The position numbers were made by a program, and so were the translations under genes. 37,809 bases of DNA from an uncultured Lachnospiraceae bacterium. GTDB lineage: Bacteria; Bacillota; Clostridia; Lachnospirales; Lachnospiraceae. The number at the start of each line of letters is the position of its first letter. The stretch's first letter is position 1. Of this stretch, positions 1 to 37,809 are shown piece by piece. The stretch is from NCBI GenBank assembly GCA_947385425.1, contig CANDKY010000032.1:1-37809 (forward strand). The letters are read 5' to 3'. The notes under the pieces were generated by a model. The model was not told the origin of the DNA. It made no database searches and saw only the letters and a list, made by a program, of their open reading frames with translations.

Positions 1-83
1 CGGATGAGATATGTGGTCTGCGGCGCTCCGGGAAGCTTAAGTTAATGACATTGGATTTGTATAGTCACAATGCGGCAATATGA
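1..83 (+). other. Possible 3' end of an upstream gene, unidentified
   Basis: The first bases hold two short open frames that enter from the left edge. One ends at TAA 43-45 and one at TGA 81-83. Neither tail (for example ...MTLDLYSHNAAI) is recognisable to me, and neither resembles the C-terminus of RsmG or MnmG, which often precede parA in Firmicutes. It may be the end of a gene or simply non-coding. Confidence 0.2.
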
Positions 84-202
84 TTAGTTGATGTGAAAAG
101 GATTTTTAAATATATTGTATAAAGTATCTATTACACACAAAAGGATATAGGAAAGTATTATTGTATATGTTAATGGCCACCGCAAACTAATACAGTATAA
201 AA

Positions 203-218
203 TGTTTCACGTGAAACA
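203..218. promoter_or_regulatory. parS: parS centromere site (ParB-binding palindrome)
   Basis: TGTTTCACGTGAAACA is a perfect 16-bp match to the bacterial parS consensus. It sits at the centre of a longer perfect 24-bp palindrome spanning 199-222. It lies about 140 bp upstream of parA, where origin-proximal parS sites are typically found. In this family ParB binds the site, loads as a CTP-dependent clamp and spreads, which helps segregate the replication origin. Confidence 0.97.
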
Positions 219-288
219 TTTTCCAATTCAGAGCAAATATTCCTAAACTATATTTACCTATGGCCTTCTTTTTTTACAAAAATAGATA

Positions 289-317
289 TAGATTATACCG
301 GCAGGAAGTGCTATAAT
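289..317 (+). promoter_or_regulatory. Extended -10 promoter for parA-parB
   Basis: A perfect TATAAT at 312-317 is preceded by TG at 309-310, giving an extended -10. A weak -35 (TAGATT, 289-294) lies 17 bp upstream. The expected transcription start is about 35 bp before the parA start codon. No other good promoter is seen between parS and parA. Confidence 0.6.
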
Positions 318-358
318 CTTGTCTAGAGGCTGAATAGTGTAAATGAAAGGTGAATGAA

Positions 359-1117
359 ATGGGAAAAACTATAGCAATAGCAAATCAGAAGGGTGGAGTT
401 GGAAAGACAACAACTGCAATTAATCTGTCCGCCGCTCTTGCGGCAAAGGGAAAAAATGTTTTAGTGATTGATACAGATCCACAGGGCAATACTACCAGTG
501 GTTTTGGAATTGATAAAAATAATTTAGACAATACGGTATATGAATTAATTTTAGGAGAGTGTTCCATACAGGAATGTATTATTAAGAATATAATACAGGG
601 AATATCATTGATTCCATCGAACGTAAACCTTGCAGCTACTGAAATTGAGTTGATAGGAGTGGACAAGAAGGAATATATTCTTAGAAATGAAGTAGATTGG
701 GTGAAAGAGCAATATGATTATATAATAATAGACTGTCCGCCCTCACTTAATATGCTGACGATTAATTCTATGACGACAGCAGATTCTGTATTGGTTCCTA
801 TACAATGTGAGTATTATGCTTTGGAGGGTTTAAGTCAGTTAATACATACGGTAAACCTTGTAAAAGAGAGGTTAAATCCGGACTTGGAAATGGAAGGGAT
901 TGTATTTACAATGTATGATTCCAGAACAAATCTTTCGATGCAGGTAGTAGAAAATGTGAAAAGCCATTTAAATCATAATATATATAAAACAATGATTCCA
1001 AGAAATATACGTTTAGCGGAAGCACCAAGTTATGGAATGCCTATAAATTTATATGATCCAAGATCAGCAGGTGCGGAAGCGTACATGTTGTTAGCGGAGG
1101 AAGTAATCAGTAGATAA
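359..1117 (+). CDS. parA: Chromosome-partitioning ATPase ParA (Soj)
   Basis: Deviant Walker-type ATPase of the ParA/MinD family. It acts in the cytoplasm on the nucleoid with ParB to segregate origins, and in relatives it also modulates replication initiation. The N-terminus carries KGGVGKTTT (the deviant Walker A with its signature lysine), then DTDPQGN, and later the Walker B stretch IIIDCPPSL. The length, 252 residues, is normal for chromosomal Soj. I chose ATG 359 over GTG 350 because AAAGGTG (346-352) is a ribosome binding site 6-8 nt before 359, while 350 lies inside it. The parB gene follows after 19 nt, so the two are probably co-transcribed from the promoter at 289-317. Confidence 0.96.
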   Translation: MGKTIAIANQKGGVGKTTTAINLSAALAAKGKNVLVIDTDPQGNTTSGFGIDKNNLDNTVYELILGECSIQECIIKNIIQGISLIPSNVNLAATEIELIGVDKKEYILRNEVDWVKEQYDYIIIDCPPSLNMLTINSMTTADSVLVPIQCEYYALEGLSQLIHTVNLVKERLNPDLEMEGIVFTMYDSRTNLSMQVVENVKSHLNHNIYKTMIPRNIRLAEAPSYGMPINLYDPRSAGAEAYMLLAEEVISR

Positions 1118-1136
1118 AAAGAGAGGATGTTATAAT

Positions 1137-2036
1137 ATGGCTGTGAGAGGCAAGGGGCTGGGAAGAGGATTAGATACATTGATCCCAAATACGATTGCGG
1201 TAGAAGAAGCAAAGAGTAATTTAAAAAATGAGAATGGTGATCAGGAAAGAGTACCAGAGACAATGGTTAAAATTACGATGGTAGAACCAAACAGGGAACA
1301 GCCAAGAAAAAATTTTGATGAAGATTCTCTGTTGGAACTGGCAGAATCTATTAAACAGTTTGGATTGTTGCAGCCTATTCTTGTACAGGATCGAAAGGAT
1401 TATTTTGAAATAGTAGCGGGGGAAAGGAGATGGCGGGCTGCCAAAATGGCAGGTTTGAAAGAGATTCCTGTCATTATAAAAAATTTAACGGATCAGGAGA
1501 TCGTAGAAATTTCATTGATAGAAAATATTCAAAGGGAAGACTTAAATCCGATTGAAGAAGCTCTTGCATATAAAAGATTGCTTGTCGAATTTAATCTAAA
1601 ACAGGATGAAGTTGCAGAAAAGGTATCAAAGAGCAGGACTGCAGTTACAAACTCTATGAGGTTATTGAAATTATGTGATGAAGTGCAGCAGATGATAATA
1701 GATGATATGATAACCACCGGCCATGCACGTGCTCTTATTTCTATAGAAGATCCGGAACAGCAATACATATTGGCTCAAAAAATTTTTGATGAAAAACTGA
1801 GTGTACGTGAAGCTGAAAAATTGGTGAAAAATTTCAGCACACCATCAAAACCTAAAAAGGTAGTTGAAATCGATAAGTCATTGGAAATTATATATCAGGA
1901 TATGGCTGAAAAATTGAAACAATCACTTGGAACAAAAGTAATGATTTCTTCGAAAGGCGGCGGTAGCGGGAAACTGGAAATAGAGTTTTACAATCATGAT
2001 GATTTGGAAAAAATTACTGAAAAACTTACGCACTAA
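1137..2036 (+). CDS. parB: Chromosome-partitioning protein ParB (Spo0J)
   Basis: CTP-dependent DNA clamp that binds parS (the site at 203-218). Visible parts: a Lys/Arg/Gly-rich N-terminal tail that in relatives stimulates ParA (residues 1-15); the N-terminal nucleotide-binding domain with NREQPRKNF (about 52-60) and the GERRWRA box (95-101); ENIQRED (129-135); a helix-turn-helix around KQDEVAEKVSKSRTAVTN (155-172); and a C-terminal dimerisation region. The 299-residue length is typical. The ribosome binding site GAGAGG (1121-1126) precedes ATG 1137. The gene is directly downstream of parA. Confidence 0.96.
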   Translation: MAVRGKGLGRGLDTLIPNTIAVEEAKSNLKNENGDQERVPETMVKITMVEPNREQPRKNFDEDSLLELAESIKQFGLLQPILVQDRKDYFEIVAGERRWRAAKMAGLKEIPVIIKNLTDQEIVEISLIENIQREDLNPIEEALAYKRLLVEFNLKQDEVAEKVSKSRTAVTNSMRLLKLCDEVQQMIIDDMITTGHARALISIEDPEQQYILAQKIFDEKLSVREAEKLVKNFSTPSKPKKVVEIDKSLEIIYQDMAEKLKQSLGTKVMISSKGGGSGKLEIEFYNHDDLEKITEKLTH

Positions 2037-2065
2037 TCTGAATCGGTATACAATGGGAGGAAAAG

Positions 2066-2596
2066 ATGGATAGTCAAGTATTAAATTACATTGGATTAGG
2101 GAATCTGGATGTTGGATATATATTTATTGGTATGCTTGTTTTCCTATTGATTTTAATGGTATTGGTAATAATACAAATAGTAAATACTTCGAAATTGAAG
2201 AAAAAGTACTCCAAATTTATGCAGGGAAAAGATGCAAAAAGCCTCGAGATGGATATAATTGGTTTATATGAGGATAATAAATTCATAAAGATAGATATAG
2301 AAAAAAATAAGAAAGATATTGAAGAACTCTATAAAAAAATGGAATCTGCATTCCAAAAAATTGGTTTAGTAAAATATAACGCATTCAGAGAAATGGGAGG
2401 GGAATTAAGTTTCAGTATGGTCCTTCTGGATGAAAAGGATAATGGATTTATCCTTAATTCCGTTCATAGTACAGAGGGGTGTTATTCCTATACGAAAGAA
2501 GTAAAAAACGGAAAGTGTAATATAACTCTTGGGGAAGAAGAAAAACAGGCTCTTGATATGGCTATGGGTTTATCAATAAATAAGGAAGAAACTTGA
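2066..2596 (+). CDS. DUF4446 family membrane protein
   Basis: Protein of 176 residues with one N-terminal transmembrane segment (about 17-38, rich in Ile/Leu/Val). A charged, probably coiled-coil stretch follows (about 45-100, many Lys/Glu), then a small C-terminal domain with GGELSFSMVLLDEKDNGF and SVHSTEGCYSYTKEV motifs. I recognise this pattern as DUF4446, which in Clostridia commonly sits directly after parB. Its function is not known to me. The gene starts 29 nt after the parB stop with GGGAGG (2054-2059) upstream, so it is likely part of the par operon. A role at the membrane in chromosome or division biology is only an inference from position. Confidence 0.8.
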   Translation: MDSQVLNYIGLGNLDVGYIFIGMLVFLLILMVLVIIQIVNTSKLKKKYSKFMQGKDAKSLEMDIIGLYEDNKFIKIDIEKNKKDIEELYKKMESAFQKIGLVKYNAFREMGGELSFSMVLLDEKDNGFILNSVHSTEGCYSYTKEVKNGKCNITLGEEEKQALDMAMGLSINKEET

Positions 2597-2704
2597 TTAT
2601 CCATGGGCTATTAATGAATAAAAAAGGAATGACGTTTATTTTGTTTAAAGCTGAAACGAATATTTAAATTAGTACAAATACTCAAATAGAAAAAGGAGAT
2701 TATT

Positions 2705-3985
2705 ATGATTGATATCAAATTTTTAAGGGAAAATCCGGATGCTGTAAAAGAAAATATGAAAAAGAAATTTCAGGATGGAAAATTAAGTTTAGTGGATGAA
2801 GTCATCGGATTGGATGCGGAAAGCAGAAAGGCAAAGCAGGAGGCAGATGATCTCCGTGCAAACAGAAATAAAATATCAAAGCAGATAGGTGCATTAATGG
2901 CGCAGGGCAAGAAGGAAGAAGCAGAAGAGAAGAAAGCAGAAGTTGCTGCGCAGGCGAAGCGTCTGGAAGAATTGGAAGAAAAGGAAAAAGAACTGGAAGC
3001 AGAGATTACGAAAATTATGATGGTAATCCCTAATATTATAGATCCAAGTGTACCGATTGGGAAGGACGATACAGAAAATGTAGAGATAAAAAAATACGGG
3101 GAACCCAAAATACCGGATTATGATATACCGTATCATACCGACATTATGGAAAATTTAAATGGAATAGATCTGGACAGTGCGAGAAAAGTAGCGGGTAATG
3201 GTTTTTACTATCTGATGGGGGATATAGCCAGGCTGCATTCGGCAGTAATTGCTTATGCAAGGGATTTCATGATCAACAGAGGTTTCACGTATTGTATCCC
3301 TCCTTTTATGATAAGAGGAAATGTAGTAGATGGTGTTATGAGCTTTGCAGAGATGGATGCAATGATGTATAAGATTGAGGGGGAAGATCTTTATTTAATA
3401 GGAACATCGGAACATTCTATGATAGGCAAATTTATTAATACCATTATACAGGAAGAGGAACTGCCTAAAACCCTGACAAGTTATTCTCCGTGCTTCAGGA
3501 AAGAGAAGGGCGCTCATGGATTGGAAGAGCGTGGAATATACCGCATCCATCAGTTTGAAAAGCAGGAAATGATTGTGGTATGCAAGCCGGAAGAATCCCC
3601 GGTATGGTTTGACAGGTTATGGCAGAATACTGTAGATTTATTCCGCTCTATGGATATTCCGGTCAGGACGATTGAATGTTGTTCCGGAGATTTAGCAGAT
3701 TTAAAAGTAAAATCTTATGATGTGGAAGCATGGTCTCCCAGGCAGAAAAAGTATTTTGAAGTGGGAAGCTGTTCTAATCTCGGGGATGCACAGGCGAGAA
3801 GGTTGAAAATCAGAGTGAATGGAGAAAAGGGTAAATATTTCGCACATACTTTGAATAATACGGTGGTTGCTCCGCCCAGGATGCTGATTGCATTTTTGGA
3901 AAATAATCTTCAGGAAGATGGTTCTGTCAGGATTCCGGAAGTGCTCCAGCCGTATATGGGTGGCCAGAAAGTGATAGAGAAGTAA
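2705..3985 (+). CDS. serS: Seryl-tRNA synthetase
   Basis: Class II aminoacyl-tRNA synthetase that charges tRNA-Ser (and the selenocysteine tRNA where present) with serine. The N-terminal part to about residue 105 is a long Lys/Glu/Ala-rich antiparallel coiled coil, the tRNA-binding arm. The catalytic core shows GTSEHSM (233-239), motif 2 with CFRKEKGAHGLEERGIYRIHQF (split around 263-284), GSCSNLGDAQARR (354-366) and motif 3 NTVVAPPRMLIA (385-396). Length 426 is normal. Ribosome binding site AAAGGAG lies just before ATG 2705. The 108-nt upstream gap is too short for a T-box leader and I see no such element. The neighbours are par/DUF4446 and DUF3881. Confidence 0.96.
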   Translation: MIDIKFLRENPDAVKENMKKKFQDGKLSLVDEVIGLDAESRKAKQEADDLRANRNKISKQIGALMAQGKKEEAEEKKAEVAAQAKRLEELEEKEKELEAEITKIMMVIPNIIDPSVPIGKDDTENVEIKKYGEPKIPDYDIPYHTDIMENLNGIDLDSARKVAGNGFYYLMGDIARLHSAVIAYARDFMINRGFTYCIPPFMIRGNVVDGVMSFAEMDAMMYKIEGEDLYLIGTSEHSMIGKFINTIIQEEELPKTLTSYSPCFRKEKGAHGLEERGIYRIHQFEKQEMIVVCKPEESPVWFDRLWQNTVDLFRSMDIPVRTIECCSGDLADLKVKSYDVEAWSPRQKKYFEVGSCSNLGDAQARRLKIRVNGEKGKYFAHTLNNTVVAPPRMLIAFLENNLQEDGSVRIPEVLQPYMGGQKVIEK

Positions 3986-4030
3986 ACATATTGGTAGGAT
4001 TTATTAACAACAAGGAAAGAGGTGAAGTCT

Positions 4031-4918
4031 TTGCATAAATATATGAGGGCGATTGGTTTTAGTGAAATAAAGGACAGAAAAGAATTACAGAAACTTATTA
4101 CAGATGTGATTTTAGAAGCTGATGAGCATAATTATACGTCTAACGGTGATTATGGTATATTGGCTGAATTTTGCAAAGATTTTGCTGAGAATATTGGAAT
4201 AGCGGTATGCGGTGAATTTGATTCGGATGATAAATTTACTTATGATTATTATTATCCATATATGAGAGGGACAGGAATCAGTTCAGAGGAGGATGTTTCT
4301 GTAGAACGGCATGCGGGAACAGAATCTTATGCAGGAGTTTGTGACGATATCAAAGTAGGTGTATCTCTTATTTTCTATTTGCAAAATAGGATCCCTTATG
4401 TAAAAGTACAAAACAGCAATCATCTTCCTGTACGTGGTACAACCCTTACTTTGTCAGGGCTTTCCCTTCAGGGTAAGATCATGATGCCGATTATAAAAAA
4501 TGAAAAGGATAAAAAAATTGTCCAACAGGCATCAAACAACAGGATATCGCTGATTGAGGCTGCACGTAAAGGCGATGAAGATGCAATAGAAAGCCTGACT
4601 TTGGAAGATATGGATACCTATACGATTATTTCAAGAAAAATCCATAAGGAAGATGTATTCAGTCTGGTGGATACTTACTTTATGCCTTATGGTGTTGAAT
4701 GTGACCAGTACTCTATTTTAGGTGAAATATTAGATTGTAATAAAGTAACTAACCGGCTGACGAAAGAAGAAATATATCAAATGACGATTGATTGTAACGA
4801 CTTGGTATTTGATATGTGTATTAATGCGAAAGATGTGTATGGGGAGCCGCAAATAGGACGCAGGTTTAAAGGCTCTATTTGGATGCAGGGATATATTAAT
4901 TTTCCGGAAGGGATATAA
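4031..4918 (+). CDS. DUF3881 family protein
   Basis: Soluble protein of about 295 residues with no signal peptide or membrane segment. The start HKYMRAIGFSEI, the internal DYYYPYMRG motif (about 75-85) and the VGVSLIFYLQNRIPYVKVQN block match what I know as DUF3881, a Lachnospiraceae-centred family of unknown function. I chose TTG 4031 over GTG 4022. The purine-rich AGAGGTG (4018-4024) gives correct spacing for 4031 but overlaps 4022, and relatives begin near the HKxxRAIGFS motif. It follows serS by about 45 nt and may be co-transcribed with it. Nothing in the sequence indicates an enzymatic activity. Confidence 0.75.
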   Translation: MHKYMRAIGFSEIKDRKELQKLITDVILEADEHNYTSNGDYGILAEFCKDFAENIGIAVCGEFDSDDKFTYDYYYPYMRGTGISSEEDVSVERHAGTESYAGVCDDIKVGVSLIFYLQNRIPYVKVQNSNHLPVRGTTLTLSGLSLQGKIMMPIIKNEKDKKIVQQASNNRISLIEAARKGDEDAIESLTLEDMDTYTIISRKIHKEDVFSLVDTYFMPYGVECDQYSILGEILDCNKVTNRLTKEEIYQMTIDCNDLVFDMCINAKDVYGEPQIGRRFKGSIWMQGYINFPEGI

Positions 4919-5029
4919 ATTCCGCAGAACAAAAAAGCCCTGTATCCATATATACTGAAAGGATGCCGGAATTTTCCGTAAATATCTTCAATGGGATGAG
5001 GGAGAGTTTATTTTACTGTTTTCTGTAAA

Positions 5030-5230
5030 TTATGCAGATAGTCTCTGGGAAATACCGTCTTTGTCCATGGCAGTTTTTTTCACAATGGGCAGAAGACGGT
5101 TGTTTTTTGCTTGGTTTATGGAACTGTCCGCAGAAGTATTGCTGTCATGCCTGCTTATGAAAGGCAGGTACTCCAATGCTGCATCTTCATTGGATGAAAG
5201 TTCCTGTTTCTGTAGAGTGGTGATCTGCTT
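5030..5230 (-). pseudogene. Possible gene remnant, start-less open frame
   Basis: A minus-strand frame of 66 codons, between an in-frame TAA (5231-5233) and the terminal TAA (5030-5032). It reads like protein (KQITTLQKQELSSNEDAALEY..., ending ...DKDGISQRLSA) but has no ATG or ribosome binding site near its upstream end. I do not recognise the family. It may be the tail of a decayed gene or chance, and is reported only because its composition looks protein-like. Confidence 0.2.
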
Positions 5231-5439
5231 TTAGATATTACACATGTAAGAACTAATTCCATAGTTTATTCCGATCTGTATATTTTGTGTGTTTTGTATA
5301 TTTACACTGATAATTTCCATTTTCTTATGCTCTGATTAGTGATTAGAGCGTGTCTTAAAATTGCTTTCTGCGACAGATTGAGCGAATAAAAAGTTTCTGA
5401 TTCGAATATGTAATCGCAAATAGCGAAAATACAAGTAAA

Positions 5440-5455
5440 GTTACAAATTGGTAAC
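5440..5455. promoter_or_regulatory. Candidate operator, inverted repeat GTTAC-N6-GTAAC
   Basis: A 5-bp inverted repeat with a 6-bp spacer lies upstream of the candidate promoter at 5478-5505. A second small dyad, AAGT-N4-ACTT, lies at about 5468-5479. Sites of this general shape are bound by dimeric winged-helix repressors such as HxlR/MarR types. No such regulator gene is in the window, so the assignment is tentative. Confidence 0.3.
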
Positions 5456-5477
5456 TGGGTAATAAAAAAGTGCGTAC

Positions 5478-5505
5478 TTGTGGAGAGTGAAAAAATCGGT
5501 AGAAT
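5478..5505 (+). promoter_or_regulatory. Candidate promoter for the flavin/ferredoxin gene
   Basis: TTGTGG (5478-5483) and TAGAAT (5500-5505) are separated by 16 bp. The 5' leader to ATG 5655 would be about 140 nt. It contains a strong ribosome binding site with a six-codon open frame (5561-5581). Match to consensus is moderate. Confidence 0.4.
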
Positions 5506-5654
5506 AGTAGATACAAAGCAAAAGCATTCGCTGGATAAAAATCAAAGGGAGGCAACGGCAATGAGTTGCAAAAGCAGCTAACGAAGATTTTTATGGGCTG
5601 ATACGCAGTGACGGGCGGATGGGAACAGTGAGTTATTCAGAAAGGATGGTGTAT

Positions 5655-6275
5655 ATGGACGCAAAAACCTGTATTGAAAAATTAAAGCTTGTCGGTGTTT
5701 TGTCCTTCGCAACAGTTGACAGTGAGGGGAATCCGCAAATTCGCTGTATCAGTGCAATTCATTTTGACAGTGACAGTTTCTATTTTTTTACGGCGCGAGG
5801 AAAAAACTTTTGCAGAGAGCTTCTTGAGAACGGAAAAGTGCAGATACTTGCTTATACCCGTTTCAAAGAAATGATACGGCTGTCTGCTAAGGCTGTGCCT
5901 GTCCCCGAACCGGAACAGGAGGTAAAAATCAACACGATTTTTGAAGAGCAGCCTTATCTTTCAAATGTTTATCCCGGCGATACACGGAAAATAGGGATTG
6001 TTTTCGAGATAAGAAACGCAGAGATAGAGTATTTCAATCTTGGTGTAAAGCCTATTTTCCGGGAAAGCTATATGATTGGTGAAGGAACGCTTTCCGAAAA
6101 GGGATATGTTATTACCGGCAACTGTATTGGCTGTGGCAAATGCCAGCGTGGCTGTCCGCAGCAATGCATTACGCAGGGGAAACCTTACTTTATCCAGCAG
6201 GAACATTGCCTGCACTGCGGAAACTGTTATGAAAACTGCCCTGTAAAGGCGGTTCGGAAACGGGACAGCAAATGA
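5655..6275 (+). CDS. Pyridoxamine-oxidase-fold protein fused to a two-cluster ferredoxin
   Basis: Predicted cytoplasmic redox protein of 206 residues. Residues 1-125 have the split-barrel flavin-binding fold of the pyridoxamine 5'-phosphate oxidase-like family (GVLSFATVDSEGNPQIR, 14-30; FYFFTARGKN, 42-51). The C-terminus holds two CxxCxxCxxxCP clusters (157-168 and 185-195), the classic 2[4Fe-4S] ferredoxin pattern. Together these suggest electron transfer between a flavin and iron-sulfur clusters; the substrate is unknown. I chose ATG 5655 because AAAGG (5641-5645) is well spaced for it, whereas the in-frame ATGs at 5619 and 5646 are not. The class M sirtuin gene lies 75 nt downstream on the same strand, suggesting a shared transcript. 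Confidence 0.85.
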   Translation: MDAKTCIEKLKLVGVLSFATVDSEGNPQIRCISAIHFDSDSFYFFTARGKNFCRELLENGKVQILAYTRFKEMIRLSAKAVPVPEPEQEVKINTIFEEQPYLSNVYPGDTRKIGIVFEIRNAEIEYFNLGVKPIFRESYMIGEGTLSEKGYVITGNCIGCGKCQRGCPQQCITQGKPYFIQQEHCLHCGNCYENCPVKAVRKRDSK

Positions 6276-6406
6276 AGCAAAAAGGGTATATTGACAAGGC
6301 AATAAGAAGATATAGAAGGCAGATAAAAAGTGAAATCGAGGTGAAATTCAATGTTTTCAGGAATGTCGGTTACGAAATCCACAAAAAGCAGCTCCGGCCT
6401 AATTAA
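6272..6406 (+). CDS. Possible 44-residue basic small protein bridging the two genes
   Basis: An open frame begins at ATG 6272, overlapping the stop codon of the flavin/ferredoxin gene as ATGA (TGA 6273-6275), and ends at TAA 6404-6406 inside the sirtuin gene. The product is basic and probably helical (MKQKGYIDKAIRRYRRQIKS...). The overlap suggests translational coupling. However, there is no clear separate ribosome binding site, and it overlaps the sirtuin start by 56 bp in another frame. It could be a real small protein, a decayed fragment, or chance. Confidence 0.25.
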   Translation: MKQKGYIDKAIRRYRRQIKSEIEVKFNVFRNVGYEIHKKQLRPN

Positions 6407-7277
6407 CCGTCTGAAAGGAGCGATCCAATCCGCAGACTCCATTGTAATCGGCGCAGGCGCGGGCCTTTCCACTTCCGCGGGTTTTGTTTATACAGGAGAA
6501 CGCTTTGACAGGTACTTCCATGACTTTGCCGAAAAGTATCATTTCAAGGATATGTATTCCGGTGGTTTCCACCCGTATGATACGCTGGAAGAGCATTGGG
6601 CTTACTGGAGCCGGTATATTTATATTAACCGGTATATAGATGCACCAAAACCAGTCTACCATAAATTGTACGGCCTGATGAAAGACAAAGATTATTTCGT
6701 GTTGACAACGAATGTGGATCATTGTTTCCAAAAAGGCGGATTTGATAAAAACCGGCTTTTCTATACCCAGGGGGATTATGGTTTGTTTCAGTGCAGCAGG
6801 CCCTGTCATCAGGATACTTATGATAATGAGATTATTATTCGGAAAATGGTTGAAGCGCAGGGCTATGTTATTGACACGGATGGTACGTTACTTCTGCCCA
6901 AAGGCGTATCACCTGAAAGGAGGGTTCCGTCAGACCTTGTTCCGTATTGTCCGAAGTGTGGGGAACCCATGAGCATGAACCTCCGGGCAGACCATACCTT
7001 TGTGGAGGATGAAGGATGGCATATGGCTTCGGAGCGGTATGCAGAATTTCTCCGCAGATATCAGAATAAGAAAGTGGTGTTTTTAGAGGCGGCAGTCGGA
7101 TTCAATACGCCGGCAATAATAAAATACAGCTTTTGGCGTATGGCGCGCGAATGGAAAGATTCCGTTTATGTCTGCCTGAACTATGGAGAGGCATATGTGC
7201 CTGACGAAATAAAAAACAAATCTATTTGTATCAATGGGGACATTGGAGAGATATTGTCTCAACTTACAGGGCTGTAA
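6351..7277 (+). CDS. Class M (SirTM-like) sirtuin, probable protein ADP-ribosyltransferase
   Basis: Sir2-fold NAD-dependent enzyme of 308 residues. The NAD-binding glycine motif is GAGAGLSTSAGF (34-45), followed by YTGERF instead of the PDFR of ordinary sirtuins. TTNVD (119-123) corresponds to the TQNxD motif. Where classical sirtuins have the catalytic histidine (HG), this protein has QGDYG (140-144). Four cysteines (148, 152, 200, 203) form a probable zinc site. These substitutions define the SirTM branch, whose characterised members ADP-ribosylate a lipoylated GcvH-like protein rather than deacetylate. That partner, the lipoate ligase and the macrodomain hydrolase are not in this window. 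Ribosome binding site GAGGTGA (6338-6344) sits 6 nt before ATG. The flavin/ferredoxin gene is upstream. Confidence 0.85.
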   Translation: MFSGMSVTKSTKSSSGLINRLKGAIQSADSIVIGAGAGLSTSAGFVYTGERFDRYFHDFAEKYHFKDMYSGGFHPYDTLEEHWAYWSRYIYINRYIDAPKPVYHKLYGLMKDKDYFVLTTNVDHCFQKGGFDKNRLFYTQGDYGLFQCSRPCHQDTYDNEIIIRKMVEAQGYVIDTDGTLLLPKGVSPERRVPSDLVPYCPKCGEPMSMNLRADHTFVEDEGWHMASERYAEFLRRYQNKKVVFLEAAVGFNTPAIIKYSFWRMAREWKDSVYVCLNYGEAYVPDEIKNKSICINGDIGEILSQLTGL

Positions 7278-7576
7278 TTTTATGAAAATATGATTAAGAT
7301 AATGGGTAATATGAACATGTTGAGGGAAGTTTAACAGGGAAGATATATCGGCTATATGAGTACCAAAAAGGATGAGGCTCTAAAAACAAGAGGAAAAAAA
7401 CTTGACAATACTTCTCTAAAAGCAAGAAGCGGTAGTCTGTGAAAATAGGAGTTAAGAAAATCTTAAGCTTTTGCCGGGAATGCAAGGGTAGTAAATTTTG
7501 TCGGATTATGGTACTCTTGAAAAGCAGTATGGATAGAGGCTGATTTAAAGGATTGTTTAAAGGAGATGGTACTTGG

Positions 7577-8419
7577 ATGGCAAAATTTAAAAAAGCTGCG
7601 GCAGTGGCATTATGTTTGTGCCTGGCAGCCGGTCTTACGGTACAGGCCAGCGGGAATCAGGGAGGCGGGGTAGATTATTCGGCTGTGTTTGACGCAGAAT
7701 ACTATTATAATGCGAACCCTGATGTGCAGGAAGCGATCGGGCATGATGCGGACAGGCTTTTAGAGCACTTTATCACTTCCGGGATGAAAGAAGGGCGGGC
7801 GGCGAAAGCGGATTTTGATGTGCACGCGTATATGAGGAATAATCTGGATTTACTGGCGGTGTATGGGGTGGGGGATTTAAGCAGGTATTACTACCATTAT
7901 ATGGAGTCCGGAAAGGCCGAGGGGCGTGTGGCGTATTCAGACAAAGGGACAGGGGATGAACTGGCATCCTTTACAACAAGCTATAATACAGAGGAAGACA
8001 GGGCTGTAAATGTCGAGCTTGCATCATCACGTATCAATGGTATTGTGGTCCAGCCGGGGGAGGCATTTTCCTTCAGTAATTCCATTATGTCGCGGACCAT
8101 GGCGAACGGTTATGTGGTGGCGCCTTCATTTGCCAGCGGCAGGGTGGTATCAAGCGTGGGCGGCGGGATCTGCCAGGTTTCCTCTACTTTGTATGTGACT
8201 ATGCTGTTGGCGGCGATACCGGCTACAGAACGGTATGCCCACTCATTGGAAGTGGATTATGTCCCGAAAGGGTTGGATTCCGCTATTGTGGAAGGCCAGA
8301 AGGATTTAAGATTCCGGAATCCTTATGATTATCCGGTCTGCATCCATTCTTCGGCAAAGGATGGGGCTTTGACGGTAAGCATAAGCAGGGTGGAAACGAT
8401 ACCAGGTGCAGTTATGTGA
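7577..8419 (+). CDS. Secreted VanW family protein with two N-terminal repeats
   Basis: Product of 280 residues. Residues 1-25 are a typical signal peptide (MAKFKK, then an Ala/Leu/Cys core ending near VQAS). Two similar modules follow, each ending in SGxxEGR (FDAEYYYNANPDVQEAIG... and FDVHAYMRNNLDLLAVYG...), a repeat type seen in Lachnospiraceae surface proteins. The C-terminal half is the VanW domain: NVELASSRINGIVVQPGEAFSFSN, then GGGICQVSSTLY, and DLRFRNPYDYPVCIH near the end. VanW proteins occur in vancomycin-resistance clusters and envelopes, but their biochemistry is unclear; a cell-wall role is inferred. AGGAG (7561-7565) supports ATG 7577; the in-frame TTG 7553 precedes that site. No convincing promoter was found in the 299-bp upstream gap. 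Confidence 0.88.
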   Translation: MAKFKKAAAVALCLCLAAGLTVQASGNQGGGVDYSAVFDAEYYYNANPDVQEAIGHDADRLLEHFITSGMKEGRAAKADFDVHAYMRNNLDLLAVYGVGDLSRYYYHYMESGKAEGRVAYSDKGTGDELASFTTSYNTEEDRAVNVELASSRINGIVVQPGEAFSFSNSIMSRTMANGYVVAPSFASGRVVSSVGGGICQVSSTLYVTMLLAAIPATERYAHSLEVDYVPKGLDSAIVEGQKDLRFRNPYDYPVCIHSSAKDGALTVSISRVETIPGAVM

Positions 8420-8552
8420 CGGAGGGCAGGAAATGGGCAGCAATGTCCATTTTTTGCATACATACAGTCCCATGCAGAGGAGACATGTTTTAAGGCGGAT
8501 TACTCTGGAATCTTTTTTATACTTTATATCATATTTTCCACATACATTCTTT

Positions 8553-8581
8553 TTGACAAAGAAAATAAGGCGCGTTAGAAT
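8553..8581 (+). promoter_or_regulatory. Strong sigma-A-type promoter for the two-component operon
   Basis: A perfect -35 TTGACA (8553-8558), a 17-bp spacer and TAGAAT (8576-8581) form a near-consensus promoter. It lies about 95 bp before the first gene at 8676 and can drive the run of tightly spaced genes to 13096. Confidence 0.75.
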
Positions 8582-8675
8582 AAGTATATATTTAAGTTCG
8601 TGTAGAAGTGAGGAAGGAATGTTGTGCCGTAGATAAGGGGGGAATGAATTTAGAGGCAGGGAGGAAAAGAATGGT

Positions 8676-8966
8676 ATGCCGATTTCGGAACAGAGAAGTA
8701 TAACAAAGGAGAATTTGTGGGAAGTAATAACGTCGCACCAGGGGGAGGAGTTCCATACGGCTAAGCAGCTTCCCTTTACGTACAGTATCAAAGGCGGCGA
8801 GTTTTTTACGGAAAGAAAGAAAAAGTCCATTACGAGGGCGACTTTTGAACGGGCTTATCAGAAGATCCAGGATGACGGGGAACACAGGATTGTCGGGCCT
8901 AAAACACTGAATTGCTTTGGGGCGCCCTATGTATGGGCTGTGTTTAAGGCGCTGGGTATTATATAG
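8676..8966 (+). CDS. Conserved-looking small protein of unknown function
   Basis: Soluble, mildly basic protein of 96 residues with no signal or membrane segment. Motifs include GEEFHTAKQLPFTYSIKGGEFF (about 23-44), an ERKKKSITRATFERAYQK helix (46-63) and a C-terminal GPKTLNCFGAPYVWAVFK (about 74-91). The central basic helix and the Gly/Phe-rich end give the look of a small DNA- or nucleic-acid-binding fold. I do not recognise a named family, so this is only an impression. GGGAGG (8659-8664) precedes it; ATG 8671 in another frame gives only ten codons. It is the first gene after the strong promoter at 8553-8581 and heads the two-component operon. Confidence 0.65.
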   Translation: MPISEQRSITKENLWEVITSHQGEEFHTAKQLPFTYSIKGGEFFTERKKKSITRATFERAYQKIQDDGEHRIVGPKTLNCFGAPYVWAVFKALGII

Positions 8967-9052
8967 GGGAAAACCGGGAAGTACCCGGCAAAGAGCCGGA
9001 AGGACGGTTTCGCCGGAAGGGAAAGGTTCCGTTGATTTACGGGAAACGGGGT

Positions 9053-10162
9053 ATGGATGTGAAGGACAGTGTCAGGGTAGTGAAAAGAAGGAAAAAGGCC
9101 ATAAGGCGGGCGCTGTTTTTTGCTGCCCTGTTATGCCTGCCGTATGGGATGGAAGCGTCTGCGCATGACGGGGACGATGTACGGCAGCAGTATGAGGAAT
9201 ATATGGAAAATTTTGAATCCATAGAGTACAGGGCGGACATTTCTTCCAGCGGGTTCCGCATTATTGAAGAACAGATATTTCCGGTCAGGATGAGGCAGTT
9301 CGGAGATGTCAGCGTGATACCGGCGTTCGATGGGGAGTATAACCGTCTTGCTTTGTTTTTTGCGGCACAGGACGGGACGATTGTGTATAAGACGGAGCAG
9401 TTGGAAGCAAACAACCGCAGCAGGGGGGAACTGAGACAGCCTACGGAAAGCATTTCCGCCATCTCCCTGCAGGATGTAGACGGGGATGCGAGGATGGATA
9501 TTGTGCTGATTACAATCTGCGGCAGCGGGGACAGGGCGGAAAGGGTGGGGGATGTGCTGTTCCAGAATGTATGGGGAACCGGGTTTTACAGGGATTACCG
9601 TATTTCGGATAAAATAAACCGTTTTGGCATGAATAAAAGCATTAAGCTGATTACCGCTTTTGTGAGGGACGGTGATTCCACCGAATTTCTGTACACAGCG
9701 GCAACTTTGGATGAATTGCTGGAAAAGGGGTTCCGGATTATTGCGGAGCAGTCTTACCCGAGGAACTTTGAGAAGCTGGGAAGGCTCCAGGTAGTGCCGG
9801 GGACATATCATATCGCGAATTATGATGTGTTTATGATATATCTGGTAAATGAGGAGGGTTATATCGTGGCCAGCCTGCAGCCTATGGGAGATTTTGATAA
9901 CTTATATGCGTTAAAGGGAATTAGCTGCAGGGATATTGACGGGGACGGACTCAAGGATCTTGTCGTGCTGGCGCGCTACAGCTACGAGGGGAGCGGACAT
10001 CAGCTTATTGTGCAGAGTGATTATGCGGTCTATTATCAGAGGACGACAGGATTTTCGGAAGATGTACAGATAAAAAAATGGTATCCGTGCAGTGAAGAAG
10101 AGACAATGGAAGGGCTTGTGGAGAAGGCAAGGGAATATTGGGGGTGGAAATCAGGACAATGA
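9053..10162 (+). CDS. Secreted protein with duplicated FG-GAP/VCBS-like modules
   Basis: About 369 residues. A basic N-terminus (KRRKKAIRR) is followed by a hydrophobic stretch ending in MEASA, a probable signal peptide. The rest is two related modules. Each begins with GFRII (residues 67 and 226) followed by a (E/A)EQ..(F/Y)P stretch, and each ends with a calcium-loop-like DxDGDxxxD (141 and 294), as in FG-GAP/VCBS beta-propeller repeats. This suggests an extracytoplasmic binding protein. ATG 9053 is chosen over TTG 9032; both have purine-rich upstream sequence, so the start is uncertain. The stop codon overlaps the start of the downstream response regulator (ATGA at 10159-10162), implying coupled translation and a possible sensory partnership. 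Confidence 0.75.
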   Translation: MDVKDSVRVVKRRKKAIRRALFFAALLCLPYGMEASAHDGDDVRQQYEEYMENFESIEYRADISSSGFRIIEEQIFPVRMRQFGDVSVIPAFDGEYNRLALFFAAQDGTIVYKTEQLEANNRSRGELRQPTESISAISLQDVDGDARMDIVLITICGSGDRAERVGDVLFQNVWGTGFYRDYRISDKINRFGMNKSIKLITAFVRDGDSTEFLYTAATLDELLEKGFRIIAEQSYPRNFEKLGRLQVVPGTYHIANYDVFMIYLVNEEGYIVASLQPMGDFDNLYALKGISCRDIDGDGLKDLVVLARYSYEGSGHQLIVQSDYAVYYQRTTGFSEDVQIKKWYPCSEEETMEGLVEKAREYWGWKSGQ

Positions 10163-10815
10163 TAAGAATACTTGTGGTGGATGATGAAAAACCGATTTGT
10201 GATTTGATAGATTTGAATTTGTCAGCGGCCGGCTACCGGTGTACCTGTGTACAGGATGGCCTGGATGCTATTAATATGATAGAGAAAGAAGCCTTTGATT
10301 TGATTTTATTGGATATCATGCTGCCGGGGGCTGACGGTTACGATGTTATGGAATATATTCAGCCACTGGGGATCCCCGTGATATTTATAACGGCAAAGCA
10401 TGAGGTAAAGGACAGGGTAAAGGGGCTGAAGCTGGGGGCGGATGACTACCTGGTCAAACCTTTTGATGTTGTAGAACTTGTGGCAAGGGTGGAAGCGGTA
10501 CTTCGCCGTTATAATAAGGCGGAACAGGTGATAACGGCAGGTGATGTAGTTGTGGATGTGGAAGCGAGGACGGTGACAAAGAACGGGAAACCGGTAGTCC
10601 TTACCAATAAGGAATTTGGCCTGCTGCTGCTGTTTGTAAAAAATAAAAATGTGGCGCTGTTCCGGGAAACTTTGTATGAGAAGGTATGGGAAGGGGAGTA
10701 TTTCGGCGACAGCCGGACCCTCGATCTGCATGTGCAGCGGCTGAGAAGGAAACTGGGCTGGGAGCATAATTTAGTGGCGGTGTATAAGGTTGGATACCGG
10801 TTGGAATTGCAATGA
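10159..10815 (+). CDS. OmpR/PhoB-family response regulator
   Basis: DNA-binding response regulator of about 218 residues. The receiver domain shows the acidic pair VVDDE (7-9), the phospho-acceptor in LLDIMLP (Asp52), the switch residue in FITAK and the lysine in YLVKPFD (Lys100). The C-terminal winged helix has VLTNKEFGLLLLF and the recognition region SRTLDLHVQRLRRKLG. I chose ATG 10159, which overlaps the upstream stop as ATGA, over TTG 10138. The cognate histidine kinase begins 18 nt downstream. Its targets are unknown, but the neighbouring secreted and cell-wall genes suggest envelope-related regulation. Confidence 0.95.
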   Translation: MIRILVVDDEKPICDLIDLNLSAAGYRCTCVQDGLDAINMIEKEAFDLILLDIMLPGADGYDVMEYIQPLGIPVIFITAKHEVKDRVKGLKLGADDYLVKPFDVVELVARVEAVLRRYNKAEQVITAGDVVVDVEARTVTKNGKPVVLTNKEFGLLLLFVKNKNVALFRETLYEKVWEGEYFGDSRTLDLHVQRLRRKLGWEHNLVAVYKVGYRLELQ

Positions 10816-10833
10816 GCGGAAATGTAGGAAAAG

Positions 10834-12279
10834 ATGAAATTTTCATTTAAGTTATTGCTGTGGACCATTGTAGTGCTGGCGGCGGCGCTTGGATTCAGCG
10901 GATATTATTTTATCAATTATGTATTTGAAACTTCTTTGGAGAGGGAAGTAGGGCAGGCTCTGGATGAAAACAGCATTCTGAGCTTTGCTTTTGAGACGGC
11001 GGCGATGAATGTGCCTACAAAATACGGGATATTGACAGACAGCAGGGTGGAGGAGATATCCTCCAATCTGGAGGCGGGCGGGCAGAATTCCCGGCGTCTT
11101 ATAAGGATTTCGGACGAAAAGAGAAACGTGCTGTATGCCAGCGACGGCTTTGGGGCGGATGCCGCCCTGCCCGGAAGCATAGGCGAAGGGATGAAAACAT
11201 ACCGTCTTATCGAATGGGACGGGCGTTATTATGTACAGGCAGGAGTGAGGGTGAATACTCTGGACAGGGTCCTGTATCTGGAGACGATGCGGGATGTGTC
11301 CGAGGTTTTTAACGAGCGGGCAATGGGTTTTTCCCTTTACCGGAAGGTTACGGTTATTATGCTTTTTGTCGGGACGATCCTTATGCATCTGATTTCCTCC
11401 TGGCTGACGAAACCGATCCGTATGCTGACAAAGGCGACAAAGCAGATGGCGGAAGGGGATTATTCATACCGGGCGGAACAGGTCAGCCAGGATGAATTGG
11501 GCCAATTAACGCAGGATTTTAATGTCATGGCTAATTCCCTGGAAGAAAATATCGGGAAACTGGAAAAGGAGATACAGGCCAGGGAGGATTTCGTTGCGGC
11601 ATTTGCCCATGAACTGAAAACTCCTTTGACGGCAATTATCGGGTATGCGGACATGCTGCGTTCGCATAAACTGGATGAGGAAAAGAGTCTTATGTCTGCC
11701 AACTATATTTATACGGAAGGGAAAAGGCTGGAGACAATGTCTTTCCGTTTGCTGGATATTATTGTGACAAAGCGTGGGGAGGCAGATTTCCAGCCTATTT
11801 CGGCAGGTTCCATATTTGATTATCTGAAGAATATGTTCGGCATGGATATGGACGGAAAGAACAGAGGGATAGAATTTGTATACCGCTATGAGGAAGGAAA
11901 ATTCCGGGCAGAAGGGAATCTGATTAAGACAGTGCTGGTAAATCTGGTGGATAATGCCTGCAAAGCTTCCGAACCCGGGGGAGTGGTAGAAATTGCGGGT
12001 AACAGGACAGGGCATGGATATCGGTTCCTGGTGAAGGATCAGGGGGTTGGGATCCCAAAAGAGGAGCAGCATAAAGTGACGCAGGCTTTCTACATGGTGG
12101 ATAAGTCACGGGCCAGGAGTAAAAACGGAGCCGGGCTGGGGCTGGCGCTTTGCGAGGAGATCTTAAAGCTGCATGGAAGTATGCTGGAGATAGAAAGCGA
12201 ACCGGGGACAGGGACGTGTATGAGTTTTGCCCTTCCGGACAGGGAGGAGGAGAGGCATGAAGAACAGAACAACGGCTGA
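10834..12279 (+). CDS. Membrane sensor histidine kinase
   Basis: 481 residues. Transmembrane segment 1 lies at about 7-28, an extracytoplasmic sensor region at 29-170, and transmembrane segment 2 at about 171-190. The HAMP linker (about 190-242) contains KPIRMLTKATKQMAEGDYSYR. The dimerisation/phosphotransfer domain has FAHELKTPLTAIIGY (phospho-His259), and the ATPase domain has NLVDNACKAS, DQGVGIP and GAGLGLALCEEI. It is a complete orthodox kinase whose partner is the regulator just upstream. Its 3' end overlaps the next gene by 23 nt, so the unrecognised membrane protein downstream is probably co-translated and may modulate it. Confidence 0.95.
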   Translation: MKFSFKLLLWTIVVLAAALGFSGYYFINYVFETSLEREVGQALDENSILSFAFETAAMNVPTKYGILTDSRVEEISSNLEAGGQNSRRLIRISDEKRNVLYASDGFGADAALPGSIGEGMKTYRLIEWDGRYYVQAGVRVNTLDRVLYLETMRDVSEVFNERAMGFSLYRKVTVIMLFVGTILMHLISSWLTKPIRMLTKATKQMAEGDYSYRAEQVSQDELGQLTQDFNVMANSLEENIGKLEKEIQAREDFVAAFAHELKTPLTAIIGYADMLRSHKLDEEKSLMSANYIYTEGKRLETMSFRLLDIIVTKRGEADFQPISAGSIFDYLKNMFGMDMDGKNRGIEFVYRYEEGKFRAEGNLIKTVLVNLVDNACKASEPGGVVEIAGNRTGHGYRFLVKDQGVGIPKEEQHKVTQAFYMVDKSRARSKNGAGLGLALCEEILKLHGSMLEIESEPGTGTCMSFALPDREEERHEEQNNG

Positions 12280-13096
12280 ATGGCTGAGAAGCCGGGGAGT
12301 GGGCGGCCTGGGCCTGGGGTTTATTTTCTGTGCGGGGCTTGTCATGGTGCTTTCGATTTGGGGGCCGGAAAAACTGGCGGTTTATAAGGACAGGGAGATA
12401 TTGAATGTAATTCATGAGGAAGCGATGGAGACTGCGGGGGAGGGGTACAGGTATACTTTGAATGCCAATGAGAAATTGTATATTCTTTCCCGGTGCCTGG
12501 ACAGTCAGTTCCTGTCGGAAAACGGGCAGAACATGGATTATCAGGAATTGGGAGGGACATATGCTTTTGTGATCAATCACAGGGGGCCGTCAGGGAAGGA
12601 AATCACTGACGAACAGATTTATGAGACGGTGAATGAGGGGATAGCGGCATTGAAGGAACCGGGAATACTGCCGGACACAGTAAGGGATGTAGAGCAGGCT
12701 TCCTATGATGCCGTGCTGTATTCGGCGATTGATGTACTGGAACCGAGGAATAATGTGGCGGTTTGGAAAGTGAGCCTTTCCGACAGCCAGAGGAACGCAG
12801 ACAAAGCAAACCGTCTGATTGACGCCTATATCGACGCGGATGAAGGGAAAATATATGAATTTTATGTAAGGACTTCCCTGCAGTGGGAAGATATCGAACC
12901 GGATGAGGTGGCGCGCAAGTGGAGCGAATATATGGGTTTAAGTACCCCGCAGTTATACGAACCGGATAATCCGTTGTTAGAGACAACACCATATTTCAAG
13001 AAATATATATTTACCGGTATGGGAGAGGAACAAACCGTGGTGACGATTGGGTTTTATGAAGGCATTAATGAATTATTTTTAAAAATTTCGAAATGA
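12257..13096 (+). CDS. Unrecognised single-pass membrane protein, operon partner of the kinase
   Basis: About 279 residues. A basic N-terminus and one transmembrane segment (about 15-34) would leave a roughly 240-residue extracytoplasmic domain. It contains no motif I can name; recurring acidic and aromatic stretches (NMDYQELGGTYAFVINHRG, YIDADEGKIYEFYVRTS) resemble no catalytic signature. ATG 12257 is preceded by GGAGGAGAGG (12242-12251) and overlaps the kinase gene by 23 nt, which supports this start over the upstream in-frame 12227. Accessory membrane proteins beside two-component systems often tune the kinase (YycH/YycI are examples of the principle), but homology to those is not apparent. 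Confidence 0.75.
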   Translation: MKNRTTAEWLRSRGVGGLGLGFIFCAGLVMVLSIWGPEKLAVYKDREILNVIHEEAMETAGEGYRYTLNANEKLYILSRCLDSQFLSENGQNMDYQELGGTYAFVINHRGPSGKEITDEQIYETVNEGIAALKEPGILPDTVRDVEQASYDAVLYSAIDVLEPRNNVAVWKVSLSDSQRNADKANRLIDAYIDADEGKIYEFYVRTSLQWEDIEPDEVARKWSEYMGLSTPQLYEPDNPLLETTPYFKKYIFTGMGEEQTVVTIGFYEGINELFLKISK

Positions 13097-13125
13097 TGCA
13101 ATTCGGATGCAAAAATGATGATATT

Positions 13126-13154
13126 TTGATGCAGTTGCTGTGTAATCTTATAAA
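13126..13154 (+). promoter_or_regulatory. Candidate promoter for the deacetylase fusion gene
   Basis: TTGATG (13126-13131), a 17-bp spacer and TATAAA (13149-13154). The leader to ATG 13322 would be about 160 nt and would include the hairpin at 13235-13269. Confidence 0.45.
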
Positions 13155-13234
13155 AAGGAAAGAAAAGGACAAAAAACGGATAAAAACGGTAAAAAAAGAC
13201 AGAAAACGAGCAGATAATGTATGCCAGGCTGATA

Positions 13235-13269
13235 CCCCGTGGAGTGTATGGAATATACTTTCCGCGGGG
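13235..13269 (+). other. Leader hairpin upstream of the deacetylase fusion gene
   Basis: CCCCGTGGA (13235-13243) pairs with TCCGCGGGG (13261-13269) through nine positions, including one G-U wobble. A further inner GTAT/ATAC pairing closes a five-base loop. It is not followed by a T-run, so it is not a standard terminator; a translation or mRNA-stability role is possible. Confidence 0.4.
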
Positions 13270-13321
13270 ATTTGGTTTTGCGGCGGTTCCTTAGTATTGG
13301 ATTTAGGAGGAGTATAGGGGT

Positions 13322-14851
13322 ATGTACGGCAGCAGGAAGGGACATAAATATCATGGTAAAGGGAAGAAGGAGAAAAGTGCGGCAAAGAGAAGGGTGCAGG
13401 CGGCAAAGGGCGGCAGGCGGCCGTGGATGCCGGCCGTAATTTTCTGCATGGCACTGGTAATCGGCGGCGTATCATTGGTTCTGGCTGTGCAGGCGCTGGC
13501 GGCGTCAGGAGGGCTGAGGGTATATGAAGGGATGGGGGGAAAAGGGGGGGATACCGGCAAAAGGCAGGATATACAGCAACGTGATACGGCATCCGGAAAT
13601 ATAGTATCCGATCCGGCAACAGGATCGGAAAATACGGAAAAGGAAGGAACAGAGCCGGGTACTCCGGTTCCGGAAACTGCGGATTCGGACACATCCGGAG
13701 GGACGCTAATCGTAATAGGCGCCGGCAGCAGCGGCGCGGACGGAGGGGATGCGGCAGACGGCAGGGAAGAAGGAAATATGGCCGCTGTCCGTGAGGAGGA
13801 CATTAACCTTGCGGTGGCAGGCAAAGTGAAAAACCATTTGGAGTCTATGGGCTACCGGGTGCTGCTGAATGGGGAAGGGGATAAGGTTTCGGCCGATCCT
13901 GCCGGGTTAGTGACGGAAAACGGTGCGGACGCTTATGTTGGGATTTGCCAGGGATTTTCAGCGGATCAGACGGTAAAAGGGATGGAAGCATATTATGGCA
14001 GCGCGGGGGATGAGAACAGCAAAAGGCTTGCGCAGGTGGTATTGCAGCAGGCAGTAAAAAGGACGGAAGCCGTGGAGCGGGAAGTACAGGCGGATTACGG
14101 CGGTTTTGCGGCAGGCAGCATTTCCGTACCGGCATGCCTGATAAAAACAGGCTACCTCAGCAATGGGGAGGAAAGGGGAAAGCTGGAAACGGAAGAGTAT
14201 ATAGAGCAGGCGGCGGAAGGGATTGCGCAGGGGATTGATTATTTTTTCCACCCGAAAACAATGTACCTGACTTTCGACGACGGGCCTACGGAGGAGAATA
14301 CCAGCCGGGTACTGGATATTTTGAAAGAAAGGAATATTAAGGCGACTTTTTTTGTCGTAGGCGAGAATGTCCGGAGAAACCCGGAAGTGGCGAGACGGAT
14401 TGTGGAGGAAGGGCATACGATAGGGATCCATTGTGATAACCATGCATATGATGTGGTGTATGAAAGCGTGGACAGTTATCTTAAAGATTTTGAGACGGCG
14501 TATGAGACGGTTAAGGAAGTGACGGGGGTGGAAGTGAAGCTGTTCCGTTTCTCGGGAGGAAGCGTCAATGCCTACAACCAGGCAATACGGGAAGAATTGA
14601 TAGAGGAAATGACCGGACGGGGTTTCATATATTTCGACTGGAACGCCAGCCTGGAGGACGCCGTACGGAAATCGACACCGGAGCAGTTGATTGCAAATGC
14701 CGTGGAGTCGACTCTCGGACGGAAAAAAGTGGTAATGCTGGCCCATGACATTATTTACGATACAGGGATGTGCCTGGAAGATTTGCTCGATCGTTTGCCG
14801 GAATACAGGATGGAAGTGCTGACGGAGGACGTGGAACCGGTACAGTTTTAA
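13322..14851 (+). CDS. Membrane-anchored polysaccharide deacetylase fused to a degenerate amidase_3 domain
   Basis: 509 residues. A basic cytoplasmic tail and one transmembrane segment (about 37-60) precede a low-complexity linker (65-127). Residues 128-308 follow the amidase_3 (MurNAc-L-Ala amidase) pattern: REEDINLAVAGKVKNHLESMGYRV, ENSKRLAQVV, GYLSN. However, the first zinc His is Ser136, the second His is Cys209 and the catalytic Glu is Lys275; only Glu158 remains, so this domain should be inactive. Residues 313-505 are a CE4/NodB deacetylase with TFDDGP (317-322), HxxxH zinc ligands (His370, His374), Arg409, FDW (438-440) and LAHD (473-476), apparently functional. It probably deacetylates peptidoglycan or another surface glycan, with the dead amidase domain acting in wall binding. 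AGGAGG (13305-13310) precedes ATG. Confidence 0.88.
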   Translation: MYGSRKGHKYHGKGKKEKSAAKRRVQAAKGGRRPWMPAVIFCMALVIGGVSLVLAVQALAASGGLRVYEGMGGKGGDTGKRQDIQQRDTASGNIVSDPATGSENTEKEGTEPGTPVPETADSDTSGGTLIVIGAGSSGADGGDAADGREEGNMAAVREEDINLAVAGKVKNHLESMGYRVLLNGEGDKVSADPAGLVTENGADAYVGICQGFSADQTVKGMEAYYGSAGDENSKRLAQVVLQQAVKRTEAVEREVQADYGGFAAGSISVPACLIKTGYLSNGEERGKLETEEYIEQAAEGIAQGIDYFFHPKTMYLTFDDGPTEENTSRVLDILKERNIKATFFVVGENVRRNPEVARRIVEEGHTIGIHCDNHAYDVVYESVDSYLKDFETAYETVKEVTGVEVKLFRFSGGSVNAYNQAIREELIEEMTGRGFIYFDWNASLEDAVRKSTPEQLIANAVESTLGRKKVVMLAHDIIYDTGMCLEDLLDRLPEYRMEVLTEDVEPVQF

Positions 14852-14897
14852 AAGCAATCCCGTTGGTTTGAATCTGTTACCGCCGCCGCCAATTACG

Positions 14898-14926
14898 TTG
14901 ACAATTAAGTTGATAAGTGCTATCAT
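14898..14926 (+). promoter_or_regulatory. Near-consensus promoter of the chemosensory operon
   Basis: A perfect -35 TTGACA (14898-14903), a 17-bp spacer and TATCAT (14921-14926), with an upstream TGC making it an extended -10. Transcription should begin near 14933, only about 25 nt before the first gene, leaving no room for a riboswitch. Confidence 0.8.
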
Positions 14927-14958
14927 AAAACCATTAAAAAGGGCGTGGAGGATAAGGC

Positions 14959-16038
14959 ATGGGCAAGCTGCGTATATTGATTGCGGATGATGTAGAAGTT
15001 AACAGGGTAGTGTTGGATTTAATGTTCAGTATGGATTATGAGATTGTGTTGGCAGCCAACGGACGGGAGGCGATCCGGCAGATCAACGGGGATCAGGAGC
15101 TGGCGCTTGTATTGCTGGATATAATGATGCCGGCGATAGACGGATTTGGCGTATTGGATTATATGGAGGCGCATAACCTGCTGGAGAAGATTCCGGTAAT
15201 ACTGATTACCGGGGAGGATCCGGAAGCATGTGATGAACGGGCATATTCCTATAAAATTGCGGATGTGATACATAAACCTTTTAAGGCTGAGATTGTAGAG
15301 AGAAGGGCAAGGAATATTATTGAGCTGTACCAGAGCAAGCTGAGGATGGCGAAACGGCTGAAGGCGCAGCAGGAAGAAATATGGGTGCAGGAACGGAAGA
15401 TACAGGAGCACAGCGAGTTTATGATAGATGCGCTCGGTACGGTAGTAGAATTCCGGGGAAGTGAGAGCGGGGAGCATATCAAACGGATTAAATATTTTAC
15501 CAGGGTGCTGCTTAAGTATCTGCAGAAAGATTTTCCGAAATACGGGCTTACCCAGGAGCAGATTAACAGTATTGTCAGAGCCTCGTCCCTGCATGATATC
15601 GGCAAGATCGGCATCAGCGACGCAATTCTCTTAAAGCCGGGGGAACTGACGGAGGAGGAATTTGAGATTGTGAAGACCCACACTACCATCGGCTGCGAGA
15701 TAATGGAGGCATTCTGCAGGAAGCGGGATGAATTCTACCAGTACTGTTATGATATCTGCAGGTATCATCATGAGAGATGGGATGGGGGCGGTTATCCTGA
15801 CGGGCTGGCGGGGGATCAGATCCCGCTCTGCGCACAGGTGGTGGCCGTGGCGGATGTATATGACGCTTTGGTCAGTGAGAGGATACATAAGGAGGCATTT
15901 GCAAACTCCGTGGCATATGATATGATTTTGAACGGGGAATGCGGGCAGTTTGCACCGGATGTACTGGAATGCTTTAAGTCGGCAAAGGAAGATTTCTTTA
16001 ATTTGGTGGAAGTTATAAAGATGTTTGAATTTGTGTAA
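14959..16038 (+). CDS. Response regulator with HD-GYP c-di-GMP phosphodiesterase domain
   Basis: 359 residues. The N-terminal receiver has ADD (9-11), the phospho-acceptor in LLDIMMP (Asp54), the switch Thr84 and Lys106. A coiled linker (about 120-155) leads to an HD-GYP domain, which in this family hydrolyses cyclic di-GMP. Expected metal and catalytic residues are present: GEH (His173), SLHDIGK (His212/Asp213), KTHTTIG (His241), YHHERWDGGGYP (His270/His271, GYP 278-280) and VADVYDAL (Asp299). It should therefore be an active phosphodiesterase controlled by phosphorylation. It is the first gene of the chemosensory operon; the soluble kinase 81 nt downstream is its likely donor. Confidence 0.93.
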   Translation: MGKLRILIADDVEVNRVVLDLMFSMDYEIVLAANGREAIRQINGDQELALVLLDIMMPAIDGFGVLDYMEAHNLLEKIPVILITGEDPEACDERAYSYKIADVIHKPFKAEIVERRARNIIELYQSKLRMAKRLKAQQEEIWVQERKIQEHSEFMIDALGTVVEFRGSESGEHIKRIKYFTRVLLKYLQKDFPKYGLTQEQINSIVRASSLHDIGKIGISDAILLKPGELTEEEFEIVKTHTTIGCEIMEAFCRKRDEFYQYCYDICRYHHERWDGGGYPDGLAGDQIPLCAQVVAVADVYDALVSERIHKEAFANSVAYDMILNGECGQFAPDVLECFKSAKEDFFNLVEVIKMFEFV

Positions 16039-16119
16039 TAGACGGGGGAAGTAGGCGGAAGTCAGCAAAACAATATCGGGTGTTTGGCTGTCTTTCGTTA
16101 TGTCCGGAGGTGGAAGGTT

Positions 16120-17550
16120 ATGGAATGGAATAATGGCAATGCATTTCCTGTAGAAGATGCATTGGAGATGATCCTCATGTTTGACCGGAGAGGGTTTATA
16201 AGTTGTGCGAATGCAGCCGCCAGGACGAAGCTTGGATACGGGGAGGAGATCTGCGGGGAGCATATGAGCAGTATTTTCCCGGGTACATTTAAACAAGCCG
16301 GGGAGGAAAACGATGCGGACGGTATGGCTGACGGCGGTATCTGCAGCCTGATGGCTTACCGCAAGAATATGACCTGTTTTCCCGTGGAGGCGAAAATCAT
16401 AGGCGATGAGGAAGCCGGGATACGGATATGCATGATGAATGATCTGCTGGAGAAGGAATTTCTCAACAAAAAGATCGAACAGATGGAAGACGAGATACAG
16501 CAGGCTTCGAAAGTGAAGTCGGAATTTGTTGCGAATGTAACCCATGAGCTGCGTACCCCTGTCAACGGAATCCTCGGCAATGTAAGGGAACTTCTGGATC
16601 TTGAGACAGACAGCCGCAAGCTGCGTTCCCTGAACCTTATGGAACGCTGCTGTGAGGATATGCATAAGCTGATTAACAATATTCTGGATTTTTCAAAGCT
16701 GGATGCGGGGAAATTCGTCCTGGACCCCCAGAAATTCAATCTCCGTGAGATGCTTGATTACATAAAGTCCAACCACATTAACCGGATTACGGAAAAGGGG
16801 CTGGAATTTTTCATGACAATTTCGCCCCAGATTCCGGAGTTTGTGGTCGGGGATGAACTGCGGATTGTACAGATCCTGAATAATGTGCTTTCCAATGCAC
16901 AGAAGTTTACATCGGTGGGGAAGATTTCCCTGGAAATGCTGCCGACTGCGGTGATGGATGACAATGTGGAATTGTTTTTCATTGTAGTAGACACAGGGAT
17001 AGGTATAGATAAGGCGGATCAGGATAAGCTGTTTAAAAGTTTTTCGCAGGTTGACGCTTCCATATCAAGGCGGTTCGGAGGGACCGGGCTTGGTTTGAAT
17101 ATTTCCAGGCAGCTTGTAGAACTGATGGGCGGTAACATCGGCGTGGAAAGTGAGAAAAATAAAGGCACTACCGTTTCTTTTTCCATATGGGTACAGCTTC
17201 CGGAGGAAGAGAAGGAAGTTATGAACAGCCGGAAGGAAATCATTGAGGGAATGCTTCACAGGGAAGCGGAAAGCGAGACGGAGGAAGACGGCGCAAAACT
17301 GTATGGTACGGAAGCAAACAGGGAAGAATTAAAGAAGAATCTGTCAAAGCTGATTCTCTGTGTGGAAATGGAAAACTGGGAAAAAGCGGAAATGTTTATG
17401 GAAAGCATAAGACAGCTAACGGATGGCGCCCCGAGGGAAGTAAGCATGTCGGTGCTGCGGCTTAAGATGGCGGTGCAGAAAGAGAACTATGATAAAATTT
17501 CAGCGAATCTGGATAGCCTGAAGGCTGTGCTTAACATGGAGGAGGGGTGA
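16120..17550 (+). CDS. Soluble PAS-type histidine kinase with C-terminal helical module
   Basis: 476 residues with no transmembrane segment. Residues 10-110 look like a divergent PAS sensor (LEMILMFDRRGFISCANAAAR). A coiled stretch leads to the phosphotransfer helix NVTHELRTPVNGILG (phospho-His142), followed by an ATPase domain with LNNVLSNAQKF, DTGIGI (291-296) and GGTGLGLNIS. Residues 402-472 form an extra helical region with RLKMAV (447-452) that resembles the tail of the PocR kinase at 34240-36924. I chose ATG 16120 because GGAGGTGG (16105-16112) is 7 nt upstream; the earlier in-frame TTG 16084 lacks such a site. It lies between two HD-GYP regulators, which are its probable phosphorylation targets. 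Confidence 0.92.
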   Translation: MEWNNGNAFPVEDALEMILMFDRRGFISCANAAARTKLGYGEEICGEHMSSIFPGTFKQAGEENDADGMADGGICSLMAYRKNMTCFPVEAKIIGDEEAGIRICMMNDLLEKEFLNKKIEQMEDEIQQASKVKSEFVANVTHELRTPVNGILGNVRELLDLETDSRKLRSLNLMERCCEDMHKLINNILDFSKLDAGKFVLDPQKFNLREMLDYIKSNHINRITEKGLEFFMTISPQIPEFVVGDELRIVQILNNVLSNAQKFTSVGKISLEMLPTAVMDDNVELFFIVVDTGIGIDKADQDKLFKSFSQVDASISRRFGGTGLGLNISRQLVELMGGNIGVESEKNKGTTVSFSIWVQLPEEEKEVMNSRKEIIEGMLHREAESETEEDGAKLYGTEANREELKKNLSKLILCVEMENWEKAEMFMESIRQLTDGAPREVSMSVLRLKMAVQKENYDKISANLDSLKAVLNMEEG

Positions 17551-17551
17551 T

Positions 17552-18625
17552 ATGGCAGGAGCTGACAGGATATTAGGCAGGAGTAAGATCCTGATTGTGG
17601 ATGATGTGGAAACGAACCGGATGATTTTGGAGGATATTATCAGTGATATGGGTTGTCAGACGGTGCTGGCGGAGAGTGGGGTAGAAGCGCTGAAACTGTT
17701 TTATGAAGTCCACCCTTCGCTGGTGCTGACGGATATTTCCATGCCGCAGATGGACGGATACGAGCTGTGCAGGATTCTGAAAGCGGATCCGCAGAGCAGG
17801 GAGATTCCGGTTATTTTTATTTCTGCTTTTGACGACCCGAAGGATATTGTAAGGGGGTTTACCATAGGCGGGATTGATTATATTACGAAGCCTTTCATTC
17901 CGGAAGTGGTACAGTCACGGGTAGGCGTACATGTCCGCCTGTATGCGGCTAACCGGGAAATTACGGAAGCTAACAGGCGTCTGCAGGTTTCTGTCAACGC
18001 CCAGTTAAAACAGATGGAAGCGGAGAAGAAGAGTGTCCTGTATGCATTGGCCAATGTGGCGGCAAGGAATTCCTACCATGCGGAAGATTATATCGGGAGG
18101 CTGCAGTATGACTGCAGGATTTTGGCGCAGAGCATGCAGTTTTCCCCTGTATTTGAGTCGGAAATATCAGATACTTATATTGATACTATAGAACTGGCCT
18201 CCCCGTTATGTGATGTAGGCAATATAGGGATTCCGAAAGATATCCTGCAGAAGAAAGGGGAACTGTCCGGGGAGGAGCTCGCGGTACTGAGGAGCCATAC
18301 GGACATTGGCGCAAGGCTGCTGGCGGATTTGCAGGTATCCAGCGATTACAATGATTTCATCGGTATGTCTGTTGATATTGCCCGATCCCATCATGAAAAC
18401 TGGAACGGGACAGGGTATCCGGACGGATTGAAAGGAAATGAAATCCCTCTGGCAGCGCAGATTGTTTCGATTGTGAATATGTTCTGCGCACTGACGGAAA
18501 AGAGGAGTTTCCGGGAGGCGTACAGCAGGGAGGAAGCCGTTGAAATTATGAGGGAGGATGCGGAAAAGAAGTTCCATTCCGACATATTTAAAATTTTTTG
18601 CAAGGTACTGCGTCAGTTCCATTGA
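17552..18625 (+). CDS. Response regulator with degenerate HD-GYP domain
   Basis: 357 residues with the same architecture as the operon's first gene. The receiver looks intact: VDD (16-18), phospho-acceptor in LTDISMP (Asp61) and Lys113. In the HD-GYP domain several metal-site residues are replaced: the first His by Asp179 (AEDYIGRL), the HD motif His by Cys220 (PLCDVGN), and the distal Asp by Asn309 (IVNMFCAL). SHTDIG, SHHENWNGTGYP and the GYP triad remain. It is probably a non-hydrolysing c-di-GMP sensor or a phosphorylation-controlled binding protein. ATG follows the kinase stop by one nucleotide, so the two are translationally linked. Confidence 0.9.
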   Translation: MAGADRILGRSKILIVDDVETNRMILEDIISDMGCQTVLAESGVEALKLFYEVHPSLVLTDISMPQMDGYELCRILKADPQSREIPVIFISAFDDPKDIVRGFTIGGIDYITKPFIPEVVQSRVGVHVRLYAANREITEANRRLQVSVNAQLKQMEAEKKSVLYALANVAARNSYHAEDYIGRLQYDCRILAQSMQFSPVFESEISDTYIDTIELASPLCDVGNIGIPKDILQKKGELSGEELAVLRSHTDIGARLLADLQVSSDYNDFIGMSVDIARSHHENWNGTGYPDGLKGNEIPLAAQIVSIVNMFCALTEKRSFREAYSREEAVEIMREDAEKKFHSDIFKIFCKVLRQFH

Positions 18626-18662
18626 AAAAGGGACAGTGCGGGCGGGGGGAGGATGAGGGGTT

Positions 18663-19484
18663 TTGATCACAGATGAAGAATTTTTACGGATTGTCAGATA
18701 TTTAAAACCGCGTTACGGGCTGGATCTGGAACAGAAAAAGGTAATTGTAAACGGCAGGATGGAAAATTACATCAGAGCGGGCGGATGGGCGAATTTCGGC
18801 GCTTATATGGATGCCCTGGAGAGGGATGCAAGCGGAAAGCTGGAGTCTATACTGGTAAATATGCTGACAACCAACCATACGTATTTTATGAGGGAGTTTG
18901 AACATTTTGATTATTTCCGGAAAGTGGTCCTGCCCTGGCTGAAGGTAACGGAAGGGGCAAAGAGGGATTTGCATATCTGGTGCGGCGCGGCATCAACCGG
19001 GGAAGAACCGTATATGATTGCAATGGTACTCAGAGACTTCTTTGGTATGGAGCGTAATGACTGGGACACGAAAGTGCTGGCGACGGATGTATCGACGAAA
19101 GTACTGCAGAAAGCACTGGCAGGGATTTACACGGCAGAGCAGTTGAAACAGGTGCCGGAGCATTGGAAGAAAAGTTTTTTCCGGCTGGACAAAGCGAGTG
19201 GGCAGTATCAGGTAAAAGACGAACTTAAAAAGGAGGTTATATTCCGCCAGTTTAACCTGATGGATCCTTTTCCGTTTAAAAAGAAAATGCATACTATATT
19301 TTTGCGGAATGTTATGATATATTTTGATGAGAAGACAAAGGCGGAGCTTTTGCGGAAGGTGTATGACGTCCTGGTGCCCGGAGGATATCTGTTTATCGGG
19401 ATGACGGAAACCCTGGACAGGAATACAGTGCCGTTCCAGATTATCCAGCCGTCAATTTTCAGGAAGCAGGGAGGGAGTAATTGA
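18663..19484 (+). CDS. cheR: Chemotaxis protein methyltransferase CheR
   Basis: S-adenosylmethionine-dependent enzyme that methylates glutamates on chemoreceptors, opposing CheB. The N-terminal helical domain (about 1-75) is followed by the catalytic Rossmann domain with HIWCGAASTGEEPYMIAM (SAM motif, about 102-119), LATDVSTKVLQKA, and FLRNVMIYFD in the CheR signature region. The 273-residue length is normal. It starts at TTG 18663 just after GAGGGG (18655-18660). It is the first classical che gene of the operon and is followed by cheB after four nucleotides. Confidence 0.95.
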   Translation: MITDEEFLRIVRYLKPRYGLDLEQKKVIVNGRMENYIRAGGWANFGAYMDALERDASGKLESILVNMLTTNHTYFMREFEHFDYFRKVVLPWLKVTEGAKRDLHIWCGAASTGEEPYMIAMVLRDFFGMERNDWDTKVLATDVSTKVLQKALAGIYTAEQLKQVPEHWKKSFFRLDKASGQYQVKDELKKEVIFRQFNLMDPFPFKKKMHTIFLRNVMIYFDEKTKAELLRKVYDVLVPGGYLFIGMTETLDRNTVPFQIIQPSIFRKQGGSN

Positions 19485-19488
19485 ATGT

Positions 19489-20517
19489 ATGAATCCGATT
19501 AAAGTTTTGGTAGTGGATGATTCGATTGTATTCAGGGAGTTATTGGTACAGAGCCTGAGCAGGGATCCCTCTATCCGGGTTGTAGGGACGGCAAAGGATC
19601 CGTTTGAAGCCCGGGATGCTATTCTGAAGTACCATCCGGATGTTATGACTCTGGATGTAGAACTTCCGAGGATGAGCGGGATAGAGTTTCTGAGGAAACT
19701 GATGCCGCAGTATCCGTTGCCGGTAGTGGTGATCAGTGCGCTGAGCGATAAGGTGTTTGATGCCATGAATGCCGGGGCAGTGGATTTTGTGGCGAAACCT
19801 GCGATTGTGAGCAGATCGCAGTTAGAGGATTTTATCCAGAATGAGTTGCTGGTTAAAATCAAGATAGCTTCAACAGCGAAAATCAGCAATATTAAGAAGG
19901 CAGTCGCGGATACGGACAACGGGCATTTAACAACGGCGCATAAGAATCTGATTGTGGCGATCGGAGCTTCTACCGGAGGTACAGAGGCTATTTTTTCCGT
20001 AGTGAAGGATTATGGGGTGGATATTCCGGGAATCGTTATCGTGCAGCATATGCCGCCGGGATTTACACAGATGTATGCGAAGAGGCTGGATAATGAATGC
20101 CGTGTCCATGTGAAAGAGGCGCAGACAGGTGATCGCGTGATCCCGGGCCATGTGCTGATTGCACCCGGGGGAGACAGGCATATGCATCTGGTAAAAGTCG
20201 GGGAAGGGTATCAGGTGGAGATTAAGCCGGGGCCGAAAGTCAACGGGCATTGTCCGTCTGTCGATGTATTGTTTGATTCCGTGGCAAAGGCGGCAAGATC
20301 CAATGCAGTGGGAATTATCCTGACTGGGATGGGCGGTGATGGGGCGAAAGGCCTGTTGGCGATGCGCCGGGCAGGGGCAAGGACAATAGGGCAGGATGAA
20401 TCGACCTGTGTGGTTTATGGGATGCCCAAGGTGGCTTATGATATAGGGGCTGTGGAGTATCAGGAGAAATTAACGGATATTGCCAAAAGGACCTATGCAG
20501 TATTAAATAAAATGTAG
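19489..20517 (+). CDS. cheB: Chemotaxis-type protein-glutamate methylesterase CheB
   Basis: Removes receptor methyl groups (and deamidates glutamines in relatives) when phosphorylated by CheA. The receiver domain has VVDDS (8-12) and the phospho-acceptor in TLDVELP (Asp56), with Lys103. After a linker, the esterase domain shows the catalytic triad: Ser161 in GASTGG, His187 in QHMPPGFT and Asp284 in GMGGDGA. The 342-residue length is typical. GGGAGGGAG precedes ATG 19489, which lies four bases after the cheR stop. Confidence 0.96.
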   Translation: MNPIKVLVVDDSIVFRELLVQSLSRDPSIRVVGTAKDPFEARDAILKYHPDVMTLDVELPRMSGIEFLRKLMPQYPLPVVVISALSDKVFDAMNAGAVDFVAKPAIVSRSQLEDFIQNELLVKIKIASTAKISNIKKAVADTDNGHLTTAHKNLIVAIGASTGGTEAIFSVVKDYGVDIPGIVIVQHMPPGFTQMYAKRLDNECRVHVKEAQTGDRVIPGHVLIAPGGDRHMHLVKVGEGYQVEIKPGPKVNGHCPSVDVLFDSVAKAARSNAVGIILTGMGGDGAKGLLAMRRAGARTIGQDESTCVVYGMPKVAYDIGAVEYQEKLTDIAKRTYAVLNKM

Positions 20518-20529
20518 AGGAGAGAAAGT

Positions 20530-20922
20530 ATGAAAATTTTATTGGCGGAAGATGATTTTGTTACAAGGAAATTTATGGTTAATTTCTTGTCGAAGTACGG
20601 CGAGTGCGATGTTACGGTGGACGGTATGGAAGCCGTGGATGCATTTATGATGGCGCTGGAGGATGATGAGCCTTATGACTTGGTATGCCTGGATATCATG
20701 ATGCCGGTTATGGATGGCTATCAGGCGCTGGTAGGTATCCGCAACCTGGAGAAGCAGCGGAACGTTCCGGAGGATAAGGCGGCAAAGGTCATCATGACAA
20801 CAGCCCTGAATGAGGAGCGGAATGTCAATATGGCATTTGAATTAGGATGTACGATTTATTCCGGAAAGCCGATTGATCAGGACAGATTCGAACAGGCGTT
20901 AAAGAAAACGGGTCTGCTGTAG
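20530..20922 (+). CDS. cheY: CheY-like single-domain response regulator
   Basis: A stand-alone receiver of 130 residues with no output domain. It has AEDD (6-9), the phospho-acceptor in CLDIMMP (Asp55), the switch MTT (89-91) and the conserved lysine in SGKPID (Lys113). Position between cheB and cheA fits the diffusible output of this pathway. Its target is unknown because no motor gene is in the window; a phosphate-sink role is also possible. The intercistronic gap to cheA contains a long hairpin. Confidence 0.92.
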   Translation: MKILLAEDDFVTRKFMVNFLSKYGECDVTVDGMEAVDAFMMALEDDEPYDLVCLDIMMPVMDGYQALVGIRNLEKQRNVPEDKAAKVIMTTALNEERNVNMAFELGCTIYSGKPIDQDRFEQALKKTGLL

Positions 20923-20925
20923 ACA

Positions 20926-20969
20926 GCATGGAAGAATTTCATAATCGGGATTATAAAGTTCCTCCATGC
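20926..20969 (+). other. Intercistronic hairpin between cheY and cheA
   Basis: The arms 20926-20946 and 20949-20969 pair over about 21 positions with two mismatches and one G-U. The outer GCATGGA pairs with TCCATGC and the inner ATAATC with GATTAT. No T-run follows, so it is unlikely to terminate; mRNA processing or stability is more plausible. The cheA ribosome binding site lies just downstream. Confidence 0.5.
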
Positions 20970-20996
20970 GGAGAATAAACAGGAAAGGAGAAGTAT

Positions 20997-23171
20997 ATGG
21001 CTGAGGAATTTAATACAGAAGGCATGTTGGATATGTACCTGTTTGAAAACGAACAGCTATTGGAACAGCTTCAGGAAAGGGTTTTGGAACAGAAGGATTC
21101 GGACTGCTTCGATGAAGAAAGCATTAATGAAATCTTCCGCACCATGCATACCATCAAGGGCTCTTCCGGTATTATGATGTTTGATAATATAACGGCAATA
21201 TCCCATAAGCTGGAAGATGTCTTTTTCTACCTGCGTGAATCGCATCCTGAGAACGTACCGCATTTGGAGCTGGTGGAGCATGTATTAACGGTAGAGGACT
21301 TTATCAGCGGGGAAATGGATAAAATACGCAACGGAGATTCACCGGACGGTGAGCCGGCGGAGATTATTGCGGAACTGGATAAATTTTTGGAGAAGATCAA
21401 GGGGGGCGGAGGAAAGACAGGGGAAACGGGAAAGCCGGTGCCAGAAAATGTACATGAGGAGCCAAAGCATTTCTATATTGCGCCTGTAGCCAGTAGCGCG
21501 AGCCGTTTTTATAAGATTTATATTACCTTTTTCCCGGATACGGAGATGGCGAATGTGCATGCGTATAAAGCCGTATATGCCCTTAAGGAAATTGCAGAGG
21601 ATTTATTGTACTCGCCGGAAGACATCATTTCGGATCCGGACAGCGCGCAGGCGATCGTAAAAGACGGGTTCCGGATTTTGCTGCAGTCACAGTCAGACGA
21701 AGAGGAAATCCGGAATCTGATCGGGGTAGGGTATGATATTGAATCGGTAGATGTTTTTGAATGTAAAGCAAATGAGTTTTTGCAGGGATTTGATTTCGGG
21801 GAGCCGGAATTGAAGATTGACCTGGAGTCAAGCGTAGAGGATATTGAGGCGAAAGTCAAGGCGGCCATTGACCAGAGCAGCCAGGAGGACGATGCTGCGG
21901 AGAAACCGAAAGAGAAGCCGAAGATGGCTCCCGGTGATTTCGTTATTAAGTCTAAAGAACCGGGCAAGAAAAAACAGTTGGCAAAGGATAAGCCGAAAAC
22001 GGAAAAAGCATCCTTTATCAGTGTCAATGTAAGCAAGATGGATCAGCTTATGGATCTGATCGGGGAACTGGTTATTTCGGAATCGGTAGTGCTGCAAAAT
22101 CCGGATTTGAAGGTGCCGGGGCTGAACCTGACAAACTTCAATAAGGCAGCGGCCCAGATGTCAAAGATTTCCACGGATCTGCAGAATGTCATTATGTCCA
22201 TGCGTATGGTGCCGCTGACCAATATTTTCCAGAAAATGAACCGTATTGTATTCGATGTGTCCAGAAAGCTGGGCAAAGATGTTGATTTTGAGATGGTCGG
22301 CGAACATACGGAAGTGGATAAGAACATTATAGAGCATATTTCAGATCCTTTGATGCATTTGGTAAGGAATGCCGTGGATCATGGAATAGAAACAAAGGAA
22401 GAGCGCGAAGCCAGCGGCAAAACGGAAAAGGCTAAAATTACTTTGTCGGCAAGGACGGAAGCCGGTAAGGTATGGATCAGTGTAGCGGATAACGGAACCG
22501 GCCTTAACCGCGAAAAAATTATGGCGAAGGCTAAGAAGCAGGGGTTGCTTACCGATGGGAAACCGGAATCTGCCTACAGCGATAAAGAAGTATACCAGTT
22601 TATTACATTGCCCGGATTTTCCACGAACGAGCAGGTTACGGAATATTCCGGCCGCGGTGTCGGGATGGATGTGGTAGTGCAGAATATCCAGGCCATCGGC
22701 GGTGTGCTGGATATTGAGAGCGAACCGGGATACGGCTCAACGATGAGCCTGAAAATCCCGTTGACTCTTGCAATTATTGACGGGATTGTAATGGAAACCG
22801 GGGATTCTTCTTTTGTAATGGAAACCGGTGTGATAAAACAGTTCTTCAGCGTGAAGGAAGATATGATGATTCATGAGCCTGACGGGGATGAATACGTAAT
22901 GATACGCGGAGAATGCTATCCGGTTATCCGGCTGGGAAAATGGTATGGATTGGATAATTACCAGACTTCCATAGAGAACGGGATGATGCTGATACTGGAA
23001 GTAGACAGCAGGACGCTCTGCCTGTTTGTGGATAAGCTGATCGGCAAGCAGGAGATTGTTGTAAAACCGATTCCGCCTTATATCAAGAAGATCAAGGGAC
23101 TTTCGGGCTGTACGCAGTTAGGCGACGGAAGCATTGCATTAATTTTGGATCCGGGCGGATTAGTGGATTAA
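20997..23171 (+). CDS. cheA: Chemotaxis-type histidine kinase CheA
   Basis: Central kinase of the chemosensory array, 724 residues with all five standard regions. P1 (Hpt) carries FRTMHTIKGSSGIM with phospho-His51. A P2-like docking region lies at about 160-265. P3, the dimerisation helices, contains MDQLMDLIGELVISES and MSMRMVPLTNIFQKM. The P4 ATPase has HLVRNAVDHGIE, ADNGTGLN and GRGVGMDVV. The P5 CheW-like domain has LAIIDGIVMETG and ends LILDPGGLVD. It should form arrays with CheW and the receptor and phosphorylate CheY and CheB. AGGAAAGGAG lies just before ATG 20997. Confidence 0.96.
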   Translation: MAEEFNTEGMLDMYLFENEQLLEQLQERVLEQKDSDCFDEESINEIFRTMHTIKGSSGIMMFDNITAISHKLEDVFFYLRESHPENVPHLELVEHVLTVEDFISGEMDKIRNGDSPDGEPAEIIAELDKFLEKIKGGGGKTGETGKPVPENVHEEPKHFYIAPVASSASRFYKIYITFFPDTEMANVHAYKAVYALKEIAEDLLYSPEDIISDPDSAQAIVKDGFRILLQSQSDEEEIRNLIGVGYDIESVDVFECKANEFLQGFDFGEPELKIDLESSVEDIEAKVKAAIDQSSQEDDAAEKPKEKPKMAPGDFVIKSKEPGKKKQLAKDKPKTEKASFISVNVSKMDQLMDLIGELVISESVVLQNPDLKVPGLNLTNFNKAAAQMSKISTDLQNVIMSMRMVPLTNIFQKMNRIVFDVSRKLGKDVDFEMVGEHTEVDKNIIEHISDPLMHLVRNAVDHGIETKEEREASGKTEKAKITLSARTEAGKVWISVADNGTGLNREKIMAKAKKQGLLTDGKPESAYSDKEVYQFITLPGFSTNEQVTEYSGRGVGMDVVVQNIQAIGGVLDIESEPGYGSTMSLKIPLTLAIIDGIVMETGDSSFVMETGVIKQFFSVKEDMMIHEPDGDEYVMIRGECYPVIRLGKWYGLDNYQTSIENGMMLILEVDSRTLCLFVDKLIGKQEIVVKPIPPYIKKIKGLSGCTQLGDGSIALILDPGGLVD

Positions 23172-23195
23172 TTTTAAGAAAGGAAAAGGACCGAT

Positions 23196-23741
23196 ATGGA
23201 GGAAACGAGTGGATTAAAGAGACTGGATGAAGATTTAAAAGCCGTTTCTGATGAGCGGGATGCCCAAAAGGGGAAATATATGACTTTCAAATCCGGGAAT
23301 GAGTATTATGGGCTTAAAATCCAGTATGTAAATGAAATTATTGGATTTCAGGCAATTACGCCCGTACCGGAGACGGAGGAATATATTAAGGGGCTGATCA
23401 ATCTGAGGGGCAAGATTATCCCGGTTATCGATGTGCGGCTCAGGTTTGGCCAGGAGCCTTTTGAGTACAATGACAGGACCTGTATTATTGTGATCAGCGT
23501 AAAAACTACGGTTGTGGGGTTGATTGTAGAGAAAATCGCAGAGGTTGTGGAGATTAAAGAGGAAAATATTTTACCGCCGCCTACGCTGGGGCGTACAGAT
23601 AAAACACAGAATAAGTATATTTATGGCATTGGTAAAGCCGGCGGGGCTGTGAAGCTTTTGCTGGATCCGGATAAACTCTTAAATGACACCGATATGTCGA
23701 TGATAGAACAGGGGAATGATGTGTTGAATGAGGAAGAATGA
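23196..23741 (+). CDS. cheW: Chemotaxis coupling protein CheW
   Basis: Adaptor that links receptors to CheA, 181 residues. CheW-domain motifs: [22 protein letters not shown] (near 28-49), [31 protein letters not shown] (split around 54-84) and the C-terminal ILPPPTLG region with [10 protein letters not shown] slightly extended, charged N-terminus precedes the domain. It follows cheA by 24 nt, and its stop overlaps an ATG at 23738 near the receptor gene start. Confidence 0.96.
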
Positions 23742-23752
23742 GAGGTAAGAGT

Positions 23753-25120
23753 ATGAAAAATATGAAAATGAAAACAAAATTAATAATAGGGTTCCTGATT
23801 CCGATTGTGATTATGGTCTTTAATATCTTATTCGGCAACATTACTACGAAGCATGCAGCAGGGCTTGTAAATGATCCTGCTGCCCAGGAAAGATATGTAT
23901 TGGAGACGAATATCATTACGGTGGTTCTGGCTGTAGTATCTGTAGTCGTCACATTTATGATTGCGGTTGCTTTAATCAGGGTAATCGAAAGGAGTGTGAA
24001 ACAGTTATCGGATGCGGCAAAAGAGATAGCAGCCGGCAAGGTTGATATTCATATGGTGAAATATAATAATGATGAATTCGGTGATTTGGTGGATGAATAT
24101 ACGGCAGTTATCGAAAATATCAAGTCTCAGGCTCATATCGCTGAGGAAGTGGCAGGCGGTAATCTGACCATCAAGGTAGCGCCGAAGTCTGCGGAGGACG
24201 TATTGGGAAATTCCCTGAAGAAACTGGTAGACGATAATTTCCATGCACTTTCCAATATCAGTGATGCCGGTTCCCAGGTAACTATCGGGGCGGCGCAGGT
24301 GGCAAGCGCAAGCCAGGCATTGGCCCAGGGGTCTACGGAGCAGGCGAGCGCAATTCAGGAGATCACAGCATCTATCAGCGAGATCGCTGAGAAGACGAAA
24401 CAGAACGCGGAACAGGCGAATGATACAAACCGCCTTATGTCAGAAGTGATTGACAATGTGCAGAAAGGTAACGTGCAGATGCAGGATATGATGTCTGCGA
24501 TGCAGGACATCAATAAGTCTTCCGAAAGTATTTCCAAGATAATCAAGGTAATTGATGATATTGCATTCCAGACAAATATCCTGGCCCTGAATGCGGCAGT
24601 GGAAGCGGCAAGGGCCGGTGAAGCAGGAAAGGGTTTTGCTGTAGTGGCGGAGGAAGTAAGAAGCCTTGCCGCTAAGAGTGCGGCAGCGGCAGCAGAGACA
24701 GCAGAGCTGATTGAGGATTCTATCGGCAAAGTGAGCGTTGGTTCGGGCATAGCAGACGATACGGCGAAGGCGCTGGAAAAGATCAGCAATACGGCTGTTC
24801 AGTGCGACAGCCAGATTAAGGGTATTGCGGATTCTTCGAATTATCAGGCGACGGCAGTGGCGCAGATTGAGCAGGCCATTGCACAGGTATCACAGGTAGT
24901 ACAGACTAATTCGGCAACCAGCGAACAGTGTGCGGCGGCCAGCGAAGAACTGTCCAACCAGGCAACAAGGATGCGGGATTTGCTTTCCATCTATAACCTT
25001 GGGGCAGGAAACAGCCGTTCTTCAGGCAGTGTGGACAGCGGTTCCTATTCATCTGCCCCGAGCAGGCCGAATGCGAATGAACAGATCATTTCTCTCGGGG
25101 AAGGGTTTGGAAAGTATTAA
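23753..25120 (+). CDS. Methyl-accepting chemotaxis-type receptor with minimal external loop
   Basis: About 455 residues. Two transmembrane segments (about 9-29 and 54-76) enclose only about 24 external residues, too few for a ligand-binding domain. Two HAMP-like segments follow (about 77-130 and 130-165), then a full cytoplasmic signalling domain with the hairpin tip [20 protein letters not shown] and conserved [15 protein letters not shown]. The C-terminus ends in a Ser/Gly/Asn-rich tail without an NWETF-like CheR tether. It may sense membrane state, a cytoplasmic cue or a partner protein. I chose ATG 23753, preceded by AGAGGTAAG (23741-23749), over the overlapping ATG 23738. It is the last gene before the operon terminator. 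Confidence 0.93.
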
Positions 25121-25170
25121 TGCAGGAGCTATTCCGTATTGTTTTCAGATACGGACAGAATAAGAGTAAA

Positions 25171-25206
25171 ATGCAGCCGGCAGGAAGGGAGCCGGCTGTA
25201 TTTTTA
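25171..25206 (+). terminator. Rho-independent terminator of the chemosensory operon
   Basis: CAGCCGGC (25174-25181) pairs perfectly with GCCGGCTG (25191-25198), extendable by three more pairs, around a 9-nt loop. TATTTTTAT follows. It lies 50 bp after the receptor stop codon. Confidence 0.9.
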
Positions 25207-25212
25207 TGCACA

Positions 25213-25385
25213 GGGGTGCGTAGGGAAATTAGCAGCTTTGCTGCACGCACCCCGCGCGGCGAGTAGGGGGAAAAGCCTCCCCTACTCAATTGCACACGGG
25301 CACCCAAAGGGAAAATGTCAGCAAGAGCTGACGGGTGCCTGGCGCGCGAGTAGGGGGAAAAGCCTCCTCTGATACATTTTCACAC
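25213..25385 (+). repeat. Two tandem copies of a structured, covarying repeat
   Basis: Unit 1 (25213-25297) and unit 2 (25298-25385) share one layout. The outer stem is 25213-25221/25245-25253 in unit 1 and 25298-25305/25333-25340 in unit 2. A 5'-side AGGGAAA-type bulge follows, then an inner hairpin (25232-25236/25240-25244; 25317-25322/25327-25332). After a GC-rich linker comes the identical block GAGTAGGGGGAAAAGCCT, then a closing stem arm and CACAC. The outer and inner stems differ in sequence between units but pair in both. Unit 2's last hairpin is weaker. It lies between the chemosensory terminator and a ferritin-like gene. It could be a mobile palindromic repeat or a structured RNA. 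Confidence 0.75.
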
Positions 25386-25413
25386 CAGGGAGATGGATTT
25401 GGGATGCACGGAA

Positions 25414-25441
25414 TTGCAGGAAGCCAATATACTATTATATA
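25414..25441 (+). promoter_or_regulatory. Candidate promoter for the ferritin-like gene
   Basis: TTGCAG (25414-25419), a 16-bp spacer and TATATA (25436-25441). The start would fall close to the ribosome binding site at 25451-25455, leaving a very short leader. Moderate match. Confidence 0.4.
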
Positions 25442-25462
25442 TTGAATGGTAGGAGTTTTTTT

Positions 25463-26008
25463 ATGGGAGAGAAAAGAAATCCATTGGTTAACACCTGCAG
25501 TTTCTCCGGCATCAGGCCGATTATGGCGGATTTGCCGTATCCGCCGATTGAGGTGAGAGGTAGAAACCAGATTTATGCGAACCTGCTCAGTGTCGATTAC
25601 TGCGGATCGGTATCTGAATTATCTGCAATTACACAGTATATCAACAATGAAAACAGATTGGCCTGTGATTACTGTGACGTAGCGAAAACGCTCCTTGGGA
25701 TAGCTATGGCTGAGATGATGCATCTGCAGAAATTAGGGGAACTGATTGTCCTGCTGGGCGGGGATATTGATTTTACGGCGAAATATAATAATGGAAAACA
25801 GCGGATGTGGACACCGGAATATTTGGATCTTCCGGATAATACCGGGAAAATGCTGTATGCGGATGTAGAGGCAGAGAAAGCGGCGATCAGGCAGTATAAG
25901 ATGCATATCAGCATGATAAATGACGATTGCGTGAACGCTGTGCTGGCAAGGATTATAATGGATGAAGAATATCATATTATGCTGCTGCAGGCTTTGCTTC
26001 GGGGCTGA
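25463..26008 (+). CDS. Ferritin-like di-metal protein (manganese catalase/CotJC-like)
   Basis: A four-helix-bundle protein of 181 residues with a complete di-metal ligand set: Glu52 (SELSAITQY), Glu84xxHis87 (MAEMMHLQ), a third-helix Glu (136 or 138) and Glu168xxHis171 (DEEYHIML). The N-terminal DLPYPPIEVRGRNQIYANLL is typical of a clostridial family annotated as manganese-catalase-like or CotJC-related. Likely roles are peroxide detoxification, metal handling or a spore-coat component; the sequence alone does not decide. I chose ATG 25463, with AGGAG (25451-25455) 7 nt upstream, over the in-frame TTG 25442, which precedes it. It stands alone and faces the convergent DUF3892 gene. Confidence 0.82.
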   Translation: MGEKRNPLVNTCSFSGIRPIMADLPYPPIEVRGRNQIYANLLSVDYCGSVSELSAITQYINNENRLACDYCDVAKTLLGIAMAEMMHLQKLGELIVLLGGDIDFTAKYNNGKQRMWTPEYLDLPDNTGKMLYADVEAEKAAIRQYKMHISMINDDCVNAVLARIIMDEEYHIMLLQALLRG

Positions 26009-26077
26009 TGTTCGTTTGTAAAGAGACGGGGGATTTTGATTTTGAAGGATGCTGCAAAAGCGGCACAAAGACCGCAC

Positions 26078-26108
26078 GGGAGCAGGGGAGAAAGCCATTC
26101 CCCTGCCC
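26078..26108. repeat. Hairpin resembling the tandem repeat's conserved block
   Basis: GCAGGGG (26082-26088) pairs with CCCCTGC (26100-26106). The surrounding GAGCAGGGGAGAAAGCC matches the repeat block at 25261-25278 (GAGTAGGGGGAAAAGCC) with few changes. It lies between the convergent ferritin-like and DUF3892 genes. It may be a third, decayed copy and could also act as a weak terminator, though no T-run follows on either strand immediately. Confidence 0.4.
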
Positions 26109-26128
26109 GGTTTGGCCGTAAAAAAGTA

Positions 26129-26512
26129 TTAACCGGATACAGAGGGAAGATTCCCAAGGTTATTGTTTTCCGAGCCGTCAGGCAGGGATTTCAGGTATTC
26201 GGTATCTTTCCTGTGGGCTATTCCCACGCCTTTGATTTCCCCCTCTTTCGCCAGGCTTACTCCTTCCTGTTTGGATACGGTGGAACCGTCGGAAAGCTGA
26301 TAACCGGTGATGCGCCCGCTGCTTTTTACCAGGCCGACGATTTCTTTGGCATCGCTTTTGGCCTGGGGAATATCGTCAAGGGTATTCCGGGCTAAGGCTT
26401 GGCCGGTGGTTTCTTTACTCATAACATCTTTATAACCGGCTTCTTCATTTTCAGTTTTTTTATTTTCAATTCCTGTATTTTCAGTTCCTGTATTTTCAAA
26501 TTCTCTGTCCAT
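26129..26512 (-). CDS. DUF3892 domain protein
   Basis: 127 residues. The N-terminal half is hydrophilic with a short ENTG(T/I)EN-type microrepeat. The C-terminal half (about 60-115) has ITGYQLSDGSTVSKQEGVSLAKEGEIKGVGIAHRKDTEYLKSLPDG, which I recognise as DUF3892, a small family of unknown function. I chose the ATG complementary to 26510-26512, preceded by AAGGAG at a rather long 12-nt spacing; the upstream in-frame 26563 start has no ribosome binding site. It lies 92 bp downstream of the DUF1846 gene on the same strand, possibly on the same transcript. No export signal is visible. Confidence 0.75.
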   Translation of the reverse strand: MDREFENTGTENTGIENKKTENEEAGYKDVMSKETTGQALARNTLDDIPQAKSDAKEIVGLVKSSGRITGYQLSDGSTVSKQEGVSLAKEGEIKGVGIAHRKDTEYLKSLPDGSENNNLGNLPSVSG

Positions 26513-26604
26513 ATTTATTGTATGCTCCTTCCATAAGTTATACGGGCGCAGCCGTATTCTCATAGTTTGTTACATACAAAAAAATATATGCGGTTTTCAA
26601 CGGA

Positions 26605-28089
26605 TTACTTATGGAAAATCCTGTTTGTTTCGTATACGGGCTCGCAGGTCAGGCGCATACCAAGCTTGCGGAACGTGTTTTCATCTACGGAAGACAAAAT
26701 TACGGTAGAATGCACCTCGCAGTCTTTCAGTTTCGGTAATTGTGAAAGGGCAAGACGGGCGGTTGCATCATCTGCAGCGCTGGCTGACAGGGCAATCAGT
26801 ATTTCATCGGTATGCAGCCGGGGATTATGGCTGCCCAGATAGTCCGTTTTCAATGTCTGTATAGGCTCTATGGAAGATGGGGATACCAGATGCCTGTTGT
26901 GATCAATGCCCCCCAGTGTTTTCAGTGCATTGAGCAGGACAGCGGCGGCGGCTCCAAGTAAGCCGGAGGTTTTGCCGGTAATGATTTGTCCGTCCGGCAA
27001 TTCGACAGCTACGGCCGGATGCCCGGTGTTTTCCTGCCTCATCATTGCGGCGGGGACGACTTTACGGTCTTCCATGCTGATAGAGGCTTGTTTCATAAGC
27101 AGATCTAATTTATAAACTGCTTCCTGCGCACCCATGCGGTCTTTTTTCCGGTCATAAAGAGCCTGGTAATAACGGCGTATGATTTCCTGCTGGGAAGCCT
27201 GCCGGCATACTTCATCATCTATTATACAGTTCCCGGCCATGTTGACACCCATATCCGTAGGTGATTTATAAGGGCTGCTGCCTGCAATTTTTTCAAACAT
27301 GGCGTTAAGTACCGGGAATATCTCTATGTCCCGGTTATAGTTTACCGTAGTTTCCCCGTAAGCATCCAGATGGAAGGGGTCTATCATATTGACATCATCC
27401 AGGTCCGCAGTGGCGGCTTCATATGCCACGTTGACAGGATGGCGCAGCGGGAGGTTCCAGACAGGGAAGGTTTCAAATTTTGCATATCCGGCTTTAATGC
27501 CGCGTTTATGTTCATGGTAAAGCTGGGACAGGCAGGTTGCCATCTTGCCGCTGCCGGGGCCGGGGGCGGTGACAATGACAAGCGGCCTGGAGGTTTCTAT
27601 GTAATCATTTTTGCCGTAACCTTCTTCACTGACAATGTGCCCGATATCGCCCGGATAACCTTCGATGAAATAGTGAAGATAGGATTTTATCCCCAGGTTG
27701 GACAGGCGTTCCCGGAAATGGCCTGCGGCGGGCTGTCCGGCGTAGCGGGTTATCACCACACTTCCGACATAGAGGCCAATGGAACGGAATGCATCAATCA
27801 GGCGCAGGACATCCAGATCGTAGGTGATGCCGAGGTCGCCCCGGACTTTGTTTTTTTCTATGGCATCCGCGCTGATTACAATAACAATTTCCGCCTGTTC
27901 CTTAAGCTGGAGCAGCATTTTCAGTTTGCTGTCGGGCAAAAAGCCGGGAAGGACTCTGGATGCATGGTAATCGTCGAATAATTTACCGCCGAATTCCAGA
28001 TATAATTTATTGCTGAACTGCGTAATCCGTTCCAGGATCCGTTCGGACTGCATTTTCAGATATTTATTATTGTCAAATCCTATTTTCAT
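26605..28089 (-). CDS. DUF1846 family protein
   Basis: 494 residues, cytoplasmic, no signal peptide. The start [22 protein letters not shown] and the block [23 protein letters not shown] are characteristic of DUF1846, which is widespread in Firmicutes and of unknown biochemistry. A P-loop-like [11 protein letters not shown] (175-185) is visible and suggests nucleotide or phosphate binding. I chose the ATG at 28089, which aligns with family N-termini; the upstream in-frame TTG 28134 lies inside pyrG. AAAGG (28103-28107) overlaps the pyrG stop region, so the two genes are probably translationally linked. Confidence 0.88.
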
Positions 28090-28099
28090 TTTTGGTGTT

Positions 28100-29710
28100 T
28101 TACCTTTTGCTTTCTCGCTCTTTTGCAGCGGCAATAAAACCGCGGAACAGAGGGTGCGGCCTGTTGGGCCTTGATTTCAGCTCCGGATGCGCCTGTGTAG
28201 CTATGAAAAATGGGTGTCCCGGTATCTCGCACATTTCCACAATGCGTCCGTCCGGGGAGAAACCGGATAATTTCATGCCGTGTTCTGTGAGCACTGCACG
28301 GAAGTCGTTGTTTACTTCGTAGCGGTGCCTGTGCCTTTCGTGGATGGTTTTTTCCCCGTACAGGGCGTAAGCCTTAGAATCCTCGTCCAGGACACAGGGG
28401 CAGGAGCCGAGCCGCAGAGTGCCGCCGATATCTTCTACACCGCTCTGGTCGGGCATAAGCGCGATGACAGGATGTGTAGTATTCGGATCCAGTTCCGCGC
28501 TGTGTGCGTCATGGTAGCCTACGACATTGCGCGCATATTCCACAATAGCAAGCTGCATGCCAAGGCAGAGCCCAAGGAAAGGGATGTTATGTGTCCTGGC
28601 ATATTGGATGGCATTAATCTTGCCTTCAATACCTCTGCTGCCGAATCCGCCGGGGACAAGGATGCCGTCGGAGCCTGATAAGAGGCTGTCCATATTTTCA
28701 GCGGTAACGCTTTCCGAATCCACCCAGTTAATGTTGACATTGACGTGGTTGGAAATACCGCCGTGTTTCAACGCTTCCACGACACTGATATAGGCGTCAT
28801 GCAGTTGGATATATTTTCCCACAAGTGATATAGTGACATCTCCGGCAGGTCTGCGCAGGGAATCTACCATGGCTGTCCAGTCAGAGAGATCCGGTTCCGG
28901 GCAGGGGAGGTGCAGGCATTCACATGCGACCTGTGCCAGGTGCTCTTTTTCCATGGCAAGGGGAGCTTCGTACAAATATTCAACATCCAGGTTCTGCAAT
29001 ACACGTGTGCTGGGAACATTGCAGAACAGGGCGATTTTATCTTTGATTGCCTGATCCAGGGGATATTCGCTGCGGCATACAATGATATCGGGACGGATTC
29101 CCATGCCCTGCAGTTCCTTTACGCTTGCCTGTGTCGGCTTCGTCTTCATTTCCTGGGAAGCACGCAGATAAGGAATAAGGGTTACATGGATCAGGATGGC
29201 ATTTTCACGGCCTGCTTCGTGCTGAAACTGCCGGATGGATTCTAAGAAGGGCTGGCTTTCAATATCACCTACCGTGCCGCCTACTTCAATAATGGCGATT
29301 CTTGTCTCTGTATCAGTGAAATTGCGGTAGAAGCGGCTTTTAATTTCATTTGTGATGTGGGGGATGACCTGGACGGTGCCGCCGCCGTAATCCCCGCGCC
29401 GTTCTTTCTGCAGGACGGACCAGTAAATCTTTCCGGTAGTTACATTGGAATTCTTGTCCAGGTTTTCATCTATAAACCGTTCATAATGCCCGAGATCCAG
29501 ATCGGTTTCCGTGCCGTCGTCGGTGACAAAAACTTCACCATGCTGGATCGGGTTCATTGTGCCGGGGTCAATATTGATATATGGGTCGAATTTCTGCATG
29601 GTTACTTTATAACCGCGGGCTTTCAGTAGCCTTCCGAGGGAGGCCGCGGTGATTCCCTTGCCCAGGCCGGAAACGACACCACCTGTGACGAAAACATATT
29701 TTACAGCCAT
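28100..29710 (-). CDS. pyrG: CTP synthase
   Basis: Converts UTP to CTP using ATP and glutamine-derived ammonia; final step of pyrimidine nucleotide synthesis. The N-terminal synthetase domain begins [17 protein letters not shown] (P-loop) and has [22 protein letters not shown]. The C-terminal class I amidotransferase domain has [11 protein letters not shown], the nucleophile Cys in LGLCLGMQ and the HPELKSRP His/Glu pair. The 536-residue length is normal. AGGAG (complement of 29717-29721) lies 6 nt before ATG. In Bacillus, pyrG is controlled by CTP-sensitive attenuation at a GGGC start; I could not establish that here, although a long inverted repeat (29744-29821) lies upstream. Confidence 0.97.
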
Positions 29711-29743
29711 TTGATTCTCCTATTTTTATTCCAGTTCCGCTCC

Positions 29744-29821
29744 TGTCCGTATAATGCCCCTTATAGGAAAGAATTTCCGGCCGCGCGGCGACCTGAAATC
29801 CTTTCGGGCATTATATGGACA
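29744..29821. repeat. Long nested inverted repeat between pyrG and ftsH
   Basis: TGTCCGTATAATGCCC (29744-29759) pairs with GGGCATTATATGGACA (29806-29821) over 16 positions with one G-U wobble. Nested inside are a GAAAG.ATTTC/GAAAT.CTTTC stem and a GC-rich GCCG/CGGC core. Each outer arm contains TATAAT on one strand. No T-run follows on either side, so it is not a plain terminator. It may be a REP-like element, a regulatory structure for divergent genes, or both. Confidence 0.5.
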
Positions 29822-29943
29822 TGGGCTGATTCCAATATAAATAACCTATGTATTATACAACGTCTGGAGGCCAAAAATCTACTGTTTGAAAGAAAAAATT
29901 TAGAAATCTTTAATAGATGGTAAAAGATTTCACAATTATAATA

Positions 29944-29972
29944 TTGATTTATCGAAAAGTAGTCTCTATAAT
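29944..29972 (+). promoter_or_regulatory. Promoter of ftsH
   Basis: TTGATT (29944-29949), a 17-bp spacer and a perfect TATAAT (29967-29972). The start site would be about 30 nt before the ftsH ATG. Confidence 0.7.
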
Positions 29973-30007
29973 AGAGAAAGCAAGAGTGATGTGAATAGGA
30001 GCAGAGG

Positions 30008-32290
30008 ATGGATAATAATAATTTAAATCAATATGAAGGCGGCGGTTATAACGGGAACCGCGGCGGAAATAATAACGGGAATAATAATGGTTCCGGCCCC
30101 GGCGGGAACGGGGAGGATCCGAAGCGGCAGAGTATCGTGCTTCTGTTGGTGGCGGCTTTGGTAACTCTTTTATGTATGAGTTATTTTATGAAGCTTATGA
30201 CCGGCGGTACGGAACGGGAAATTACTTATAATGAGTTTGTTGGGATGGTGGAGGATGGTAAGGTCAAAAGTGTGGAAATCGATACTGACCGTATCAGTAT
30301 CATCCCGAAGCAGCAGGGGGAGAACAGCAGCCCCTATGCAGTTCCGACTGTTACTTATTATACCGGGCGGGTGCAGGATGAAGGGCTTACCCAGTTCCTT
30401 CTGGAGAATGGGGTGGATGTAAGCGGTGTTGTCCCGGACGGTTCCGGGATGCTGCTGTCTATTATTCTGACTTATATTCTTCCGATATTGCTGATGTGGG
30501 TTTTGCTGAGTTTCCTGTTCCGCAAGATGTCGAAGAGCGGCGGCGGTATGATGGGGGTAGGCAAGAGCAATGCGAAAGTATACGTGGAGAAAGAGACGGG
30601 TGTTACTTTCAAGGATGTGGCCGGGGAGGATGAAGCAAAGGAATCCCTCCAGGAGGTAGTGGATTTCCTCCATAATCCGGGGCGGTATTCGAAAATCGGC
30701 GCCAAGCTGCCCAAAGGGGCATTGCTGGTGGGGCCTCCGGGAACCGGGAAGACACTTCTGGCTAAGGCTGTGGCCGGGGAGGCACATGTGCCGTTTTTCT
30801 CACTGGCGGGTTCTGATTTTATAGAGTTATATGTAGGTGTGGGCGCTTCCCGAGTAAGGGATCTGTTTAAGGAAGCGACAAGGAATGCGCCGTGTATTAT
30901 TTTTATAGATGAAATTGATGCCATCGGCCGGAGCCGTGATTCCAAATACGGCGGCGGGAACGAGGAACGGGAGCAGACTTTGAACCAGCTTCTGTCGGAA
31001 ATGGATGGTTTTGATACATCTAAGGGGATTCTGATTTTGGGCGCTACCAACCGCCCGGAGATATTGGACAAGGCGCTGCTTCGGCCGGGACGGTTTGACC
31101 GCCGGATTATTGTGGATAAACCGGATTTGAAAGGCAGGGTGGAAATCTTAAAGGTGCATGCCAAGGATGTACTGATGGATGACAGTGTGGATTTGGATGC
31201 CATAGCGCTGGCTACGAGCGGCGCGGTGGGGGCAGATCTTGCGAATATGATCAATGAGGCGGCAATCAATGCGGTGCAGAGAGGCAGGGAATATGTCTGT
31301 CAGCATGACCTGTTTGAAGCGGTGGAGCAGGTATTGGTCGGGAAGGAAAAGAAAGACCGCATCATGAGTAAGGAAGAACGGAAAATCGTATCTTACCATG
31401 AGGTAGGCCATGCATTGCTCAGCGCCCTGCAGAAAAATTCAGAGCCTGTGCAGAAGATTACTATTGTACCCCGTACAATGGGGGCGCTGGGATATGTGAT
31501 GCAGGTGCCGGAGGAAGAGAAGTATTTGAATACCAAGGCAGAGCTGCATGATATGCTGGTAGGTTATCTGGGAGGGCGCGCGGCGGAGGAAATCGTTTTT
31601 GACACAGTGACGACCGGCGCTGCCAATGATATAGAGAAAGCTACGAACATAGCAAAGAATATGGTGACAAGGTTCGGTATGAGCGATAAATTCGGCCTGA
31701 TGGGGCTGGCTACGGTAGAGAATGAATATCTGGGCGGCGGCTCCCGCATGGACTGCAGCGATGTGACAGCGGCGGATGTGGATACCGAAGTGATGAATAT
31801 ACTGAAAGACTGTTATGAGGAAGCAAAAAGCATGCTGGCCGAGAACAGGGATCTGATGGATAAGCTGGCAGCCCACCTGATAGAGAAGGAAACCATTACA
31901 GGTAAGGAGTTTATGCAGATATACCGGAAAGAAAAGGGGCTTCCTGAGCCGGAGGATAAAGAAGAGGACGGAAAGCAGCTCAGTGAAGCCAAAACGGACA
32001 GTACAGCCCGTACAGACAGCGGAAATGTACAGCCGTCTGCAGATACGGAGGAAACGGTACACGGGGAACATGTGCCGGAAAAACAGGATGGATTTTTGCG
32101 GAAGCAGGATGATTTTTTTAAGGACGATCCGGAAAGACAGGAAAGAGGGCTTTCGGCAAGCGGGAATAACAGGGAAGAAGACAAGGCAGCGGATATTCAG
32201 CCGGGGAACCCGGCGCATGTAGGACGTTTTTCCAATACTGCGGGAAATTTTGAAGAAACGCTGCAGAAAAAAATCGATGAACAGAAATAG
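30008..32290 (+). CDS. ftsH: ATP-dependent zinc metalloprotease FtsH, with extended ends
   Basis: Membrane-bound AAA+ protease that degrades membrane and regulatory proteins. 760 residues, longer than the usual 600-650. A cytoplasmic Asn/Gly-rich N-terminus (1-40) precedes transmembrane segment 1 (42-62), an external domain (63-146) and transmembrane segment 2 (147-171). The AAA domain has GPPGTGKT (242-249), IIFIDEID (297-304) and ATNRPEILDKALLRPGRFDR. The zinc motif is HEVGH (464-468), with a third ligand Asp in the TTGAANDIEKA region. Residues from about 640 form a charged, Asp/Glu/Lys-rich tail ending FEETLQKKIDEQK. AGGAGCAGAGG precedes ATG. It has its own promoter (29944-29972) and a hairpin follows its stop. 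Confidence 0.97.
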   Translation: MDNNNLNQYEGGGYNGNRGGNNNGNNNGSGPGGNGEDPKRQSIVLLLVAALVTLLCMSYFMKLMTGGTEREITYNEFVGMVEDGKVKSVEIDTDRISIIPKQQGENSSPYAVPTVTYYTGRVQDEGLTQFLLENGVDVSGVVPDGSGMLLSIILTYILPILLMWVLLSFLFRKMSKSGGGMMGVGKSNAKVYVEKETGVTFKDVAGEDEAKESLQEVVDFLHNPGRYSKIGAKLPKGALLVGPPGTGKTLLAKAVAGEAHVPFFSLAGSDFIELYVGVGASRVRDLFKEATRNAPCIIFIDEIDAIGRSRDSKYGGGNEEREQTLNQLLSEMDGFDTSKGILILGATNRPEILDKALLRPGRFDRRIIVDKPDLKGRVEILKVHAKDVLMDDSVDLDAIALATSGAVGADLANMINEAAINAVQRGREYVCQHDLFEAVEQVLVGKEKKDRIMSKEERKIVSYHEVGHALLSALQKNSEPVQKITIVPRTMGALGYVMQVPEEEKYLNTKAELHDMLVGYLGGRAAEEIVFDTVTTGAANDIEKATNIAKNMVTRFGMSDKFGLMGLATVENEYLGGGSRMDCSDVTAADVDTEVMNILKDCYEEAKSMLAENRDLMDKLAAHLIEKETITGKEFMQIYRKEKGLPEPEDKEEDGKQLSEAKTDSTARTDSGNVQPSADTEETVHGEHVPEKQDGFLRKQDDFFKDDPERQERGLSASGNNREEDKAADIQPGNPAHVGRFSNTAGNFEETLQKKIDEQK

Positions 32291-32295
32291 CAGTG

Positions 32296-32328
32296 GGAGG
32301 TTCTTATGAAATAATGAGAACCTCCTTT
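32296..32328 (+). terminator. Probable terminator after ftsH
   Basis: GGAGGTTCTTAT (32296-32307) pairs with ATGAGAACCTCC (32314-32325) over 12 positions with one G-U, around a 6-nt loop. Only three T residues follow, so read-through into uvrC is possible. Confidence 0.6.
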
Positions 32329-32368
32329 GTGGACATAATCAGGTGGGGAGAAAGGCAGGTGGGAGATA

Positions 32369-34243
32369 TTGTTTGATTTTGATGAAGAATTGAAAAAATT
32401 ACCTACCAGGCCCGGGGTGTATATTATGCATGACGGGAATGATACAATTATCTACGTGGGAAAGGCTATAAACCTTCATAACCGGGTCCGTTCCTATTTC
32501 CGCAAAAATATAGGGCGCGGGCCGCAGATAGATAAGATGGTCACACAGATTGCCAGGTTTGAGTACATTATTACGGACTCGGAACTGGAAGCCCTTGTAT
32601 TGGAAAATAATCTGATTAAGGAATACAGTCCGCGTTATAATACGATGCTGAAGGATGATAAAACCTATCCTTATATCAAAGTAACCGTTGGGGAAGCATT
32701 TCCGAGAGTGCTTTTTTCCAGGGAGATGAAAAAAGACAAGTCAAGATATTTCGGCCCGTATACCAGTGCGGCGGCAGTGAAGGACACCATTGAACTGATG
32801 AACAAGCTCTATATGCTGCGTACCTGCAGCCGGAGCCTGCCCAGGGAAGAAGGAAAGGACCGGCCCTGCCTGAATTATCATATCAGGCAATGCATGGCGC
32901 CCTGTCAGGGGTATGTTTCGTGTGAGCTGTACAGGGAACAGGTGGATAAGGCATTGGATTTCCTGAACGGTAATTACCAGCCCATTTTGAAGGAACTTGA
33001 GCATAAGATGCAGGAAGCCTCGGAGAATATGGAATTTGAGGAGGCTATAAAATACCGGGATCTGTATAACAGTGTGAAGCAGGTGGCGCAAAAACAAAAG
33101 ATTACGGACAGTGACGGAGAGGATAAGGACATTATTGCATTGGCGAATGACGAAAACGATGCGGTGGTGCAGGTGTTTTTTATCAGGGATGGGAAATTGA
33201 TCGGAAGGGAACACTTCTATATGACACATGTGTCGGGCCATGAAAGAGCGGAGATTTTGTTGGATTTTGTAAAACAGTTTTATGCCGGGACGCCGTTTAT
33301 TCCGCGGGAGCTTATGCTTCAGGAAGAGATAGAGGATATAGGCATACTGGAACGCTGGCTCTCTACAAGGAAGGGAAACCGGGTGTATATACGGATACCG
33401 AAGAAGGGGACAAAAGAGAAACTGGTAGAATTAGCGGCAAAAAATGCCGCTTTGGTCCTGAGCCAGGATAAGGAGAAAATCAAGAGGGAAGAGGGGCGTA
33501 CCATAGGGGCGGTGAAAGAGATTGCAGGACTGCTCGGGGTGGAGGGTATCAGCCGTATGGAGGCATATGACATTTCCAATATCAGCGGTTTTGCCAATGT
33601 GGGTTCCATGGTAGTTTTTGAGAAGGGAAAACCTAAACGGAGCGATTACCGTAAATTTAAGATTAAGACCGTGTCAGGGCCGGATGATTATGCCTGCATG
33701 AAGGAGGTTCTGACACGCCGTTTTGTCCATGGGATGGAGGAACAGAAGGAACTGGATCTGAAAGAACTGGAAAAGGAGTTTGGAAGTTTTACCAAATTTC
33801 CGGATCTTATCCTGATGGATGGAGGAAAGGGGCAGGTAAACATAGCTTTGGAAGTCCTGAGGGAGCTAAGTATTGATATTCCGGTATGCGGTATGGTAAA
33901 GGATGATAACCACAGAACAAGAGGGCTGTACTATAATAATGAAGAAATACCGATAGACCATCATTCGGAAGGCTTTAAACTGGTGACGAGAGTACAGGAT
34001 GAGGCGCACCGTTTCGCCATAGAATACCACCGTTCCCTGCGCAGTAAGACGCAGGTCAAATCCGTCCTGGACGATATTCCGGGGGTTGGCGCTTCCAGAA
34101 GGAAAGCACTGATGCGTCAGTTTAAGTCGATTGAGGAAATAAAAGAAGCCAGTGTGGAGAAGCTGGCAGAAGTACCTGAGATACCGGTGCATATTGCACA
34201 GGGCATATTTGATTTTTTCCATAGCCAGAAACCCATGCATTAA
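32369..34243 (+). CDS. uvrC: Excinuclease ABC subunit UvrC
   Basis: Nucleotide-excision-repair nuclease that makes both incisions around a lesion loaded by UvrA/UvrB. The N-terminal GIY-YIG domain shows PGVYIMHD...IIYVGKA (15-33). A cysteine-containing segment ([29 protein letters not shown], split around 151-180) follows. The UVR motif lies in [19 protein letters not shown]. The C-terminal RNase H-like domain has [19 protein letters not shown] and [12 protein letters not shown], and it ends in helix-hairpin-helix ([14 protein letters not shown]). 624 residues, normal. It starts at TTG 32369 behind AGGTGGGAG (32357-32365). Its stop codon overlaps that of the convergent kinase gene. Confidence 0.96.
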
Positions 34244-34256
34244 ATTGCATGGGTTT
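34229..34256. terminator. Symmetric hairpin holding both stop codons of the convergent genes
   Basis: AAACCCATGCA (34229-34239) pairs perfectly with TGCATGGGTTT (34246-34256), 11 bp, with a 6-nt loop TTAAAT. The uvrC stop (34241-34243) and the kinase stop (complement of 34240-34242) both lie in the loop. It could serve as a compact bidirectional terminator, although the T-runs are only three long. Confidence 0.55.
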
Positions 34257-36924
34257 CCCATTCCTGCAGGATCTCTTCGCAGGCATCCACATCAATATCG
34301 TCAACGGCATTTTTCAGCCGCTCAAATAAATCATGTTTCCAGTCCGTATAGCGGTATTGATCCATATCCTTGAGAACCGCTTCCATATCGTCCATATCCA
34401 GATTATCAAGGGCTTCCCGGAGTTTTCCGAATAAAGTATGTAAGGTTTCTTCATCTGCGTCTGCCTTTTCCGCGTCATTTGTGACTTCATCGGGAAAGTA
34501 CGGCGCTAAAATCCTGGAGTATTCCGAGTATTGTTTGAGCAGGTCAGGGGTCTGCGCATGGATCATATCCGCATTTTCGGCGTTCCCGGCCTGTTCCAGG
34601 GAAGCGGCCAAATCGGACAGGGAATTAGCGCCGATTTGCCGGGATGCGCTTTTTAAAGCATGGACTTCTATCGTATACCCGTGCCAGTCTTCCTGCTTTT
34701 CAAGGTTTTCAATAAGCACTATTTTTTTGTTGATAAGATGATAATAATCCTTAAGTACCGCCCAATATAGTTTCTCGCTTCCAAGGAGCTGCATGGCTGC
34801 GTCCACATCCAGTCCTTCAATTTTCAGGGCAGGCTTTGCTTCCGGTTTTGCCTGTTTCCCGGAATGGTGGTTTACTTTTTGTATTTTGTCCTTTGGCAGC
34901 CAGTGTTTTAATGTGGATATAAGGAAACGCAGTTCAATGGGCTTGGGAACGAAATCATCCAGCCCTTCCCGTAAGAACATTGCGCGCGTCCCTGATACGG
35001 CATTGGCTGTCAGGGCAATGATCGGCACATCATCATAATCTTCGTGGAAACGGCGGATAATGTGGGTAGTTTCCACACCGTCCAGTTCCGGCATCATGTG
35101 ATCCATGAAGATCAGATCATAATGCTTCTGTGCTATTTTATCCAGGGCAATTTTGCCGCTTATAGCGGTATCTATATGCATTTGCATAGGTTCCAACAGG
35201 CCCTCTGTAACAGTGAGGTTTACCGTATTGTCATCGACAATCAATATCTCTGCGTCAGGTGCTACAAACTCAAAGTCGTCATCCGAAGGATGGTCGAGGT
35301 ACTGGCGGAGATCCTCATGGTTTATAATCGCGGCAAGATTAAGAGAATAAAGCGGTTTTCTTATGACAAGCAGATTATTGATGTCGCTTGTATAAGAAGA
35401 ACGGAAATCCAGTAAAAGTATTCCCGTAATTTCCGGGTGCCCTTTAATGTAGCCTTCAAATGCTTCGGTAAAGACACAGTGTTCAATGAAGAAAAAAGTA
35501 TTTTCCTCCAATACTAAGTCCGGCAGATCCTTTGAGGAAGTAATAAACTGGCATTTGCCGCCCAGGCGCCGGACATCTATTATCAACTGTTCCTTGATAT
35601 AAGGGTTGGAAATATAGAGGATGGCGTTGAAGGGCTTCAGATCCTTCTGGGAAATACTGGGGGTGTTGTCCTCGACCCTCTGGGGTAAGATAAAAGAGAA
35701 GCGGCTTCCCTTCCCGTATTCGCTTTCCGCCCATATATTCCCGTGCATAAGAGTGAGAAGCTGTTTGGAAATAGCCAGCCCTAAACCGGTCCCTTCCACA
35801 TTCCGGTTTCTTTTGCTGTCCAACTGCTGGAAGGTTTGGAAAAGATTGCCAAAATCTTCTTTTTTTATGCCAATCCCTGTATCCGTGACGGAAACCAGCA
35901 AATCAATATGGGAATTGTGTTTCCGGATGAAATCAACTTTTAAAAGGACCTGTCCGTGTTCGGTAAATTTCACGGCATTGTTGGCGATGTTTATAATAAG
36001 CTGTTTGATCCGGATCAGATCCCCATGCAGCTTGCTGGGGATATTGGGGGCGATATCAAGGATAAATTCCACATCCTTGCTGTCAATACGCGCCATGATA
36101 ATATTGGTAACATCATTTATAACGGAAAACATTTCATATTCGCTGGAGACAATATCCAGTTTTCCCGATTCGATTTTGGAAAAATCCAAAATATCATTAA
36201 TAATGGTAAGCAATGTTTTCCCGGAGGATTTGATCTGGTTTACATATTCCCTGGCAGCCGGGGGCAAATCTTCCCGGAGAGCCATTTCCGCCATACCGAT
36301 TACCGCATTCATAGGGGTACGGATTTCATGGCTCATGTTGGCAAGGAAATCGGATTTCATCCGTGCGGCCTTTTCCACTTCTATATTAGCCTGGTTCATC
36401 AACAGCGTATGGTGGGCAATGTTGGACAATACATTAGCAATTGTCTGGAAAAATGCGGTAATATCATTCAGGGAGTCCTTCTCAACAATGCGGATTTCCT
36501 GGGCAGCATTCCAGTAAGAGATAGGATCTACGTTGATCTCCCTGGCTGTCTCCATGATTTTTGTCATATTCGGGGAATCGGTCAGGAGCTGGCCGCCGAT
36601 AAAACATCCTATCATTTTGCCGTTGGCCATGATGGGGGCCGAAAAATCCAGAAGGCCGGCATGACAGTAATACAAGCTGGCTTTCCCCTTTTTTCGGGCA
36701 GTGTCTATGCCATATTTATTGCACTGCTCACAGCGCAGGCATCCAAGTGTGGATTTTTTAGTATATTTCTGGCAAAAAGTGGAAAAATTTGTTTCCTGTG
36801 TGATAGAAACCCCGTTCACATCGGTAATGACTGCCGCGATGCCGGTCAGTTTGGAAAAAGCATTTTGTATTTGCTGTAAAATATCCACGTCAATAAAGTC
36901 TGTGATATATAGTTCTTCCTGCAT
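34240..36924 (-). CDS. PocR-domain hybrid histidine kinase with two receiver-like domains and Hpt
   Basis: Large soluble hybrid kinase, 894 residues. Residues 5-165 form a PocR-type sensor with cysteines at 62, 65, 68 (GCLRCEQC) and 87 ([14 protein letters not shown]), suggesting a metal or small-molecule sensor. The phosphotransfer helix has [15 protein letters not shown] (His199); the ATPase domain has [15 protein letters not shown] and [10 protein letters not shown]. Residues 430-545 look like a receiver that has lost its acidic and phospho-acceptor residues. A canonical receiver follows (Asp564/565, Asp608 in [11 protein letters not shown], Lys661). An Hpt domain with [14 protein letters not shown] (His755) is followed by a helical tail (826-890) resembling that of the chemosensory operon's kinase. 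I chose the ATG at 36924, with AAAGGCGG upstream. Confidence 0.93.
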
Positions 36925-36948
36925 ATAAATAAATCCGCCTTTCTGTTT

Positions 36949-37013
36949 CTTTCCTGCCGAGGATATGTCCGGGAAGCGGTTCCGGGGCATATCCTCGGCA
37001 GGAAAGTTTTTTT
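36949..37013 (+). terminator. Very strong hairpin with a T-run, oriented against the local genes
   Basis: CTTTCCTGCCGAGGATATG (36949-36967) pairs perfectly with 36988-37006, a 19-bp stem extended inward by imperfect pairs. Seven T residues (37007-37013) follow on the plus strand. Both flanking genes are on the minus strand, so as a terminator it would stop plus-strand (antisense) transcripts. For the minus-strand transcript it is an intercistronic hairpin between the receiver gene and the PocR kinase. Confidence 0.6.
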
Positions 37014-37019
37014 AAAAAT

Positions 37020-37809
37020 TCAGTTGACAAATTTACTGATGGTAGACAGCAGTTTAATATGGTCGATAGGTTTTAAGAGATATCCCTGCGGTTTAAGCGC
37101 CAATGCTTTTTCAATCTTATCCCGCTCGGAAATACCGGTCAGGAATATTACGGGTATATTTTGGGTAGTGGGGTTATCCCTCAGTTTTTTCAGTACGTCA
37201 GGGCCGCTTTCCAGGGGCATTTCATAGTCCAGCAAAATCAAATCCGTTCTCTTATTTTCCAGGAATTTAAAGGCTATCCTGCCGTTTAACGCAGTGGCAA
37301 CATCGTATTTGTCCGCCAGATGCCGTTTAATGATTTTCAGCATACGGGAGTCGTCGTCCACTACAAGTATATGCTTTCGGCCGGAAGGCGGATCGGTGAC
37401 AATTTCACCCAGATCCATATCTTCCACGGCTTCAAGTATTTTAGCCGATTCCCCAATCTCGTTGGTCAGTACCTGGAGCAGGGCATCGGATTCGCTCATA
37501 GCAGGTTCCTGTTTTGGCTTTGCCGGTTTGTCGTCCGATACAGGGGCAGCAGGCTTGGCGGAACTGTTTGCTGCCGGACCGGAGGGAACCTGTGCCTGGC
37601 CTGAAACAGGAACCTGTACCTGGCCGGCGGGCTGAGACGGGCCAGGAGTCTGTGTCTGTGCGGCAGATTGAGGTGAGCCGGGAGCCTGTGTCTGTGCGAT
37701 AGGTTGAGGTGAGCCGGGAGCCTGTGTCTGTGCGGCAGCCTGAGGTGAGCCGGAAGCCTGAGGTGAGCCGGAAGCCTGAGGTGAGCCGGAAGCCTGAGGT
37801 GAGCCGGAA
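37020..37809 (-). CDS. C-terminal receiver domain of a larger protein, 5' end beyond the window
   Basis: The minus-strand frame is open from the right edge to the stop at 37020-37022. The C-terminal 120 residues are a receiver with VVDDDSRM, the phospho-acceptor in LILLDYEMP and YLLKPID. The frame continues without a stop past the ATG at 37499 into about 100 residues of linker rich in Pro, Gln, Ala, Ser and Gly, including repeated SGSPQA units. The ATG at 37499 is therefore probably internal. The missing N-terminal part could be a kinase or another signalling domain. It precedes the PocR kinase gene on the same strand and may belong to the same system. Confidence 0.85.
   Translation of the reverse strand, partial: SGSPQASGSPQASGSPQASGSPQAAAQTQAPGSPQPIAQTQAPGSPQSAAQTQTPGPSQPAGQVQVPVSGQAQVPSGPAANSSAKPAAPVSDDKPAKPKQEPAMSESDALLQVLTNEIGESAKILEAVEDMDLGEIVTDPPSGRKHILVVDDDSRMLKIIKRHLADKYDVATALNGRIAFKFLENKRTDLILLDYEMPLESGPDVLKKLRDNPTTQNIPVIFLTGISERDKIEKALALKPQGYLLKPIDHIKLLSTISKFVN
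37632..37809. repeat. Coding tandem repeats of 36 bp and 18 bp
   Basis: Three related 36-bp units start at 37632, 37668 and 37704. They are followed from 37740 by at least three full 18-bp units and a partial one (consensus CTGAGGTGAGCCGGAAGC), running to the window edge. All are multiples of three and preserve the minus-strand frame, encoding SGSPQA-type and QTQAPGSPQ-type repeats. Near-identical 18-bp copies suggest recent slippage. Confidence 0.85.

Follow-up and report, generated by a model that had tools for sequence, protein, structure and literature searches.

What are the two tandem repeat units that stand behind an MCP gene in this uncultured Lachnospiraceae bacterium? The preliminary description of the window, by which we mean the whole 37,809-nucleotide stretch of DNA, offered two answers: a structured RNA not yet classified, or a family of palindromic mobile repeats. 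The mobile half of that choice is supported, since near-identical copies occupy unrelated sites, empty sites exist and species have their own subfamilies. The structured-RNA half is not supported: Rfam has no match, the units lie behind terminators and their stems show no excess of G.T. We argue that the units are probably a mobile DNA element of the non-autonomous kind, with intrinsic terminators as its homing targets. They have multiplied into near-identical copies within species, and they insert at ...TTTAT without visible duplication or deletion of the target.

The MCP gene (MCPsignal PF00015, E 8.5e-46) ends at 25120, and a ferritin-like gene lies downstream of the units (Table 1). The sequence from 25160 to 25207 folds at -22.4 kcal/mol, and the insertion point is after 25207. 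Two consecutive units are present as had been described; they span 25208-25378, and model R1 sets their borders slightly wider than before (84 and 87 nt). The identical block GAGTAGGGGGAAAAGCCT is found at 25261 and 25348. The outer stems, said to use different bases and still pair, do pair (GGGGTGCGT/ACGCACCCC and CGGGCACCC/GGGTGCCTG, one G.T wobble), as do the inner stems GCAGC/GCTGC and GTCAGC/GCTGAC. The weaker last hairpin reported for unit 2 is its hairpin B, which has decayed. R1 was built from 9 sequences with window unit 1 among them, so the match of this unit to R1 is by construction. Hairpin B of unit 1 is possibly a terminator mimic. The third unit lies behind the ferritin-like gene (PF02915/PF00210), and its hairpin B (GAGCAGGGG..CCCCTGCCC) and its tail GGTT are recognisable. 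A 236-nt region, 25205-25440, beats 200 of 200 shuffles in folding on each strand (z -5.1 and -6.9).

Table 1. Terminator and repeat units behind the MCP gene and the ferritin-like gene (positions in the window).
Feature	Position	Strand	Details
Intrinsic terminator behind the MCP gene	25168..25207	+	14-bp hairpin 25168-25181/25191-25204 (count includes A-tract to T-tract pairing), tail TAT
Unit 1, type T1, complete	25208..25291	+	R1 109.5 bits, E 1.8e-21
Unit 1, GCACA	25208-25212
Unit 1, hairpin A	25213..25253	+	stem GGGGTGCGT/ACGCACCCC, one-sided bulge AGGGAAATTA, inner stem GCAGC/GCTGC, loop TTT
Unit 1, linker GCGCGGC	25254-25260
Unit 1, hairpin B	25261..25287	+	GAGTAGGGG..CCCCTACTC, then AATT; from fold and B-stem covariation
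Unit 1, tail AATT	25288-25291
Unit 2, type T2, older	25292..25378	+	R1 48.6 bits, E 1.8e-7; T2 is outside R1's sequences
Unit 2, hairpin A	25297-25341
Unit 2, linker	25342-25347
Unit 2, hairpin B			decayed
Third unit, weak, decayed	26026..26112	+	R1 30.1 bits, E 0.0031

The units follow one plan: GCACA, hairpin A, a linker GCGCGGC or GCGCGC, hairpin B (9 bp) and finally GATT or AATT, GATT being the 3' tail in most copies inspected. Hairpin A has an outer stem of 9 bp, a one-sided bulge of 10-11 nt with GGAA, an inner stem of 5-6 bp and a loop of 3-4 nt. The length is 84-87 nt in the window and about 84-130 nt across the family. With up to 3 mismatches allowed, a 20-nt core is found 56 times in the genome and its reversed control once, so this recurrence is not chance. 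The covariance-model search that had been suggested does find further copies, both in this genome and as related units across the Lachnospiraceae. R1 has 124 matches at E <=0.1 in this genome (150 of 879 candidates scored); 97 reach E <=1e-5, and the weakest of the 124 may be chance hits. All except 5 could be placed with flanks; these 119 form 94 arrays, 73 single, 17 double and 4 triple. The commonest stem starts of hairpin A are CGGGCACCC (31), GGGGTGCGT (27), GGGGCGCAC (9) and GCCCATGCA (8), and the commonest unit has 5 identical copies. Only one pair among 91 upstream flanks has 20 nt or more in common, which implies that the units did not spread by segment duplication.

The preliminary description took the differing stems as compensatory change. 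Two copies are insufficient alone for this claim, but 41 hairpin A sequences prove it. Hairpin A was excised from 142 distinct units of this and other species, and the length classes 42 and 43 only were used for the counts. In the 43-nt class (41 rows, ungapped) 91.8% of cells are paired, versus 69.2% in shuffles; in slid registers the figure is 47.6% at most. There are 111 cells changed on both sides versus 28.5 in shuffles, and such changes touch every one of the 9 outer pairs and all but one of the 5 inner pairs. The covariation score is 0.591, versus 0.189 in shuffles, which ignore the relatedness of the rows, and at most 0.113 in slid registers, which do not. The weakest measure, the number of pairs with any two-sided change (13), was equalled or exceeded in 13 of 500 shuffles. 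The 42-nt class (35 rows) agrees, with 96.5% of cells paired, 90 two-sided cells versus 28.0 and a score of 0.536 versus 0.205 in shuffles. Hairpin B covaries more weakly, at two pairs (Fisher p 6e-5 and 5e-5, uncorrected for relatedness; 165 of 211 units parsed). Nearly all distinct hairpin A sequences (108 of 118) pair with 4 misfits or fewer in registers with a bulge of 10-11 nt. Conservation lies in the unpaired bulge, which reads A, R, R, G, G, A, A and continues with T/A-rich sequence. Since the stems covary and the bulge is conserved, it is the shape and the bulge that are kept while the stem letters are free.

Is this shape kept as RNA? Selection on a sense RNA at each copy should raise G.T over A.C in the stems. 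The non-Watson-Crick cells are 30 G.T (top strand) versus 41 A.C (p 0.24, with 10 of 118 off-register rows omitted), so the copies are not maintained as RNA, though an RNA may be made. Many of these cells, we infer, stem from ageing copies. Because the units lie behind terminators they would be transcribed only on read-through. The constraint on structure more likely acts on mobility. Rfam 15 has 0 matches at gathering score across the whole window, and its 6 matches at 19 other loci (T-box, S10 leader, Clostridiales-1, 6S, tRNA) are none of them the unit.

The position of the units is the next line of reasoning. The 55 nt upstream of each array were folded and called terminator-like if the last 10 nt hold 6 or more T and the dG is below -8. 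This holds for 67 of 91 own-genome arrays (3 of the 94 have too short an upstream sequence and were left out) and for 84 of 100 units of other species, which come from 96 of 112 loci and of which 5 follow another unit's GATT. Among the controls, 9 of 560 random positions and 632 of the 3389 other occurrences of TTTAT are terminator-like. TTAT stands immediately before the unit in 62/91 and 65/100. Of the 24 of 91 arrays that fail, a few do have a recognisable terminator that falls short of the cut-off; others have a truncated 5' end, an IS interruption or no hairpin, or belong to a divergent class. At L165 (1366-1703) an Rfam T-box ends just before the unit, which lies between the T-box terminator and its gene, so attenuators are also targeted. 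By eye, units at L097, L016 and L375 apparently lie between a T-box terminator and a gene as well; an Rfam scan of L097 and L016 did not match a T-box. Positional conservation between genera was considered and dropped: three loci have the ptsH terminator in common, but with 112 loci in all a hand estimate makes this compatible with chance.

Arrays have an age order. The median identity to the nearest copy is 0.988, 0.921 and 0.738 at array positions 1, 2 and 3 (n=21, 21 and 4). The first unit is closer to copies elsewhere in 18 of 21 pairs and the second in 1 (Wilcoxon p 1.3e-5). Of 70 complete-ended arrays 25 then show a further unit start, and by inspection these following units are 3'-cut (20), whole but old (3), cut by an IS-like repeat (1) or internally deleted (1). 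A 5'-cut unit precedes an array in 0 of 73 cases (null 1/930). From this order it is most likely that new units enter beside the terminator while old ones are pushed off and decay. Selection that spares the terminator could add to this polarity or, together with the age order, could yield it without site-specific entry.

Empty sites can be read by comparing two genomes, G015 and G004, that are 87% identical at one locus. Fourteen elements were retrieved from G015, and for 11 of them the two flanks were joined and used as queries against G004 and G013. In G004, 3 of the 11 sites are empty at the same terminator and 2 are held by another subfamily; the other 6 are no clean test (1 has another repeat, 3 have no comparable terminator and 2 are unmatched). 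The clearest case is L316/L341, where the G004 terminator continues into the same downstream flank and the G015 unit sits exactly between TTTTTAT and that flank, with neither duplication nor deletion of the target. L325/L355 is empty in G004 with both flanks readable, and one T is ambiguous, so at most one T is duplicated. At L321/L343 the G004 terminator has its TTTTTAT and no unit, and the downstream flank is not alignable. L326/L337 and L315/L349 each have a common terminator followed by different unit subfamilies in G015 and G004. Among the remaining comparisons, the G004 hairpin that corresponds to L327 is followed by an unrelated repeat, L319, L323 and L322 have no G004 unit and a terminator that is different or unrecognisable, and the joined flanks of L317 and L320 have no match in G004. 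G013 gives no clean empty site; its L319 orthologue is unit-free with another terminator and the rest are one-sided or other sequence. At L353 (G004:C30) an unrelated tandem repeat (GGCGGCACAAACC..AACGCC) stands behind a hairpin whose G015 orthologue bears a unit. L377 and L378 have identical flanks, which makes them one insertion copied with its surroundings. The MCP site of the window is also occupied in two other genomes, as G005 and G009 have a unit start behind the MCP terminator. The start in G005 is T2-like, with the stem CGGGCACCC like window unit 2, and the contig ends inside hairpin A; G009 has a different stem (CGCCGATGC), and the first unit in the window is T1.

Of the 16 genus genomes, with the own one among them, 10 have R1 matches, as do 17 of all 61 genomes; match counts per genome across the 61 are lower bounds, with at most 74 candidates scored in each. 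There are no matches in G006, G007, G008, G010, G011 and G014, and G008, G011 and G014 are in 1-3 contigs. Across the family, at least 31 of 299 genomes, one per genus, match at E <=1e-5 with at most 15 candidates scored per genome. A pattern scan of named genomes gives at least 111 loci. Most of the 80 listed loci are titled Lachnospiraceae or genera such as Hungatella, Roseburia and Dorea, and a few are titled Ruminococcus, Bacillus or uncultured bacterium. Other genera have near-identical subfamilies of their own, in G019, G337 and G030. The G030 unit is about 130 nt, with two extra hairpins in front, and its hairpin B is a terminator-like hairpin that ends in GAGTTTCGCAAGCGAAACTC and a T-run. 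The strongest hint of target mimicry by hairpin B comes from this 3' end. Plasmids and phages were rejected as a means of spread, as the commonest unit has no match at E <=1e-3 among 72,556 records of plasmids and 50,697 of phages; one viral contig was found by pattern.

How might such a unit move? The absence of inverted ends and of target duplication, together with two strand-specific hairpins, indicates an enzyme that reads folded single strands, and so do the T-rich tetranucleotides at both borders and the keeping of shape over sequence. We propose that a trans-acting enzyme would read folds of single-stranded DNA and that a hairpin plus T-rich tail would be one kind of site. The host terminator with its TTAT would be the site at a copy's left end and at the target, and hairpin B with GATT would be the site at the right end. 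Exchange between the donor's two sites would free the unit, and exchange of the freed unit with another terminator would insert it, much like integron cassettes at attI. New copies would enter between the terminator and older copies, and the newest unit at the terminator would follow from such an exchange. Hairpin A is likely the part bound by the enzyme, by its shape. No circle or donor-target pair was observed.

One can go further and imagine that terminators are genome-wide attachment sites for a single-strand recombination system, with a class of hairpin plus T-tail common to terminators and element 3' ends. The element would bring a target copy with it, so that cassette-like arrays could build up downstream of many genes. 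An enzyme that reads shape would free the stems, and compensatory change would then lead to species-specific subfamilies. We put this forward tentatively, as an idea that has some chance of being right. A control on tail length slightly lowers its probability. The paired window terminator leaves 3 nt unpaired and window hairpin B 4, and an unpaired tail of 0-4 nt is found in 48 of 91 and 59 of 100 cases versus 294 of 560 random places, which is no distinction. Tail length was dropped as an argument for site equivalence because random places look alike.

The obvious candidates for the mover do not track the units across the genus, and we rejected Y1, Y2, RVT_1 and IS110 on that ground. Among the genus genomes, 7 of the 10 with units and all 6 without them have Y1_Tnp. 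This family has 2 matches in the own genome and is missing in G001 (97% complete, at least 50 unit matches), G005 and G012. RVT_1 (E <=1e-10) is missing in G005, G009 and G012, which bear at least 73, 74 and 3 unit matches. Y2_Tnp is missing in 6 of 10 unit-bearing genus genomes and IS110 in G012 and G013, though the absence of an enzyme carries less weight in G005 (81% complete), G009 (83%) and G013 (65%). An autonomous copy that bears a gene between A and B was rejected too. Five B ends that lack a normal A (C100, C98, L168, L196 and L228) were inspected, and none is such a copy; what they show is host genes, units truncated at the 5' end and, at L228, an A into which other sequence has come. 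Nor is there a protein family common to 112 loci, since by inspection the 25 largest ORF clusters are all host families, for instance ABC transporters and housekeeping genes.

Other explanations must be weighed against a mobile element that homes to terminators. A Y1 HUH transposase (TnpA-IS200 or REP-associated) might act in trans on lagging-strand hairpins, and the units would then be a divergent REP-like or minimal IS200/IS605 element. The two hairpins and the lack of inverted ends and target duplication fit the account of this group in PMC6006769, and so do the fixed tetranucleotides, TTAT 5' of the insertion (62/91, 65/100) and GATT at the 3' end. Y1 matches in the own genome are in its favour as well. 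Like REP elements and REPINs with their RAYT (TnpA-REP), the units are short, noncoding and hairpin-forming, have about a hundred copies per genome, combine species-specific sequence with a common structure and presumably move in trans. Like IS200/IS605, they cause no target duplication and insert 3' of a fixed tetranucleotide. However, REP elements have GTAG or GTGG 0-2 nt 5' of the hairpin foot and reach a second stem via a bulge of 1-3 nt (PMC6006769), whereas GT[AG]G is absent at the foot of A (GCRCA) or B (GCGCGGC or GCGCGC) by inspection and the bulge of A is 10-11 nt. The units also differ from REP in being direct tandem units, in inserting behind terminators and in not tracking Y1 genes. 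As for the IS200/IS605 guide, no ATAA or AATC is seen by eye at the hairpin feet, where a guide might still pair in a non-canonical way. We know of no terminator preference among TnpA-IS200 or REP-associated Y1 enzymes. It is doubtful that an enzyme of this kind is the mover. It is unlikely that a reverse transcriptase places an RNA copy of the unit behind terminators as group IIC introns do. These introns insert a short distance behind intrinsic terminators and recognise the single-stranded DNA hairpin by its structure and not by its sequence (PMC3240598), so the landing sites are alike, and 3'-cut units are common (20 of 70 arrays). Yet the units are only about 84-130 nt and have no reverse transcriptase gene and no Rfam match, no group II catalytic core matches at E <=10 in 25130-25460, and RVT_1 is absent from the three unit-bearing genomes named above, of which G005 and G009 are incomplete.

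A structured RNA held by selection, for example a UTR element that acts after terminator read-through, would account for the strong covariation of hairpin A, for orthologous terminators that have a unit in several species (G000, G005 and G009 at the MCP gene; G015 and G004) and for the unit at L165, which lies in a regulated leader. We regard it as quite improbable. The first units at common terminators differ in type or subfamily, as re-insertion gives, G.T is not in excess over A.C, the ORF clusters hold only common host families and distal units decay. Finally, copies could spread among terminators by gene conversion or slippage, in which case no enzyme is needed. There are slippage-like and quasi-palindrome changes inside units (C141, C155) and 15-nt repeats in L318, L324 and L328, but the terminators are unrelated, as the comparison of flanks shows, and the insertion borders at L316/L341 are exact. 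This makes spread without an enzyme highly improbable.

The preferred explanation, a mobile element that homes to terminators, can be set beside other known systems. Integron cassettes have attC sites whose structure is conserved and whose sequence is variable, with core sites RYYYAAC / GTTRRRY, and the newest cassette is at the fixed attI end. The units likewise keep shape over sequence and enter at one array end, which is the terminator here and attI there. They differ in having no ORF and in using many terminators as entry sites instead of one attI, and by inspection the commonest unit has neither AAC nor GTT of the attC core. MITEs are also small, non-autonomous and multicopy, but the units have no terminal inverted repeats (GCACA at the 5' end versus AATCGAG as the reverse complement of the 3' end) and no target duplication. 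BOX elements of Streptococcus pneumoniae are modular, structured and multicopy like the units, while their sequence and module plan are unrelated; to our knowledge they have no terminator preference. The units belong to none of the tested classes, and their kind is a non-autonomous structured mobile repeat. The accessible part of the open-licence literature holds no description of such an element that we could find, and it may be described elsewhere in print.

Here, then, is an abundant mobile element that takes the transcription stop signal as its target and whose own end may imitate that signal. Its copies are a natural record of shape-driven DNA recognition in which stems compensate and the bulge stays. 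Should the enzyme be found, it might prove to be a new DNA recombinase that reads structure and has its landing sites behind genes. The units supply extra hairpins to 3' ends in a major family of gut bacteria, and in one case or more to an attenuator leader. Pipelines for annotation and RNA discovery might mistake them for regulatory RNA.

Several minor observations accompany the family. At G000:C155:9027-9122 hairpin A is now a perfect palindrome, as from template-switch correction of a quasi-palindrome. Four loci (G000:C1:113049, C1:21076, C23:12056 and C68:13812) have hairpin A with a different second hairpin and no upstream terminator, and are possibly a separate or older composite. The units at G000:C135:10943, C174:5438 and C152:1826 are interrupted by the ends of apparently one repeat (AAACAGGCTCTAA / GAGCCTGTTTAAAATC), apparently an IS inserted in them. 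Mini repeats of about 15 nt such as GCACAGAGGTGCGAT lie stacked between the terminator and a full unit at L318, L324, L328, G000:C42:8609 and C164:6714; those in L318 and L328 have a unit-like start and are able to fold into a hairpin of 4 bp with GAT after it. A second hairpin module (CATAGGAAA...CCTATG..AAAAA, often then CCTCCGGAGG) is found at L094, L108, L166, L173, L176, L257 and L370-L376. It stands directly behind terminator T-tracts or a unit's GATT, and in G030 it is fused before hairpin A.
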